From: Luteibacter rhizovicinus
GTDB taxonomy: Bacteria > Pseudomonadota > Gammaproteobacteria > Xanthomonadales > Rhodanobacteraceae
DNA: 64,000 bases
Assembly: GCF_004342265.1 (NCBI RefSeq)
Contig: NZ_SMCS01000001.1
Span: forward strand, 496,001-560,000
Direction of reading: 5' to 3'
Shown piece after piece: positions 1 through 64,000 of the stretch. Position numbers and translations under genes: made by a program. How positions within the stretch are numbered: position 1 is the stretch's first letter; the number at the start of each line of letters is the position of its first letter. The notes below the pieces were generated by a model. The model made no database searches. It was not told the origin of the DNA and saw only the letters and a list, made by a program, of their open reading frames with translations.

Positions 1-533
1 CAGTCGAACAGCGCATCGATGTCCTGGCCGAACCATACGCCGTCGCGCTGTTCCGCGCGTACGAAACCTTCGGCCACCATGTGATCCATGCTGGCGGACA
101 GTTGCGAATAGAAACCGCGCACGTCGAGGAACGCACAAGGGTAGGCATGCAGGCCGAGTTGCGCCCAGGTGAGCATCTCGAACATCTCGTCCATCGTGCC
201 GAAGCCGCCGGGCAGGGCGACGAAGGCCTGGGACAGTTCGTACATGCGCGTCTTGCGCTGGTGCATCGTCTCGACAACATGCAGCTCGGAAAGCCCCTTG
301 TGCGCGACTTCCTTTTCGACCAGTTGCCGAGGAATCACGCCGATAACGCGGCCGCCCGCGGCGAGCACCGAGTCGGCGACGATGCCCATGAGGCCGACCT
401 TGCCGCCGCCATACACAAGGGCGATGCCCTCATCGGCAAGACGCTTGCCGAAGGCGGCGGCCTTCTCCGCGTACTCGGGATGCGTACCGCTGTTCGAGCC
501 GCAGTACACGCAAAGGGATTTGATGTCGTGCAT
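1..533 (-). CDS. LOG family protein (cytokinin-riboside 5'-monophosphate phosphoribohydrolase-like), 3' end outside window
   Basis: The minus-strand frame starts with ATG at 531-533 (MHDIKSLCVYCGSNSGTHPE) and is still open at base 1, so about 177 residues are visible and the C-terminus is missing. It shows the Rossmann-like LOG signature: an N-terminal VYCGS segment, YGGGKVGLMG near residue 40, and the PGGFGTMDE motif near residue 117, which carries the family's catalytic and nucleotide-binding residues. Characterised members release free cytokinin base or AMP-related nucleobases by cleaving the N-glycosidic bond of nucleoside monophosphates. The bacterial role is often unclear, so only the family is firm. 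It lies downstream of lpd on the same strand but behind a terminator, so it is probably a separate transcription unit. Confidence 0.9.
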   Translation of the reverse strand, partial: MHDIKSLCVYCGSNSGTHPEYAEKAAAFGKRLADEGIALVYGGGKVGLMGIVADSVLAAGGRVIGVIPRQLVEKEVAHKGLSELHVVETMHQRKTRMYELSQAFVALPGGFGTMDEMFEMLTWAQLGLHAYPCAFLDVRGFYSQLSASMDHMVAEGFVRAEQRDGVWFGQDIDALFD

Positions 534-544
534 GGGTAACTCCG

Positions 545-584
545 TAAAAAGAAGAGCCCGCCCATGCAGGGCATGAGCGGGCTC
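545..584 (-). terminator. Rho-independent terminator after lpd
   Basis: On the minus strand an 8-bp GC stem (GAGCCCGC at 577-584 pairing with GCGGGCTC at 554-561) is followed by TTCTTTTT. It lies 20 bases past the lpd stop codon and should end the sucA-sucB-lpd transcript before the LOG gene. Confidence 0.8.
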
Positions 585-603
585 GGTATCGCGAACGCTG
601 CTA

Positions 604-2133
<1,530 letters not shown>

Positions 2134-3339
2134 TTACAGGCCTAGGAGCATCCGCTGCGGGTTTTCCAGCTGGTTCTTGATGTCCACCAGGAACAGCACG
2201 GCGTCGCGGCCGTCGATGATGCGGTGATCGTAGCTGAGCGCGATGTACATCATCGGCGCGGCGACGATCTGGCCGTTCTCGACCACCGGGCGCTCCTTGA
2301 TCGTGTGCATGCCGAGGATGGCGCTCTGAGGCGGGTTCACGATGGGCGTGGACAGCAGCGAACCGAAGGTGCCGCCGTTGGTGATGGTGAACGTGCCGCC
2401 CTGGAGGTCGTCCAGACCGAGCTTGCCGTCACGGGCCTTCTTGGCGTAACCGATGATGCCCTTCTCGACATCGGCGAAGCTCATGTCCTGCACGTCGCGC
2501 AGCACCGGCGTCACCAGACCCTTTTCGGTCGACACGGCGATCGAGATGTCCTGGTAGCCGTGATAGATGATGTCGCTGCCGTCGACCGAGGCGTTGACCA
2601 CCGGGTAGCGCTTCAGCGCTTCGGTAGCGGCCTTCACGAAGAAGCTCATGAAACCGAGCTTCACGCCGTTGGCCTTTTCGAACTGCTCGCCCAGGCTCTT
2701 GCGGAGCTTGACGACTTCGGCGAGGTTCACCTCGTTGAACGAGGTCAGCATCGCGATCGAGTTCTTCGACTGCATCAGGCGCTCGGCGATGCGCGTACGG
2801 ATACGCGTCATCGGCACGCGCTCTTCCGGACGCGAACCCGGCGTCGGCTTGGCGGCCGGAGCGGCTGCTGCCGGAGCGGCGGTGCCACCGGACTTGCCGT
2901 AATTGACGAGGTCTTCCTTGGTCACGCGGCCATCGCGGCCCGTACCGGCGACCTTCGACGGGTCGATGCCTTCCTCGGTGGCGACGCGACGGCCGGCCGG
3001 GGACAGTTCGTCGACGCCCGCCGGAGCGGATTTGGCGTCGGCCTTCGGCGCGGCGGCCGCGGCCGGCTTGGCTTCCGCCGCGGCCGGAGCGGCGGCAACG
3101 GCACCTTCCTCGATCACCGCGATGACCTGCGCGCTGGTGACGGTGGAGCCTTCGGCGAACTTGATTTCCTTCAGCACGCCGTCGACGGGCGAGGGTACTT
3201 CGAGCACGACCTTATCGGTCTCGAGGTCGAGGAGGTTCTCGTCGCGCTTGACCGCGTCGCCGGCTTTCTTGTGCCACGTGGCGATAAGAGCGTCGGAGAC
3301 GGACTCGGGCAAGACCGGGACTTTGACTTCGATGGACAT
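2134..3339 (-). CDS. sucB: 2-oxoglutarate dehydrogenase E2, dihydrolipoyllysine succinyltransferase
   Basis: Core E2 enzyme that transfers the succinyl group from lipoyl-lysine to CoA in the TCA cycle. The 401-residue protein has one N-terminal lipoyl domain with Lys-43 in [11 protein letters not shown]. An Ala/Pro-rich linker follows, then a peripheral subunit-binding domain at about residues 108-140 ([20 protein letters not shown]). The C-terminal acyltransferase domain ends with DHRIIDG, where His-372 and Asp-376 are the catalytic pair. The start is ATG at 3337-3339, where the product begins [13 protein letters not shown]. Upstream in-frame codons are low-complexity and overlap sucA. It begins 7 bases after the sucA stop, so the two are cotranscribed. 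Confidence 0.97.
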
Positions 3340-3346
3340 GCTTGTC

Positions 3347-6193
3347 TTACTCCGCTGCGTGATCGGTGCCGACGGGCGCCGCGAGCGCCTGCTCGACGAG
3401 CGCCGCCTGTTCGGCGACATGGGAATTGAGATGACCTGCGGCCGGTGCGGCGGAGCGCGCGCGTCCCGCGTACGAGAGGCTGTGCTTGGCGCCGATGCAG
3501 GCCTGCAGGTGGTGACGGATCTGGAACCATGCGCCCTGGTTCATCGGTTCTTCCTGGCACCAGATCACTTCCTTGGCGGAGGTGTACTTGTCCAGTTCGG
3601 CCGTGACTTCGTCGCGCGGGAACGGATACAGCTGTTCGACACGCACGATGGCGACGTCGTTGATTTCGCGCTTCGTCGCTTCCTCGAGCAGGTCGTAATA
3701 GACCTTGCCCGAACAGAACACCACGCGCTTGACCTTCTTGGCGGCCAGTTCGCGATGCTCGGGGATGACCAGCTGGAACCGGCCCTTCGCCAGTTCGTCC
3801 AGCGAGGACACCGCCATCTTGTGACGGAGCAGCGATTTTGGCGTCATGACGATCAGCGGCTTGCGCACCGGGCGCACCTGCTGACGACGGATCATGTGGA
3901 AAGCCTGCGCCGGCGTGGTCGGCACGCAGACCTGCATGTTGTCGACCGCGCACAGCTGGAGGAAGCGCTCGAGGCGTGCCGAGGAATGCTCGGGACCCTG
4001 GCCTTCGTAGCCGTGCGGCAGGAACAGCGTCAGACCGCAGAGGCGATCCCACTTGGCTTCGCCGGAGCTGATGAACTGGTCGATGACGACCTGGGCACCG
4101 TTGGCGAAGTCGCCGAACTGGCCTTCCCAGATGTTGAGCTGATCGGGCGAGGTCGTGGATTCGCCGTACTCGAACGCCATGACGGCTTCTTCGCTGAGCA
4201 GCGAGTCGACGATTTCGACGCGCGCATCCGGACGGACCTTCGACAACGGCATGTACGTGTTGTCGGTGTTCTGGTCGTGCAGGACGGCGTGGCGATGGAA
4301 GAACGTGCCGCGGCCGGAGTCCTGGCCGACCAGACGCAGGTCGTTGCCTTCCTTCAGTAGCGTGGCGTACGCGAGGTTCTCGGCGAAGCCCCAGTCGCCC
4401 GGCAGTTCGCCGGCTGCCATCTTGCGACGGTCGTCGTAGATTTTCGCGACGCGCGGATGCAGCGTGACGTCGGACGGCACGTCGAGGATGACGTCGAGCA
4501 GCTTCGACAGTTCCGCACGGGGCACGCCCGTGTCGACGACCATCGACAGCTTGTTCTTCTGGAAGCGGGTCCAGTCGACCGGGATGTCGCGCGTCGGATT
4601 CGGATTGATCGCAATCAGCGGCTCGCCCTTTTCGAGGCGTGCGCGGTAGTCGTCGAGCATCTTCTGGCCGTCGTCGGCACCGATGGCCGATTCCTTGACC
4701 AGACGCTGGGCGTAAAGGTCGCGGGTGGTCGGCCGCTTGCGGATGATCTGGTACATCAGCGGCTGCGTTGCCGCCGGCTCGTCGGCTTCGTTATGGCCGT
4801 GGCGGCGGTAGCAGACGAGGTCGACCACGACGTCTTTCTTGAATTCCTTGCGGAATTCATAGGCCAGACGCGTGACCTGGATGACGGCTTCCGGATCGTC
4901 GCCGTTCACGTGGAAGACCGGCGCGTTGACCATCTTCGCCAGATCGGTGCAGTACAGCGTCGACCGCGCGTCGTCGGGCTTGGACGTCGTGAAGCCGACC
5001 TGGTTGTTGACGACGAGGTGCAGCGTGCCGCCGATGGCGAAACCGCGCGCCTGCGACATCTGCATCAGTTCCATGCCGACGCCCTGGCCCGCGAAAGCCG
5101 CGTCGCCGTGGATGAGGATGGCGATGGACTTGTCGTGCGCGGTGTCGCCGCGACGGCACTGGCGCGCATGTACCGAGCCCGCGACCACCGGATTGACGAT
5201 TTCCAGATGCGACGGATTGAACGCCAGCGCGACGTGCACACCGCCGTTGGGCGTTTTGACGTCGGCCGAGAAGCCCATGTGGTACTTCACGTCGCCCGAG
5301 TGGATGGCGTCGTCGACGTGCTCGAACTTGCCTTCGAACTCGTTGAACAGCTGGCCTGGCGGCTTGCCGAGGATGTTCACCAGCACGTTCAGGCGGCCAC
5401 GATGGGCCATGCCGATCACGAGTTCCTTGACACCGTTGTCGCCGCCCGCACGGACGATGTCGTCGACCATGGGAATCAGGCTGTCGCCGCCTTCCAGCGA
5501 GAAGCGCTTCTGGCCGACGTACTTGGTGTGCAGGTAGCGCTCGAGGCCTTCGGCCGCGGTCAGCGCTTCGAGGACGCGGACCTTTTCCTTCTTGTCGAGA
5601 CCCGGATTGCCGCTGGCTTTCTCGAGGCGCGAGTAGATCCAGCGGCGCTGGTCGTGGTCGCTGATGTACATGAACTCGGCGCCGACGGTGCCGGTGTAGA
5701 TCTTTTTCAGGCGTGTGAGCAGGTCGCGCAGCTTCATGCGCTGACCGCCGCCGGCGAAGGTGCCGGCGTCGAATTCGGTGTCGAAATCCGCTTCGCTGAG
5801 GCCATGGAACGCGAGGCCCAGATCCGGGGCGTCGACCGAAGGAACGGTCAGACCGAGGGGATCGAGGTCGGCGGCGAGATGGCCGCGCGAGCGATAAGCG
5901 GTGAGCAGGCGCAGCACGCCGGCCTGTTTCTGGGCGTATGCGTCGTTGCCGGGAGCGGCGACGACGGTCGCCGTGCGGCGCTGGCGCTGCGCGGCTTCGA
6001 TACGGGCGATGGCATCCGAGTGGGGGACGTCGCCGGCCTCGCGGCCCTTGAACGATTTGAAATACGAGTCCCATTCGGTGGGGACCGAGACGGCATCTGC
6101 CAGCCAGGACTCGTAAATCTGCTCGACGTAGTCGGCGTTACCGCCGGCGAGCTGGGAGGATTCGGAAAACTCGCGGATCAAATTTGCGCTCAC
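3347..6193 (-). CDS. sucA: 2-oxoglutarate dehydrogenase E1 component
   Basis: Thiamine-diphosphate enzyme that decarboxylates 2-oxoglutarate and succinylates the E2 lipoyl group. The 948-residue length is normal for the family. The N-terminus carries the [18 protein letters not shown] segment typical of SucA. The ThDP region contains [11 protein letters not shown] near residue 255, and [14 protein letters not shown] follows. The start is probably GTG at 6191-6193 (product [19 protein letters not shown]), preceded only by a weak GGTGGT. The longer frame to 6322 has an N-terminus unlike any SucA. It is first gene of sucA-sucB-lpd. Confidence 0.95.
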
Positions 6194-6266
6194 GTCACCA
6201 CCGGCACACACGGGGAAATGGCTCGCCGACCATCGAGGCACACGGATGACGGCAAAGAATCCGTTA

Positions 6267-6297
6267 ATTATAGCTCCCCGTTGCTGCGTCGCGCCAA
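6267..6297 (-). promoter_or_regulatory. Putative sigma-70 promoter for sucA-sucB-lpd
   Basis: On the minus strand a perfect TATAAT lies at 6267-6272. A TTGGCG -35-like hexamer lies at 6292-6297, with a longer than ideal 19-base spacer. The gap of about 118 bases before sucA has no other strong candidate. The -10 box is clear, the -35 box less so. Confidence 0.5.
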
Positions 6298-6311
6298 CTT
6301 CTATCTCGTTC

Positions 6312-6806
6312 CTAGATACCAAGTGGTCTTATTTCCCACGCGGCTTCCGAGCGCTCCCACACTTCGTCGAAATAACCCTGCAAATGCGAGGCTTCACCGA
6401 GGGCGTCGAGGTGTCCGCGGGCTTCGTACCGGGAGGCCAGTGGCCTGAACAGAAAGCCACTGGCGTTGTCGGTGACGAAGGCGGACGGGTAACGCAGATC
6501 GGCTTCCTCGGTCGGCACCCGGATGGCGATGGCCGAAGGAAGGCGCTGGGCGAGCAGGATCAGCCGGTGCGATTCGCGCAGGGCGCGCACGGCGTCATGG
6601 GTCAGAATGCGGATGGATGCCCGTCGACCGCTGGTGGCGATCCGGCGTACCGAGGTCAGGATGGCCTCGCTTTCGAGCACGCCGCCCTCGAGTATGGGCA
6701 GATAAATACACAGACGATGCCGGGTCCGATCCAGAAGCCGCTGGTGGGCGAGGTCGAGACTCGCCCGATCCCCGGCCGCCAGCACGGCATCGTCCGCGGG
6801 GCTCAC
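6312..6806 (-). CDS. Conserved hypothetical protein coupled to roxA
   Basis: A 164-residue protein beginning MSPADDAVLAAGDRASLDLA from a GTG at 6804-6806. This GTG overlaps the roxA stop by four bases (GTGA), so translation is probably coupled. The body has an alternating beta/alpha pattern (RHRLCIYLPIL, RRASIRILTH, IRVPTEEADL, FVTDNASGFLFR) reminiscent of phospholipase-D-like or receiver-like alpha/beta folds. No catalytic HKD or aspartate motif is evident. It resembles small unnamed proteins that accompany cupin oxygenases in related genomes, possibly the DUF7931 group. I cannot assign a function. The linkage to a ribosomal hydroxylase suggests a translation-related or nucleic-acid role, which is inference. 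Confidence 0.75.
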   Translation of the reverse strand: MSPADDAVLAAGDRASLDLAHQRLLDRTRHRLCIYLPILEGGVLESEAILTSVRRIATSGRRASIRILTHDAVRALRESHRLILLAQRLPSAIAIRVPTEEADLRYPSAFVTDNASGFLFRPLASRYEARGHLDALGEASHLQGYFDEVWERSEAAWEIRPLGI

Positions 6807-7996
6807 CGACGGCGACCCTTCTGGATGGCGAGGTGGCCATCGTTGATCAAGGTCAGGACCAGCTCGCGATCCGCCGCCTTTACATGGTCGAGGCTTCGCT
6901 CGCGGCACAGCCGTTCGGCCAGGTCGGACGAGCAGGGGTAGGCGTGGCCACTTACATATAGTGTGGCGCCCTTGCGCTGACGTACCCACGCGAGACGGGC
7001 CCATGGATGCCGCAGCACACGTGCGCCGGCATCCAGCGCCTTGTCGAATGCCGCCCGGGTCGACGCCTTCGGCGGTGCCGAGGCGTTCTGGGCATTGCGG
7101 TAACGGGTAATGAACCGGGCGAACCAGTCCGCCAGCAGGTCGCGGTCCAGTGCCGCGGCGAAGGGCAGGGCCTGGCGGATGCGGTTGATCGCCGCCACGT
7201 CGATTTCGCCGGCATGCTTCGCGGGGCTGAGGTCCGGGTCCGTATAGCGCAATTCTTCGGGCATGCGTTCGGCGAGGAAGTCGGCCAGATCGCCGGTCAG
7301 TTCGGCCTGCGACGGTGCGCGCATGCCGACCGACAGCGTCATGCAGTTGCCGATCGCCACGCCGTCGTGCGGGACGCCCGGCGGGATGTAAAGCATGTCG
7401 CCCGGCTCCAGCAGCCATTCGTGCGTGGGCTCGAAGACCTGAAGCTGTTTCAGTTCGACGTCGTTGCGGAAATCCAGCGGAGCGTCCGGGTCGTCGCTGA
7501 TGGCCCAGTGACGCTGCCCGATGCCCTGCAACAGGAATACGTCGTACTGGTCGACATGGGCGCCCACGCCGCCGCCGTCTTCGGCATAAGAGACCATGAT
7601 GTCGTCGACGCGCCAGCTCGGCAGGAAGTCGAACGTGCCCAGTAGCGCCGCCACGTCGGCGTCCCACTTGTCGACGTCCTGGACCAGCAGGGTCCAGTTG
7701 CTTTTCGGTGTCTTGCCGAATTCCTCTTCCTCGAACGGTCCCGTTTTCACCGTCCAGCGATCGCGTTTTTCGTCGTGAAAGATCAGCCGGGCCAGTGCCG
7801 CTTCCTCGCAAGCCAGGCCGGCCAGATCGTTCGGTTCGATCGGCGGCTCGAAATCGGGGAAGGCATTGCGGATAAGTAGCGGGCGTTTCTGCCAATAGTC
7901 GCGCAGGAACTGCGTGGAGCTCATGCCCAGCGGCTGCTTCGCGCTACCGCGTACTTCGATGGGGAGGGACTTGCGGGAGGGATTAGAAATGGCCAT
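6803..7996 (-). CDS. roxA: Cupin/JmjC ribosomal protein uL16 arginine 3-hydroxylase (RoxA/YcfD family)
   Basis: Fe(II)/2-oxoglutarate-dependent oxygenase. The characterised E. coli YcfD hydroxylates an arginine of ribosomal protein uL16. The 397-residue protein starts with the cupin_8 domain: SSTQFLRDYWQKRPLLIRNAF, then the HVD iron-binding pair in GGGVGAHVDQYDVFLLQ. The distal histidine is in IPPGVPHDG, and SVGMRAP is followed by a winged-helix-like C-terminal region. Length and motif order fit the YcfD family (about 370-400 residues). It is translationally coupled to the unknown gene at 6312-6806 and diverges from the cysteine synthase gene across 87 bases. The substrate is inferred from the family. 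Confidence 0.88.
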   Translation of the reverse strand: MAISNPSRKSLPIEVRGSAKQPLGMSSTQFLRDYWQKRPLLIRNAFPDFEPPIEPNDLAGLACEEAALARLIFHDEKRDRWTVKTGPFEEEEFGKTPKSNWTLLVQDVDKWDADVAALLGTFDFLPSWRVDDIMVSYAEDGGGVGAHVDQYDVFLLQGIGQRHWAISDDPDAPLDFRNDVELKQLQVFEPTHEWLLEPGDMLYIPPGVPHDGVAIGNCMTLSVGMRAPSQAELTGDLADFLAERMPEELRYTDPDLSPAKHAGEIDVAAINRIRQALPFAAALDRDLLADWFARFITRYRNAQNASAPPKASTRAAFDKALDAGARVLRHPWARLAWVRQRKGATLYVSGHAYPCSSDLAERLCRERSLDHVKAADRELVLTLINDGHLAIQKGRRR

Positions 7997-8083
7997 TCCC
8001 TATTGTAGCCTCCGAAGCGGTCGTCATCCTCACCGTTGCGGTGCATCATGGGCCGTCCATACGGCCGTCCGGAGTTTCCCACC

Positions 8084-9025
8084 ATGATCTACGACAGCAT
8101 TCTCGACACCATCGGCAATACGCCCGTCGTCCGCCTGCACCGACTGGCCCCCAAGGGCATTCATATCTATGTAAAGGTCGAATCGTTCAATCCGGCCGGA
8201 TCGGTCAAGGACCGGCTGGCGCTGGCGATCATCCTGGATGCCGAGCAGCGCGGCACGCTGAAGCCCGGGCAGACCGTCGTCGAGGCTACGTCGGGCAATA
8301 CCGGCGTGGCCCTGGCTGCCGTATGCGCGGCGCGCGGTTATCCGTTCGTGGCGGTGATGAGCGAAACCTTCTCGATCGAACGTCGCAAGCTGATCCGTGG
8401 GTATGGCGGCAAGGTCGTGCTGACGCCGGCCGCGGCCCGTGGCTCGGGCATGGTGAAGAAGGCGCTGGAACTGTCGGAAAAACACGGCTGGTTCCTGGCG
8501 CGGCAGTTCGAGAATCCGGCCAATCCCGCCTATCACCGCAATACGACGGCGCCGGAGATCCTTCGCGATTTCGCTGGTCGACGGCTCGACTACTTCGTGA
8601 CGGGCTGGGGCACGGGCGGCACGTTGACCGGTGTGGGCGAGGTGCTGAAGGTCGCCCGTCCCGAGGTGAAGATCATCGCCAGCGAGCCGGCCGGTGCCGC
8701 GCTGCTTTCAGGGGCCGAGTGGCAGCCGCACAAGATCCAGGGCTGGACGCCGGACTTCGTTCCCGCCGTGCTCAATCGCGATATCGCCGACAAGATCTTT
8801 CCGGTCGACGATGTGACGGCCCGCGATACGGCGCGTGCGCTGGCGCAGAAGGAAGGCATCTTCGTAGGTATTTCGGCGGGTGCGACGCTGGCCGCGGCGC
8901 TGGAAGTCGCGAAGACGGCGGAGCAGGGGGCGGTGCTGCTGGCGATGTTGCCCGATACGGGGGAGCGGTATCTGTCGACGTTCCTGTTCGAGGGGGTGAA
9001 CGAAGGGTCCGACGAGATCGAGTGA
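8084..9025 (+). CDS. cysK: O-acetylserine sulfhydrylase (cysteine synthase)
   Basis: PLP enzyme making cysteine from O-acetylserine and sulfide. The 313-residue protein has the PLP-lysine motif NPAGSVKDR (Lys-42) and the substrate loop TSGNTG near residue 70. The PLP-phosphate loop GWGTGGTLTG is near residue 180, and a C-terminal GISAG lies near residue 270. The HKIQG segment favours CysK over CysM, though the two are close. The start ATG at 8084 gives MIYDSILDTIGNTP, the usual N-terminus. The upstream in-frame ATG at 8036 would add an unrelated tail. It is monocistronic, with a palindromic repeat 41 bases after its stop. Confidence 0.92.
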   Translation: MIYDSILDTIGNTPVVRLHRLAPKGIHIYVKVESFNPAGSVKDRLALAIILDAEQRGTLKPGQTVVEATSGNTGVALAAVCAARGYPFVAVMSETFSIERRKLIRGYGGKVVLTPAAARGSGMVKKALELSEKHGWFLARQFENPANPAYHRNTTAPEILRDFAGRRLDYFVTGWGTGGTLTGVGEVLKVARPEVKIIASEPAGAALLSGAEWQPHKIQGWTPDFVPAVLNRDIADKIFPVDDVTARDTARALAQKEGIFVGISAGATLAAALEVAKTAEQGAVLLAMLPDTGERYLSTFLFEGVNEGSDEIE

Positions 9026-9066
9026 GAGACGGGCCCTGTTCGCGCAGGGCTCGTCCTTATGTGGTC

Positions 9067-9168
9067 GCTGCGGATTCCGGCGTTCGCCGGAATGACGGTG
9101 AGGGGGAGGTGGTTCGAGGGAATTTATATTCCCTCTACGTCATTCCGGTGAACGCCGGAATCCGCAGC
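9067..9168. repeat. Nested palindromic intergenic repeat (REPIN-like)
   Basis: Two 31-base arms (9067-9097 and 9138-9168) are inverted copies with one mismatch. Each arm contains its own small palindrome (ATTCCGGCGTTCGCCGGAAT type). A further 8-bp hairpin, GAGGGAAT/ATTCCCTC at 9116-9135, sits at the centre. It lies between the convergent cysteine synthase and agaR genes and may double as a bidirectional terminator. The layout matches paired REP sequences that are mobilised in trans by RAYT transposases. No transposase gene is present here. Confidence 0.85.
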
Positions 9169-9202
9169 CCCGGTCCATGGCAAGCGACACGGCGGACACC
9201 CG

Positions 9203-10003
9203 TCAGACCACCACCAACTCAGGCCCGCCCGCCTGCAACGCTTCGCGCATATCCGCCCCGACGCTGCTATCGGTAATCACCATGTCGATCTGCGCGAGCG
9301 GCGCGATGACCGACAGGCTGCGTTGACCCAGCTTCGAGGCGTCCAGCACGGCAATCGTGACTCGCGAAATACGGATCATCAGGGCATTGAGAGACGCTTC
9401 GAGCGGATCGGGCGTGGTGACGCCGACCTCCGGGTCGAGTCCGTCCACGCCGAGGAACAGCTTGTCGGCCGACAGTCGCGACAGCGCCTGTTCCGCGTCG
9501 GGTCCGACCAGCGAGTACGACGTCGGGCGCAACAGGCCACCCAGCATCATCACGCGCACGTTCGGTAAACCGGAAAGTTCGAGGGCGATATTGAGCGCGT
9601 TGGTCACGACAGTCAGCGACTCGAATTTCATGTGCCGGATGCAGCGCGCGATCTCCACCGTCGTCGTACCCGAATCCAGGATGATCGTCTCGCCGTCGCC
9701 GATCAGTTTTGCCGCCGCCTGGCCGATGCGTTGCTTCTGTGCGAGGTGACGGGTTTCCTTGATATTGAGCGGAATGTCCACGGACAGCGACGAGGCCGGA
9801 ATGGCGCCGCCGTGCGAGCGCACGAGGCTGCCGGTACGCGACAGCGCTTCGAGATCGTTGCGGATGGTCACCGAGGAGATGCCGAAGCGGCTGGCGAGTT
9901 CTTCCACCGTGCCACGACCGTACTGCTCGACGAAATCCACGATCAGCCGGCGTCGTTCCTCGACCAGCAATTTTTGCCCGGCTATCCCGGCCGTCCGATT
10001 CAT
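9203..10003 (-). CDS. agaR: DeoR/AgaR-family transcriptional regulator of the sugar locus
   Basis: The 266-residue protein has the DeoR architecture. An N-terminal helix-turn-helix (EERRRLIVDFVEQYGRGTVE, then SRFGISSVTIRNDLEAL) at about residues 16-60 is followed by a DeoR effector domain with the phosphosugar-sensing ILDSGTTT and VVTNALNIALEL segments. Family members usually repress sugar operons and are released by a phosphorylated sugar. AgaR of E. coli controls N-acetylgalactosamine and galactosamine genes. Its ATG at 10001-10003 overlaps the amidohydrolase stop (ATGA), making it the last gene of the aldolase-amidohydrolase-regulator operon. It probably controls both divergent arms of the locus. 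The symbol reflects family resemblance and context, not proven specificity. Confidence 0.85.
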   Translation of the reverse strand: MNRTAGIAGQKLLVEERRRLIVDFVEQYGRGTVEELASRFGISSVTIRNDLEALSRTGSLVRSHGGAIPASSLSVDIPLNIKETRHLAQKQRIGQAAAKLIGDGETIILDSGTTTVEIARCIRHMKFESLTVVTNALNIALELSGLPNVRVMMLGGLLRPTSYSLVGPDAEQALSRLSADKLFLGVDGLDPEVGVTTPDPLEASLNALMIRISRVTIAVLDASKLGQRSLSVIAPLAQIDMVITDSSVGADMREALQAGGPELVVV

Positions 10004-11241
10004 GTGGCGATCCCCAGCAGGCGTGCGGCGTTATCGTGATAGATCTTGCGCAGTATCGTATCGGAAAGCTTCAGTCCGTAGATCGACCAACGGCCTTGTG
10101 GCGGTACGTCGGCCGGCGCGTAGTCGAAGTATTCGTCGTCGGTTTCCAGGAAGCGATAGTAGATCTCATACAGCTCGTCGCAGAAAAGCTGCTGCGGCAC
10201 CTCGTTGCCCCACGGCGCCGGCACGGCGTCCGTGCCGAACATGATCCGGTCCTGGTAACGGTCGAAGAACGCCTGCGCCGCACGGGGCTGGCGGCCGAGC
10301 TCGCCGATACGGGCACTGATGTCGACCATGGTGTTGGGAAAGCGGTCCAGCGTGCGTGCCACTTCGGCAAGATGTTCCGCGTGGTTGCCCACATGCATCA
10401 GCGCGAAGGTGGTGCGCGGATGGCGGGCTATCATGCGGTCGCGTGCCGCCAGCAGTTCGGCATTGCCCGGGAACTGCGGTCCGTAGAACGACCAGTCGGG
10501 ATGCTGCGCAAGTTCTTCGTAGCGTTCGTTGGTCGCGTCGGCGGGAAGGAAGAACGCCTCCGGGTCGGATATGTGCAGGAAGACCGGCATGTCGTATCCC
10601 GCGCAGGCTTCCCACATGGGATCGAAACGAGCGTCGTCCACCGTCACCAGTTCGCCTTCGTCGACGCCTTCCCGAAGATAGAGGCCCAACGTTTTCAGCA
10701 GTTTCAGCCCGCGCGCACCGACGCGATGCGCGTGGTCGATCGCCTCGGCCTGGTGCTGCGGATAGTCCGGCTCGGCGAAGAGGCCGAACGACGGCTCCGT
10801 CAATGTCAGGAAGCGGCCGGGCGCGGCATGGTCGAACTGCGCTATCGCCGATTCCAGCCCCGCTCCGGTGCCACCGGTCAGGTTGACCAGGGTTTTCACA
10901 CCCTTGCGGTCCATGACCGGAAGCAAGGCATCGGGCGTGGCGAACACGTCGATGTCTTCGCCGACCGATACGCCGTTGCGCACGTCGCGCGTCCAGGTCA
11001 GGTGCGTATGCATGTCGATGACGGGGAAGCGCGGGCGTTCTACGCGTGTCGCCGGCAGGTGCAACATGCTGCGCGGCCGGAAGTCGCTCAGCGGCAATGA
11101 CGCCTTCTCCGTATCGGGCGCGGTGCTGAGCTGGTTTCTGCGCGGCGCGCCGAGAGGCGGCGCGCAACAGAATCCGGCCATGTGACATCCGCGCAGTCGC
11201 GGAGGCTTTGCGTGTGGTTCGCGCCGGCGCGTATGGATCAT
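10000..11241 (-). CDS. Amidohydrolase_2-family metal-dependent hydrolase
   Basis: A TIM-barrel hydrolase of about 413 residues. Visible metal or catalytic elements are DMHTHL, GARGLKLLKTLGL, VFLHISDPEAFF, FALMHVGNH and MFGTDAVPAP, in the order expected for Amidohydrolase_2 (PF04909) proteins. These act on lactones, carboxylates or amides, and the substrate cannot be read here. I chose ATG at 11241 because GAGGT lies six bases upstream. The conserved part begins only at LSDFRPRSMLHLP, so a start at 11181 is possible. It is followed by agaR with a 4-base overlap and preceded by the aldolase gene. Within a sugar locus it may be a lactonase or a sugar-ring hydrolase. It does not look like a NagA/AgaA deacetylase. 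Confidence 0.8.
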   Translation of the reverse strand: MIHTRRREPHAKPPRLRGCHMAGFCCAPPLGAPRRNQLSTAPDTEKASLPLSDFRPRSMLHLPATRVERPRFPVIDMHTHLTWTRDVRNGVSVGEDIDVFATPDALLPVMDRKGVKTLVNLTGGTGAGLESAIAQFDHAAPGRFLTLTEPSFGLFAEPDYPQHQAEAIDHAHRVGARGLKLLKTLGLYLREGVDEGELVTVDDARFDPMWEACAGYDMPVFLHISDPEAFFLPADATNERYEELAQHPDWSFYGPQFPGNAELLAARDRMIARHPRTTFALMHVGNHAEHLAEVARTLDRFPNTMVDISARIGELGRQPRAAQAFFDRYQDRIMFGTDAVPAPWGNEVPQQLFCDELYEIYYRFLETDDEYFDYAPADVPPQGRWSIYGLKLSDTILRKIYHDNAARLLGIAT

Positions 11242-11277
11242 TGGCTTACCTCGACCTGCCTCGTGCATGCGCTGCGC

Positions 11278-12195
11278 TCAGCGCGGATAGCGCGCCATGA
11301 TCTCGTGAACCGCGCGGGTAAGCGCGACGGCCTGATCGAACGGCCGCAGCCACATGTTTCGTCCGAACATCACGCCGGTGGCGCCGGCCTGCATGTAGAA
11401 CTCGACCTTGCGCAGCACCGCCGCGTCGTCGTCGTCCTTCACGCCGCCAGAGAACAGCACCATGGTGCGGCCGGCCGAACGAACCACCCGTGCGCTACGC
11501 GTCGCGGCATCTTCTTTCAGCGAATCGTACGGAGCGGGTACGCCGGCGACGCTGTCGTCCGGCTCGTGCAGCTTGACCAGATCGGCGCCCAGTTCCAGTG
11601 CGACGCGCGCGGCATAGTCCTGCGCGAATAACGTGTTCTTGCCGCCCTTGGCATCGATGCCCGCGCCGCGTGGGTAGGACCACACGACCAGCGGCATGCC
11701 GAAGCGTTCGCAGTCCTGGCGCACTTTTTCGAACTGGCGCAGTTCGTCGTGCTGTCGCGGCGAGCCGACGTAGAACGTGTAACCGGCAGCGTCGGCCCCG
11801 AGGCGCACGGCGTCTTCGACGGACGCGAACAGTGGCGACGTCGCGTCGCCGTCGTCGGGAATATTGGTCTTGCCATTGAGCTTGAGGATCAGCGGCACGC
11901 GCCCGCAGTACTCGCCCATGTACTTCTCGGCCAGACCGACACCGAGCGCGATCGCGGAGAAACCGCCGGCCTCGGCGAGGCGGAACTGATAGTCCGGATC
12001 CAGCGCGGGCGGGTTAGGGAAGAAGTCGGTCGGGCCGTGTTCCAGCCCCTGGTCTAGGGGCAGTACCAACAGCGTGCCGTTTGCCGGCCCGTGCCGGTAA
12101 AGCATCCGGTGAAGGCGGGTGCGCTTGCCGTGGGAAAGCGAAAGACCGCTCAGAAGGGATGGTGCGTGTCCGAGGGGTTGTGCATTTCGTTTCAT
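11278..12195 (-). CDS. Class I DhnA-type fructose/tagatose-bisphosphate aldolase-like protein
   Basis: A 305-residue DeoC/FbaB/LacD-superfamily aldolase. The N-terminal LLVLPLDQGLEHGP is the hallmark of archaeal-type class I fructose-bisphosphate aldolases. The probable Schiff-base lysine is in LGADLVKLHEP. The phosphate-binding end is LFSGGVKDDDD with GVMFGRN. Class I aldolases of this type split ketose 1,6-bisphosphates into DHAP and glyceraldehyde 3-phosphate. In this locus, with an AgaS-like isomerase and a LacC/FruK-like kinase, tagatose 1,6-bisphosphate is the likely substrate (inference). The start ATG at 12193-12195 gives MKRNAQPLGHAPS. It is the first gene of the minus-strand operon and diverges from the agaS-like gene across 63 bases. 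Confidence 0.87.
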   Translation of the reverse strand: MKRNAQPLGHAPSLLSGLSLSHGKRTRLHRMLYRHGPANGTLLVLPLDQGLEHGPTDFFPNPPALDPDYQFRLAEAGGFSAIALGVGLAEKYMGEYCGRVPLILKLNGKTNIPDDGDATSPLFASVEDAVRLGADAAGYTFYVGSPRQHDELRQFEKVRQDCERFGMPLVVWSYPRGAGIDAKGGKNTLFAQDYAARVALELGADLVKLHEPDDSVAGVPAPYDSLKEDAATRSARVVRSAGRTMVLFSGGVKDDDDAAVLRKVEFYMQAGATGVMFGRNMWLRPFDQAVALTRAVHEIMARYPR

Positions 12196-12233
12196 TTCGA
12201 ATACCCTTGTTTGAAGCTTCGAATACTTTCGTT
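12185..12233. promoter_or_regulatory. Candidate AgaR/DeoR-type operator in the divergent promoter region
   Basis: TTTCGTTTCATTTC at 12185-12198 matches the core of the pattern reported for E. coli AgaR sites (TTTCRTTTYRTTTY, quoted from memory). A second TTTCGTT lies at 12227-12233, exactly 42 bases (four helical turns) away. TTCGAATAC is also repeated 22 bases apart at 12197-12205 and 12219-12227. The first element overlaps the aldolase start codon. The region is AT-rich compared with its surroundings. Binding by the local AgaR-like protein is inference. Confidence 0.5.
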
Positions 12234-12258
12234 CGATAGCATATTTAAGCAAATACGC

Positions 12259-13440
12259 ATGCCTGTCAAACAAAATGCAGCACAAACGGAACTCGACGCG
12301 TTGTCGGCCGCACCCCTGGAAGCCCAGCGGGCGGCGGGCTACGCCCATACTCTTGCCGAGATCCTCCAGCAGCCCTCGACATGGCGGGAAACCGCCAGAG
12401 CCCTTGCCGGAAGCGGCGTGCTCGACGAGACGTTGCAAGGCGGCGTCCGCAGCATCGTGCTCACCGGCTCGGGGAGCTCGGTCTACGCGGGCGAAGCGAT
12501 CGCGCCGGCGTTGCAGCGGAGTACCGGCGTTCCGACGCTGGCCATCCCGGCGGGTACCTTGCTGACCCATTGGCGCGAGGTGCTGCCGGCGGATAAGGGC
12601 GTCCTGGTTTCCATCGCGCGTTCCGGCGACAGCCCGGAAAGCTGTGGCGCGGTCAGCCGTCTTCTGACACACCGGCCCGACGTCCGGCACGTCGTGCTTA
12701 CCTGCAATGCGCAGGGGCAGTTGGTCACGCGCTATCGCGACGACGAGCGTGTCGAGGCGGTCGTTCTGGCCGAACGCACCAACGATCGCAGTCTGGTGAT
12801 GACCAGCAGCTTCTCCAATCTGATGCTGGCCGGGGCATTGCTCGCGGACGCGACGATTGGCGCGGACGCAGTCGAGTCGGTCGCAAACGCTGCCGAAACG
12901 GTCTTCGGCGAACACGCCGACGATATCGCCCGTCTTGCCCGTGGCGATGTGCGTCGCGTTCTGTATCTCGGAAGTGGCGGCGGTGTCGGTGCGGCGCGCG
13001 AGTGCGCGCTGAAGATGCTGGAGATGACGGGCGGTCGCGTCACTACCATGGCGGAAAGCTTCCTCGGCCTGCGCCACGGACCGATGGCGAATGTCGATGC
13101 GCACACGCTGATTGTCGCGTTCCTTTCCACCGATCCCGTCGTGCGGGCTTACGAGACCGATCTTCTCGCCGAGCTTGCCGCGAAAGGTCTGGGCATGGCG
13201 CGCATCGTGGTGGGTGCCGATGTGCCCGCCATGGCCGGCGACAGCGACGATGTGGCCATCGAACTGCCGATGCTGCGCGACGTTGGCGATACGCTGGCGT
13301 TGCTGCCCGCCGTGGTCGTCGGTCAGCTGCTCGCATTCTTCCGCTGCCTCGCGCTGGGATTCGCTCCCGATACGCCGTCGCAGGGCGTTCTCACCCGTGT
13401 CGTGGGCGAGTTCGTCATGCATAGCGAGGACGCGCCATGA
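12259..13440 (+). CDS. agaS: SIS-domain sugar isomerase/deaminase (AgaS-like)
   Basis: The 393-residue protein contains two SIS phosphosugar-binding domains. The first carries IVLTGSGSSVYAGEA near residue 66 and SIARSGDSPES near residue 117. The second carries VLYLGSGGGVGAARECALK near residue 235, then MAESFLGLRHGPM. That arrangement is typical of AgaS, which deaminates and isomerises galactosamine 6-phosphate to tagatose 6-phosphate. It differs from GlmS in lacking a glutaminase domain. The start ATG at 12259 gives MPVKQNAAQTELD. No clear ribosome-binding site is visible. It is the first gene of the plus-strand arm, and its stop overlaps the next start (ATGA). The substrate is inferred from family and neighbours. 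Confidence 0.85.
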   Translation: MPVKQNAAQTELDALSAAPLEAQRAAGYAHTLAEILQQPSTWRETARALAGSGVLDETLQGGVRSIVLTGSGSSVYAGEAIAPALQRSTGVPTLAIPAGTLLTHWREVLPADKGVLVSIARSGDSPESCGAVSRLLTHRPDVRHVVLTCNAQGQLVTRYRDDERVEAVVLAERTNDRSLVMTSSFSNLMLAGALLADATIGADAVESVANAAETVFGEHADDIARLARGDVRRVLYLGSGGGVGAARECALKMLEMTGGRVTTMAESFLGLRHGPMANVDAHTLIVAFLSTDPVVRAYETDLLAELAAKGLGMARIVVGADVPAMAGDSDDVAIELPMLRDVGDTLALLPAVVVGQLLAFFRCLALGFAPDTPSQGVLTRVVGEFVMHSEDAP

Positions 13441-14360
13441 AACGCATCCTCGTCGCAGGCGAAATCAACGTCGACTTCGTGTTTCGCGATCTGACGGCTT
13501 TTCCTGCGCCGGGCAATGAAGTACTCAGCGGCGGTTTCGAGCAGACGCCGGGCAGTTCCTCGATGATCTGCGCGATGGGGCTGGCGCGGCTCGGCAATCC
13601 GGTGATTTTCGCCGGTGTCGCGGGCGGCGATCCGCTGGGCGATTTCTGTATCGATGCCATGCGCTCGCGCGGCATCGATGTGTCGGCGGTAACGCGCGAC
13701 GCCAGCATGGCCACGGGCGTGACCGCTTCGTTGTCCACGGGAGGCGACCGCGCGCTGGTGACGTTTGTCGGCGGCATCGGATCGTTGAAGGCCGAGCATA
13801 TCGACGACGCGCTGCTTCGCGGCGCCGACCATCTGCATGTTTCGTCGTACTACCTGCAACGCGGTCTGCGCTCGGGATGCCCGGAGCTCTTCGCGCGTGC
13901 ACGTACCGCCGGTCTGACGATTTCCCTCGATCCCGGTTTCGATCCCGAGCAGCGCTGGGATGACGGTATCGCCGCGCTGCTCGATACGGTCGACGTGTTT
14001 CTTCCGAACGAGCGGGAGCTGCTTGCGATTACCGGCAGCGACGATGTTTCCAGTGCGCTGGCATCCCTTGCCGGACGACGGGCCGCGATCGTCGTGAAGT
14101 GCGGTGCCGATGGCGCCGCTACCTGGCTTGGCGGCGGTCTGCTCGTCGAGCCCGCCTATACCGTTCCGGTCGTCGATACGACCGGTGCGGGCGATTCGTT
14201 CGTCGCGGGATTCCTGCACGCATACCTGCGCGGACTGCCTCCGGCGCATTGCCTGCGCTGGGGCAACGCTTGCGGAAGTCTGTCGACCCGTGGTGTCGGC
14301 GGCACGCCGGCGCAGCCCGATGTCGCCGAGGTAGCGCACCTGCTGGACAGGGCCGCGTGA
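13437..14360 (+). CDS. PfkB-family carbohydrate kinase (ribokinase-like)
   Basis: A 307-residue sugar kinase that overlaps the AgaS-like gene by four bases. The first PfkB signature region (GGFEQTPGSSSMICAMGLAR) binds the sugar near residue 36. The C-terminal signature VDTTGAGDSFVAGFLHA, with the catalytic aspartate and anion hole, is near residue 245. The hallmark dibasic turn of nucleoside kinases is absent. The phosphate acceptor cannot be fixed. One possibility is the incoming hexosamine or hexose, leaving the downstream kinase to make the bisphosphate. The next gene also overlaps by four bases (GTGA), so the three are translationally coupled. Confidence 0.85.
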   Translation: MKRILVAGEINVDFVFRDLTAFPAPGNEVLSGGFEQTPGSSSMICAMGLARLGNPVIFAGVAGGDPLGDFCIDAMRSRGIDVSAVTRDASMATGVTASLSTGGDRALVTFVGGIGSLKAEHIDDALLRGADHLHVSSYYLQRGLRSGCPELFARARTAGLTISLDPGFDPEQRWDDGIAALLDTVDVFLPNERELLAITGSDDVSSALASLAGRRAAIVVKCGADGAATWLGGGLLVEPAYTVPVVDTTGAGDSFVAGFLHAYLRGLPPAHCLRWGNACGSLSTRGVGGTPAQPDVAEVAHLLDRAA

Positions 14361-15313
14361 TCGCGGTCGCTGGCTTCAACACCGCGATCGACCGGCTCAT
14401 CACGCTGGATCGGTTGGTTGTCGGCGAAGTCAATCGCGCAAGCGAAGTCAGAACCTTCCTGGGCGGCAAGGGCGTGCATGTGGCGCAGACGGTGGCCGCG
14501 CTCGGCGAGCGTGTGCAACTGGTCGGCCTGATCGATGCGGCTACGCGCAACGAAGCCACGCGTCTCATGAGCGAACGCGGCGTGTTGTTCCATGCGGTCG
14601 AGATCGAGGGCGACCTGCGCTCGTGCCTCAGCATCCGCGATGCGAACGGCCATATCACCGAAATTCTGGACGGTGGGAACGAGGTGCCGAAAGCGCAGCG
14701 CAGCGCGTTGATTCAGGCGCTTCTCACGGCGCTGACCGATAGCGACACGGTCGTGCTGTCCGGAAGTCTGCCGCGCGGTTTCGACGCACATACCTATGCG
14801 GAACTCGCCTTGCATATCGGCTCGGCCGGTAAGCGCTGCCTTGTCGACACGAGCGGGCAGGCGCTGGCGCATGCCGTCGCCGTGCGGCCATTTCTGGTCA
14901 AACCCAATCGCGACGAGGCGTCCGCTCTGTCGGGCGTGGCGCTGTCGACCGTGGCCGATGGCGTGCGCGCTGCGGCAACGTTGCTGCGGTCGGGGGTGAC
15001 GATGCCCGTGGTCTCGCTGGGCGAACTGGGTGTGATCGGCATCGATGCATCCGGTGCGTGGCATGCGCGCGCCGCGCTGGGCGGGCGCGCGGTCAACGCG
15101 GTGGGATCGGGCGACTGCCTGATGGCCGGTCTTGCGGTCGGTCTCGTGCGTGGCATGGCGCTGTGCGACGTCCTGCAACTGGGCGCGGCCTGCGGTGCCG
15201 CCAATGCCATGAATGACGAAACGGGTTACGCCAGTGCCGACGACATTGCGTACTGGCATGCGCGCGTGCGGGTCGAACGCGTCGCTTCGGGGAATTCCAG
15301 CCCGCCGGACTGA
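14357..15313 (+). CDS. PfkB-family hexose-phosphate kinase (LacC/FruK-like tagatose-6-phosphate or 1-phosphofructokinase)
   Basis: A 318-residue kinase starting at GTG 14357-14359, overlapping the preceding stop. The N-terminus IAVAGFNTAIDRLI, GGKGVHVAQTVAALG near residue 35 and VLSGSLPRGF near residue 135 are typical of the LacC/FruK/PfkB-phosphosugar branch. The C-terminus carries NAVGSGDCLMAGLAVGL, in which the usual TGAGD appears as VGSGD, as in LacC/FruK. It most likely phosphorylates a hexose phosphate to the 1,6-bisphosphate consumed by the DhnA-type aldolase. Having two PfkB kinases side by side suggests two successive phosphorylations (inference). Confidence 0.85.
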   Translation: MIAVAGFNTAIDRLITLDRLVVGEVNRASEVRTFLGGKGVHVAQTVAALGERVQLVGLIDAATRNEATRLMSERGVLFHAVEIEGDLRSCLSIRDANGHITEILDGGNEVPKAQRSALIQALLTALTDSDTVVLSGSLPRGFDAHTYAELALHIGSAGKRCLVDTSGQALAHAVAVRPFLVKPNRDEASALSGVALSTVADGVRAAATLLRSGVTMPVVSLGELGVIGIDASGAWHARAALGGRAVNAVGSGDCLMAGLAVGLVRGMALCDVLQLGAACGAANAMNDETGYASADDIAYWHARVRVERVASGNSSPPD

Positions 15314-15397
15314 TCGGAACTCAGCGGTGGGACCACACGCCTGTGCGGGCTGGGGAGAGGCCGGCACGGTGCGTTAAACAGCAACGGGGAGCAGGGC

Positions 15398-18300
15398 ATG
15401 TCTGTCGAGGGTAAATCTGTCTGGAACCGTCCGGTCGCCAGTACCGGGCGTCGATGTCTTCTTGCCATGGCGTTGGCAATTGCTCTGGCGAACGGTGCGC
15501 AAGCGCAGTCCATCACCGGTGGCCTGTATGGCCGCGAAGCCGGCGGCGTGACCGTACAGGTCAGCAATGCGAGTACCGGATTCCGGCGCGATCTCGTCGC
15601 GGACAAGGACGGCAAGTACGCGATGTCCGGCCTCAATCCCGGTACGTATGAAGTCACCATCGTGCACGGTGGCCAGGCCGTCGGCAGCCGCACGATCAAC
15701 GTCGTCGCCAATAGCCTGACCGCCGTATCCGCCGTGGAAATAACGGCCGGGGCCCCGCCCGGCGCTGTCGATGCGCGAACGCTCGACGCGGTGAACGTAA
15801 GTTCGATGGTCACGACGACAGTCAATCCGATTGACGTCAGTACGCCGGAACTGGCCACCAACTACAGCATGAAGCTGGTCAACCAGCTGCCCACCGGCCG
15901 CAGCATGGAAAGTATCGCCCTGCTCAAATCCAGCGTGCGCTACGACGACCAGACTACGAATCTCGTGCAGATGGGTGGCGCCAGCCCCGGCGAGAATCGT
16001 TACTACTACAACGAATTCGATACGACTTACGACTTCAGCGGACTGGGCGCTTCGCGTCTTCCGCCGGAGGCGATCAGTTCGACGCAGGTGATTACGGGTA
16101 ACTTCGGTACGTCCTGGACGAGCACCACGGGCGGCATCACCGCCGCCACGGTGCGTCAGGGTACGAACGATTTCAAGGCGGGCTATTCGCTGTACTTCGA
16201 GCCTCCGACATCGCGGTTGCTCAATCCGCGCGATCACGATTCGCTGACCCGCGACGGCGACTACTACAAGTTCAACCGTGCCAACCATCATGGCGGGCAG
16301 GTGACGGATCAGTACCTGTGGGCATCCGGCGCGGCAGTGCGCGACAAGGTCTTTTATTTCGTGATGCTGGGCAATAGTCCCGCGTCGACGGCGACCAGTT
16401 ACAAACAGAATCTCGAAACCGACCGCAGCACGCGCGACAAGAACGCGCTGGTGAATCTCACCTGGAACATCACCAGCAATCAATCGGTCAACGTTGTCGG
16501 CTATCGCGACTGGACGAACCAGTTCGATAACCAGTACACGCTCGATTCGGATTACGAGCCGGCATCGCGTGGAAGTTATTACGGATGGGCGGCGGTACAG
16601 ACCAAGAACCAGTTCCTGATCGGCAATTACCACGCGCAACTGACCGACGATCTCAGTTTTCGGCTGATGGGCGGCTATCTCAGCCAGAGCCAGCTGCAGC
16701 CGACGTCCAGTTCGGGAAGCGGCCTGCCCTACGTGCAGGAGCAGGATCCCGTCACCAAGATCAATCGCAACATCGGTGCCGGCAATGCGACCGGTCAACT
16801 CTTGCCGTTCGAGTACTGGCGCCGCGGATTCAAGGGCGACTTTACCTGGCAGCTTGGCGATCACCGGATCACGGCGGGCGCGGAGCATTACAAGCACTTC
16901 ATCAACCAGCGCATGGAAACCACGGAAGGCGGGTACTACACGTACTACAACCAGCCGGGAGTCATTCTGGACAACGGATCGCCGTCTCCGGCGGACGGAC
17001 GTTACGTATCCCAGTACTACAACAGTAACGGCGGATCGTTCTATACGGTCAACAAAGCCGCTTATATCGACGACAACTGGCAGGTCAGCGACAACGTCGT
17101 CCTGTACGGCGGCGCCCGGTTCGACGTCTTCATTAACAAAGACGTCAACGGCAATAACTTCCTCCGGTTGCCGCTGACGTCGCCGCGCCTCGGCATCGCG
17201 TGGGACGTGGAAGGCGACAGCTCGCTGAAGGTTGGCGCGAACGCGGGAAAATACACGATTCCCATTCCGTCGACGGTGAATAACGGAGCCGCGACCGCGG
17301 TGACCCGTTATACGAAGTACTACACCTATACCGGGATGGACCCGGTCACCAAGGCACCCACGGGACTCACGCAGATCGGCGATACGAATTATCTGTTCAA
17401 CGGACTGGCCCCCACGCCCGAACAGATCAGTACGTCGAACATCACGGCTCCTTACCAGTACGAGTTCCAGATCTACGTCCAGAAGCAGCTGGGCAGCGCG
17501 TGGGCTGCTCAAGCCGAGATCGGATACACGAACCTGAAGAAGACGATCGACGACACCTGTTACCTGGACAGCATCAATGCGTACGCGCGCAGCCATGGCT
17601 ATCCGGATTACACCGAGAAAAACGCCTGTTTCCTGCTCAACCCGGGCAGCGACGTCCAGCTGAAGCGCGATTTCAGGGGTGACGGCAACACGGAATCGCT
17701 GACTATTCCCGGCAGCGAATTCGGCATGCCGGCGGCGAAGCGCCGCTACTACCACATGACGCTGGAACTGACCCATGCGTCCACCCCCGATGCGCCGTAC
17801 TTCCTCGATCTGAGCTACACCTGGGCTCATCTGTACGGCAATACGGATGGCTACATCGACCTGGGGCACCGGGTAAACGGCGCGGCGGGCGAGCAGGTGC
17901 TGTTCGACTATCCGGGCCTGATGGTCGGCGGCACGGGCAATCTGACCGGCGATATCCGGAACGCCGTGACGGCGTCGGGCATCTACTATTTCCCCGGTGG
18001 CGTACGCGTCGGCGGTATCCTCAACATGCATACCGGTTCGCCGCTGAATTGTTTCGGCACCTATCCCGATCAGAGCGACCCAGCCTACCAGTACGGTCCG
18101 TCGAGTCACTTCTGCGACAGCAAACTATCGCCGCTGGGGCATGCGAAACGGTTGCCGTTCTTCTGGGCGCTGAATCTTTCGGTCGGCTACGACTGGCAGA
18201 TCGATAAAGAGAACGCGCTCAGTGTGGATGTCCAGATGCAGAACGTGACGAACCGGCAGGGCATCGTCAACCGTGAACAAACCTATGACGAAGGTGTTTT

Positions 18301-18400
18301 CACCGCGCAGGGCGACTCCGTCCACAACCCGGCCTACGGCTCGCCGTCCTGGCAGACGCCGCGCACGACCTCGCTGATTCTTCGGTATACCTTCCGCTGA
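15398..18400 (+). CDS. Oar-type TonB-dependent outer-membrane receptor
   Basis: A 1000-residue outer-membrane protein. It has a signal peptide (cleavage expected after residue 36, AQA/QS). A carboxypeptidase-regulatory-like beta-sandwich domain follows at about residues 38-115 (GGVTVQVSNASTGFRRDL, GLNPGTYEVTI). A plug-like region, with LPTGRSMESIALL and ITGNFGTSW, and a long aromatic-rich beta-barrel complete it. The protein ends in RYTFR, with the aromatic C-terminus usual for BAM substrates. GGGAG lies six bases before ATG 15398. Members of this family import large substrates such as peptides or glycans through TonB. Its place between the sugar kinases and an exported glycoside hydrolase makes glycan-fragment uptake likely, which is inference. 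It starts 84 bases after the kinase stop. Confidence 0.9.
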   Translation: MSVEGKSVWNRPVASTGRRCLLAMALAIALANGAQAQSITGGLYGREAGGVTVQVSNASTGFRRDLVADKDGKYAMSGLNPGTYEVTIVHGGQAVGSRTINVVANSLTAVSAVEITAGAPPGAVDARTLDAVNVSSMVTTTVNPIDVSTPELATNYSMKLVNQLPTGRSMESIALLKSSVRYDDQTTNLVQMGGASPGENRYYYNEFDTTYDFSGLGASRLPPEAISSTQVITGNFGTSWTSTTGGITAATVRQGTNDFKAGYSLYFEPPTSRLLNPRDHDSLTRDGDYYKFNRANHHGGQVTDQYLWASGAAVRDKVFYFVMLGNSPASTATSYKQNLETDRSTRDKNALVNLTWNITSNQSVNVVGYRDWTNQFDNQYTLDSDYEPASRGSYYGWAAVQTKNQFLIGNYHAQLTDDLSFRLMGGYLSQSQLQPTSSSGSGLPYVQEQDPVTKINRNIGAGNATGQLLPFEYWRRGFKGDFTWQLGDHRITAGAEHYKHFINQRMETTEGGYYTYYNQPGVILDNGSPSPADGRYVSQYYNSNGGSFYTVNKAAYIDDNWQVSDNVVLYGGARFDVFINKDVNGNNFLRLPLTSPRLGIAWDVEGDSSLKVGANAGKYTIPIPSTVNNGAATAVTRYTKYYTYTGMDPVTKAPTGLTQIGDTNYLFNGLAPTPEQISTSNITAPYQYEFQIYVQKQLGSAWAAQAEIGYTNLKKTIDDTCYLDSINAYARSHGYPDYTEKNACFLLNPGSDVQLKRDFRGDGNTESLTIPGSEFGMPAAKRRYYHMTLELTHASTPDAPYFLDLSYTWAHLYGNTDGYIDLGHRVNGAAGEQVLFDYPGLMVGGTGNLTGDIRNAVTASGIYYFPGGVRVGGILNMHTGSPLNCFGTYPDQSDPAYQYGPSSHFCDSKLSPLGHAKRLPFFWALNLSVGYDWQIDKENALSVDVQMQNVTNRQGIVNREQTYDEGVFTAQGDSVHNPAYGSPSWQTPRTTSLILRYTFR

Positions 18401-18530
18401 CGGAATCGCGGACGCATCGCATCGGCCTGGATCGACGCCGGTTGCGCGACACTTTCATACGGGCATCCCGCCAGATGCCCAACGTAGAACCGGCGCCGCA
18501 CACCCGGCGGCGCCCCGACAGGACAACGAC

Positions 18531-21515
18531 ATGCAGTCAGTTTTTCGAAATGCGGCGATCGGATTGGCAGCGACTTTTGCTTCCATCATGGCTACCGGCA
18601 GCGACGTCAACCCTCCGGAACAGCGCTGGAATGCCGCGGTGTACGGTAACCATCGCTATCTTGTCTCTGTCGCGAAGGCTGCCGATGCGGTTCGCGTCAC
18701 ACTGCCATGGCGTCGTCGCGATGCCCATCCGGAGAGCGTCGAGACGATCGTCGTCGGCCCGGACGGCAAGCGCGTCGAGCACGTCTGGCGACAGGAAATA
18801 ACGCAGGCAAGCGGCACGCTGGTCTTCGCCGCCGCGAAAGCCGGGACATACGCTGTCTACTACCAGCCGTACGATCAGGACGGGCGATCGAACTATCCGA
18901 CGGTGAAGTACCGGAAGCCTGACGAAGTCGACGCCGCCTGGCAGGCCGCCGTGGCCAAGCGCACGCATATTCCCGACGCGGGTGTCGTCGGGTATGAGGC
19001 GGTCGACGACTTCGATGCCTATACGGACATGGAGCGTGTGGCCGACCCGGCCGCCATGCAGAAACTTCGCGCGGGTCTGCAGGCGAACGTATTGCAGGTC
19101 TTTCCCGAAGACCGGTCGCACGTCATTCGCATGTTCGACGCGATCCCGCAGCGCTGGGCCGAACGCGGGCCCGGCGGCACGCTGGCGATGGAAAGCGCGC
19201 CGGCCGGTTTCGTCAGCGCGCAGCTCGGTGTCTGGGCCGCGAATGCGCCTTTGCAGGACGTGTCAGTGCGCTTCGGCGACCTGACCGGTCCGTCGGGTGC
19301 CGTGATTCCGGCTGCGGCGTGGACCTCCTTCAGCAACGGTGGCACCGACTATGCAGGCAAGCCCTTCGTTAGCCGCGTGGATGTGCCGGCCGGCAAGGTG
19401 CAGGCATTGTGGGTGGGCGCGGATCTCGATGCCGGGCTGCCGGCAGGCGTCTATCGCGGAACCCTCGCGGTGAGTGCCGCCGGTCTTCCCACGCACGATG
19501 TGCCGGTGTCGTTGACCGTTACGGGCACTCCCGCGAAAGACCATGGCGACGACGAGCCGGCGAACCTGACGCGTCTGCGCTGGCTGAATTCGCGACTGGC
19601 CCAGGACGATTCGGTGACGCGTCCACTTAAGCCGGTGACGAGACGCAACGACAAGCTATCCATTCTCGGCCGCGACATCGAGCTGGATTCCGTAGGCATG
19701 CCGGCACGCATCGGCAGTTATTTCGACGAGCGCATGACGCGTCTGGACGATACGTCCCGCGCCTTGCTCGCGGCACCGATGCGGCTGATCGTCGAAGGTC
19801 CGGGTGGTGTGCGCGACATGAAGGCAACCGGCCGGATGGCGTTCACCCAGCCTGGCCCCGGCAAATTGCAATGGCGTACCGAGGGACGAGCGGGAGACGT
19901 GCAACAAACCGTCGATGCAACGCTGGAAGCGGATGGCACGCTTTCGTACCAGATAGCCCTGACCTCGCCACGGGCCGTCGATCTGAGCGATATCCGTTTT
20001 GAAGTGCCGCTCAAGCTCGATGCGGCGCGCTACATGCTGGGTCTCGGCCGCACGGGCGACACGGTGCCGAAGCAGTTCGACTGGCAGTGGAACGTCGAGC
20101 ACAACCAGGACGGTCTCTGGATCGGCGATGTGAACGCCGGTCTCGAACTGCATCTGCGGGACGAGCACTACAGCCGCCCCCTGAATACGAACTTCTATCA
20201 TCAGAAGCCGCTGGTGATGCCGGGTTCGTGGGACAACGGCGGGAAAGGCGGTATCCGGTTGCGGCAGGATAGCGATGCGTATCGCGTCGTCGCGTTCAGC
20301 GGACCGCGGCACATGCAGGCGGGCGAGACGCTGCGTTACGACATCGTCATGCGCGTCACGCCGTTCAAGACGATCGATCCGGTGGCTCATTTCGCGGAGC
20401 GTTTCTTCCATAAATACGGCCCGCTTGCGGATATCCAGGCGCAGGGAGCCAATGTGGTGAACATCCACCACGCGACGCCGATCAATCCGTGGATCAACTA
20501 TCCCTTCCTGACGCCCGACGCCATGCGCGCTTATGTCGACGAGGCGCACCGGCGCAACATGCGGGTGAAGATCTACGACACGGTGCGCGAACTATCCAAC
20601 CGTTCTCCCGAGCTGCCGATGCTCGAAAGCCTCGGACACGAGGTAATCAGCGCAGGGAAGGGCGGGGGTGCCTCGTGGCTGCAGGAACATCTCGACGGCG
20701 ATTACATTCCCGCCTGGTACGTTCCGGAAATCCGCGATGCCGCTGTTATCAACGCGGGCCAGAGCCGTTGGCACAATTACTACATCGAAGGGCTGGACTG
20801 GGTTGCCCGTAATGTCGGCATCGATGGCCTGTATCTGGACGATGTCGCTTACGACCGCACGACGATGAAGCGGGTGCGCAAGGTGCTGGACGCGCGTCGT
20901 CCGCATGCGCTGATCGACCTGCATTCGGCCAATCAGTACAACCCTCGCGATGGCTATATCAATAGCGCGCTGCTCTACATGGAGCTGTTCCCGTATATCG
21001 ATCGCCTGTGGTTCGGCGAGGAATTCGATTATGAGGGGACGTCGCCCAATTACTGGCTGACCGAACTGTCCGGCATTCCCTATGGCCTGATGGGCGAGAT
21101 GCTGCAGCACGACGGCAATCCATGGCGCGGTATGGTGTTCGGCATGACCAACCGGCTTGGCTGGTCCGACGGCAGCGACCCGCGTCCGTTGTGGAAAGCC
21201 TGGGATGCGTTCGGTATCGAGAAGGCCGAGATGATTGGCTGGTGGGTGCACGACGCGCCGGTTCGTACCGGTCGCGACGATGTGCTGGCGACGAGTTATG
21301 TCCGCGATGGACAGACAATGATCGCTATCGCGTCGTGGGCGAAAACGCCTGTCGAAGTGCACTTGTCGATCGACTGGAAAGCGCTCGGTATCGATGGAGG
21401 CAAGGCGACGTTTGTCGCGCCCGCGATAGACAAGTTCCAGGCGGGCAGGGAGTGGCGGCCGGGTGACGCGATCGAGGTGGCGCCGGGTAAGGGCTGGCTG
21501 ATCGTCGTGAAGTGA
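18531..21515 (+). CDS. Exported GH123-like / DUF6067 glycoside hydrolase
   Basis: A 994-residue protein with a short signal-like N-terminus (MQSVFRNAAIGLAATFASIM). The first half is beta-rich, with a VYYQPYDQDGRSNYP segment and several sandwich-like repeats. The second half is a TIM-barrel-like domain with WNVEHNQDGLWIGDVNAGL, NIHHATPINPWINYPF, GIDGLYLDDVAYDRTTMKRV, LIDLHSANQ, RLWFGEEFDYEG and GIPYGLMGEML. This block pattern is that of glycoside-hydrolase-like proteins related to GH123 (DUF6067). Characterised GH123 enzymes are exo-beta-N-acetylgalactosaminidases. Acidic residues in YLDD and WFGEEFD are the obvious catalytic candidates. It follows the Oar-type receptor by 130 bases and probably acts in the periplasm or at the surface. 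The exact glycan is unknown. Confidence 0.8.
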   Translation: MQSVFRNAAIGLAATFASIMATGSDVNPPEQRWNAAVYGNHRYLVSVAKAADAVRVTLPWRRRDAHPESVETIVVGPDGKRVEHVWRQEITQASGTLVFAAAKAGTYAVYYQPYDQDGRSNYPTVKYRKPDEVDAAWQAAVAKRTHIPDAGVVGYEAVDDFDAYTDMERVADPAAMQKLRAGLQANVLQVFPEDRSHVIRMFDAIPQRWAERGPGGTLAMESAPAGFVSAQLGVWAANAPLQDVSVRFGDLTGPSGAVIPAAAWTSFSNGGTDYAGKPFVSRVDVPAGKVQALWVGADLDAGLPAGVYRGTLAVSAAGLPTHDVPVSLTVTGTPAKDHGDDEPANLTRLRWLNSRLAQDDSVTRPLKPVTRRNDKLSILGRDIELDSVGMPARIGSYFDERMTRLDDTSRALLAAPMRLIVEGPGGVRDMKATGRMAFTQPGPGKLQWRTEGRAGDVQQTVDATLEADGTLSYQIALTSPRAVDLSDIRFEVPLKLDAARYMLGLGRTGDTVPKQFDWQWNVEHNQDGLWIGDVNAGLELHLRDEHYSRPLNTNFYHQKPLVMPGSWDNGGKGGIRLRQDSDAYRVVAFSGPRHMQAGETLRYDIVMRVTPFKTIDPVAHFAERFFHKYGPLADIQAQGANVVNIHHATPINPWINYPFLTPDAMRAYVDEAHRRNMRVKIYDTVRELSNRSPELPMLESLGHEVISAGKGGGASWLQEHLDGDYIPAWYVPEIRDAAVINAGQSRWHNYYIEGLDWVARNVGIDGLYLDDVAYDRTTMKRVRKVLDARRPHALIDLHSANQYNPRDGYINSALLYMELFPYIDRLWFGEEFDYEGTSPNYWLTELSGIPYGLMGEMLQHDGNPWRGMVFGMTNRLGWSDGSDPRPLWKAWDAFGIEKAEMIGWWVHDAPVRTGRDDVLATSYVRDGQTMIAIASWAKTPVEVHLSIDWKALGIDGGKATFVAPAIDKFQAGREWRPGDAIEVAPGKGWLIVVK

Positions 21516-21535
21516 AGCGAAGGCGTCGCGCGCGG

Positions 21536-22198
21536 TTACGAGTAACGCTCTTCCAGCCATGGATCGGCATGGTTGTTGTAACCGCGCACCTCCCAGAATC
21601 CCGGTTCGTTGTCCACGCGGAATTCGATGCGCCGCACCCACTTCGCGCTTTTCCACAGATAGAGATGGGGAATGATCAGGCGCACGGGGCCGCCGTGTTC
21701 GCGGCTGAGAGGTTTGCCTTCCCAGCTATGCGCCAGTAACGCGCCTTCGGCGGCGAAGTCTTCCATCGTGACGTTGGTCGTGTAGCCATCGTAGGAATGC
21801 AGTACGACGTGCCGGGCTTCGGCGCGCGGCCGCACGGTCTCGAGGAAGTCGCGGGTGGCGACGCCCTGCCAGTGATTGTCGTAGCGGGACCAGGTCGTGA
21901 CGCAGTGGATATCCGACGTCAGATCGGTTTGCGGCTGCCGACTGAACGAAGCCCAGTTCCAGCAGGCTTCCTCTTCTACCGCGCCGTCGATTTCGAGGTG
22001 CCAGACGTTCAGTGGAACATCGGGTTGAACGCCCAGGTCGAGTACGGGCCAGTTCTGGACGAGATGCTGTCCTGGCGGAAGACGTTCGCTATCGGGTCGC
22101 GCGTGGCGACCCGTGAGGAATTTACCCTCGCGTGCCCATTCCTGTTTGCTGCGGGTGAGCTTGGAATCCGGCCTTTCCTGCGGGTCGTTCGACGACAT
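21536..22198 (-). CDS. Sulfite-oxidase-like molybdopterin oxidoreductase (YuiH type)
   Basis: A 220-residue cytoplasmic-looking protein with the oxidoreductase molybdopterin-binding fold. It shows PLNVWHLEIDG, then TSDIHCVTTWSRYDN with the probable molybdenum-ligand Cys-99, then GYTTNVTMEDF, EHGGPVRLIIPHLYLWKSAKW and GFWEVRGYNNHADPWLEERY. These blocks are those of the small sulfite-oxidase-like proteins such as YuiH. No Tat signal, haem domain or MsrQ-like membrane partner is visible nearby, so it is probably not MsrP. The physiological substrate is unknown. It converges with the glycoside hydrolase gene 20 bases away and lies downstream of a small ORF on the same strand. Confidence 0.88.
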   Translation of the reverse strand: MSSNDPQERPDSKLTRSKQEWAREGKFLTGRHARPDSERLPPGQHLVQNWPVLDLGVQPDVPLNVWHLEIDGAVEEEACWNWASFSRQPQTDLTSDIHCVTTWSRYDNHWQGVATRDFLETVRPRAEARHVVLHSYDGYTTNVTMEDFAAEGALLAHSWEGKPLSREHGGPVRLIIPHLYLWKSAKWVRRIEFRVDNEPGFWEVRGYNNHADPWLEERYS

Positions 22199-22261
22199 GG
22201 CGGCATTCTCGGAGACAAGACACGAAGATGCGCCGGGACGACCCCGCCGGCAAGCGTCGGG

Positions 22262-22435
22262 TCAGACCGACGCCGGGTGGTCGTGCAGGCGGCTGGCGAC
22301 TTCGCTCAGCCAGTCGTAACCGTCGAGTTCGCCTTCGAACAGGTCGACGCCGCTGCTGCCAGCGCTGAAGTGACGGTAGCCATTCGAATCTTCGAAGGTC
22401 GAAGTGGTGTGCTGGGAATCGTTATGAAGTGACAT
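22262..22435 (-). CDS. Small hypothetical protein (57 aa)
   Basis: A short frame beginning MSLHNDSQHTTSTFEDSNGY from ATG at 22433-22435. It is backed by GAGG seven bases upstream and ends at 22262. The product is acidic and hydrophilic (GVDLFEGELDGYDWLSEV), with no membrane segment and no motif I recognise. It lies 63 bases before the sulfite-oxidase-like gene on the same strand and may be cotranscribed with it. The good ribosome-binding site and biased codons support a real gene, but with no homology evidence this stays tentative. Confidence 0.5.
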   Translation of the reverse strand: MSLHNDSQHTTSTFEDSNGYRHFSAGSSGVDLFEGELDGYDWLSEVASRLHDHPASV

Positions 22436-22804
22436 GGTCAGAGCCTCGTTGTTCGGGCGACCGGTTGGAGGAAGCTGCGGCACGCCTCCGGTCTTTGGCG
22501 TGATGCGGACGATACGCCGCGTGGTTGGGCCGATATATGCCCTGCAAGCGGTAAGTCTGTTCTATTTTGTGAACAATCGATTCGTTATTCTTTCGTTTTG
22601 CCAGTTTTGGCTACGCAGGCGTACGGTCTCATGTTCCACTTGCGCTTTTATATGTCTTCTCTGAGCAATTACAAGGGTCCGGCACAGATAATTCTTGGAC
22701 AGGACTGTAAGTAAAAGGTTCACTGGGTATTGTCTATCGGACCCATTGCGGGTGCCTATCGGCACCTTCCACTAGCCTTTCGTTCACGGCGGCGAACAGT
22801 ACCC
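22436..22804. other. Intergenic stretch without a credible gene
   Basis: About 370 bases between the small ORF and the LysR stop. From about 22540 to 22740 the sequence is clearly richer in A+T than the rest of the window, with runs such as TCTATTTTGTGAACAATCGA. A small hairpin, GGTGCCTATCGGCACC, lies at 22750-22765. I see no start codon with a ribosome-binding site leading to a convincing frame, no tRNA and no clear terminator. It may hold promoters or a small RNA. Confidence 0.4.
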
Positions 22805-23710
22805 TCACTTTGCCTCGGAGTCGAGTCCCCTCCACGGAGGAGACTGAAGGCGCTGGACGAGGAAGTCGGCCAGCTGACGGACCTTGGGGGCCAGATGGCG
22901 ACTCCGGGGATAGACAAGCCAAACCGCCCCATGTTCATAACGCCATGCATCCAGGACTGAAATCAGTCGTCCGGCGCGAAGCGGCTCCTCGACATAGAAG
23001 TCGGGCAACTGCGCCAGTCCGAGCCCGCGTTCGGCGGCATCGAGCAGCGCGTGGCCCGATGTGGCGCGGTAACGACCGCGGACGGGGCGCTGCATGGGCT
23101 GGTCGTGCTCGGCGAATATCCAGTGGGCGCTGGAACCGAGGAGGCAAGCGTGTCGATCCAGTCCGTCGGGGTCGCTGGGGGCCGGTATGCCGGCCAGATA
23201 GGCGGGGGAGCCGACGACGAACAGGCGGCGTTCGCCAAGGCGGCGCGCGATGAGATTGGAGTCGGCGAGCAGCCCGGTACGGATAGCCAGGTCATAGCCT
23301 TCCTCGATGAGATCGACATTGCGATTCGAGAAATCCATGTCGACGCCGATCTGCGGATGCAGGCCCAGGAACTCGTTCACCAGCGGTGCGACGTAGCGCT
23401 CGCCATAGGTCGTTGCCAGACTTATCCGTAAGTTACCGCGTAAACCTTCCTGAAAATCTACGATCGCTTGTTCGGCCGTATCGAAGCCTTCCAGCAGATG
23501 GCGGGCGTGTTCGTAATAAAGACTGCCGGCGTCGGTCAGACGCAGCTTCCGCGTGGTGCGATGAAGCAGCTGGGTTCCCAGTCGTTGCTCCAGCCCGCTT
23601 ACCGCACGGCTGACAAAAGCGGTGGAGAGGCCGAGGCTGCGCGCCGCGGCGGAGAAACTGCCCAGCCTGACGACCTCGACGAAGGCGTCCATCCCATCCC
23701 ATGCACGCAT
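22805..23710 (-). CDS. LysR-family transcriptional regulator
   Basis: The 301-residue protein has the N-terminal winged helix-turn-helix typical of LysR proteins (FVEVVRLGSFSAAARSLGLS, then RAVSGLEQRLGTQLLHRTTR) at residues 9-60. A periplasmic-binding-like effector domain follows (GNLRISLATTYGERYVAPLV, LVTP-type core, GRYRATSGHALLDAAERGLG). It is transcribed away from the formaldehyde dehydrogenase gene across 132 bases, the usual layout for a LysR regulator and its target. Control of frmA is therefore plausible but not shown. ATG 23710 was chosen. An in-frame ATG at 23692 would also keep the whole DNA-binding domain. Confidence 0.9.
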   Translation of the reverse strand: MRAWDGMDAFVEVVRLGSFSAAARSLGLSTAFVSRAVSGLEQRLGTQLLHRTTRKLRLTDAGSLYYEHARHLLEGFDTAEQAIVDFQEGLRGNLRISLATTYGERYVAPLVNEFLGLHPQIGVDMDFSNRNVDLIEEGYDLAIRTGLLADSNLIARRLGERRLFVVGSPAYLAGIPAPSDPDGLDRHACLLGSSAHWIFAEHDQPMQRPVRGRYRATSGHALLDAAERGLGLAQLPDFYVEEPLRAGRLISVLDAWRYEHGAVWLVYPRSRHLAPKVRQLADFLVQRLQSPPWRGLDSEAK

Positions 23711-23836
23711 CGATCTTTGCTCTCCTGTAAAGATGATTCACCCGGGGGACGACTAATCGTCATGCTCCCGGATGGCTAGAATTCACGATTCGGCCAGCGT
23801 CAACCGGGCCTTCGACCGATCATTGTAAAAGGATAG

Positions 23837-24955
<1,119 letters not shown>

Positions 24956-24963
24956 GTCCCCCG

Positions 24964-25380
24964 ATGAACGAAACGATCGAACTGATCCGCCGCTATTACG
25001 ATGCGTTCAACCGGGCCGATTGGCCCGCCATGCTCGGGTTGCTTACCGAGCACGTAGCGCACGACATCAATCAGAGCGGGCGGGAGACAGGACGCGACAC
25101 GTTCGCGCGTTTCCTCGAACGCATGAATACGAGTTACAGCGAACAGCTGAAGAACATCGTCATCATGGCCGACGCGACGGGTACCCGCGCCGCGGCCGAG
25201 TACGTCGTGCACGGTGTGTACAAGGCAACGGACGATGGCTTGCCGCTGGCGCAAGGCCAGTCTTATGTACTGCCGGGTGGTGCGTTTTTCGATGTGGTCG
25301 ACGGCAAGATCGCGCGCATCAGCAATTACTACAACCTGGAAGAGTGGCTGGGGCAGGTAAGGCGCATCGACGTCGATTGA
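24964..25380 (+). CDS. SnoaL-like / ketosteroid-isomerase-related protein
   Basis: A 138-residue protein of the NTF2-like superfamily (MNETIELIRRYYDAFNRADW at the start, GGAFFDVVDGKIARISNYYN near the end). Members form a small cone-shaped alpha+beta fold and range from isomerases to non-enzymatic ligand binders. No diagnostic catalytic pair can be assigned here. The 8-base gap from frmA suggests cotranscription, hence a possible accessory role in aldehyde or glutathione-adduct metabolism, which is inference. A perfect nested palindrome follows its stop. Confidence 0.82.
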   Translation: MNETIELIRRYYDAFNRADWPAMLGLLTEHVAHDINQSGRETGRDTFARFLERMNTSYSEQLKNIVIMADATGTRAAAEYVVHGVYKATDDGLPLAQGQSYVLPGGAFFDVVDGKIARISNYYNLEEWLGQVRRIDVD

Positions 25381-25409
25381 AGCCTGGGCTATCCAGTTTC
25401 CGCATCCGT

Positions 25410-25547
25410 TGTGGGAGCGCGCCTGCGCGCGAAAGCCAACGGAGCGATGAAACACGGTACTCACATCCGCAGCCAGATCTTCTGGCTGCGGATGCAAACC
25501 ACAGCTTCATCGCTCCGTTGGCTTTCGCGCGCAGGCGCGCTCCCACA
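25410..25547. repeat. Perfect 42-bp inverted repeat with inner hairpin (REPIN-like)
   Basis: The arm at 25410-25451, beginning TGTGGGAGCGCGCCTGCGCG, is repeated without any mismatch in inverted orientation at 25506-25547. Within the 54-base centre a second palindrome pairs 25464-25477 with 25481-25494 (CATCCGCAGCCAGA). The element fills the gap between convergent genes. A related, diverged copy lies at 40889-41027. GTGGGAGCGCGCCTGCGCGC-type repeats are known as abundant intergenic REPs in pseudomonads and xanthomonads. The perfect identity of the arms suggests recent insertion or gene conversion. Confidence 0.9.
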
Positions 25548-25572
25548 GGTATGTCGGGCGCTCGTCGAACCT

Positions 25573-26259
25573 TTACTTCGCCTTTCCGAACAACACCGCT
25601 CGCTCTTCGTCGCTCATCTGCGGCTTGGCCGAGTACGTATCGCGGCTGTCCACGTAAGCACGCTTCGTGGCCTCGCGTGCCGCGATGGTCTCGAACCAGC
25701 GACGCAGATGCGGATGCGCATCCAGGTCCTGTCCGTGCGCCGCGTGCGGGACGATCCAGGGATAGCTGGCGATATCGGCGATCGAATAGGTGCCGGCCAG
25801 GAATTCGCGGTCGGCCAGCCGCTTGTCCATGACGCCGTACAGGCGCGTGACTTCACGCGTGTATCGATCGATGCCATACGGCACGGGCTCGGGTGCGTAG
25901 ACGCGGAAATGGCCGGCCTGTCCCGCCATCGGCCCGAGGCCGCCCACCTGCCAGAACAGCCACTGCAGCGCATCGAATCTGCCGCGTGTGTCGGCAGGCA
26001 GGAGGGTGCCGGTTTTCTCCGCGATATAAAGCAGGATCGCACCGGACTCGAAAATCGATATCGGTGCGCCGCCGTTCGTGGGCGCGTGGTCCACGATGGC
26101 CGGAATGCGGTTGTTCGGCGAGATCTTCAGGAAATCGGGTTCGAACTGTTCGCCCTTGCCGATATCGACCGGCACGATGCGATAGTCCAGCCCGGCTTCC
26201 TCGAGACACAGCCGGGCCTTGAGTCCGTTGGGTGTGCCCCAGTAATGCAGATCGATCAT
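25573..26259 (-). CDS. Nu-class glutathione S-transferase / GSH-dependent disulfide-bond oxidoreductase (YfcG-like)
   Basis: The 228-residue protein has an N-terminal thioredoxin fold starting MIDLHYWGTPNGLKARLCLE. The TPNG motif is the glutathione-binding turn of YfcG/YghU-type enzymes. IPAIVDH and FESGAILLYIAEK (the cis-Pro and gamma-glutamyl recognition segments) follow. The helical C-terminal domain carries YSIADIASYPW, the usual N-capping box. YfcG-type enzymes reduce disulfides using two glutathiones rather than conjugating xenobiotics. It is convergent with the SnoaL-like gene and divergent from the MBL-fold gene. Confidence 0.9.
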   Translation of the reverse strand: MIDLHYWGTPNGLKARLCLEEAGLDYRIVPVDIGKGEQFEPDFLKISPNNRIPAIVDHAPTNGGAPISIFESGAILLYIAEKTGTLLPADTRGRFDALQWLFWQVGGLGPMAGQAGHFRVYAPEPVPYGIDRYTREVTRLYGVMDKRLADREFLAGTYSIADIASYPWIVPHAAHGQDLDAHPHLRRWFETIAAREATKRAYVDSRDTYSAKPQMSDEERAVLFGKAK

Positions 26260-26394
26260 GGGTGGCTCCTTTGGGTTTGCATCGACATTGTGCCGACTTT
26301 GGCTTTTTCGAGAGGAACCAGTTCCGGGCGAAAGCCTTGAACCACCGCCTCGGCAGCCTCAGTAAGGGAAGCACAGTCGTTCAGCAGTCAGCTC

Positions 26395-27396
26395 ATGCCC
26401 TATACGAATCCTTTCTACGATCCTTCCCGTCCGCATCACACGCCCACCGGTTTTCGCAATCTGGAGCCGAACACCCGTGTGTCCGGCGACCTGAAGCGCT
26501 GGCGGCGCGAACGTCGTGAAGCCGGGCTGCCGAAAGCACCGGAGAAAGGTTACGAAGACTTCGTCACGCGCTGGTGGCAACCGGCCGATTTCGCGACAGC
26601 CGGCGATGCGGCCTGGTGGCTGGGGCATGCGACCGTGCTGGTTCGCCGGGGCGGATTGCATGTCGTTACCGATCCGGTACTGTCGCGGCGCGCGTCGCCG
26701 CTGTCTTTCGCCGGGCCCGAACGGCGCACGCCCACGCCGGCCACGGTTGCGGATCTGCCTCGCATCGACGTGGTCATGCTGTCGCACAATCATTACGACC
26801 ATCTCGACGGCCCGACGGTACGCGCACTGGTAAAGCGTTTCCCGGATGTGGCGTTTGTCGTGCCGCTTGGCCTGGGGCGCTGGTTCGCACAGGCCGGCAT
26901 AGGCAACGTCCGCGAACTCGACTGGTGGGAAAGCACAACCGTGGCGGGTGCGACGTTCACGTTGGTACCGGCAAGGCACTGGAGCGCGCGTACGCCCTGG
27001 GACACGAACCGCACGTTGTGGGGCGGCTGGGTGATGGAGCACGAAGGCTTTCGCTTCTGGTTCGCGGGAGATACGGGCTATTCCGAGAAGCTGGCGGAGA
27101 TCGCCTCGCGCCTGGGAACCATCGACCTGGCGGCTATCCCGATCGGCGCGTACGCGCCGCGCTGGTTCATGGGCGGTCAGCACGTCGATCCCGCACAGGC
27201 CGTCAGGCTGCATCGCGAGCTTGGCTGCGTCCGGTCGATGGCGATCCACTGGGGGGTATTCGAACTGGCCGACGAGTCCCTGGACGAGCCGCCCGAGCTG
27301 CTGGCCGAGGCGCTGCTGGCCGAGGGAATCGGACAGGACGATTTCCGTGCCCTGCGCATTGGCGAGCGGCTGGCGCTACGCGAAACGGACAGATGA
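26395..27396 (+). CDS. MBL-fold metallo-hydrolase, NAPE-PLD-like
   Basis: A 333-residue metallo-beta-lactamase-fold enzyme. The N-terminal PYTNPFYDPSRPHHTPTGFRN and the WLGHATVLV strand resemble N-acyl-phosphatidylethanolamine phospholipase D and UlaG-like proteins. The metal site is visible as LSHNHYDHLD near residue 130. Later ligands are in WSARTPWDTNRTLWGGWV, FAGDTGYSEK and the IHWGVFEL segment. Such proteins hydrolyse phosphodiester or lactone bonds, and the bacterial substrate is usually unknown. It has no signal peptide. An S4 gene follows 50 bases later. Confidence 0.88.
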   Translation: MPYTNPFYDPSRPHHTPTGFRNLEPNTRVSGDLKRWRRERREAGLPKAPEKGYEDFVTRWWQPADFATAGDAAWWLGHATVLVRRGGLHVVTDPVLSRRASPLSFAGPERRTPTPATVADLPRIDVVMLSHNHYDHLDGPTVRALVKRFPDVAFVVPLGLGRWFAQAGIGNVRELDWWESTTVAGATFTLVPARHWSARTPWDTNRTLWGGWVMEHEGFRFWFAGDTGYSEKLAEIASRLGTIDLAAIPIGAYAPRWFMGGQHVDPAQAVRLHRELGCVRSMAIHWGVFELADESLDEPPELLAEALLAEGIGQDDFRALRIGERLALRETDR

Positions 27397-27446
27397 CGTG
27401 GTTTGCGTTCTAATGGCGGCCGCTCTGGTCTGAACGCGGAATCGTC

Positions 27447-27671
27447 ATGCAGCTTCTGGAACTTCGCCTCGAAGGCGATTATGTCGAACTCAATCTGTTA
27501 CTGAAGCTGGTCGGCGTATGCGACAGCGGCGGTGCGGGCAAGCGGCTGGTCGCCGAAGGTCTGGTGTCGGTCGACGGAACGGTCGAACTTCGCAAGACAT
27601 TCAAGGTGCGCGCCGGGCAACTGGTCACCCTTGGCGATGTAGAGATCAGCGTTCTTCCCGAAATCGACTGA
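27447..27671 (+). CDS. Small S4-domain RNA-binding protein (YbcJ-like)
   Basis: A 74-residue protein consisting of little more than one S4 RNA-binding domain: EGDYVELNLLLKLVGVCDSG, GAGKRLVAEGLVSVDG, then FKVRAGQLVTLGD. This size and sequence match the YbcJ/YaaA-type stand-alone S4 proteins, which bind structured RNA and may act in ribosome or tRNA biology. It ends 17 bases before a strong bidirectional terminator. Confidence 0.9.
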   Translation: MQLLELRLEGDYVELNLLLKLVGVCDSGGAGKRLVAEGLVSVDGTVELRKTFKVRAGQLVTLGDVEISVLPEID

Positions 27672-27688
27672 CTACGCCGCGCCCTCAC

Positions 27689-27720
27689 AAAAAAAGCCCG
27701 GCGCATGCGCCGGGCTTTTC
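27689..27720. terminator. Bidirectional Rho-independent terminator
   Basis: A perfect stem, AAAAGCCCGGCGC at 27692-27704 pairing with GCGCCGGGCTTTT at 27707-27719, is flanked by A and T runs on both sides. It serves the S4 gene on the plus strand and the repeat-protein gene on the minus strand, which converge here. Confidence 0.9.
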
Positions 27721-27733
27721 GTATGGGCGCGGT

Positions 27734-28036
27734 TTACTTGCCCGAGGTCGACGTGGTCGCCGGGGCCATCGCGCCGCTGGAATCGGTCGCATCCTTCTTC
27801 ATGGAATCGGCTTTCTTATGCTTTGCGTGCTTCGCCGGCTTATCGCTGGACATGGAATCTTTCGACATGCTGTCCTTGGACATGGAATCTTTCGACATCG
27901 AGTCTTTCGACATGGAATCGTGCGACATGGCCGAGGTAGCGGCTGCAGCTGGCTTGGAATCCTGAGCGATGGCGGCACCGCTCAAGGTCATACAGCCGAG
28001 CACCATCGAAAGCATCAGTTTATTGGTGTTGCGCAT
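27734..28036 (-). CDS. Secreted pentapeptide MXKDX-repeat protein
   Basis: A 100-residue protein with a signal peptide (MRNTNKLMLSMVLGCMTLSG, cleavage expected after AIA). Consecutive copies of the five-residue unit MSKDS follow, with flanking MSHDS and MSSDK variants, then a Lys/His-rich stretch (KPAKHAKHKKADSMKKD). The underlying DNA carries a 15-base tandem repeat at about 27847-27930. This matches the pentapeptide MXKDX family, small exported proteins of unknown function found in many proteobacteria. The Met/Asp/Lys/His composition suggests metal or polyanion binding, which is inference. Translation starts with ATG at 28034-28036, with GGAGATAGTC upstream. Confidence 0.88.
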   Translation of the reverse strand: MRNTNKLMLSMVLGCMTLSGAAIAQDSKPAAAATSAMSHDSMSKDSMSKDSMSKDSMSKDSMSSDKPAKHAKHKKADSMKKDATDSSGAMAPATTSTSGK

Positions 28037-28227
28037 GACTATCTCCTAAAGAACTATGGCGCCTTGGTTGAAGCGATGCGCGGCGCGTAAGAGCATCGCA
28101 TAAGCAAAGACCGGGGAATGCGTTGGATGCTGACGCTACCTTTTTCTTACGGTGTTTGCTGTTGCATGGCAGCAATTTCGAAGGTATTCGTTCAGGTGGC
28201 GGCGCAACCGTGAACGTTGCCCTACCG

Positions 28228-31200
28228 TCAGTGGAAGTCGCGCGAAACCGAGCCCATGACCGGCAACAAATCGCTGTAATCGTGTAGCGTGCGGGCCACC
28301 AGGTGACGCACGCCCTCGATCGATTGCCACTGGCCGTCGACGGCGAGCAGTACGGCTCCCAGCAACGCATGGCGGCAAGCCTCGGCGACCTTCGGGCGAA
28401 CGACGACATTCACCTGCCCGGTTTCGTCCTCTAACGTCACGAAGGTGATACCGCTGGCGGTCTGGGGTCGTTGTCGAACGGTGACCAGTCCGGCATGACG
28501 GACCCACGCGCTGTTACGGACGTTGATCAGATCGCGCGCCTTGCGCACGCGCCGACCGTCCAGCCGGTGACGGATCAATCCGACCGGGTGTGCCTGCAGG
28601 GAAAGGCCATGCGTGGCGTAGTCCGCGAAGACGTTTTCGGCGAGGGACGGCGGCCGCAGCATCGGCCGTGCTTCGGACGCGTGGGTGCTATCGAGCAGGG
28701 GCAGGGCGCGCTCGATACCCGAACTTTCCCAGCGCGCGCGATGGCGGTGGCCGCTCAGCACCCGAAGAGCGCCGGCATCCGCGAGACGCTCGCGCTCGAA
28801 GCGGCTCAACGCGGCGCGCTGGCTGAGGTCCGCCAGATTCTGGAAAGGCGCCTCGCGTCGCGCGCTGGCGATGCGTTCGCCCAATGGCTGGGACAGGCCG
28901 GCGATCAAGCGCAGGCCAAGACGAAGCGCATGCGGATGGTCGGATCGCGACGTACGTTCGAGAGTGCAGTCCCAGTCGCTGGCGGTGACATCGGGCGGAC
29001 GTACTTCGACGCCTTGCTGGCGCAGGTCCTGAACGAGTTGGGCCGGGGCGTAGAAACCCATCGGCTGGCTGTTCAGCAGCGCGCAGGTAAAAATCGCCGG
29101 GTAGTGGCACTTGATGTAAGAGGACGCGTAAGCGAGCAGGGCGAAACCCGCCGCGTGCGATTCCGGGAAGCCATAGCTGCCGAAACCTTTGATCTGATCG
29201 ATGATCTGCTGGATGAATTCGTCGGGATAATCGTTTTTCGCCATCGCTTCACGGATGCGCGGCTCAAATTTCTCCACGCCGCCGCGGCGTTTCCAGGCGG
29301 CCATCGACCGGCGCAGATCGTCGGCATCGGAAGCCGAGAAATCGGCTACCACCTGAAGCAGCGACATGACCTGCTCCTGGAAAATAGGTATGCCGAGCGT
29401 GCGTTCGAGTACATCGCGCACGTTTTTCTCGTACACGATGCTCTCCCGCGGCAGTTTTCGCCGTTGCAGGAACGGGTGAACCATGCCGCCCTGGATAGGG
29501 CCGGGGCGAACGATCGCCACCTGGATGACCAGGTCGTAATAATTTGCGGGTTTCAGTCGGGGCAGCATCGACATCTGGGCACGCGATTCGATCTGGAAGA
29601 CACCGACGGTGTCCGCGCGCTGGATCATTTCGTATGTGCGCTCATTGTCCATGGGGATGTCCGCCAGTTGCGGAAAGTCGACGTCGCGATGCTCGCGCAG
29701 CAGATCGAGGGATTTGCGCAGACAGGTGAGCATGCCCAGCGCGAGGCAATCCACCTTCAGAAGCTTCATCGTTTCCAGGTCGTCCTTGTCCCACTGGATG
29801 ATGGTGCGGTTGTCCATGGCCGCGTTTTCAATGGGGACGAGCGAGTAGAGCGGCGTGTCGGAAATGACGAACCCACCCACGTGCTGGGAAAGGTGCCGTG
29901 GCATACCGCGAAGTTCTTTCACCAACTCGATCAGTTTGCGGATCGTACGACTGGAAACGTCGAAACCGCGTTCGCGCAGTCGCTCCTCGATAGGCACGTC
30001 GCCGTGTGCGTGGGAGTAGGCATGGCTTAGCTGGTCCAGCTGATCTTCCGCCAGTCCCAGTGCGCGGCCGATATCGCGCGAGGCACTCTTGCTCCGGTAG
30101 CTGATGACGGTGGCGGCCAGCGCGGCGCGTTCGCGCCCGTATTTATTGAAGACGTATTGCAGTACTTCCTCGCGCCGCTCGTGTTCGAAGTCGACGTCGA
30201 TATCGGGCGGCTCGTCGCGTTGTTCGGAAATGAAGCGCTCGAAGAGCATGGCGGTCTGGGAGGGATTGACCTCGGTGATGCCGAGGCAGAAACAGACGAC
30301 CGAATTGGCGGCCGAGCCACGACCCTGGCACAGGATCTCCTTGCTTCGCGCGAAACGCACGATGTCGTAGACCGTGAGAAAAAACGCTTCGTACTTCAGT
30401 TTCGCGATAAGCGCGAGTTCCTTCTCGATCAGGTCCAAGACTGACTTTTCGGGTCCTTCGGGCCATCGGCGCTGAGCACCTTCCTCGACGAGCCTGCGCA
30501 GATGATCCGGAGCTTCCAGCCCTTCGGGCACGAGTTCGCGCGGATATACGTAGTTGATCTTGCGAATATCGAAACCGCGACAGCGTGCGGCGACGCGCAA
30601 CGTTTCGGCGAGTAATTCGCGGGGATAGATGCGGGCCAGTACCTCGCGCTTGCGCAGGTGGCGTTCGCCATTGGAAAACAGCGCATAACCGGCGTCGGCA
30701 ACGGGGACATTCAGGCGGATGGCGGTCATGACGTCCTGCAATGAGCGCCGGCTCCGCAGGTGCATATGGACGTCACCGGCGGCAACGCAGGGAATATCGT
30801 GACGTCCGGCCAGCGCGAGCAGCGAGGCCAGTTCGGCGTCGTCGTGCTGACCGCGATGCAGTTCGACGGCCATCCATGCGCGGCTGGAAAAATGTTTCGC
30901 CACCCATGCCGCGTATTCGTCGTTCCGGCTGGCGCTGGGAGCGGCCGGTGAGCCCGGTATCCAGAGTACGCACAGTCCTTCGGCCAGGTTTTCCAGATCG
31001 GCGCGGTGAAGTTCGTAGTGCCCCTTGGGAGCGCGACGCCGGCCCTGCGTGATCAACCGGCACAGTTCGGTATAGCCGGCATGGTTCTCGACCAGCAGCA
31101 CGACGACGGGACCATCGGTCAGGCGAAGTTCGCTTCCGACGATGAGGTCGACGCCGGTGGCCAGCGAAGCTTCCAGGCCGCGTACGATGCCCGACAGCGA

Positions 31201-31374
31201 GCATTCGTCCGTGATGGCCAGCGCTTCGTAGCCGATGTCGCGCGCGCGTTCGAACAGTTCGCGCGCACTGGATGCGCCACGCTGGAAACTGAAATCGCTG
31301 AGCGCATGCAGTTCGACATAACCGGGCAGTTCGGATACATCGTCGTTGGCGGGAGGCAGGTCCAGGGGAAACAT
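28228..31374 (-). CDS. dnaE2: Error-prone DNA polymerase III alpha subunit (DnaE2/ImuC)
   Basis: SOS-induced translesion polymerase of the C family, 1048 residues. It opens with a PHP domain (GYVELHALSDFSFQRGASSA). The polymerase active site PDIDVDFEHERREEV is at about residues 389-403, with the two catalytic aspartates. Helix-hairpin-helix elements follow, and an OB domain near the C-terminus carries ITFVTLEDETGQVNVVV. It is shorter than replicative DnaE and lacks that protein's C-terminal tau- and clamp-binding tail, as is usual for DnaE2. The start ATG at 31372-31374 shares one base with the imuB stop (TGATG), so translation is coupled. It ends the lexA2-imuA-imuB-dnaE2 operon and works with ImuB in damage-induced mutagenesis. 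Confidence 0.95.
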   Translation of the reverse strand: MFPLDLPPANDDVSELPGYVELHALSDFSFQRGASSARELFERARDIGYEALAITDECSLSGIVRGLEASLATGVDLIVGSELRLTDGPVVVLLVENHAGYTELCRLITQGRRRAPKGHYELHRADLENLAEGLCVLWIPGSPAAPSASRNDEYAAWVAKHFSSRAWMAVELHRGQHDDAELASLLALAGRHDIPCVAAGDVHMHLRSRRSLQDVMTAIRLNVPVADAGYALFSNGERHLRKREVLARIYPRELLAETLRVAARCRGFDIRKINYVYPRELVPEGLEAPDHLRRLVEEGAQRRWPEGPEKSVLDLIEKELALIAKLKYEAFFLTVYDIVRFARSKEILCQGRGSAANSVVCFCLGITEVNPSQTAMLFERFISEQRDEPPDIDVDFEHERREEVLQYVFNKYGRERAALAATVISYRSKSASRDIGRALGLAEDQLDQLSHAYSHAHGDVPIEERLRERGFDVSSRTIRKLIELVKELRGMPRHLSQHVGGFVISDTPLYSLVPIENAAMDNRTIIQWDKDDLETMKLLKVDCLALGMLTCLRKSLDLLREHRDVDFPQLADIPMDNERTYEMIQRADTVGVFQIESRAQMSMLPRLKPANYYDLVIQVAIVRPGPIQGGMVHPFLQRRKLPRESIVYEKNVRDVLERTLGIPIFQEQVMSLLQVVADFSASDADDLRRSMAAWKRRGGVEKFEPRIREAMAKNDYPDEFIQQIIDQIKGFGSYGFPESHAAGFALLAYASSYIKCHYPAIFTCALLNSQPMGFYAPAQLVQDLRQQGVEVRPPDVTASDWDCTLERTSRSDHPHALRLGLRLIAGLSQPLGERIASARREAPFQNLADLSQRAALSRFERERLADAGALRVLSGHRHRARWESSGIERALPLLDSTHASEARPMLRPPSLAENVFADYATHGLSLQAHPVGLIRHRLDGRRVRKARDLINVRNSAWVRHAGLVTVRQRPQTASGITFVTLEDETGQVNVVVRPKVAEACRHALLGAVLLAVDGQWQSIEGVRHLVARTLHDYSDLLPVMGSVSRDFH

Positions 31375-32783
31375 CAGGCGAACCAGCCATGCAGCATCCA
31401 TCCGTCCAGCGTGCCGGAAGGCAGATAAGCCCATGCGCGCTGTCCGTGCGCGGTGCGCACGATGTAATAGTCCCGGCGTGTGTCGTGGCCGTCCCACCAA
31501 CCGCTTTCGATGCGTTCGGGCCCCGCCAGTACCGCGACGGGATCGGGACGCATGATCAACGGGCGAGGCAACAGCCATAGCGGCCGCCGCCGGCTTTCGG
31601 GAAGGACCAGCGTGGTGGGTGTGCCGTAACGCGACGCGCGCTCCGGGCGATGATCCGCGATGAGGGCGATCTGCCGTAGCGCGGCATCGCCAAGACGTGC
31701 GCGCAGACGTTCGTCCAGCGTGGGCCAGTCGAGGCCATCGCCATGCACCGGTTCGAACAGATCGCGTACGGGTGGGCGGAACATGGGTAATTGTTCGGCA
31801 TGCAGTTCCATGCCGCGGGCCGGCGCCGGAAGCGTCGTGCGTTCCAGACGCGTGCGTGCCAGTTCGAACAGGCGTTCCGCATCGCGCTGCGGTGCGGCCA
31901 TGGCGACCGTGACATGGGTTACTTGGCCACGGGCATGTTCGAGGGTAAGGACGAAGCGCTGCACGCCCCCATCGCGCGCGGCGAGCAGATTGGCCAGCGA
32001 GCGGGTCAGGCGGCGCAGCGGAAAGAGCAGTGGCTGACTGCCATCGAGCTCGCTGTCGAACTCGATGCGCTGGCGAAAATCGGCCGGAGGTTGCCACGCA
32101 GGCAGGACATGGGAAGTGTGACCGCGCAGGCGATCGAGCCATTCGATGCCGTCCCGTCCGATGCGTCGCGTGAGCTCGGGGCGGGGCAGGCGGAATACGT
32201 CGTCCATGCGCCGGAAGCCCATCGACGACAGTGCCTTGACCGTGGACGAAGGCAGGCCGCTCTGTGCGAGCGTCAGCGTGCCGAGCATACGAACGACACC
32301 TTCGGGCTGCGGCAACACCATGCCGTCGGAGGTGGCCGCGAAAACCCAGGCGGCCGCGGCGAAAGGCGCGGCCGCAATGGTATAGGCATGGCCTTGTGCC
32401 GCGAGCCCTTCCTTCAACCGTGCGGCCAGAACGGGCCAGCCGTCGAACAGGCGCAGGCTGGCGCCCGCTTCCATCAGCAGCGCATTCGGGGGAATCAGAC
32501 TGACGTGTCCGCTGAACTGATAACACCATGCGGCCAGTTCGGCGAGCAGACGCGCTTCGGCGGCGCGATCGCGCGGACGCACGGCAAGAGAGGGGCAGAG
32601 CGCACGGGCGGCGGCAAGACTTTGTCCCCGCTTTACGCCTGCGTCGGCGGCTTCGGGGCTGACGGCGGCGATGACGCGCTTGCGCGCCCGGTTATCCAGT
32701 AAAGCGGAGGGGCCTGCCTCCGGTGTCGCGGCGAAGGCGGCGGAGAACGCCAGACCGGGAAACCGGAGGCAGGCCCAAAGCAT
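31374..32783 (-). CDS. imuB: ImuB, Y-family polymerase-like mutasome hub
   Basis: A 469-residue catalytically inactive relative of Y-family polymerases that links DnaE2 to the sliding clamp. It starts MLWACLRFPGLAFSAAF. The acidic metal-binding residues of active Y-family enzymes are not conserved, which is typical of ImuB. A pentapeptide beta-clamp motif, EQLPMF, lies near residue 332. The C-terminal region after the polymerase-like part (GWWDGHDTRRDYYIVRTAHG) is characteristic of ImuB. It begins 73 bases after imuA and is coupled to dnaE2. Confidence 0.94.
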   Translation of the reverse strand: MLWACLRFPGLAFSAAFAATPEAGPSALLDNRARKRVIAAVSPEAADAGVKRGQSLAAARALCPSLAVRPRDRAAEARLLAELAAWCYQFSGHVSLIPPNALLMEAGASLRLFDGWPVLAARLKEGLAAQGHAYTIAAAPFAAAAWVFAATSDGMVLPQPEGVVRMLGTLTLAQSGLPSSTVKALSSMGFRRMDDVFRLPRPELTRRIGRDGIEWLDRLRGHTSHVLPAWQPPADFRQRIEFDSELDGSQPLLFPLRRLTRSLANLLAARDGGVQRFVLTLEHARGQVTHVTVAMAAPQRDAERLFELARTRLERTTLPAPARGMELHAEQLPMFRPPVRDLFEPVHGDGLDWPTLDERLRARLGDAALRQIALIADHRPERASRYGTPTTLVLPESRRRPLWLLPRPLIMRPDPVAVLAGPERIESGWWDGHDTRRDYYIVRTAHGQRAWAYLPSGTLDGWMLHGWFA

Positions 32784-32856
32784 GACCGCGTCGTCCTGGT
32801 GTCGAAGAACCCTGCGTCACGACGGCTACGAAATGTAAGCGTCATGACCGGATTCA

Positions 32857-33486
32857 TCAGGCACGCATGCGCAGTAGCGGAGCGGTGGTGGTCAGCAGGC
32901 CGCGCGATTTGAGGACATCCACATATGTGGCCTCGTCGCTGTTGCTGACCTTCAGGCGTAGTGCCGCGGGGCTGTTGTGCGCGGCATGTTGCGCCGGCCG
33001 GAAAATCATCGCGCAGGCATCGCCGCTTTCGGCGGCCAGTTGCAGGCGGCGCAGGCTGCGGTAGTCGATATCGGGCAACCAGCCGACCACGGCGCCGCAG
33101 CAGCCCGAGCGCAGGCATTGCTCCATGCTCCATGCGGCTTCGGTGGAGCCGGCGTGGATTTCGTGCAGGAAGCGCAGGTCGACGCCGGCGGCCACGAGGG
33201 CGGGTGCGTAGGGCAGGTAAGGCGGCGCGACGAAGATGACGCGGCGGTGTTCCTGGGTCAGCGTCGCGAGGGCGGGCATCACCAGATCGAGTTCGCCCAG
33301 CCCGTCGTGTTCGAACAGGATTTCGCTGAGTGCGCCCTGCGGCCAGCCACCACCGGGCAGCTTCGCATCGAGCGATTCCCAGCCGGTGGGCAGCGCGCGG
33401 ACGCGCGGCTGTCGCTCGGCGGAACGGCGCCAGATACCTGGATGGTCGAGAACCTGGGCGAGAGTCGGTGCGGCGATGGCGTTCAT
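32857..33486 (-). CDS. imuA: ImuA, RecA/SulA-like mutasome protein
   Basis: A 209-residue protein required with ImuB and DnaE2 for translesion mutagenesis. It begins MNAIAAPTLAQVLDHPGIWR and carries TGWESLDAKLPGGGWPQGAL, the typical ImuA segment. A RecA-like core follows (VIFVAPPYLPYAPAL, AVVGWLPDIDYRSLRRLQLA). The position of a RecA Walker A loop reads EILFEHDGLGELDL and lacks GxxxxGK[ST], so ATP binding is doubtful, as for many ImuA proteins. Its ATG lies two bases after the lexA2 stop. Confidence 0.92.
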   Translation of the reverse strand: MNAIAAPTLAQVLDHPGIWRRSAERQPRVRALPTGWESLDAKLPGGGWPQGALSEILFEHDGLGELDLVMPALATLTQEHRRVIFVAPPYLPYAPALVAAGVDLRFLHEIHAGSTEAAWSMEQCLRSGCCGAVVGWLPDIDYRSLRRLQLAAESGDACAMIFRPAQHAAHNSPAALRLKVSNSDEATYVDVLKSRGLLTTTAPLLRMRA

Positions 33487-33488
33487 GG

Positions 33489-34112
33489 TCAGGTCCTGCG
33501 AATGATGCCGACGTAACGCCCTTCGATGGCGAACGCGTGGCGACGGGGGTCGACTTCGATCGGCTCGAAATCGGGATTGGCGGGCATCAGAAGCAGCTTG
33601 CCCCGCTCGTGTTTCAGACGCTTCACCGTGACTTCGTCGTCCAGCCGGGCAACGACGATCTGGCCGTCGCTGGCGGTGGGCGTGCGATGCACGGCGAGGA
33701 AATCGCCGTCGAGAATGCCGACGTCGCGCATGCTCATGCCCACGACGCGCAGCAGATAATCGGCGCGGGGACGGAACATGGCCGGATCGATCTCCAGCTG
33801 CGACTCGATGTTTTCCTCGGCGAGGATGGGCGAGCCCGCGGCGACGCGACCGATCAGCGGCAATTCGTTGCCCGGTATGCGCGGGGACATCGTCAGGCTG
33901 GCGGGCAGACGCAGACCGCGGTGCTGGGGCGAACGTTCGATGACGCCCTTGCGGACCAGCGACTCCACGCAGGCCTGCGCCGAACTGTGGCTGGGAAAGC
34001 CGAGGGCATCGGCGATCTCGCGCAGTGTGGGCGGCAGTCCCTGCAATTGCAGGTATTCCTGCAGGAAGGCGAGGGTCTTTTGCTGACGGTCGGTAAGGGT
34101 GGGGGTGGCCAT
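33489..34112 (-). CDS. lexA2: LexA-type repressor heading the imu operon (LexA2)
   Basis: The 207-residue SOS repressor has an N-terminal winged helix (TLTDRQQKTLAFLQEYLQ, PTLREIADALGF, then HSSAQACVESLVRKGVIER). Its self-cleavage site is Ala-92/Gly-93 in GRVAAGSP. The catalytic Ser-127 is in GMSMRDVG and Lys-164 in TVKRLKHE. RecA-stimulated cleavage should release the operon during DNA damage. The start ATG at 34110-34112 gives MATPTLTDRQ. No Shine-Dalgarno sequence is present, and the predicted -10 box ends seven bases upstream, pointing to a leaderless or nearly leaderless mRNA. In xanthomonads such operon-linked LexA copies coexist with a second LexA elsewhere, so LexA2 is inferred. Confidence 0.92.
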   Translation of the reverse strand: MATPTLTDRQQKTLAFLQEYLQLQGLPPTLREIADALGFPSHSSAQACVESLVRKGVIERSPQHRGLRLPASLTMSPRIPGNELPLIGRVAAGSPILAEENIESQLEIDPAMFRPRADYLLRVVGMSMRDVGILDGDFLAVHRTPTASDGQIVVARLDDEVTVKRLKHERGKLLLMPANPDFEPIEVDPRRHAFAIEGRYVGIIRRT

Positions 34113-34114
34113 GT

Positions 34115-34148
34115 GTACAAATGTACGTACATGGCGGGGGCGATGCAA
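34115..34148 (-). promoter_or_regulatory. lexA2 promoter with overlapping LexA2-like operator
   Basis: The palindrome GTAC-AAAT-GTAC at 34115-34126 is followed at once by another GTAC (34127-34130), giving also the perfect palindrome TGTACGTACA at 34122-34131. This fits the GTAC-N4-GT[AG]C type of box described for LexA2 proteins. On the minus strand TTGCAT (34143-34148) and TACATT (34120-34125), 17 bases apart, form a sigma-70-like promoter whose -10 box lies inside the operator. Autorepression of the whole mutasome operon is inferred. Confidence 0.7.
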
Positions 34149-34231
34149 TAGGCCATTTCGATGCGTTTTGCTATTGCACGTTTATGCATGATTTCGTACA
34201 TTGATGCGCATTCGTCTCCGCGAGTCTTTCC

Positions 34232-35359
34232 ATGATTGCCCCTGCCGCACGCGCTACCCGACTTATTTTCCTGCTCTCCGGCATCGGCATGGCCAGTTGG
34301 GCCCCGATGGTTCCTTACGCCAAGGCGCGCCTTGGACTGGACGATGCGAACCTCGGACTGGTCCTGCTGTGCATGGGCTGCGGCGCAACGGCTGCCATGC
34401 CGCTGGCCGGATTCCTCACCCATCGCTATGGCAATCGCAATGTCATCGGGATCAGCGCCTTGCTGCTCTGCATCGCGCTGCCGCTTCTGACCGTCGCCTC
34501 GTCGGCGGTGTGGCTCGGCGTCGCGCTGGTGTTTTTTGGCGGATCGCTGGGTGTCGTCGACGTGGCCATGAATGCGCATGCCGTCGATGTCGAGAAACAT
34601 GCCGGGCGTCCGCTGATGTCGGGCTTCCATGGATTGTTCAGCGTGGGCGGTCTGGTCGGTTCGGCGGGCATGGCGGCCCTGCTGCGCGCGGGTGCGCCGC
34701 TGGGCGCTTGCGCCGTCGCGGTGTCCGTCCTGCTGCTGGCGATCGTCGCTACTCAATGGAAGCACCTGCTCGCGCATATCGACGACGATGCGACGCATGG
34801 GCACACGATCTTCCGTATGCCGTCGGCCGCTGTCCTGCTGCTGGGTTTCCTGTGCCTGATCGTGTTCCTGGCCGAAGGCGCGATGCTCGACTGGAGTGCC
34901 GTTTTCCTGCGTTTCTCGCGTGGCTTCGACGTGTCGACCGCAGGTATCGGTTACGCCGCATTCTCCGTGGCGATGGCGACGGGGCGTTTGCTGGGCGACC
35001 GGGTTACCGCGGTCGTCGGGCCGGTGACGATCGTGCGCATCGGCAGCCTGATCGCAGCCATCGGCTTCATCGTGGCGACGACGCTGCCATGGGGCTACGC
35101 GGGTCTGCTGGGCTTCGTGCTGGTGGGTATCGGGGCTTCCAACATCGTGCCGGTACTTTTCAGCGCGGCGGGACGCCAGCCGGGTACCTCGGCGGGTATC
35201 GCCATCGCGACCGTCACGTCGCTGGGTTACGCCGGCATGCTTGCCGGTCCGGCCGCCATCGGTTTCGCGGCCCACGCCAGCAGCCTGCCCATCGCGCTCT
35301 TCGGCATCGGCGCACTGCTTCTGCTTGTTACCCTGAGCGCGAACATCGCGCGCCGCTAA
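34232..35359 (+). CDS. MFS transporter (YbjJ-like)
   Basis: A 375-residue membrane protein with about 12 hydrophobic segments. It starts in LIFLLSGIGMASWAPMVPYA and has the MFS loop 2-3 motif as GFLTHRYGNRNVIG near residue 70. FFGGSLGVVDVAMNAHA and FHGLFSVGGLVGSAGMA are typical of the YbjJ/FucP-like MFS branch. The substrate is unknown. It diverges from lexA2 across 119 bases and is followed after 10 bases by a HAD phosphatase gene and a DeoR regulator gene. The group looks like a small uptake cassette for a sugar or sugar derivative (inference). Confidence 0.87.
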   Translation: MIAPAARATRLIFLLSGIGMASWAPMVPYAKARLGLDDANLGLVLLCMGCGATAAMPLAGFLTHRYGNRNVIGISALLLCIALPLLTVASSAVWLGVALVFFGGSLGVVDVAMNAHAVDVEKHAGRPLMSGFHGLFSVGGLVGSAGMAALLRAGAPLGACAVAVSVLLLAIVATQWKHLLAHIDDDATHGHTIFRMPSAAVLLLGFLCLIVFLAEGAMLDWSAVFLRFSRGFDVSTAGIGYAAFSVAMATGRLLGDRVTAVVGPVTIVRIGSLIAAIGFIVATTLPWGYAGLLGFVLVGIGASNIVPVLFSAAGRQPGTSAGIAIATVTSLGYAGMLAGPAAIGFAAHASSLPIALFGIGALLLLVTLSANIARR

Positions 35360-35369
35360 GGAGATTCCC

Positions 35370-35996
35370 ATGCATTCCAACCATAAACGCGATGTGGTGA
35401 TCTTCGATTTCGGCGGCGTGCTGATCGACTGGAATCCGCGTTATCTGTACCGCAAGCTGTTCGGCGACGACGAGGCCGGCATGGAACGCTTCCTTGCCGA
35501 GGTGACCACGCCCGAATGGAACCTCGCCCAGGATGCCGGTCGTCCGTGGGACGAAGCGGTCGAGGCGCTTACCGCGATCCATCCGACGCACGGCGAACTG
35601 ATCGCCGCGTTCCAGCATCGTTGGGAAGAAACCCTGCGTGGGCCCATCGACGATAGCCTGCATATCCTGCGCGAACTGAAAGATGCGGGGCATCCGCTTT
35701 ACGGCCTGACCAACTGGTCGCAGGAAACGTTCCCCATCGCTCGCGAGCGCTTCGATTTCCTCGAATGGTTCGACGGCATCGTCGTGTCGGGCGAGGAAAA
35801 GATGATCAAGCCCGACGAGCGGATTTATCGCATCCTGCTGGAGCGCTACGACATCGATCCCGCGCGTGCCGTCTTCATCGACGACAACGCGCGGAATGTA
35901 GAGGCTGCCGAAACCTTCGGTATCCACGGCATCCATTTCCACACGCCGGCGCAGCTGCGTGCGGAACTGGTCGGCCTCGGGTTCCTGCCGAAATGA
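35370..35996 (+). CDS. HAD-superfamily phosphatase (YihX-like)
   Basis: A 208-residue haloacid-dehalogenase-type hydrolase. Motif I is VVIFDFGGVLIDWNP near residue 9 (nucleophile Asp-13). Motif II is LTNWS, motif III the lysine in KMIKPDERIY, and motif IV FIDDNARNVEAAE. This FGGVLIDWNPRYLYRKLF pattern is shared with YihX, an alpha-glucose-1-phosphate phosphatase. The actual substrate here is not known. GGAG precedes the ATG, and the stop overlaps the downstream regulator start (ATGA). It is the middle gene of the MFS-HAD-DeoR unit. Confidence 0.88.
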   Translation: MHSNHKRDVVIFDFGGVLIDWNPRYLYRKLFGDDEAGMERFLAEVTTPEWNLAQDAGRPWDEAVEALTAIHPTHGELIAAFQHRWEETLRGPIDDSLHILRELKDAGHPLYGLTNWSQETFPIARERFDFLEWFDGIVVSGEEKMIKPDERIYRILLERYDIDPARAVFIDDNARNVEAAETFGIHGIHFHTPAQLRAELVGLGFLPK

Positions 35997-36766
35997 ATAC
36001 GCCTGTCGATGTTGCGTTGCCCGGCGAACGCCAGCGGCTGATCGTCGATCGTCTGAATCGCGAGGGCAGAGTGATCGCGGCCGACCTCGCCGTGGAGTTG
36101 CGTGTGTCGGAAGATTCGATCCGGCGCGATCTGCGCGAGCTTTCGGCGCAGGGGCTGTGCAAACGTGTGTATGGCGGTGCATTGCTGATGGGGCAGGTCG
36201 CGCCCCTCAGCGTACGGCATACCGAAAACGCGGAGCTCAAGCGCTCGCTCGCGCAGATCGCGGCCGGACTCGTCGGTAACGGACAGATCATCTTCATCGA
36301 TGCCGGTTCGACGAATACCGCGATCGCTTCGGCACTGCCCGAGCATCGCGATCTGACCGTGGTCACGAATGCGCCGGACGTTGCCGCCGCTGTGCTCGGC
36401 CGTCCCGGCTTCGAGGTTCTGCTGCTGGGAGGGCGGATACATCCGAAGATCGGTGGCGCCATCGGTTCGCTGACGGTTCGTCAGGCTCAGGGTATTCGCG
36501 CCGATCTGTGTTTCCCCGGCATCTGTTCGATCGATCCGGTGCATGGCCTGTGGACGTACGACACCGAAGAGGTGGTGCTTAAGCAGGCGATGATCGAAGC
36601 CAGTGGCGAGACGATCGCGGTAGCTACCCCGGACAAGCTGATTGCCGCGGCGACGCATTTCACGGCACCGGTGGGGGCGATCGCGCATCTGGTGGTGGCG
36701 GGCGGTACGGATGCCGTTACGGTCGAGGCGTACCGGGCGGCTGGGGTATCGGTGCATCTGGCGTAG
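35993..36766 (+). CDS. DeoR/GlpR-family transcriptional regulator
   Basis: A 257-residue regulator with the DeoR helix-turn-helix (GERQRLIVDRLNREGRVIAA, LRVSEDSIRRDLRELSAQGL) and an effector domain (FIDAGSTNTAIASALPEH, VVTNAPDVAAAVLG, LLLGGRIHPKIGGAIG). The start ATG at 35993 overlaps the HAD stop by four bases, so it is the last gene of the cassette it probably regulates. It is only distantly similar to the AgaR-like regulator at 9203. No operator could be recognised in the short lexA2/MFS divergent region. Confidence 0.88.
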   Translation: MNTPVDVALPGERQRLIVDRLNREGRVIAADLAVELRVSEDSIRRDLRELSAQGLCKRVYGGALLMGQVAPLSVRHTENAELKRSLAQIAAGLVGNGQIIFIDAGSTNTAIASALPEHRDLTVVTNAPDVAAAVLGRPGFEVLLLGGRIHPKIGGAIGSLTVRQAQGIRADLCFPGICSIDPVHGLWTYDTEEVVLKQAMIEASGETIAVATPDKLIAAATHFTAPVGAIAHLVVAGGTDAVTVEAYRAAGVSVHLA

Positions 36767-36935
36767 TCGCCCATCGAGATCGCAACGATTGAGGGCGATG
36801 TCCTCGAGGTTGCAGGACGTGCTGAATCACCGTTATCGCGATAACCCACTGCACCGCACCGGGCTCCTGCCTGCGCGGGAGCGACGATGAAGGGCCGATG
36901 GTCGTCGCGCTTATCGTCTCCCTCCTGAATCGAGC

Positions 36936-36969
36936 AAAAAAAACGGCGGGCTTCGAGCCCGCCGTTTTC
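36936..36969. terminator. Rho-independent terminator after ppsA (bidirectional)
   Basis: AAAACGGCGGGCT at 36940-36952 pairs with AGCCCGCCGTTTT at 36956-36968. Eight A residues at 36936-36943 give the U tract for the minus-strand ppsA transcript. It lies 22 bases after the ppsA stop. Confidence 0.9.
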
Positions 36970-36990
36970 GTATCGCTCTCAGTGGCTTTT

Positions 36991-39363
<2,373 letters not shown>

Positions 39364-39478
39364 AGGAAGTTCCTCAAAGGGTCGTCAAAGGGTTTGTCGA
39401 AAGGCCGGCGTACGGGCCGCGCGAATAAAGTCCTCTATTGTCGGGGGCCGGGAGCCCGCGAAACAAGGCGCGATGCAC

Positions 39479-39510
39479 AAACGTTCAGCCGCTGTGCGGC
39501 TAAACGTTTA
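39479..39510. promoter_or_regulatory. Palindromic candidate operator between ppsA and ppsR
   Basis: A 14-bp stem with one mismatch (39479-39492 with 39496-39509, loop TGT) has AAACGTT at both outer ends. The right half contains the perfect decamer TAAACGTTTA at 39501-39510. AAACGTTT cores are typical of LacI-family operators such as Cra/FruR, which regulates ppsA in enterobacteria. Regulator identity here is inference. Confidence 0.45.
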
Positions 39511-39554
39511 CGCGCTAAGGTGCCACCACAGAGGCCCGATCCGGATCGTTCCCG

Positions 39555-40370
39555 ATGCGCAGAACCGTTTTCTTCATTTCCGACTCTACCGGCATTACCG
39601 CCGAAACCATCGGAAACAGCATGCTGGCCCAGTTCGAAGGGGTGCAGTTCGATACCCATCGGCTGCCCTTTATCGACAATCCGCAGAAGGCGGAGGCGGC
39701 CGCGCTGCGTATCAAGACCAAGTACGCCCAGGATGGCCAGCGACCGATCGTGGTGAATACGATGACCTCGCGCTCGCTGTGCGACATCGTCGGGGGCAGC
39801 GGCGCGCTGATGCTGGACGTCTTCGCCCCTTTTATCGACCCGCTGGAAGAGGAACTGGGCGCCAAGCGCTCCGGTGCGGTGAACCGTTCGCACGGCCTGG
39901 TGGATTTCGAGCGCTACGAGGCGCGTATCAATGCCACCAACTACGCGCTGGCTCATGACGACGGTCTGGATGTGGATTACAACGAGTCCGACCTCGTCCT
40001 GATCGGCGTTTCGCGCTCGGGAAAGACGCCGACCTGTCTTTACATGGCCTTGCATTACGGTGTCTGTGCCGCCAATTATCCGCTCACGGACGACGACCTC
40101 GACAAGCTGGAACTGCCGATGCGTCTGCGCCCTTATCGCAGCCGGCTGTTCGGTCTGACCATCGACCCGAACCGTCTGGCGCAGATTCGCGAGCAGCGCC
40201 GCCCGGGCAGCCGCTACGCCACGCTGAAGCAGTGTCGCTGGGAACTGGAACAGGCCGACAAGCTGATGCGCAGGGAGAATATTCCCGTACTGAATACGAC
40301 GCATACGTCTATCGAGGAGATCTCCAGCAAGATCTTTGAATACCTCGGCATCGAACGCCATATGTACTAG
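39555..40370 (+). CDS. ppsR: PEP synthase regulatory protein (kinase/pyrophosphorylase, DUF299)
   Basis: Bifunctional enzyme that inactivates PEP synthase by ADP-dependent threonine phosphorylation and reactivates it by phosphate-dependent dephosphorylation. The 271-residue protein starts RRTVFFISDSTGITAETIGN and carries the unusual P-loop GVSRSGKTPTC near residue 155. YPLTDDDLDKLELP follows, then the C-terminal ISSKIFEYLGIERHMY. Length and motifs match DUF299 proteins. Its divergent placement opposite ppsA supports PpsA rather than PPDK as the target. No Shine-Dalgarno sequence is visible before ATG 39555. Confidence 0.95.
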   Translation: MRRTVFFISDSTGITAETIGNSMLAQFEGVQFDTHRLPFIDNPQKAEAAALRIKTKYAQDGQRPIVVNTMTSRSLCDIVGGSGALMLDVFAPFIDPLEEELGAKRSGAVNRSHGLVDFERYEARINATNYALAHDDGLDVDYNESDLVLIGVSRSGKTPTCLYMALHYGVCAANYPLTDDDLDKLELPMRLRPYRSRLFGLTIDPNRLAQIREQRRPGSRYATLKQCRWELEQADKLMRRENIPVLNTTHTSIEEISSKIFEYLGIERHMY

Positions 40371-40392
40371 TAAAGAGGCAACAGGAGTCCTT

Positions 40393-40869
40393 GTGACCGA
40401 AGTCATCGAACGCCCTTCTTCGTCGCTGCTCCCGGGACGCTTCGGCTTCCTGATGGGGCTGTATGCGGAGAATTACCACCGGCTGGCGCGACTGTTCGCA
40501 CCGCAGCGGCTGGCGCAGGGCACGTATGTGTCCGACGTGGACGATGGGCTCAAGGTCCGGTTGCAGATCCAGGAAAGGCATCCGTATACGCTGGAACTGG
40601 AGCTGACCTACGACTTCGTCGATGAGCAGACCGGTCAGCCTTCGCCCTCGGCCCAGTTGCGGATGTACACCGATGCCCATGTAGCGGAAGCGCTGCATTG
40701 CCATCCGGGACGCCGGTTGTGGCAGGTGCTGGGTCCCTTTCCGGCGGCGGATACGGTGTTTCAGCACCGGCTCCGGATGAACGGGTTCCTGAGTCGCTGG
40801 CTGGAATACCTGGCGGAGCAGGGGCATTCGATCGGGACGCTGGAGCGTATACCGGATTCAACGGACTAA
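40393..40869 (+). CDS. DUF1249 family protein (YqiB-like)
   Basis: A 158-residue protein beginning at GTG 40393, five bases after a strong AGGAG. It shows LMGLYAENYHRLARLFAPQ, then a beta-rich middle (LKVRLQIQERHPYTLELELTY). The FQHRLRMNGFLSRWLEYLAEQGH segment near the C-terminus is characteristic of DUF1249/YqiB proteins. Function is unknown; in E. coli yqiB sits near cpdA and parE. It lies 22 bases after ppsR and may be cotranscribed with it. Confidence 0.85.
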   Translation: MTEVIERPSSSLLPGRFGFLMGLYAENYHRLARLFAPQRLAQGTYVSDVDDGLKVRLQIQERHPYTLELELTYDFVDEQTGQPSPSAQLRMYTDAHVAEALHCHPGRRLWQVLGPFPAADTVFQHRLRMNGFLSRWLEYLAEQGHSIGTLERIPDSTD

Positions 40870-40888
40870 GGCAGAAGGGCCGGCTCTC

Positions 40889-41027
40889 TGTGGGGAGCGC
40901 GCCTGCGCGCGAAAGCCGACAGGGCGACGAAGACGTATGCTCGCCTTCGCGAACCCATATACCAGGCCACGAACACCACGCGCGGTATCTCCGCTTCGTT
41001 GGCTTTCACGAGCAGGCGCGCGCCCAC
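40889..41027. repeat. Diverged REPIN-like inverted repeat
   Basis: TGTGGGGAGCGCGCCTGCGC at 40889 begins a left arm running to about 40932. An imperfect inverted copy lies at about 40991-41027, ending GCGCGCGCCCACA. It belongs to the same family as the perfect element at 25410-25547 but has accumulated mismatches and has no clean inner hairpin. It lies between the DUF1249 gene and the tRNA operon. Confidence 0.8.
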
Positions 41028-41065
41028 AGAGGGGTGTTGGTAACCGGGTGCATTTCCTGCAGACG

Positions 41066-41092
41066 AAAAAAAACCCGCTAGAGGCGGGCTTT
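41066..41092 (-). terminator. Terminator of the tRNA operon
   Basis: On the minus strand CCCGC-CTCTA-GCGGG (41074-41088) is followed by eight T residues (41066-41073). It lies 20 bases beyond the tRNA-Asp 3' end. Confidence 0.88.
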
Positions 41093-41107
41093 TCATCGAA
41101 AAGTAAG

Positions 41108-41184
41108 TGGCGGAGCGGACGGGACTCGAACCCGCGACCTCCGGCGTGACAGGCCAGCATTCTAACCGACTGAACTACCGCTCC
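41108..41184 (-). tRNA. tRNA-Asp (GTC)
   Basis: 77 bases including an encoded CCA. The acceptor GGAGCGG pairs with CCGCTCC, the discriminator is G, and the anticodon loop CTGTCAC carries GTC. The T-arm reads GGGTTCGAGTCCC. It is the last gene of the three-tRNA operon. Confidence 0.97.
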
Positions 41185-41253
41185 GCATTTACTTCCATCT
41201 TCCAGCGTACAAACCAACTCTCTACATCACACGTCTTCGCTGTTCCGAAGAAG

Positions 41254-41329
41254 TGGCGTCCCCACGGGGATTCGAACCCCGGTCGCCACCGTGAAAGGGT
41301 GATGTCCTAGGCCTCTAGACGATGGGGAC
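41254..41329 (-). tRNA. tRNA-Glu (TTC)
   Basis: 76 bases with an encoded CCA. The acceptor begins GTCCCCA and pairs with TGGGGAC. The anticodon loop CTTTCAC carries TTC, and the D-arm has the GGCCTAGGAC segment usual for tRNA-Glu. It is the middle gene of the operon. Confidence 0.97.
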
Positions 41330-41338
41330 GTATAGAGT

Positions 41339-41414
41339 TGGTGGAGCCAGCCGGGATCGAACCGGCGACCTCCTGCATGCCATGCAGGCGCTCTCCCAGC
41401 TGAGCTATGGCCCC
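41339..41414 (-). tRNA. tRNA-Ala (GGC)
   Basis: 76 bases with an encoded CCA. The acceptor starts GGGGCCA and the 3' strand ends in TGGCTCCA-CCA, with a wobble G-T pair. The anticodon loop carries GGC. It is the first gene of the operon, 17 bases downstream of the promoter -10 box. Confidence 0.97.
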
Positions 41415-41431
41415 GCCGCTGGAAGCCGCAA

Positions 41432-41460
41432 AGAATAGGGCGGGGCCTGGTCTTCGTCAA
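41432..41460 (-). promoter_or_regulatory. Promoter of the Ala-Glu-Asp tRNA operon
   Basis: On the minus strand TTGACG (41455-41460), a 17-base spacer and TATTCT (41432-41437) form a near-consensus sigma-70 promoter. A GC-rich stretch between the -10 box and the start region resembles a stringent discriminator (inference). Confidence 0.8.
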
Positions 41461-41642
41461 GCATTCGTTACACTTTTTTTCGAAAAAATTTCACACAAAT
41501 AGGAATGATCAATCGTGGCGCGTATTTAGGTTCGCGCGCCTCGCGTCGATGCGGCGAGAAATTTTTAATGACGTACCGGGTCCGGGTGCGTCCGCAATGC
41601 GAACGCAATTGTTAACCTGTCCCTTCGCAATAAGGGATGCGC

Positions 41643-43406
41643 ATGCACGAACTCGTTTTCATCCAGGATCTCGCCACGGTGATGCTTGTCGCCGGGCTTA
41701 CCACCGTTTTGTTCCAGCGTCTGCGCCAGCCGGTCGTGCTCGGCTACATCATCGCGGGCTTGTTGATCGGACCGCACACGCTGCCGGTCATCTTCATCCA
41801 TGAAGAGCAGACGATCCGTACGTTGTCCGAACTTGGCATGATCTTGCTGCTGTTCGCGCTGGGCCTCGAGTTCAGCCTGAAGAAACTTCGCGCCGTCGGC
41901 GGCGCCGCCCTGGTCGCGGCGTTCGCGGAAATCGTGCTGATGGTATGGATCGGTTACGAGATCGGCCGGTTCTTCGCCTGGTCGGCGATGGACTCGCTGT
42001 TCCTCGGCGCGATGCTGTCGATTTCCTCGACCACCATCATCATGAAGGCGCTCGAGGACCTGGGGCTGAAGCGCGAGCGTTTCGCCCAGCTGATGTTCGG
42101 CATCCTGATCGTCGAAGACCTGCTCGCCATCGTCCTGATGGCGCTGCTTACCGGTATCGCCAGTACCGGCGGCGTCGAAGCCGCCGATGCTTTCGCCGCC
42201 GTTGGCCGGCTGGGGCTGTTCATGGCGGTGTCGCTGGTGGTCGGCCTGCTGCTGGTACCGCGCGTGGTCGACTACATCGCGCGCGTCAGCCGCAACGACG
42301 TGCTGCTGGTTGCCGTACTGGGCATCTGCTTTGGCTTCTGCCTGCTGGTGACCGAGCTGGGTTACAGCGTCGCGCTGGGCGCTTTCATGATCGGCGCGAT
42401 CGTGGCCGAATCCGAAAGCGTGGCGCGCGTCGAGCGCATCATCATGCCGGTGCGCGACATGTTCAGCGCCATCTTCTTCGTCGCCATCGGCATGTTGATC
42501 GACCCGGCGTTGCTGATGGAATACGCATGGCCGATCTTCATCGTCACCATCGCGGTCGTGGTCGGAAAGGTGGTGACCTGCAGCTTTGGCAGCTTCGTCG
42601 CCGGCAATGACGGCCGGACATCGCTGCGGGTCGGCATGGGTCTGGCGCAGATCGGCGAATTCTCGTTCGTCATCGCGTCGCTGGGTCTCACGCTCAAGGT
42701 CACCAGTAACTTCCTCTACCCGGTCGCGGTCGCCGTGTCGGCTCTCACGACCTTCCTTACGCCGTACCTGATCCGCGGATCGGACCCGTTGGCGGGCTTC
42801 CTGTCGCGGCACCTGCCGGGGCGGGTGACGGGCGTGGCCAATGCCTATACGGACTGGATGGGCAATCTGGGGCTGTCGGGGCAGGGCGCCATCGTCATGA
42901 AGATGATCCGCCGCCTCGTATGGCACGTGATCATCAACATGATGCTGGTGATCGCCGTATTCATCATCGTCGCCTTCGCCTATCGGCGCGGATTCCTGCA
43001 CCTGGATTTGCTGGCCGGCCAGCCGACCGTCAAGCGCAGCCTGGCCTGGTCGCTCGCGGCACTGCTGTCGTTGCCGATGATTGTCGCTGCCTATCGAAAG
43101 GCGGGCGCACTGGGCATGCTGCTGGCGGAGCTGGGTATTCCCGAGCGAGTAGGCGGGGCGCGAAATTTTGCGATCCGCAGCATGCTCGCCCGGATCATTC
43201 CCGTGATGGTCATGTTGATCCTTGGCCTGCTGGTGGCCGCGCTCGCCTCTACGATCCTTCCGCCGCGCGAAGTGGCACTGGTCATCGTGGCCATCGGCAT
43301 CGGCCTCACATGGCTGTTATGGCGCGTACTTGTTCAGGTTCACGCACGGCTTCAGGCGGCGCTGCGGGACACGCTGGACAAACCCGGGCACGCTCCGGAG
43401 GAATAA
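41643..43406 (+). CDS. CPA2-family monovalent cation:proton antiporter (KefB/YbaL-like)
   Basis: A 587-residue membrane protein. The N-terminal Na+/H+ exchanger domain of about 12 segments runs to roughly residue 390 (LGYIIAGLLIGPHTLP, LLFALGLEFSLKKLRAVGG, STTIIMKALEDLGLK, GAFMIGAIVAESE, MFSAIFFVAIGMLIDP). Further transmembrane segments follow in the C-terminal part instead of the usual TrkA-N nucleotide-binding domain. ATG 41643 was chosen because AAGGG lies six bases upstream; ATG 41637 is too close to it. Potassium or sodium exchange is expected, and the gating ligand is not evident. It diverges from the tRNA operon. Confidence 0.88.
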   Translation: MHELVFIQDLATVMLVAGLTTVLFQRLRQPVVLGYIIAGLLIGPHTLPVIFIHEEQTIRTLSELGMILLLFALGLEFSLKKLRAVGGAALVAAFAEIVLMVWIGYEIGRFFAWSAMDSLFLGAMLSISSTTIIMKALEDLGLKRERFAQLMFGILIVEDLLAIVLMALLTGIASTGGVEAADAFAAVGRLGLFMAVSLVVGLLLVPRVVDYIARVSRNDVLLVAVLGICFGFCLLVTELGYSVALGAFMIGAIVAESESVARVERIIMPVRDMFSAIFFVAIGMLIDPALLMEYAWPIFIVTIAVVVGKVVTCSFGSFVAGNDGRTSLRVGMGLAQIGEFSFVIASLGLTLKVTSNFLYPVAVAVSALTTFLTPYLIRGSDPLAGFLSRHLPGRVTGVANAYTDWMGNLGLSGQGAIVMKMIRRLVWHVIINMMLVIAVFIIVAFAYRRGFLHLDLLAGQPTVKRSLAWSLAALLSLPMIVAAYRKAGALGMLLAELGIPERVGGARNFAIRSMLARIIPVMVMLILGLLVAALASTILPPREVALVIVAIGIGLTWLLWRVLVQVHARLQAALRDTLDKPGHAPEE

Positions 43407-43551
43407 GCAGCCCGCGATGAACTATTTCTTGTGAACCTTGTCCCACCCACCGTCATTGCAAGCTGGGCGCGAACCACCGCACAATGGCGTTCTGCCTCCA
43501 CAAGGAGGTGTACCGGCGTCGCCGAATCTTTCAAGAATGAGGGAGTATCGA

Positions 43552-44325
43552 ATGAAGCACTTTTTGCGTCCCACGATGACGGCCGCCGCGCTGGCTGTTG
43601 CGCTGGGCATGACCGCGGGCGCATACGCCCAGGCCGCCAAGCCGGCCGCTGCTCCGGCAGGCGCGGTCGACAAAACCAAGGCCAGCTACGTCGTGGGTTG
43701 GGATCTTGCCAGCTCGCTGCCGCCGCTCGTCGCGAAGGAAGTGGATGCTGCCACCGTCGCCAAGGCGCTGCAGGCGGCCCTCTCGGGCCAGAAGCCGACC
43801 ATGACGGAAGCCGAAGCCAAGCAGGTTCGTGAAGCCTTCGTGGCTCAGCTGAAGGTCAAGGCCGAAGCCGAGTACAACAAGGTTGCCGCCCAGAACAAGA
43901 CCGAAGGCGACGCGTTCCTCGCGAAGAACAAGTCCGCTGCGGGCGTGAAGGTCACCTCGTCGGGCCTGCAGTACCAGGTCGTCCAGGCCGGTACCGGTCA
44001 GCGTCCGGGTCCGAACGACACGGTCACGATCAACTACACCGGTACGTTCGTGAACGGTGAGAAGTTCGATTCGTCGGCCGATCATCCGGGCGCTGCTGCT
44101 GCCCAGATTCCGCTCGCCGCGGTGATCCCGGGCTTCCGCGAAGGCCTGCAGCTGATGCAGACCGGCGGCAAGTACAAGCTGTTCATCCCGTCGAACATCG
44201 CTTACGGCGCCAAGCCGGAAAACGGCTTCCCGCCGAACGCGACGATCATCTTCGACGTGGAACTGGTCAAGACGGGTCCGACCCCGGCGGGTCAGGGTCC
44301 GCAGCCTGGCGCAGCGGGCAAGTAA
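43552..44325 (+). CDS. Exported FKBP-type peptidyl-prolyl cis-trans isomerase
   Basis: A 257-residue protein with a signal peptide cleaved after about residue 26 (AYA/QA). A helical N-terminal dimerisation domain (residues 37-140: [16 protein letters not shown], charged helices) precedes a C-terminal FKBP domain. The latter is marked by [32 protein letters not shown] and [13 protein letters not shown]. This is the layout of Mip/FkpA periplasmic folding catalysts. GGGAG precedes ATG 43552 by six bases; the in-frame ATG at 43438 is not credible. A Pro/Gly-rich tail ends the protein. Confidence 0.92.
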
Positions 44326-44349
44326 TCGCCCCCTCGCTGGTCTGACGAA

Positions 44350-44376
44350 GGGCGCGGAGCGATCCGCGCCCTTTTT
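44350..44376 (+). terminator. Rho-independent terminator after the FKBP gene
   Basis: GGGCGCGGA (44350-44358) and TCCGCGCCC (44363-44371) pair perfectly around GCGA, followed by TTTTTC. It lies 24 bases after the stop codon. Confidence 0.92.
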
Positions 44377-44458
44377 CTTTGGGTGTCTCGCGCCTCGCCC
44401 GTACGTCTTCTACAATGCGCCGTTCCATCGCGGCGCTTTCCCGGCGCCAGGGAATGTC

Positions 44459-45802
44459 ATGAAAGTTACGATTTTCGGAACCGGATACGTGGGCCTTGTC
44501 ACGGGCGCGTGTCTCGCGGAAATGGGTAACCACGTCGTTTGCGTGGATATCGATGCCGGCAAGGTCGAGCGCCTGAAACAGGGCGACGTGCCGATCTACG
44601 AGCCCGGCCTCGAGCCGATGGTGAAGCGCAATCGCGAGGAAGGGCGTCTGGATTTCACCACCGACGCCGCGCCGGCTATCGCGCACGGCGACATTCTTTT
44701 CATCGCCGTTGGCACGCCTCCGGACGAGGACGGCAGTGCGGACCTCAAGTATGTGCTCGCCGTCGCCAACACGATCGGCGACAACCTCGATCGTTATGCC
44801 ATCGTCGTGAACAAGTCGACGGTACCCGTCGGTACGGCGGATCGCGTTCGCGCGGCGGTCGCGGCGCGTCTGAAGGCGCGCGATTCCCAGGTCGAGTTCG
44901 ACGTGGTATCCAATCCCGAATTCCTGAAGGAAGGCGACGCGGTCGAAGACTGCCTGCGTCCCGACCGCATCATCGTCGGTGCGTCCAGCCCTCGCGCTGT
45001 TGCGCTGCTGCGCAAGCTCTACGCGCCGTTCAACCGCAATCACGACCGCATGGTGGTGATGGACGAGCGGTCGGCGGAGCTGACGAAGTACGCGGCCAAC
45101 GCCATGCTTGCGACCAAGATCAGCTTCATGAACGAGATCGCGAACATCGCCGAGCGCGTGGGCGCGGACGTCGAGCTGGTCCGGCAGGGCATCGGTTCGG
45201 ACCCTCGTATCGGCTATCACTTCATCTACCCCGGTGCGGGGTATGGCGGATCGTGTTTTCCGAAGGACGTTCAGGCACTGGGTCGCACCGCTCATGCGAA
45301 CGGTTACGACGCGGTGCTGCTCAATGCGGTCGAGGCGGTCAACGATGCGCAGAAAGCCAAACTCTTCGAACTGATTTCCCGGCATTTCGGTGGCGACCTC
45401 AAGGGCAAGACCGTCGCGGTCTGGGGCCTGGCGTTCAAGCCGAATACCGACGACATGCGCGAGGCATCCAGCCGGCGTCTGATGGAGCAGCTTTGGAATG
45501 CGGGGGCGACGGTACGCGCCTGCGATCCGGAAGCTGCCGACGAGACGCGACGCATCTACGGCGAGCGTGCGGACCTGGTGCTGTGCGACCGTCCGTACGA
45601 AGCGCTGGAAGGTGCCGACGTGCTTGCGATCGTCACGGAGTGGAAGGCTTTCCGCAGTCCGGATTTCGCTCGTGTGCGCGGTCTGCTGAAGACGCCGGCC
45701 ATTTTCGACGGACGCAATCTCTACGATCCCGTGGCGGTCGAGGATGCCGGACTGGCTTATTACGGCATCGGTCGCGGCCGCAGCCTGCGTGACGCGACAT
45801 GA
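44459..45802 (+). CDS. ugd: UDP-glucose 6-dehydrogenase
   Basis: Oxidises UDP-glucose to UDP-glucuronate using 2 NAD+, supplying precursors for exopolysaccharide or lipopolysaccharide sugars. The 447-residue protein starts [20 protein letters not shown] with the Rossmann motif. [14 protein letters not shown] and [20 protein letters not shown] are family blocks. The catalytic cysteine, near residue 266, is in [15 protein letters not shown]. The C-terminal UDP-binding domain has [19 protein letters not shown]. It shares four bases with slyX (ATGA). Confidence 0.96.
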
Positions 45803-46014
45803 GTACCGAGCTGGAAAGCCGCATCACCGAACTGGAGGTCAAGCTGGCCTTCGTCGACGACACCGTCAACGGACTGTCGTCGGCCGATGTCGAAATCTCC
45901 CAACGGTTGGCTGCGCTGGAGCGCGCGATGCGCGATCTGCGTTCCGACCTGTCCAACATGCGCGCGGGGCTCGGTAACGATCCGCACTCCGAACCGCCGC
46001 CGCCGCACTACTGA
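45799..46014 (+). CDS. slyX: SlyX family protein
   Basis: A 71-residue coiled-coil protein ([34 protein letters not shown]) with the proline-rich C-terminal end seen in SlyX (PPPPHY). Its function remains undefined in characterised bacteria. It overlaps ugd by four bases and is followed by a DUF2058 gene 16 bases later. Confidence 0.92.
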
Positions 46015-46030
46015 ACGAAAGAGCACAGAC

Positions 46031-46684
46031 ATGGCAGATTCCCTACGCGACCAGCTGCTGAAAGCAGGTTTCGTCGCCCCGGTCCGCGAAGAAAAGCGTG
46101 CACCGGCACCGCGCCCGCAAACCGGTTCGCCCGCAAACAAAAACGCGCCTGCAAACAGGAAAACGCAGGGCGGCGGTCCCGGCCCCAGGAAATGGCAGGG
46201 CGGAGCATCGCAGGCGAAAAGCGGGCAAGGCGGCAAGCCGCAGCGTCCCCAGCAGGCCGCCGCTCCGCGCAAGGATGGCGAAATCGATCTGGCGAAAGCC
46301 TATGCCATCCGGTCGCAGACCGAAGCGGCCGAGCGCAAGCGTGTAGAGCAGGAAGCGGCCGAACTGGCGCAGTTGCGCAAGGAGCGCAAGCGCAAGCTGG
46401 AGCAAGTGCTCAACGGTAAGGCACTGAACAAGCCCGATGTGGATAAGGTTCGCCACTTCCCGTATGGCGACAAGATTCGTCGCGTGCATGTCGACGAGGC
46501 TCAGCTGGCCGCGCTCAATGCGGGTGAGCTGGGCGTCGTGCAGCATGGCGGCCGTTACCTGCTGCTGGATCGTTCGGTGGTGGAACAGATTCGCGAGTTC
46601 GCGCCGGAGCAGATCGCGCTGGTGGTCGATCCCAATGCGGTCGTCGAAGCCGACGACGGCGTGCCTGACGATCTGATGTGGTGA
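46031..46684 (+). CDS. DUF2058 family protein (YaiL-like)
   Basis: A 217-residue protein. The N-terminal MADSLRDQLLKAGF matches DUF2058/YaiL. A basic low-complexity linker (Pro/Gln/Lys-rich, residues 25-80) follows. The C-terminal part carries DLAKAYAIRSQTEAAERKR, then FPYGDKIRRVHVDEAQ. The basic linker suggests nucleic-acid or ribosome binding; YaiL is a nucleoprotein-like protein of unknown function. ATG 46031 fits the conserved N-terminus. Confidence 0.88.
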   Translation: MADSLRDQLLKAGFVAPVREEKRAPAPRPQTGSPANKNAPANRKTQGGGPGPRKWQGGASQAKSGQGGKPQRPQQAAAPRKDGEIDLAKAYAIRSQTEAAERKRVEQEAAELAQLRKERKRKLEQVLNGKALNKPDVDKVRHFPYGDKIRRVHVDEAQLAALNAGELGVVQHGGRYLLLDRSVVEQIREFAPEQIALVVDPNAVVEADDGVPDDLMW

Positions 46685-46806
46685 TTGTCCGCATTTCGCC
46701 GTGATCGGTTCTACAGAAAACGTGTGAAACGGCTGAGAAAAGGTTCTTCACTCGTTATGGGGGCGGCTCGGCTTTGCCATCGCGTTCGCGCTCGGGCGCT
46801 TCGGGG

Positions 46807-47047
46807 AGAGCCGTCGGCCACCACCCTCGACGCTCCGGCTTCACCGTCGCTCGGGAAGGGGGAGCCGCTGCGCGGCTTTTGTTTGATGGCTGCGCCCCGT
46901 CGCGCCCGCGCTGCGGGCGGGGGTTTTTGATTCGGCCTCCCTGCCTCAGCAAAAACGGCGGACCGTCCAGGTCCGCCCCCTGCGGGCCTGGTCCGCCCGC
47001 AGCGCTCGGTTCCGCAAGTCGCATCGAGGGTGGTGGCCGACGGCTCT
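46807..47047. repeat. 24-bp perfect inverted repeat pair enclosing about 190 bases
   Basis: The left arm 46807-46830 (AGAGCCGTCGGCCACCACCC followed by TCGA) is matched exactly in reverse complement at 47024-47047. The enclosed segment contains further short palindromes. It has the size and form of a miniature inverted-repeat element, though I see no target-site duplication. Confidence 0.8.
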
Positions 47048-47179
47048 TCCGGATGCGGCGGTCACGTGGGGGAAAGCATGGCGTCGATGCATGGACAGAG
47101 CTGACCGCATGCTGGTCACTCCCGCCACGTGCTCGGCTCGTGCTCTGCCCACAGCCAACCGCAACCGACGGTGCCGTGG

Positions 47180-47295
47180 CCGGGTTGGCCCTTGGGGCCG
47201 CCTTAGCCGAGGGCCGCGATGACTCGTTGGAGCGAAAGCGGAGCTACGGCCCGCTCCCGCAGGGATGGCGCCGAAGGCCCCAAGGGCCAACCCGG
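47180..47295. repeat. 20-bp perfect inverted repeat pair enclosing 76 bases
   Basis: CCGGGTTGGCCCTTGGGGCC at 47180-47199 is repeated exactly in inverted orientation at 47276-47295. Transcription from either strand would give a stable stem-loop. Confidence 0.85.
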
Positions 47296-47453
47296 TCGCG
47301 GCTTCCACGACGCACGAGCGTGAGCCGACGAAGCCGCTGCCAACACGAGCCATCCAGCGGCTGTCCTTACCCGAAGAGCGCCCAGATGCGCGAGATCGTC
47401 CCCGTAGTGCGCGAAGAACCCTTTTTATGCCCGCTCCCCGAACTTCCGTGAAG

Positions 47454-47481
47454 AAAAAAGCGCGCCGGAGCGCGCTTTTTT
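47454..47481. terminator. Bidirectional terminator abutting the fad gene stop
   Basis: AAAAAAGCGCGC at 47454-47465 pairs with GCGCGCTTTTTT at 47470-47481 around CGGA. It starts directly at the stop codon of the minus-strand beta-oxidation gene. Confidence 0.9.
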
Positions 47482-49539
47482 TCAGGCCACCGGCTGGGAA
47501 AGCACCGGATTGTCCCAACCTTCCTTCGGCTTGAATCTGACGCCGTGGCGATCGGTCAGCTTGTCGAGGCGTGCCCGTACGGCGGCGAGACCTTCGCTAC
47601 GCACGTATTGAATCGGACCGCCGCGGAACGGCGCGAAACCCGTACCGAAAATGACGCCCGCATCGAGTAGGTCGGCGTCGTCGACCACGCCCTCGGCCAG
47701 GCACGCAACCGCTTCGTTGACCATGGGCAGGATCATGCGGTCCTGGACGTCCGCCGGCGGTACGTAGTTCGGATCGACTTCGGGTTTCACCGGCTTGCCA
47801 TCCGTCCAGACATACAGGCCTTCGCCGTCTTTCTTGCCGCGCTTGTTCGCCTGCAGCTTTTCTTCCAGACCCTGCGGCACGTCCAGTCCGAGGAAGGGGG
47901 CCAGTTCCTTGCCCACCGACGCGCAGACGTCGAGACCGACGGTGTCCGCCAGTTCGATCGGTCCCATGGGCATGCCGAACTTCTTCGCTTCGCGGTCGAG
48001 CACCGGTCCCGGTACGCCCTCGTTGTACAGGCGCATCGATTCCATCAGGTATGGCATGAGAATTCGGTTGACCAGGAAGCCCGGGGTGCCCTTCACGGGC
48101 ACCGGTAGCTTGCCGATGGCCTTGCAGAAGGCGAGCGCGCGTTTCTCGATGGCGGGGTCGAGCCCGTCGTGGCGCACGACTTCGACAAGGGGCATCTGCG
48201 CGACGGGGTTGAAGAAGTGCAGGCCGAGGAATCGCTGCGGCGCCCTCAGACCTTGCCGCAGTTCGTCGAGCGGAATGCTGGACGTATTGGTGGCGAGGAT
48301 TTCGTCCGCCTGGAACTGCGGTTCGATCTTGGCGTACAGCTCGTGTTTCGCTTCGGCATTTTCGAAGATCGCTTCGATGGCCAGGTCGGCTTCGGCGATA
48401 CCTTTGCCTTCGACATCGGCGCGCAGTCGCTTCGTAGCGGCCTCGACCTTGGCCGGCGCCTTCAGCTTCTTTTCGTACATCGCGCGGGCACGCTTCAGCG
48501 CGGGCTCGATGAACTTCAGTTCGCGATCCTGCAGCGTGACCTCGAAGCCCTTGAGCGCGGCCCAGGCGGCGATGTCGCCCCCCATGACGCCGGCACCGAC
48601 CACGTGCACGTGTTTGATCCCGTGTTCCGCGCCACCGCCGAGGCCCTTCAGGCGTTCCTGCAGGAAGAAGATGCGGATCAGATTGCGGGCGGTGGAGGTT
48701 TCGGCCAGCCTGGCAACGGATTTCGCTTCCAGCTTCAGGCGCTGCTGGATGCTGCCGCCGCCACGGCGCCAGACTTCGATCAGGGCGAACGGTGCGGGGT
48801 AGTGTTCCTTGCGGACCTTTGCGGCGGTTTGCTTCAGCACGATGGGCGCGAGGATCTGTCGCGCGATCCAGGTGTTCGTGCCCCAGGCCTTCGCGCGCAA
48901 CGCGAACGGCTTCTTGCCCGGACGCTTCAGCAGATGCTTTGCTTCGGCCAGCAATTCGTCCGGACGGGCGACGCGGTCGACCAGGCCGACAGCGCGGGCG
49001 CGGCGTGCATTGAACGGCTTGCCGGTCAGCATGGCCGGCAATGCGTCCGGCGCGCCGATGAGACGCGGCAGGCGCGCCGTACCGCCCCAGCCGGGGTGGA
49101 TGCCGAGTATGACTTCGGGAAGCCCGATCTTTGTATTCTCGTCGTCCACGGCGATGCGCAGCCGGCAGGCCAGCGCCAGTTCGGTACCGCCACCCATGCA
49201 CGCGCCGTGTATCGCGGCGACGGTCGGGCAGGGCAGGCGCGCCAGGTTTTCGAAGATGCGCTGACCGTTCTCGATGCTTTCCAGGACGCTGCCGTCCTTG
49301 GCGTATTCGACGAATTCCTTGATGTCGGCGCCGGCGGCGAAGCCGGAAGCCTTGGCCGAATGGATGACGACGCCCGGGGGATTCTCGATGGCCAGGCGCT
49401 CGACGATCTCGTCGAGTTCGCCCAGCACCTCGCGGGAAAGCGCGTTGACGCTGCTGCCCTCGCGGTCGAGCGTGAGGACGACGATGCCGTTCTCGTCCTC
49501 GCTGGTTTTCCAGTGTTTGAAACGCAGTCCTTCGAACAT
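47482..49539 (-). CDS. fadJ: Bifunctional enoyl-CoA hydratase / 3-hydroxyacyl-CoA dehydrogenase (FadJ/FadB alpha-subunit type)
   Basis: A 685-residue fatty-acid beta-oxidation enzyme. The N-terminal crotonase domain has GFAAGADIKEFVEYA near residue 70, and GACMGGGTELALACRL and LPEVILGIHPGWGGT, with the two catalytic acidic residues. The NAD-binding dehydrogenase domain starts near residue 310 with VHVVGAGVMGGDIAAW. ATNTSSIPLDEL and the catalytic histidine in GLHFFNPVAQMPLVEVV follow. No thiolase gene is adjacent, which favours a FadJ-like stand-alone gene over the fadBA operon, but the symbol is tentative. A palindromic terminator meets its stop codon. Confidence 0.9.
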   Translation of the reverse strand: MFEGLRFKHWKTSEDENGIVVLTLDREGSSVNALSREVLGELDEIVERLAIENPPGVVIHSAKASGFAAGADIKEFVEYAKDGSVLESIENGQRIFENLARLPCPTVAAIHGACMGGGTELALACRLRIAVDDENTKIGLPEVILGIHPGWGGTARLPRLIGAPDALPAMLTGKPFNARRARAVGLVDRVARPDELLAEAKHLLKRPGKKPFALRAKAWGTNTWIARQILAPIVLKQTAAKVRKEHYPAPFALIEVWRRGGGSIQQRLKLEAKSVARLAETSTARNLIRIFFLQERLKGLGGGAEHGIKHVHVVGAGVMGGDIAAWAALKGFEVTLQDRELKFIEPALKRARAMYEKKLKAPAKVEAATKRLRADVEGKGIAEADLAIEAIFENAEAKHELYAKIEPQFQADEILATNTSSIPLDELRQGLRAPQRFLGLHFFNPVAQMPLVEVVRHDGLDPAIEKRALAFCKAIGKLPVPVKGTPGFLVNRILMPYLMESMRLYNEGVPGPVLDREAKKFGMPMGPIELADTVGLDVCASVGKELAPFLGLDVPQGLEEKLQANKRGKKDGEGLYVWTDGKPVKPEVDPNYVPPADVQDRMILPMVNEAVACLAEGVVDDADLLDAGVIFGTGFAPFRGGPIQYVRSEGLAAVRARLDKLTDRHGVRFKPKEGWDNPVLSQPVA

Positions 49540-49683
49540 GGCGGTCTGACGATAGCGAGTGATCGCGCCACCTTACCGTTGTGCCGCCCCGAATGCGAGA
49601 CGGCGCCCAAAAACGGCAACGCCATCTGGCGCGCGCACCTGAATTGGCACAATACTTGTGAAATCGCCGCAGCCTTACGAGTC

Positions 49684-50166
49684 ATGCATACCGACGCGCA
49701 CACGGGAACCGAGGTTTTCGAACATATCCTGTCCGCCGCCGGGCCACTGGTCGCGTTGGAGACGGGCGATTCCGCCGTACTGGTGGACCAGTTCCGCCTG
49801 GTTGCCCGCCGGACGGGACAGGCTGTTTATCTGTGGCGGCAGGGCGAAGGGCTGTGCAGCCTGCGCGATGCCCAGGCGCGCGTGCCGGGCTGCGTACGTC
49901 TGGGCGACGCGTTGCGCTACATCCTGCAGAGCCTGCATTTCGGCGTCTATCTGCTGGACATGCCCGATACGGTTCTCAGTGCGACCGACAGCGCGCTCCT
50001 GCGGCAGTTGGCCAGGGCGCAGACGGAACATGTCCGCCGTGTGGTCCTGCTGGGCGTGAACGCCACGGTGCTGGGCGCGCTGGACAACGTGGTCGTCCGT
50101 ATCGATGCCGACTGGCGCCTGCGCGTGATCCGGCCGCGTCTTCGCGATGGCCGCTGGGTCGTATGA
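49684..50166 (+). CDS. Hypothetical protein coupled to the GGDEF-EAL gene
   Basis: A 160-residue protein starting MHTDAHTGTEVFEHILSAAG; its stop overlaps the next start by four bases (ATGA). It alternates strands and helices (PLVALETGDSAVLVDQFRLV, QAVYLWRQGEGLCSL, FGVYLLDMPDTVLS, RRVVLLGVNATVL). The pattern resembles a P-loop-type alpha/beta fold with a Walker-B-like VYLLDMPD but no Walker A loop. I recognise no family. The coupling suggests it modulates or localises the diguanylate cyclase/phosphodiesterase encoded next. Codon use matches its neighbours, so it is probably native. Confidence 0.75.
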   Translation: MHTDAHTGTEVFEHILSAAGPLVALETGDSAVLVDQFRLVARRTGQAVYLWRQGEGLCSLRDAQARVPGCVRLGDALRYILQSLHFGVYLLDMPDTVLSATDSALLRQLARAQTEHVRRVVLLGVNATVLGALDNVVVRIDADWRLRVIRPRLRDGRWVV

Positions 50167-52757
50167 GCGCGAATCCGCAAAACGACCCGAAAGGGATCGT
50201 CATTTTCACCCCACGACGCGACCTGCGGCGCGCAATGTTCGATGCGCTGGACGCCGGTGGCGATTTCCTGCTGCTGAGCGCCCGCGATACCGTGCATCTG
50301 CGCAGTCTGCTGGCGGATCATCCTGCGCTGTCCCTGATGGTCGTGGCCATCGACGGTAGCCAGGATGCGTTCGATGCCATCGGGCACCTGCGTACCGCGA
50401 CGGCTTATGCCGGGCTACCGTTGATCTGTGTAGTGGAAGAGGGCCTGGCGCTTTCGTCCATGCCCGCCGACGCCGCCGACTGGGTCCGGGCGGCGGCGCT
50501 GTCCGATGAACTCCTGCCGCGCGCGCTACGGGCCATGGCCTCCGCGCCCGCGCAGAAAAACGTTCGCACGGTTGCGCTTACGCCAGCCACACCGGCAATG
50601 GCGCCGGCGACGGACGGTTCGGACTATCGTTTCGCTTTCGATTCGGGCTGCGCCTGGGTGATGGCGGCCGCCGGCACCGGCCGCATCGTGGAGGTGGGCG
50701 AAGCGTTCGCACGGCTGTTCGGCGATGCGACCTTCCTTCTTGGCGATCTGGCACTTTCCGATCTGTTCCGGCTTGCCAGCGGCGTGACCTGGCCACAGCG
50801 GGACGCCGATGGCATCGCCTGCGCGGTTCGTCGCCCGGACGGCGCCGATATCACCGGCGAACTCGATATTCGCCGCATCGTGCACGCTGGCGAACAGCGG
50901 GTCGCCGTGGCGTTTCGCGATTTCCGTACGAGCGAAATGGCCGAGCGCGCGCTGTCGCTGCTTTCGCTGCTGGACGCTTCGGCCAGCGACGACGAAGGCA
51001 TGGGCGAGGCGGCGGCCATGCTGGCCGATGCGCTGGATCTGGACGTCGTGGCGATCTGGGCGGGAGTGACCGAGGGCGATGCGCCCGCGCCGCCGCTTAT
51101 CCGTCTGTGGAACGGCCCTGGCACGGTCGCGTGGCCGGACGAAGGCAGTCTGTCGTTGCTGAAAACATGTCTGGCCGGCGAAGCCGTCGTGCGTCTGCAA
51201 CCGGGCGAAACGGGCCGGGTGGCCGATCCGCTCATCGAGGCGCTGGGCCTGCAATCGTTTGCGTTCCTTCCTCTCAACGACGAACGCAGGGCTGTACTCG
51301 GCGCGATCTTCGTGGGCCGGCGCCGCGCGCTGGACGATGCGCGCGTGCTGGAGCCCGCCTTGCGTGCCGCGTCTTCCCGTTTCGCATCCTCGCTTGAATT
51401 GCGCCGCACGCGGGAGCAGGGGCGGGCGAAGGGTTTGCTGGACGGTCTGACCGGATTGCCCAATCGCCTGCTGTTCAACGACCGTCTCGACACCACCATC
51501 CGCGAAGCGCAGCGCACCGGCGAGTGCTTCGCCGCGTTGTTCGTCGACCTGGATCGTTTCAAGAGCATCAACGATACGCTCGGCCACAGCGTCGGCGACC
51601 AGGTGCTGGCCGCCGTAGCCAGAAGGCTTCGTGCCAGCGTACGCGCGTCCGATACGGTGGCCCGTTACGCGGGCGACGAATTTACCCTGATCCTCAGGCA
51701 CATCATCAAGCGCGACGATGTGCTGCGCATCGCCGAGAAAATCGTGCAGGTGATGGAAACTCCGTTGCCGCTCGACGACGGTTCGGAATTGCAAATCACG
51801 GTGTCGATCGGTGTGGCGTTCTTCCCGGACGATGCCGCGGACGGCGAGACGCTTCTGCGTCACGCCGACGAAGCCATGTATGGCGCCAAGAGTCTTGGCC
51901 GGAACAACTTCCAGATTTATGCGCCAAGCGCCGACCTTTCGCAGCAGCAGCACGTTGCGCTGAAGGCGAAACTTCGCCATGCCGAACGCAATGGCGAGCT
52001 GCGCGTGTTCTACCAGCCGCAGGTCGACACGCTCACCGAAGACATCGTGGGCATGGAAGCACTGGTGCGTTGGGAGCATCCGGAACTGGGCACCATCTCG
52101 CCGGCGTTTTTCATTCCGCTGGCGGAAGCGAGCGGACTGATCGTTTCGATCGGCGAGTGGGTGATGCGCACGGCCTGTGCCCAGGCGCACGTATGGGAAA
52201 AAATGTTCGGCTTGCATCTCCGTCTGGGCGTGAACCTCTCGGCGGTTCAGCTGATGCAGCCGAACCTCGTGGCGACCGTGGCCAATGCGCTCACCGATAC
52301 GGGGCTCGATCCGTCCTGCCTCGAACTCGAGGTCACCGAAAGCATCAGCGTGAAGACGGTGCCGCATCTGGTCGAAAGCCTCGACGCGCTGCACGCCATG
52401 GGATGCCGGATCGCCATCGACGACTTCGGCACCGGTGCCGCATCGCTGGACTATCTGCGCCGGTTGCCTGCCGATCGCATCAAGATCGACCAGAGCTTCG
52501 TGCGCAACATTGGCGTCGATCCGGACGACGAGGCTATCGTCAGGGCGACGATCGACATGGCTCATCGCCTGAAACGCGGTGTGGTCGCCGAAGGCGTCGA
52601 GATCGAGCAGCACCTGAATTTCCTGCGTGCTAACGGTTGCGACGAACTCCAGGGCTATCTGTTCTGCCGCCCGCTTCCCACGGCGGCTTTCGAGAAACTG
52701 CTCGCGGAACGCCAGCGTCTGCTTACCGAAGGACTGTCCCCGGTGGGCAGTGCTTGA
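50163..52757 (+). CDS. Multidomain GGDEF-EAL cyclic-di-GMP enzyme (REC-like, PAS, GAF, GGDEF, EAL)
   Basis: An 864-residue soluble protein. Residues 1-120 resemble a receiver fold (KGIVIFTPRRDLRRAMFDAL) without a convincing phosphoacceptor. A PAS-like domain follows at about 155-260 (AAAGTGRIVEVGEAFARLFG), then a GAF-like region at about 275-420 (MLADALDLDVVAIWAGV). The GGDEF domain has FVDLDRFKSINDTLGH and AGDEF at about residues 502-506, with an inhibitory-site RxxD (RASD) exactly five residues before it. The EAL domain is complete (EALVRW near 632, NLSAVQL, EVTES, DDFGTG, KIDQ, AEGVE, QGYLF). Phosphodiesterase activity is therefore likely. AGDEF variants can be active cyclases, so it may be bifunctional. 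No membrane segments are visible. It ends 170 bases before rpoE. Confidence 0.93.
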   Translation: MSANPQNDPKGIVIFTPRRDLRRAMFDALDAGGDFLLLSARDTVHLRSLLADHPALSLMVVAIDGSQDAFDAIGHLRTATAYAGLPLICVVEEGLALSSMPADAADWVRAAALSDELLPRALRAMASAPAQKNVRTVALTPATPAMAPATDGSDYRFAFDSGCAWVMAAAGTGRIVEVGEAFARLFGDATFLLGDLALSDLFRLASGVTWPQRDADGIACAVRRPDGADITGELDIRRIVHAGEQRVAVAFRDFRTSEMAERALSLLSLLDASASDDEGMGEAAAMLADALDLDVVAIWAGVTEGDAPAPPLIRLWNGPGTVAWPDEGSLSLLKTCLAGEAVVRLQPGETGRVADPLIEALGLQSFAFLPLNDERRAVLGAIFVGRRRALDDARVLEPALRAASSRFASSLELRRTREQGRAKGLLDGLTGLPNRLLFNDRLDTTIREAQRTGECFAALFVDLDRFKSINDTLGHSVGDQVLAAVARRLRASVRASDTVARYAGDEFTLILRHIIKRDDVLRIAEKIVQVMETPLPLDDGSELQITVSIGVAFFPDDAADGETLLRHADEAMYGAKSLGRNNFQIYAPSADLSQQQHVALKAKLRHAERNGELRVFYQPQVDTLTEDIVGMEALVRWEHPELGTISPAFFIPLAEASGLIVSIGEWVMRTACAQAHVWEKMFGLHLRLGVNLSAVQLMQPNLVATVANALTDTGLDPSCLELEVTESISVKTVPHLVESLDALHAMGCRIAIDDFGTGAASLDYLRRLPADRIKIDQSFVRNIGVDPDDEAIVRATIDMAHRLKRGVVAEGVEIEQHLNFLRANGCDELQGYLFCRPLPTAAFEKLLAERQRLLTEGLSPVGSA

Positions 52758-52849
52758 TACGCCGTCGGCAGAGCCCCATCCCGCTGGGGTAGTAGGATGG
52801 TCGATGGCCTTCGACCCCGTGATTGTCGCGGGACCGGTACGGTGGCAAT

Positions 52850-52876
52850 GAACTTGGCGAGTGGATGCTTGTCTGA
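52850..52876 (+). promoter_or_regulatory. Sigma-E-type promoter upstream of rpoE
   Basis: GAACTT at 52850-52855 and GTCTGA at 52871-52876 are separated by 15 bases. These hexamers and this spacing match known RpoE promoters such as E. coli rpoH P3. The start of transcription would fall about 45 bases before the rpoE ATG. It implies that RpoE activates its own operon (inference from the motif). Confidence 0.8.
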
Positions 52877-52927
52877 ACACCGCCCGTACCCATGGCCCAT
52901 GGCACAGCGCTAAGGAGAAAAGCCCGG

Positions 52928-53524
52928 ATGGGCGAAAACGAACTGGACCAGGCACTCGTCGAGCGCGTGCAGAGCGGAGACAAACGGGCGTTCGACCTTC
53001 TGGTGCGCAAGTACCAGCACAAGGTGGTGGCACTGATTTCCCGGTACGTACACGACAGATCGGAGTGCGAGGACATTGCCCAGGAAGCGTTCGTGCGCGC
53101 CTGGCGGGCGATCGCTTCGTTCCGTGGCGAAAGCGCGTTCTATACCTGGCTATACAAGATCGCGGTAAATACCGCGAAAAATCATCTCGTTGCGATGGGT
53201 CGCCGGCCTCCGACAGGCGATATCGACATCGAGGACGCCGTTTACGTCCCGGGAGCCACCCGCCTTCACGAGGGAGCCACCCCGGAGCGGGAAATGATGC
53301 GGGAACAAGTGGAACAAACCGTGTTTGCCACTGTCCAAGCCTTGCCCGAGGAACTTCGGGCCGCGATCACGTTGCGCGAGGTGGACGGCAAAAGTTACGA
53401 GGAAATCGCCGCCATCATGGACTGTCCCATTGGAACCGTCCGATCGCGTATTTTCAGGGCTCGCGAAGCCATCGACGAAAAACTGCGGCCGCTACTGTCC
53501 GACCGCGAGGATCACAAGCCATGA
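52928..53524 (+). CDS. rpoE: RNA polymerase sigma factor RpoE (ECF, envelope stress)
   Basis: A 198-residue ECF sigma factor. Region 2 is at residues 10-80 (ALVERVQSGDKRAFDLLVRK, YVHDRSECEDIAQEAFVRAW, FYTWLYKIAVNTAKNHL). Region 4 is at about 130-190 (ALPEELRAAITLREVDGKSY, MDCPIGTVRSRIFRAREAI). The start ATG 52928 follows AAGGAG by ten bases. Its stop overlaps the anti-sigma start (ATGA). RpoE directs envelope-stress genes, including those for proteases and folding factors such as the adjacent MucD. Confidence 0.96.
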   Translation: MGENELDQALVERVQSGDKRAFDLLVRKYQHKVVALISRYVHDRSECEDIAQEAFVRAWRAIASFRGESAFYTWLYKIAVNTAKNHLVAMGRRPPTGDIDIEDAVYVPGATRLHEGATPEREMMREQVEQTVFATVQALPEELRAAITLREVDGKSYEEIAAIMDCPIGTVRSRIFRAREAIDEKLRPLLSDREDHKP

Positions 53525-54210
53525 GTGAAGCCAATCGGGACATTCTCTCCGCCGGTATGGACGGAGAACTCTCGCGCGAGGAAATCCGTTTTCTTCTGCG
53601 GCGGCTGGATAGCGACCAGACGCTGGTACAGGCGTGGTCTCGTTATCACGTTGCTCGCGATGGTCTGCGTGGACAGCTCGAACCCTCCGTTTCGGCCGAT
53701 TTCGCCAGTCGTGTGATGGCGGCCATCGACGCCGAGGACATCGCCGTCGCCACGGCACCGGCTCGCACCGTCGCGCGCATGGAGCCGCGTCGTCGCTGGC
53801 TGCAGTGGTCCGCTGGCGGTGCTATCGCAGCCAGCGTTGCCGTAGCGGCCCTGATGTTCACGCAGCCGGCCGAACGTGGTGTAACGACGGGCGTGGCACA
53901 GGCCGGGACACAGGCTGGCACCGTTTCGGGCAACGCCATCGCCGATGCCGGTCATGTTGCGCAGCCCCCTGGCGCCCCCACCGTACCGCAGTGGTTGAGT
54001 GGCGGCACCTCGGTCTCGCAGTTCACCCAGAAAGCGGCGTTCGGTAGCGGTTCCGAGAGCGATTCCTCTTACCTGACGCGGGTCATGCCGTACCAGATCC
54101 ACGGTACCCGCGCGGTCGAGGCTTCCGGCAGCAACTACATTCTTCTCGTTCGTCCCGACGGCAGCCGTTACGTGCAGCCGCTCGCGGAACCGCAGGTCGA
54201 AGCCCGCTAG
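53521..54210 (+). CDS. rseA: Anti-sigma-E factor RseA
   Basis: A 229-residue membrane-spanning regulator. The cytoplasmic RseA N-terminal domain binds RpoE (ILSAGMDGELSREEIRFLLR, QAWSRYHVARDGLRGQL). A single transmembrane segment lies at about residues 97-114 (WSAGGAIAASVAVAALMF). The periplasmic part is Gly/Ser/Ala-rich and ends with RVMPYQIHGTRAVEASGSNY. Regulated proteolysis of such proteins releases sigma-E. No RseB/MucB gene follows, so periplasmic sensing must work without a local RseB, as in other xanthomonads. It is coupled to rpoE by a 4-base overlap. Confidence 0.93.
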   Translation: MSEANRDILSAGMDGELSREEIRFLLRRLDSDQTLVQAWSRYHVARDGLRGQLEPSVSADFASRVMAAIDAEDIAVATAPARTVARMEPRRRWLQWSAGGAIAASVAVAALMFTQPAERGVTTGVAQAGTQAGTVSGNAIADAGHVAQPPGAPTVPQWLSGGTSVSQFTQKAAFGSGSESDSSYLTRVMPYQIHGTRAVEASGSNYILLVRPDGSRYVQPLAEPQVEAR

Positions 54211-54230
54211 GGCCGACCCGCGATCCGCCC

Positions 54231-54261
54231 GGACGCGGCAGGTGTTGCCGCGTCCTTTTTT
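54231..54261 (+). terminator. Terminator or attenuator between rseA and mucD
   Basis: GGACGCGGC (54231-54239) and GCCGCGTCC (54247-54255) pair perfectly and are followed by six T residues. It lies 20 bases after the rseA stop and should reduce read-through into mucD. A second hairpin, GTGCGGC-TTC-GCCGCAC at 54280-54296, follows in the mucD leader. Confidence 0.85.
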
Positions 54262-54324
54262 ACCTCGGTATCTTAAATCGTGCGGCTTCGCCGCACGGGC
54301 TCTATGGAAAAGAGGAGGTACGCA

Positions 54325-55740
54325 ATGAGCCACTGGAGTACGCGCCCGGCGTTGGCCGCCGCGCTGTTGATTGTCGCGGCCGGCGCGAACGCGCAGTCAC
54401 TGCCGGATTTCACCGGTATTGTCGAAAAGAATGCGTCCGCGGTCGTGCATGTCGAGGCCAAGTCGAGCGGCAGCCGCACCACGCCACGCAGTGGCGCGCA
54501 GGATATGCCGGACGATCAGGCCGAGATTTTTCGCCGGTTCTTCGGTATGCCGATGGTCCCCACGCCGCAGGAACGCACCTCGCTCGGTTCGGGGTTCATC
54601 ATTTCCTCCGATGGTTACGTACTGACCAATAGCCACGTCGTGGACGACGCGGACGAAGTGCAGGTGCGCCTGCAGGATCGCCGCACGCTCACCGCGAAAG
54701 TCGTCGGCACCGATCCCCAGTACGACATTGCCTTGCTGAAGGTCGATGCCGGTTCGCTGCAGGCGGTTTCCATCGGCGATTCGCGACAGCTCAAGGCGGG
54801 TCAGTGGGTTCTCGCGATCGGGTCGCCCTTCGGTTTCGACTACACCGTGACGCAGGGCATCGTCAGTGCCGTGGGCCGCAATCTCGGTAGTGGCGATCAG
54901 CCCTATACCTCTTTCATCCAGACCGACGTGCCGATCAATCGCGGCAACTCGGGCGGTCCCCTGTTCAACCTGCAAGGGCAGGTCGTGGGTGTGAACTCGC
55001 AGATCTATTCGAGCACCGGCGGCTATCAGGGCGTGGCGTTTTCCATTCCGATCGACGTGGCGATGAATGTCGTCCAGCAGATCAAGGACAAGGGCTATGT
55101 GTCGCGCGGCATGCTCGGCGTCAGGGTCCAGCCGGTCGATCAGTTCGTGAAGAATCTGGACCTGCCCAATGCCAGCGGCGCACTGGTCGCGGAAGTCACG
55201 GCGGAGAGTGGCGCGGCGAAGGCCGGGCTACGGCAGGGCGACGTCATTCTTGCTTTCAACGGACAGGCCATTACCCAGGCGGCCGATCTTCCGCCGCTCG
55301 TCGGCATCACCCGGCCGGGCACGACGGCGAAAGTCGACATCCTGCGCGATGGCAAAAAACAGTCGCTGGACGTGAAAGTCGGTGAAATGCCGCGCGACAA
55401 GACCGCCGTCGCCCATGCGGGCGCGGGTGGCAAGGCTGCGGCGAACGCGGTTGCAGGCCTGGGCCTTGCCGTGCAGGACATCGATCCGGCGACCCGGAGC
55501 CAACTGGGGCTCAAAGCGGGCGAGGGTGTCGTGATCAGTCGGGCCGAGGCGCGCGTGGCGGCGGCCTCGGGCCTGCAGCCGGGCGACATCGTGCTGATGG
55601 TCAATCAGAAGCGTATTGGCAGCGCATCCGACTTCCGCGAGGCCGCAAAGGGGGTCAAGCCCGGCGATACCGCCATGCTGCTCGTGCGCCGGGACGATGC
55701 GACCCGGTTCATGGCGCTGACGGTTCCCGCGCTCCGCTGA
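54325..55740 (+). CDS. mucD: Periplasmic Do-family serine protease/chaperone (MucD/DegP)
   Basis: A 471-residue exported protease. The signal peptide is cleaved after ANA (residue 23). The trypsin-like domain has His-104 (TNSHVVDDADE), Asp-134 (YDIALLKV) and Ser-209 (GNSGGPLF). Two PDZ domains follow, at about residues 255-345 and 380-465 (GLRQGDVILAFNGQAI and GLQPGDIVLMVNQKRI). The start ATG 54325 is preceded by GAGGAGGT at five bases; earlier in-frame ATGs lack a site. It degrades or refolds misfolded envelope proteins and is a classic sigma-E target. Confidence 0.95.
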   Translation: MSHWSTRPALAAALLIVAAGANAQSLPDFTGIVEKNASAVVHVEAKSSGSRTTPRSGAQDMPDDQAEIFRRFFGMPMVPTPQERTSLGSGFIISSDGYVLTNSHVVDDADEVQVRLQDRRTLTAKVVGTDPQYDIALLKVDAGSLQAVSIGDSRQLKAGQWVLAIGSPFGFDYTVTQGIVSAVGRNLGSGDQPYTSFIQTDVPINRGNSGGPLFNLQGQVVGVNSQIYSSTGGYQGVAFSIPIDVAMNVVQQIKDKGYVSRGMLGVRVQPVDQFVKNLDLPNASGALVAEVTAESGAAKAGLRQGDVILAFNGQAITQAADLPPLVGITRPGTTAKVDILRDGKKQSLDVKVGEMPRDKTAVAHAGAGGKAAANAVAGLGLAVQDIDPATRSQLGLKAGEGVVISRAEARVAAASGLQPGDIVLMVNQKRIGSASDFREAAKGVKPGDTAMLLVRRDDATRFMALTVPALR

Positions 55741-55751
55741 CGATTGGAGTC

Positions 55752-55782
55752 CATCCGTGGGCGATTGTTTCGCCCGCGGATG
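55752..55782 (+). terminator. Hairpin after mucD, possible weak terminator
   Basis: CATCCGTGGGCGA (55752-55764) pairs with TCGCCCGCGGATG (55770-55782) with one mismatch, 11 bases after the mucD stop. No T run follows, so termination is uncertain. Confidence 0.45.
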
Positions 55783-55895
55783 CTTTCGGCGGCGGAATCG
55801 TGCCTTCCATGCGATAATCCCCCGATTCGCGCTGCCTTAGGGCGGCGCGACGTCGTTCGCGCCGCGGACGACGGTGAACGTAATAACGGCGCTCA

Positions 55896-57686
55896 ATGGA
55901 ACTCATCCGCAACTTCTCCATCATTGCCCATATCGACCATGGCAAGTCGACGCTGGCCGATCGCATCATCCAGATCTGTGGTGGCTTGACCGAGCGCGAA
56001 ATGGAAGCGCAGGTCCTGGACAACAACCCGATCGAGCGCGAGCGTGGCATCACCATCAAGGCCCAGTCGGTCTCGCTGCCGTACACGGCGCGCGACGGCA
56101 AGACCTACCAGCTCAATTTCATCGATACCCCGGGTCACGTCGATTTCTCGTACGAAGTCAGCCGCTCGCTGGCCGCCTGCGAAGGCGCGCTGCTGGTGGT
56201 CGACGCGGCACAGGGTGTCGAAGCCCAGTCGGTCGCCAACTGCTATACCGCCATCGAGCAGGGCCTCGAGGTCGTGCCGGTGCTGAACAAGATCGATCTG
56301 CCCACGGCCGACCCGGAAAAGGCGAAAGCCGAAATCGAGGCGGTCATCGGTATCGACGCCAGCGAAGCCATCGCGGTCAGCGCCAAGACGGGCGAGAACG
56401 TGATCGAGGTACTGGAAGCGATCATTCACCGCATTCCGCCGCCGAAGCCGCGCGATACCGATCGTCTGCAGGCGCTGATCATCGATTCCTGGTTCGACAA
56501 TTACCTGGGCGTCGTGTCGCTCGTGCGCGTGATGCAGGGCGAGATCAAGCCCGGCGACAAGATTCTTGTCATGTCGACCGGGCGTACCCACCTCGTCGAT
56601 GCCGTCGGTGTGTTCACGCCCAAGCTGAAGAAGCTCCCGACCCTGGGGGCGGGCGAAGTGGGTTGGATCAACGCGTCGATCAAGGACGTGCATGGCGCCC
56701 CGGTAGGCGACACGCTCACGCTTGCCAGCAAGCCCGCCGACAAGCCGCTTCCCGGTTTCCAGACCATGCAGCCGCGCGTGTTCGCGGGCCTGTTTCCGGT
56801 GTCGGCCGACGACTATCCGGCGCTGCGCGAAGCGCTCGAAAAGCTGCGTCTGAACGACGCCGCGATGTTCTTCGAACCTGAAAGCTCCGAAGCGATGGGT
56901 TTCGGTTTCCGCTGCGGCTTCCTTGGCATGTTGCACATGGAGATCGTGCAGGAACGCCTGGAGCGCGAATACGATCTCAACCTCATCACCACGGCACCGA
57001 CCGTCGTGTACGAAGTGCTGAAGACCGACGGCAGCATTCTTTCGTTGGACAATCCCGCGAAGCTGCCGCCGATTCCGCAGATCCAGGAGATCCGCGAGCC
57101 GATCATCGTCGCGACCATCCTCACGCCCAGCGCCTATGTCGGCAACATCATTACGTTGTGCGAGGAAAAGCGTGGCGTGCAGCGTTCCATCCAATACCTG
57201 GCCACCCAGGTGCAGGTCAGTTACGAGCTGCCGCTGGCCGAAGTCGTGCTCGATTTCTTCGATCGCCTGAAGTCGGTATCGCGCGGTTATGCGTCGATGG
57301 ACTATCACCTGGAGCGTTTCGACGCGGGCCCGTTCGTCCGTGTGGACATCCTCATCAATGGCGATCGCGTCGATGCGCTCAGCCTGATCGTGCACCGGTC
57401 GCATGCCGACCGCCGTGGCCGCGATCTGGTCGAGCGGATGAAGGAACTGATTCCCCGTCAGCAGTTCGACGTAGCGATCCAGGCCGCCATCGGCGCTGCG
57501 GTAATCGCGCGTTCCACGGTGAAAGCCTTGCGTAAGAACGTTCTGGCAAAGTGCTATGGCGGCGACGTCTCGCGCAAGAAGAAACTGCTCGAGAAACAGA
57601 AAGAAGGCAAGAAGCGCATGAAGCAGGTCGGCAACGTGGAAATTCCACAGGAAGCTTTCCTGGCCGTACTGAAAGTGGACAAGTAA
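55896..57686 (+). CDS. lepA: Translation elongation factor 4 (LepA)
   Basis: Ribosome-associated GTPase of 596 residues that back-translocates or remodels stalled ribosomes and affects initiation. The GTPase motifs are [14 protein letters not shown] (G1), RGITIKAQ (G2), [14 protein letters not shown] (G3) and [13 protein letters not shown] (G4). EF-G-like domains and the LepA-specific C-terminus ([20 protein letters not shown]) follow. It precedes lepB by 96 bases, the standard lepA-lepB order. Confidence 0.97.
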
Positions 57687-57782
57687 GCGCGCGAGGGATC
57701 AGCGCGTTGGCTAAGGACTGGCCGGACATACACCGCGCCGGAAATAGCGGGGAAAACCCGTCAACGTAGTGATGGAGCTGGC

Positions 57783-58682
57783 ATGGACTTCGATTTTTCA
57801 GCGATCCTTCTTGGCCTGACGGTACTGTTCGGTGTCGTCTGGCTGCTGGACCGCCTGTTTTTCTACAAGGCGCGCAAAGCGCGGGCCGAATCGAGCGGCG
57901 CCGAACAGCCCGAGCCGTGGCCGGTCGACTGGGCTCGCTCGCTGTTTCCGGTGATCCTCGTGGTTCTGCTGCTGCGTTCGTTCGTGGCCGAACCCTTTCG
58001 CATCCCGTCCGGCTCGATGATGCCGACGCTGGATGTAGGCGACTTCATCCTGGTCAATAAGTTTTCCTACGGTCTCAGGATGCCGGCGTTCAACAACAAG
58101 CTGCTCGATATGGGCGAGCCGAAGCGCGGCGACGTGGTCGTCTTCCGTTTCCCGGGTTATGTCTGCGCGGACGAGAACGGCAAGGCGGTGCGTAGCGCCG
58201 ACATAACCTGCCAGGATCCGCACGCCCCCGTCCCCGGCCAGAACTGGATCAAGCGTGTGATCGGCCTGCCGGGCGACCGCATCGAAACCCGTGGCAGCGA
58301 GCTCTACATCAACGGCGAGCGCGTCGGCGCCGACGAAATCGGACCGTACAAGGGCAACCCGAATCGTCCCGAGGATCGTCTGATGCTGACCTATGGCGCG
58401 AAGGTATATACCGAGCACCTGGGCAGCGTGAACCATCTGATGGCGCAGATGCCGGCCTATAGCCCGCCCATGGATATCCCGAACGCCGCCGTGCCGTCCG
58501 AGGTGCCGAAGGGTTGCTATATCGTCATGGGCGACAACCGCAACAACAGTACCGACAGCCGCTGGTGGGGCTGCATGCCCGAGCAGAATCTGGTGGGCAA
58601 GGCGTTCTTCGTCTGGCTGGCGTGGCGCGGTCCGTCCAATGGGTTCTTCGACTGGTCGAAGATGGGGAAGGTCATTCATTAA
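57783..58682 (+). CDS. lepB: Signal peptidase I
   Basis: Inner-membrane serine/lysine protease that removes signal peptides from exported proteins. The 299-residue protein has two N-terminal transmembrane segments (residues 7-28 and 53-66). The catalytic Ser-78 is in FRIPSGSMMPTL, and RGDVVVFRFPG follows. The general base Lys-157 is in NWIKRVIGLPGDRI, and the conserved YIVMGDNRNNSTDSRWWG lies near residue 240. GGAG lies five bases before ATG 57783. Confidence 0.96.
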   Translation: MDFDFSAILLGLTVLFGVVWLLDRLFFYKARKARAESSGAEQPEPWPVDWARSLFPVILVVLLLRSFVAEPFRIPSGSMMPTLDVGDFILVNKFSYGLRMPAFNNKLLDMGEPKRGDVVVFRFPGYVCADENGKAVRSADITCQDPHAPVPGQNWIKRVIGLPGDRIETRGSELYINGERVGADEIGPYKGNPNRPEDRLMLTYGAKVYTEHLGSVNHLMAQMPAYSPPMDIPNAAVPSEVPKGCYIVMGDNRNNSTDSRWWGCMPEQNLVGKAFFVWLAWRGPSNGFFDWSKMGKVIH

Positions 58683-58817
58683 TGCGACGTGCGGCACGCC
58701 TTTGCGCTTGCCTGCCGTCCCAGACAAGGTAATCTCCGCTCGGGGCCGCGCGTTGCGCGGCTCCGTTCGTTGGCGTCAACCACAGGGGAGCCGCTCTTCA
58801 GCGGCGGGACGGGGATT

Positions 58818-59195
58818 ATGAAGTCTAAGCAGTCGGGCATCACGCTCATCGGTTTTGTCATGGTGTTGTTCGTACTTGGTTTCTTTGCCTTCATGGGCAT
58901 GAAACTGGTGCCCTCGTACATCGAATACATGGGCGTCGTGAAAGCGATGAACCAGGAAACCGAGAGTGGCGATGGCATGACGCTGGACACGCTGCGTCGC
59001 GATCTCCTCTACAAGCTGAGTTTCCAGTACGTGGACGACGCCACGATCAAGCCCGCCAACATCACCGTGTCGCGGGCCAACAATGGCGCCCAGCTGACGG
59101 TGGCGTACGATAAGAAGATACCGTTCATCTATAACATCGCTTTCCTGCTGCACTTCGAAAAGTCCGTGCAGCTGAAGGGCAACGTGCTCCAATGA
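58818..59195 (+). CDS. DUF4845 membrane protein
   Basis: A 125-residue protein with one N-terminal transmembrane segment (GITLIGFVMVLFVLGFFAFM) resembling a pseudopilin-like anchor. A small soluble domain follows (LVPSYIEYMGVVKAMNQE, then AYDKKIPFIYNIAFLLHFEK). DUF4845 genes recur between lepB and rnc in gammaproteobacteria and betaproteobacteria. Function is unknown; gene order suggests a link to secretion or membrane biogenesis. rnc starts 6 bases after its stop. Confidence 0.9.
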   Translation: MKSKQSGITLIGFVMVLFVLGFFAFMGMKLVPSYIEYMGVVKAMNQETESGDGMTLDTLRRDLLYKLSFQYVDDATIKPANITVSRANNGAQLTVAYDKKIPFIYNIAFLLHFEKSVQLKGNVLQ

Positions 59196-59201
59196 GGTAC
59201 C

Positions 59202-59855
59202 GTGGAATTCTCCTACCGATTTCGTGATCCGAACCTTGCCACCCTGGCGCTCACCCATCGCAGCGCCGGGCGGCCGAATAACGAGCGGATGGAGTTCCTC
59301 GGCGATGCGCTGCTGGGCGTCCTCGTCGCCGAGCTGTTATTCGAAGCGCATCCCAATGCCAGCGAAGGCGAACTTTCGCGCCTGCGTGCCCAACTGGTAA
59401 ACGGCCAGGCGCTCGCGGTGATCGGTCGGGAGCTCGAACTGGGCGACGACCTGAAACTCGGGCCGGGCGAACTCAAAAGCGGTGGTTTCCGTCGCGATTC
59501 CATCCTGGCCGACGCCTTCGAGGCGCTGATCGCCGCCGTTTATCTCGACGCCGGCTACGATGCTTGCCGCACCGTCGTCCGCGAGCTTTTCACGCCCCGC
59601 GTGGCCGCGTTGAAACGCTCCAGCAAGGATGCCAAGACCAAGCTGCAGGAGTGGCTGCAGGGCAAGGGACTTCCCCTGCCCACGTATGACCTGAAAGACA
59701 GTTACGGCGAAGACCACGCAAAGCTATTCGACGTCAGCTGCACCATCGACGAACCGGTCGCCATCAGCGTCGAAGGACGCGGAGGCAGCCGGCGCGCCGC
59801 CGAGCAGGACGCCGCCGAAGCGGTTCTCCGCCGCCTACTGGAACCCAAAGCATGA
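59202..59855 (+). CDS. rnc: Ribonuclease III
   Basis: Double-strand RNA endonuclease for rRNA and mRNA processing. The 217-residue protein starts at GTG 59202 (product [20 protein letters not shown]), with GAGGT just upstream. The signature [14 protein letters not shown] at about residues 26-39 contains the metal-binding acidic residues. The second acidic cluster is in [16 protein letters not shown]. The C-terminal dsRNA-binding domain begins at [17 protein letters not shown] near residue 147. It is coupled to era by a 4-base overlap. Confidence 0.96.
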
Positions 59856-60778
59856 CCGACACGACCCACACCCCAGATACGACCGACGGCGACGATTTCC
59901 GCTGCGGCTACGTCGCCCTTTCCGGCCGCCCCAACGTCGGCAAGTCGACGCTGCTCAATTCGCTGATCGGCGTTCGGCTGTCCATCGTCAGCCACCGTCC
60001 GCAGACCACGCGGCATCGCATTCTCGGTATCTCGACCAAGCCCGAAGGGCAGATTCTCTACGTCGATACCCCGGGCATGCATCGCGGTGCGAAGCGCGCC
60101 ATGAATCGCAGCATCAATCGCGCCGCGCGCGCGGCCATGTCAGAAGTCGACGTGGCCGTCCAGGTCATCGAGGCCGGGCGCTGGACGGATGAAGACGCAG
60201 CGGTCTATGCGGCGCTGGCCGAACAGGAGGTGCCGCGTCTGCTCGTCATCAACAAGGTCGACCTGCAGAAAGACAAGACCGTCATGCTGCCGTTCGCGGC
60301 CGACCTGATGGCGAAGCATACGTTCGATGAGGTTTATTACGTCAGCGCGCTCAAGTCCAAGGGCCTGCCGGGTCTTGAGAAAGGCATCCTGAAGCGCTTG
60401 CCGAAGCAGGCGGCGATCTATGGCGAGGACGAGATCACCGATCGCAGCGAGCGTTTCATCGCGGCGGAAATGGTGCGCGAACAGCTGATGCTTCGTCTGG
60501 ACCAGGAACTGCCGTACGCCACCACCGTCGAGATCGAACAGTTCAGCGACCGCCCCGATGGCATTGCCGAAGTGCATGCGGTCATCTGGGTGGAGCGCGA
60601 CGGTCAGAAGGCTATCGTGATCGGCGACGGCGGCGCGCAGCTCAAGGCGATCGGCACGTCCGCCCGCAAGAACATGGAAAGCATGTTCGAACGCAAAGTC
60701 TTCCTGAAGCTCTGGGTGAAGGTACGCGAAGGCTGGGCCGACGACGAAAACCTGCTGAGGCGCTTCGGTTACGAATGA
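59852..60778 (+). CDS. era: GTPase Era
   Basis: Ribosome-assembly GTPase that binds the 3' end of 16S rRNA. The 308-residue protein has the G1 loop [14 protein letters not shown], switch and G3 [10 protein letters not shown], and G4 [10 protein letters not shown]-terminal KH domain has [20 protein letters not shown] near residue 265. A short N-terminal extension ([16 protein letters not shown]) precedes the GTPase. The stop is followed 81 bases later by recO. Confidence 0.97.
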
Positions 60779-60859
60779 TCCCCGGAGGCCGGCCGGCGCG
60801 TTGCATGCCCGGTCGTCCACGAGTCATCGGTCCGTCCCGCTTGCCTGTCGCGGAGCCTT

Positions 60860-61570
60860 ATGCGCATCGAACAACAGCCCGCGTACGTCCTGCATGCCCG
60901 TCCGTATCGCGAGACGTCGATGCTGGTCGAATGTCTGACCCGCGACCACGGCCGCATCGGCGTGGTTGCCCGTGGCGTGCGTCGCGAACGTGCGCGGTTG
61001 CAACGCGCCCAACTGGAGCCGTTCCAGCACCTGTCGCTGGATCTCGTCCTGAAGGGCGAACTGGCCACGCTGCGTGGCGCGGAGTTCGCGGGGCCGGCCA
61101 CCCGGCTGACCGGCGACGCGGGACTGGCGGGCCTCTATCTCAACGAACTGATCGTGCGGCTGACCGGCCGGCAGGATCCGAACCCCGAGCTGTTCGACCT
61201 TTATGCGGGGACGTTGGCGCGTCTTTCCGCAGGCGAACCGCTTGCCTGGTCGCTGCGCCGTTTCGAACGGGACATGCTCGACAGCATCGGCTACGCGCTT
61301 CAGTTGGACATCGACGCGGAGCAGGGTGAGCCGATCGATCCGGAAACTTCCTATCGCTATGCGCCCGGCACCGGCTCCATCGCCGCCCGTCCGGGCGATC
61401 GCGAAGCCATTCGCGGCGGCGACCTGCTGGCCTTCGCGGCCGACCGGTGCCCGGACACGGCCGGACTGGTCGCCTTGCGACGACTGATGCGGCAGGTCAT
61501 CGCCTTTCACCTGGGCGGCGGCGAACTGCGCGCCTGGCGGGTGCTGGGCGCGGCGATGACCCGTCGCTGA
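60860..61570 (+). CDS. recO: DNA repair protein RecO
   Basis: Recombination mediator that helps load RecA on SSB-coated DNA in the RecFOR pathway. The 236-residue protein begins with an OB-fold (RIEQQPAYVLHARPYRETSM, VARGVRRERARLQRAQLEPF). The helical region has GLYLNELIVRLTGRQDPNPE. The cysteine zinc motif of some RecO proteins is absent, as in most proteobacteria. GGAG lies four bases before the ATG. It ends three bases before the convergent response-regulator gene. Confidence 0.93.
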   Translation: MRIEQQPAYVLHARPYRETSMLVECLTRDHGRIGVVARGVRRERARLQRAQLEPFQHLSLDLVLKGELATLRGAEFAGPATRLTGDAGLAGLYLNELIVRLTGRQDPNPELFDLYAGTLARLSAGEPLAWSLRRFERDMLDSIGYALQLDIDAEQGEPIDPETSYRYAPGTGSIAARPGDREAIRGGDLLAFAADRCPDTAGLVALRRLMRQVIAFHLGGGELRAWRVLGAAMTRR

Positions 61571-61573
61571 CGA

Positions 61574-62329
61574 TCAGACGGGAAAGCGCAAGGCGTCGAT
61601 GGTCGCCCGCAGGTCGGCCCGGAAGGTGTCGACGCTGTCCGCATCGGGTACCGATGCGGACGCTACCAGGCCAATGTGCAGCGCTCTCGCCTGGGCGCCC
61701 AGGCGCGTCGCGCCGCAAAAACCGCAAGCCGAGCGCAGGCGGTGCAGCCGTTCGGCGAAGTCGCCCGGCGAGATGGACAGCGTGTCCAGTTCGTCGTCCA
61801 GTTGCAGCAGTTCTTCGTGCAGCAGCGAGCGGAGGGCTCGCATCGTATTCGGGTCTCCGGTTGCCGCAAGGGCTTCGCGATCGTCCAGTACGGCCACGGC
61901 CGCGCGCGTGCCGAGCGTGTCGATCAGTACGCGCTGCAGTTCGGCCAGCTGGCATGGCTTCTCCAGCACCGCGGCGAATCCCGCCGAATGGAGCTCGATC
62001 TTCAGTTCGTCGGGAATGTCCGCGCTGGTCGCGATGGCGACGCTACGGCAGGATCGGGCGGCCGTGTCGGCGCGCAGGACCGTGATCACGCTGATCGCGC
62101 CCGCGTGCGGCATACGGCAATCGAGAATCAACGCATCGAAAAATTCGGCGGCCGCGAGCGATGCCGCGGCCCGGCCATCGGTGCAGGTCGTGACCTCGTA
62201 ACCCATGCCGCGCAACGCTTCCCCGAGGAACTGCCGGGTGGTGTCGTCGTCGTCGGCAACGAGTACACGGGTCTTTCCGTGGGCGGAGGGAAGGGGCAAT
62301 TCGGCCGGGTTCGGGCAGGCAGGTGTCAT
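61574..62329 (-). CDS. Response regulator with C-terminal Hpt domain
   Basis: The 251-residue protein has an N-terminal receiver domain. The acidic pocket is in RVLVADDDDTTRQFL, the phosphoacceptor Asp near residue 70 in LILDCRMPHAG, and the lysine in VLEKPCQL. An Hpt domain follows whose phosphorylatable histidine, near residue 196, is in LHRLRSACGFCGATRL. There is no DNA-binding or kinase domain. REC-Hpt proteins shuttle phosphate in multistep phosphorelays, so a hybrid kinase elsewhere must be the partner. ATG 62329 was preferred over 62389 because the extra residues overlap the divergent gene start. Confidence 0.88.
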   Translation of the reverse strand: MTPACPNPAELPLPSAHGKTRVLVADDDDTTRQFLGEALRGMGYEVTTCTDGRAAASLAAAEFFDALILDCRMPHAGAISVITVLRADTAARSCRSVAIATSADIPDELKIELHSAGFAAVLEKPCQLAELQRVLIDTLGTRAAVAVLDDREALAATGDPNTMRALRSLLHEELLQLDDELDTLSISPGDFAERLHRLRSACGFCGATRLGAQARALHIGLVASASVPDADSVDTFRADLRATIDALRFPV

Positions 62330-62373
62330 CAACGTTCCATGTCGTTCATCTGGTTTTGGCAGAATGACCGCAC

Positions 62374-64000
62374 ATGCCTCCGGTATCAAGCCGCCAACTT
62401 AGCTGTCTGCTCGTTTTCCTAGCCGCCCTGGCCTGTACGTTCGGGGTGCACGCGGGGGTGACGGTGGCTGCCGACGCCCTCGATCTGCCCGGCGTCCAGC
62501 TGAAGACGATGGAAGCATCGATCGATCAGGCGGCGGACGGAAAGGGGCTTACCCTGAAGCTTGCCGCCACCCGGGCCGACATTCCTTCGATGGGCTGGCG
62601 CCGGATCGGTCTGGCGGTCGAGGGTGGCCTCGACCGGGACGAGCAGGGGCGCTGGCTGTTCGAGGGTGTGCTGCGCCTTCGTGGCACGCCGGGCAATGCG
62701 CTGACTGGCGCACGGGTTCGCATCCTCGCCGACGACGCGGCCAATACGCTGCAGATCGATCTTGTGCAGGACCGGACGACCGCGTCGGTCGCCTTGCCCA
62801 TCGACCAGCCCACCCATGCCCAGATCACGCTCAAGAACCTTCCAGCAGGCTGGCTGCAGGGTCTCCTGTCGACCGTATGGTCCGGCCGCGCCACGTCGGG
62901 CAAGGTCGATGCGGAACTGGCGCTGGATATCCTGGATCGCGGCATCCAGACCACGGGCCAGTTTTCCCTGTCCGACGTGGGCTTCGATACCAAGGCCGGC
63001 AATCTCGCGGGCAGCAAAGTCTCCGGTGCCGGTCGTCTGGGTATCGACACGTCCGATGCCGCCGGGGCGTCGATCGACCTGGACGCCTCGCTGCGCGGCG
63101 GCGAACTGCTGCTGGGCCCGCTTTATGCCCGTCTGCCAGCCCACCCGGTGCAACTGTCGCTCGGCGCCCGTTCGCAGAAGGGCACGCTGGCCATCCGCCG
63201 GCTTCGCGTCGGCGACCCGGATGCGCTCGCCGTCGAAGGCGAACTGACCTTCGACCCGGACGGAACGCTGAGCCATCTCGATCTTTCGCGTCTGGACGCC
63301 CGTTTTCCCGCTGCCTACGACCGGTATGGCAAGGGCTGGCTTTCGGCGCTCGGTATGCCCGGGCTGCAGACTTCCGGCGCCATGACCGGCCATGTGTCCA
63401 TGGAAGCTAGCGGTCTTACGTCCTTTGCGTTCAACACGGACAGCCTCGACCTTCAGGACGCCGCGGGTCGACTGGGCGTGCGCGGACTGCGCGGTGGACT
63501 GGACTGGAGCGCGAAGGAATCCCGGCCGGCGACGAAGCTGGGCTGGCGCTCGCTTCAGGTACTCAATATCCCGAACGGTGCGGCCGAGGCTTCCTGGCGC
63601 AGCGACGCGGGCAAGCTGACGCTGCAGAAGCCAATGTCCGTTCCCGTGCTGGACGGTCAGCTGCGCATCCAGAGTCTGGCCTTCGATCCGGGCGCGTCCC
63701 GTGGCGAGCGTCTGCAGACCTCCCTGGTGCTGACCCAGGTGAACATGGCGGCATTGTCCAAAGCATTCGGCTGGCCGGAATTCGGCGGCACGATCGGCGG
63801 CGCGGTTCCGTCGCTGCGTTACGTGGACGATCGCCTGGAACTCGCAGGTGGCCTGTCCCTGAACATCTTCGACGGATTCGTCGACGTCACCGCCCTTACG
63901 CTGCAGAAACCTTTCAGCGACGTTCCCGTCCTCACGGCGAACATCGCACTGAACAAGCTCGACCTCGCGCTGGTCACGGGGGTATTCGACTTCGGCAACA
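62374..64000 (+). CDS. YdbH-like AsmA-superfamily protein, 3' end outside window
   Basis: An open frame of 542 codons runs from ATG 62374 to the window end without a stop. It starts with a signal-like segment (MPPVSSRQLSCLLVFLAALA). A long series of short beta-strand repeats follows (SGAGRLGIDTSD, LAIRRLRVGDPDALAVEGEL, LQTSLVLTQVNMAAL), as in AsmA/YdbH/TamB proteins that bridge inner and outer membranes. The last visible part, VPVLTANIALNKLDLALVTG, resembles the start of the YdbH C-terminal domain. YdbH-type proteins transport phospholipid between membranes. It diverges from the REC-Hpt gene across 44 bases. Confidence 0.8.
   Translation, partial: MPPVSSRQLSCLLVFLAALACTFGVHAGVTVAADALDLPGVQLKTMEASIDQAADGKGLTLKLAATRADIPSMGWRRIGLAVEGGLDRDEQGRWLFEGVLRLRGTPGNALTGARVRILADDAANTLQIDLVQDRTTASVALPIDQPTHAQITLKNLPAGWLQGLLSTVWSGRATSGKVDAELALDILDRGIQTTGQFSLSDVGFDTKAGNLAGSKVSGAGRLGIDTSDAAGASIDLDASLRGGELLLGPLYARLPAHPVQLSLGARSQKGTLAIRRLRVGDPDALAVEGELTFDPDGTLSHLDLSRLDARFPAAYDRYGKGWLSALGMPGLQTSGAMTGHVSMEASGLTSFAFNTDSLDLQDAAGRLGVRGLRGGLDWSAKESRPATKLGWRSLQVLNIPNGAAEASWRSDAGKLTLQKPMSVPVLDGQLRIQSLAFDPGASRGERLQTSLVLTQVNMAALSKAFGWPEFGGTIGGAVPSLRYVDDRLELAGGLSLNIFDGFVDVTALTLQKPFSDVPVLTANIALNKLDLALVTGVFDFGN

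Follow-up and report, generated by a model that had tools for sequence, protein, structure and literature searches.

In the LacC-LacD branch of Gram-positive bacteria, a tagatose-6-phosphate kinase of the PfkB family is followed by an aldolase of the DeoC/LacD family, and in Escherichia coli the regulator AgaR is part of the aga/gam regulon. According to the available parts of the reports, the E. coli regulon proceeds via AgaS and a tagatose-6-phosphate stage (PMC3668189), with PTS uptake, AgaA and KbaY/KbaZ as further components (PMC12118421, supplemented by general knowledge). The Shewanella-type Aga pathway is a non-PTS route with an outer-membrane receptor, the kinase AgaK, the deacetylase AgaA-II, AgaS and the permease AgaP, as far as the accessible text describes it (PMC2996990, PMC12118421). 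The locus described here resembles the latter in the non-PTS route, the outer-membrane receptor, a kinase and a probable AgaS, but contains a PfkB protein instead of AgaK, a class I aldolase together with a second PfkB protein (PfkB2) instead of GatZ, and neither a NagA-type deacetylase nor an AgaP permease. With E. coli it shares AgaR, the probable AgaS and the presumed tagatose-6-phosphate stage, but not PTS uptake, AgaA or KbaY/KbaZ, and with the LacC-LacD branch the presumed succession of kinase and aldolase. It probably breaks down N-acetylgalactosamine (GalNAc) by a new variant of the known pathway, in which several textbook enzymes are swapped for unrelated ones.

The window analysed comprises 64,000 nucleotides of Luteibacter rhizovicinus. 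A reading made from the sequence alone had listed eight reading frames with three coupled overlaps of 4 bases; by Pfam and NCBIfam assignments all eight are present at or near the positions proposed (Table 1), and the overlaps were found at 10000-10003, 13437-13440 and 14357-14360. The core consists of six genes, with agaR-amidohydrolase-aldolase divergent from agaS-pfkB1-pfkB2. The aldolase starts at about 12195, within a longer reading frame of 714 amino acids (11278-13422). As had been claimed, the family scan showed no inner-membrane permease among the eight genes; PTS components and a ROK or BadF kinase were likewise not found among them, PfkB1 being present instead.

Table 1. Features of the locus, with positions in the window.
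Feature	Position	Strand	Assignment and remarks
agaR-like DeoR-family repressor	9203..10003	-	NF040755 AgaR 265.4 bits vs cut-off 260; 4-base overlap with amidohydrolase gene
Amidohydro_2 family metal hydrolase, candidate GalNAc de-N-acetylase	10000..11181	-	PF04909 7e-30; start 11181 or 11268
Class I DeoC/LacD-family (DhnA/FbaB-type) aldolase, probable tagatose-1,6-bisphosphate aldolase	11278..12195	-	PF01791
Candidate AgaR operator region	12185..12233		TTTCGTTTCATTTC (12185-12198, overlaps aldolase start) and CTTCGAATACTTTCGTT (12217-12233)
AgaS-family SIS protein, probable GalN-6-P deaminase/isomerase	12259..13440	+	TIGR02815 283 bits, below cut-off 529; 3c3j
PfkB1, ribokinase-like kinase, candidate GalNAc or GalN 6-kinase	13437..14360	+	PF00294
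PfkB2, LacC/FruK-type kinase, probable tagatose-6-P kinase	14357..15313	+	TIGR03168 255 bits, above cut-off 216
Oar-type outer-membrane receptor	15398..18400	+	PF13620 and PF25183
PF19543 protein, signal-like start, GH123 N-terminal domain and second, unassigned region	18531..21515	+	PF19543 1264 bits

From these genes we infer the following route. The amino sugar would be freed by an exported hydrolase, a role taken by the PF19543 protein in the window and by a GH36-like enzyme in the majority of relatives, and glycan fragments would reach the periplasm through the Oar-type receptor. Within the cell, PfkB1 as 6-kinase and the amidohydrolase as N-deacetylase would convert the amino sugar to galactosamine-6-phosphate (GalN-6-P), from which AgaS would form tagatose-6-phosphate and ammonia. 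PfkB2 would then phosphorylate tagatose-6-phosphate to tagatose-1,6-bisphosphate, which the class I aldolase would split. Taken as a whole, with its steps and its presumed control by AgaR, the explanation as a horizontally mobile module for GalNAc-containing glycans is held with moderate confidence.

Conservation was surveyed in 85 agaS loci from 197 genomes of the family, 82 of which carry agaS; the loci are related to one another, so that the counts do not represent independent events. Genes in the fetched loci were called by a simple caller trained on the window, which missed Acidobacterial genes, and tblastn was therefore used there. Including the window, the aldolase was found in 64 of the 85 loci, PfkB1 in 69 and a close amidohydrolase in 69, the latter two occurring together in 68; the exceptions to this pairing (L228 and L238) are two contigs of a single genome (G087). 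The six-gene core thus recurs across the family and is no chance arrangement.

In 16 of the 85 loci, GatZ occupies the place of pfkB2 and the aldolase. PfkB2 is absent from all 16, and none of the 85 loci combines GatZ with the aldolase. Since three of the GatZ loci also carry PfkB1 and the amidohydrolase, the lower half of the pathway is exchanged independently of the upper one. Kinases of the ROK or BadF type are present in 12 of the 85 loci, none of which contains PfkB1, alone or with a close amidohydrolase. The parts of the locus behave as exchangeable modules; in soil Gammaproteobacteria and Acidobacteria, GalNAc catabolism would seem to be put together from such units. According to the accessible text of PMC11907403, GatZ and KbaZ interconvert fructose-6-phosphate and tagatose-6-phosphate, a C4-epimerase activity. 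Together with the exchange of GatZ for the aldolase, this activity points to tagatose-6-phosphate as an intermediate and hence to galactosamine (GalN) or GalNAc, which we regard as very likely the substrate of the locus. The hydrolases adjoining the block in relatives (the GH36-like enzyme, GH109, GH31 with NPCBM, GH35, NAGLU (GH89) and a melibiase-like enzyme) fit such a pathway. On the strength of the conserved core, the GatZ exchange and these hydrolases, the GalNAc/GalN route via tagatose-6-phosphate proposed by the sequence-only reading was retained, while GH123 cleavage as one of its core steps was dropped.

The assignment of the regulator to the AgaR/DeoR type was borne out, as it passed the AgaR model (Table 1). 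The candidate operator region comprises a match without mismatch to what we take to be the core pattern of E. coli AgaR, and a match with one mismatch to a second pattern, for which the two matches in the window compared to 1.09 expected are not significant. The core occurs in three exact copies in the genome, the other two lying inside called coding genes; with at most one mismatch, 13 matches were counted in the genome compared to 6 for a reversed control.

For the SIS protein, agaS_fam was the best family and 3c3j the nearest solved structure (3.8e-53). PfkB2 exceeds the cut-off of the 1-PFK subfamily, whereas the specific LacC models, in a difference from the LacC-LacD branch, remained far below theirs. 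The aldolase also differs from this branch, as its nearest solved structure by sequence is the class I FBP aldolase 1ojx, presumably an archaeal enzyme; no NCBIfam aldolase model scored above its cut-off. A lysine is aligned at the putative Schiff-base position, which we take to be that of the class I FBP aldolase. The class I aldolase had been listed among the oddities of the locus, but it is less odd than claimed, because its Pfam family, as the name shows, also covers LacD. The idea that a class I aldolase indicates another sugar was rejected. The proposed roles of AgaS, PfkB2 and the aldolase are likely. PfkB1 scored above no NCBIfam kinase cut-off, and we consider it somewhat likely to be an amino-sugar kinase.

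Pairs of SIS and PfkB proteins are also found in fructoselysine pathways, and among 21 models PfkB1 showed a weak similarity to that of fructoselysine 6-kinase (70.9 bits, cut-off 247). The locus could accordingly be restricted to GalN, or serve a different amino or ketosamine sugar, for instance an Amadori compound, the SIS protein then being a deglycase. The lack of AgaA/NagA at the locus would agree with this. Such a reading is quite improbable, given that the SIS protein comes closest to the AgaS-family model and to AgaS-like crystal structures, that GatZ is exchanged in, and that GalNAc-type hydrolases adjoin the block in relatives.

What the sequence-only reading had called an unrelated amidohydrolase is the most interesting gene of the locus, as a candidate for the missing deacetylase. 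PF04909 is its only family, no NCBIfam model matched at E<=0.001, and it lies outside Amidohydro_1, the family of NagA and AgaA. The metal ligands HxH, His, His and Asp, which we assume to be the Amidohydro_2 pattern, are invariant in 81 of 81 alignment rows. By structure it lies nearest to ACMSD, decarboxylases, lactonases and hydratases (TM about 0.5); to our knowledge, there is no deacetylase among them. In literature largely limited to papers free of subscription, we found none that assigns such an enzyme to GalNAc breakdown or deals with GalNAc use by these genera. The family, of which at least 438 relatives were confirmed among the 587 candidate stretches listed, is a specific candidate for the missing pathway step.

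The claim that no NagA/AgaA deacetylase is present holds for the locus, where the gene encodes an Amidohydro_2 protein, but fails for the genome: the search for unlinked nagA-like and permease genes located nagA on another contig (C6), near a permease of the GluP/NagP type, and an absence of nagA from the genome was thus rejected. A nagA match was found in 82 of 82 agaS carriers, so that the expectation of block-bearing genomes lacking nagA failed as well. Since NagA replaces AgaA in E. coli, according to the available part of PMC3668189, no dedicated deacetylase would be needed. It is therefore a real possibility that the unlinked NagA deacetylates GalNAc-6-phosphate and that the amidohydrolase acts otherwise, for example on another acyl or a lactone group of the glycan. 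In line with this, no AgaS was visible in 17 of 24 Acidobacterial and Verrucomicrobial amidohydrolase loci, several of which lie on short contigs. On the other side, 68 loci have the amidohydrolase together with PfkB1, and two loci without the amidohydrolase, L079 (G172) and L204 (G179), carry a ROK kinase and a local NagA-like Amidohydro_1 gene, as determined by Pfam for L079 and by 88-89% identity for L204; among the genomes listed, these two are the only ones with two nagA matches. A role of the amidohydrolase as the N-deacetylase of the pathway is favoured tentatively, and it would perhaps act on unphosphorylated GalNAc.

In Acidobacteria and Verrucomicrobia, the amidohydrolase locus includes AgaS in 7 of 24 cases and PfkB1 in 5 of 24; two loci (L168 and L172) contain the whole five-enzyme set, and in L177 the amidohydrolase adjoins a Glucosamine_iso protein. 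A neighbour scan of 10 and then 5 more proteins also showed M17 and M19 peptidases, an amino-acid permease and a PQQ enzyme. Judged by eye, 22 of the 24 relatives from these phyla have a Tat-export-like start, and no export signal was seen in the proteobacterial ones. A loose RR expression matched 23 of the 24, but also 15 of 56 proteobacterial rows, and a hydrophobicity count at 1.2 gave 9 of 24 compared to 2 of 56. Of the 56 proteobacterial proteins, 52 carry a CxCC[AST]PP tail, in place of which the window protein has an N-terminal GFCCAPP.

According to the accessible text of PMC11762096, a GalNAc deacetylase of Flavonifractor plautii acts on GalNAc on the glycan and a GH36 galactosaminidase then removes GalN. 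The co-occurrence of the GH36-like enzyme and the candidate deacetylase in relatives of the locus resembles this system, the likeness being one of gene pairing; differences are the proteobacterial amidohydrolases without a visible export signal and the resemblance of the PF19543 protein, which stems from a poor model. A corresponding order, in which the amidohydrolase acts on unphosphorylated GalNAc or on alpha-GalNAc glycans (followed by the GH36-like galactosaminidase) and PfkB1 is a galactosamine 6-kinase, is unlikely. The enzyme would then be Tat-exported in Acidobacteria, whereas in Proteobacteria it would have become cytoplasmic and gained the cysteine-rich CxCC[AST]PP tail as a new feature. 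If true, both the deacetylase family and the sequence of steps would be new, and a family deacetylating unphosphorylated GalNAc would be a new source of deacetylases as used with galactosaminidases on the A-antigen.

Of the eight genes, the six metabolic ones are conserved as a block, the receptor gene accompanies them in part of the loci, and the PF19543 gene was rarely found linked. In 55 of 63 other full blocks a receptor match lies no more than 14 kb away and on the same strand; many of these are distant paralogues at 27-30%, and in only 28 of 63 does the identity to either of the two receptor queries reach 50%. Receptor relatives of 57-61% occur in 9 other fetched loci. PF19543 is linked to agaS in 3 of 85 loci (the window, G187 and G081), although fragmented assemblies could hide some, and unlinked in most carriers. 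Both genes could thus be chance neighbours of a unit limited to the six metabolic genes. We consider this unlikely: besides the 55 blocks with a same-strand receptor match, 59 of the 63 have an exported GH36-like protein, the usual partner, close by, G081 and G187 each have a linked PF19543 copy on top of unlinked ones, and 35 of 41 PF19543 carriers have agaS compared to 82 of 197 of these related genomes overall. Elsewhere in the phylum, PF19543 was found in 1 of 398 genomes, which is the window's own and also the sole positive control.

The designation as GH123-like hydrolase applies to the N-terminal domain (PF19543 'GH123_N', residues 32-994). PF13320, presumably the GH123 catalytic model, was absent from the families at E<=1, and similarity of the profile to solved GH123 enzymes is confined to positions 212-326. 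With no catalytic domain detected and linkage being rare, a GH123 enzyme as the core part releasing beta-GalNAc was rejected. The structure model is poor, with a mean pLDDT of 58.9 and values under 50 for most of 682-909, and its top matches, the F. plautii galactosaminidase and also GH123, are weak hints. A profile comparison with few effective sequences revealed no relation to the GH36-like enzyme, for which a search without positive control gave no match in the window genome. In the GH36-like enzyme, DDGW and K-x-D, GH36 motif residues according to the available part of PMC11762096, are invariant in 17 of 17 rows; the profile weakly matches the alpha-galactosidase 6lcj (E 0.0014), and Pfam gives only Melibiase_C (E 0.06).

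Within Luteibacter the locus is accessory. At the island edges examined, neither a common word of at least 10 bases nor a close tRNA was found. The window amidohydrolase groups with those of Dyella and Rhodanobacter.

The cluster is a real, conserved and modular variant of a GalNAc/GalN pathway, the steps of which we infer. All eight genes described in the sequence-only reading were found at or near the positions assigned to them, including the three 4-base overlaps, and the family scan returned AgaR, Amidohydro_2, a DeoC/LacD-family aldolase, an AgaS-family SIS protein, two PfkB kinases, an Oar-type receptor and PF19543. AgaS (E<=1e-30) was detected in 82 of 197 family genomes at 85 places, the surroundings of which were all fetched and mapped by tblastn. 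The conservation check proposed in that reading came out in favor of the core genes, which recur in most of these loci.

The aldolase, with 77-87% to the window copy the most conserved gene, was present in 64 and PfkB2 in 63 of the 85 loci, while GatZ occurred in 16 and never together with the aldolase (0/85; tblastn throughout). All three were absent from four loci (L093, L212, L224, L225), two of which (L224, L225) comprise PfkB1 and the amidohydrolase. In L071, L094 and L100, PfkB1, AgaS and the amidohydrolase are accompanied by GatZ in place of PfkB2 and aldolase. GatZ and KbaZ convert fructose-6-P to tagatose-6-P (PMC11907403). The replacement of a kinase and an aldolase by a single epimerase fits tagatose-6-P as the intermediate common to both kinds of loci.

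For the upstream steps, PfkB1 and the amidohydrolase occupy the place of the ROK or BadF kinase of other loci. By tblastn, PfkB1 and a close amidohydrolase were each found in 69 of the 85 loci and jointly in 68; the only loci with one alone (L228, L238) are both pieces of the fragmented genome G087. A ROK or BadF kinase was observed in 12 of the 85 loci, none of which showed PfkB1 beside it. L079 (Pfam scan) and L204 (tblastn) comprise a ROK kinase and an Amidohydro_1 gene instead of PfkB1 and the amidohydrolase. Two genomes, G172 (L079, L093) and G163 (L211, L212), carry two separate agaS loci with differing enzyme sets, and one block locus (L227, genome G124) showed two amidohydrolase matches of 80% and 72% (tblastn). 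Five AgaS-GatZ-BadF loci (L098, L099, L230, L231, L232) carry a remote Amidohydro_2 relative with 28-31% identity and a signal-like start (Pfam scan: L099), together with an EamA transporter and a melibiase-like enzyme.

The amidohydrolase is a candidate deacetylase. The absence of NagA noted before applies to the locus and not to the genome, since nagA was found on another contig, C6, at 350 bits (see table). All 82 agaS carriers showed a nagA match; only G172 and G179 were listed with two, and we infer that the second ones are the local Amidohydro_1 genes of L079 and L204. NagA and AgaA substitute for each other in E. coli (PMC3668189). Taken together, no dedicated deacetylase is required, and this dispensability is the main argument against the amidohydrolase as a deacetylase.

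Features within or beside the cluster, beside the PF19543 genes or around nagA
Feature	Sequence	Position	Setting	Basis
Candidate cysteine synthase	window	8036-9025	adjoins cluster	reading by eye
Amidohydrolase	window	10000-11181	core	family scan
Molybdopterin oxidoreductase	window	21536-22198	adjoins cluster	family scan
DUF5107/TPR protein	L063	13656-16397	beside PF19543	
DUF5107/TPR protein	L062	152-2380	beside PF19543	
GntR-like regulator, SIS protein	C6		around nagA	reading of N-termini
GluP/NagP-type permease	C6		upstream of nagA	373 bits
Kinase-like protein, receptor, hexosaminidase-like protein	C6		upstream of nagA	reading of N-termini

The predicted amidohydrolase structure (pLDDT 80.5, 20 sequences in the alignment) matched ACMSD, related decarboxylases and lactonases with a TM of about 0.5, and His18, His20, His163, His223 and Asp278 of the alignment were invariant in 81/81 rows. 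The best 80 of 438 relatives comprised 56 proteobacterial (L101-L156) and 24 Acidobacterial/Verrucomicrobial loci; among them, relatives from Acidobacteria and one Verrucomicrobial MAG showed 61-67% identity. In these 24 loci, many of which are short contigs, AgaS was found in 7, PfkB1 in 5 and the full enzyme set in two (L168, L172), while scanned neighbors at the others include peptidases, CBM9, an amino-acid permease, a PQQ protein and BNR-repeat proteins. A Tat-like start (RR, hydrophobic) was recognized by eye in 22 of the 24 (exceptions L157, L167). An N-terminal CxCC[AST]PP tail lacking an evident signal was found in 52 of the 56 proteobacterial proteins and in none of the 24; the window protein, which is outside the 56, reads GFCCAPP. 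Since an exported enzyme cannot reach a cytoplasmic sugar phosphate, we favor an unphosphorylated compound as the putative substrate of the amidohydrolase.

Besides the window there were 63 full blocks, of which 59 hold a GH36-like protein within 14 kb, 55 a receptor match on the same strand and 23 a GH35 match in the fetched region. The receptor was at least 50% identical to one of two queries in 28 of the 63, the remaining matches including distant paralogues. DDGW and K-x-D were invariant across 17 sequences of the GH36-like protein. Its profile weakly matched an alpha-galactosidase, the family scan gave no Pfam match above the cut-off, and in the three loci examined the protein has a signal-like start. 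A search of the window's genome, which had no positive control, returned none; in the window, the PF19543 protein occupies its place. Of the 197 family genomes, 41 carry PF19543, in most cases apart from agaS, and linkage to the block was observed only in the window, G187 (L063) and G081 (L061/L062). For the proposed GH123-like hydrolase, the profile match to solved GH123 enzymes lies entirely within positions 212-326. The structural model was poor, with the F. plautii galactosaminidase (GH36) as top match, followed by GH123 (~170 columns). Based on this short profile match and these mixed structural matches, PF19543 was given no catalytic class. In L054 (G124), the PF19543 gene contains an in-frame TAG. 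The DUF5107/TPR protein, which adjoins PF19543 in two genomes, was also observed near the amidohydrolase in Acidobacteria (L161, L168-L171, L174, L175, L178, L179). Protein P0003, putatively GH79-like by reading and with no Pfam match in the family scan, adjoins the block in L070, L072, L076 and others.

The divergent region comprised one exact match to the E. coli AgaR core pattern; two further exact copies in the genome both lie inside called coding genes. Ten-base words of TTCATTTCGAATA recurred in 57 of 65 divergent-region sequences (window counted twice). Since these words span the aldolase start, coding or ribosome-binding constraint may contribute to their conservation.

Within the family search, AgaS was present in 7 of 19 genus genomes. 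The closest relative found, G594, showed 92% at window 8048-9025. Its left flank matches up to a contig end ~310 bases beyond the gene in that interval, and its right flank begins at window 22254, on a contig continuing for ~10 kb with other sequence. At DNA level, the agaS region gave no match in G594 apart from two short hits in the receptor gene. In the tree, the window amidohydrolase grouped with 36 rows from Dyella, Rhodanobacter, Frateuria, Fulvimonas and one further member of the Rhodanobacteraceae (support 99/95), its placement inside them being weak (81/77), and the three Luteibacter rows fell in another set. This grouping fits a transfer within the family. The molybdopterin oxidoreductase gene was found in one of 23 genus genomes, namely the window's own, and therefore probably belongs to one accessory stretch with the cluster.
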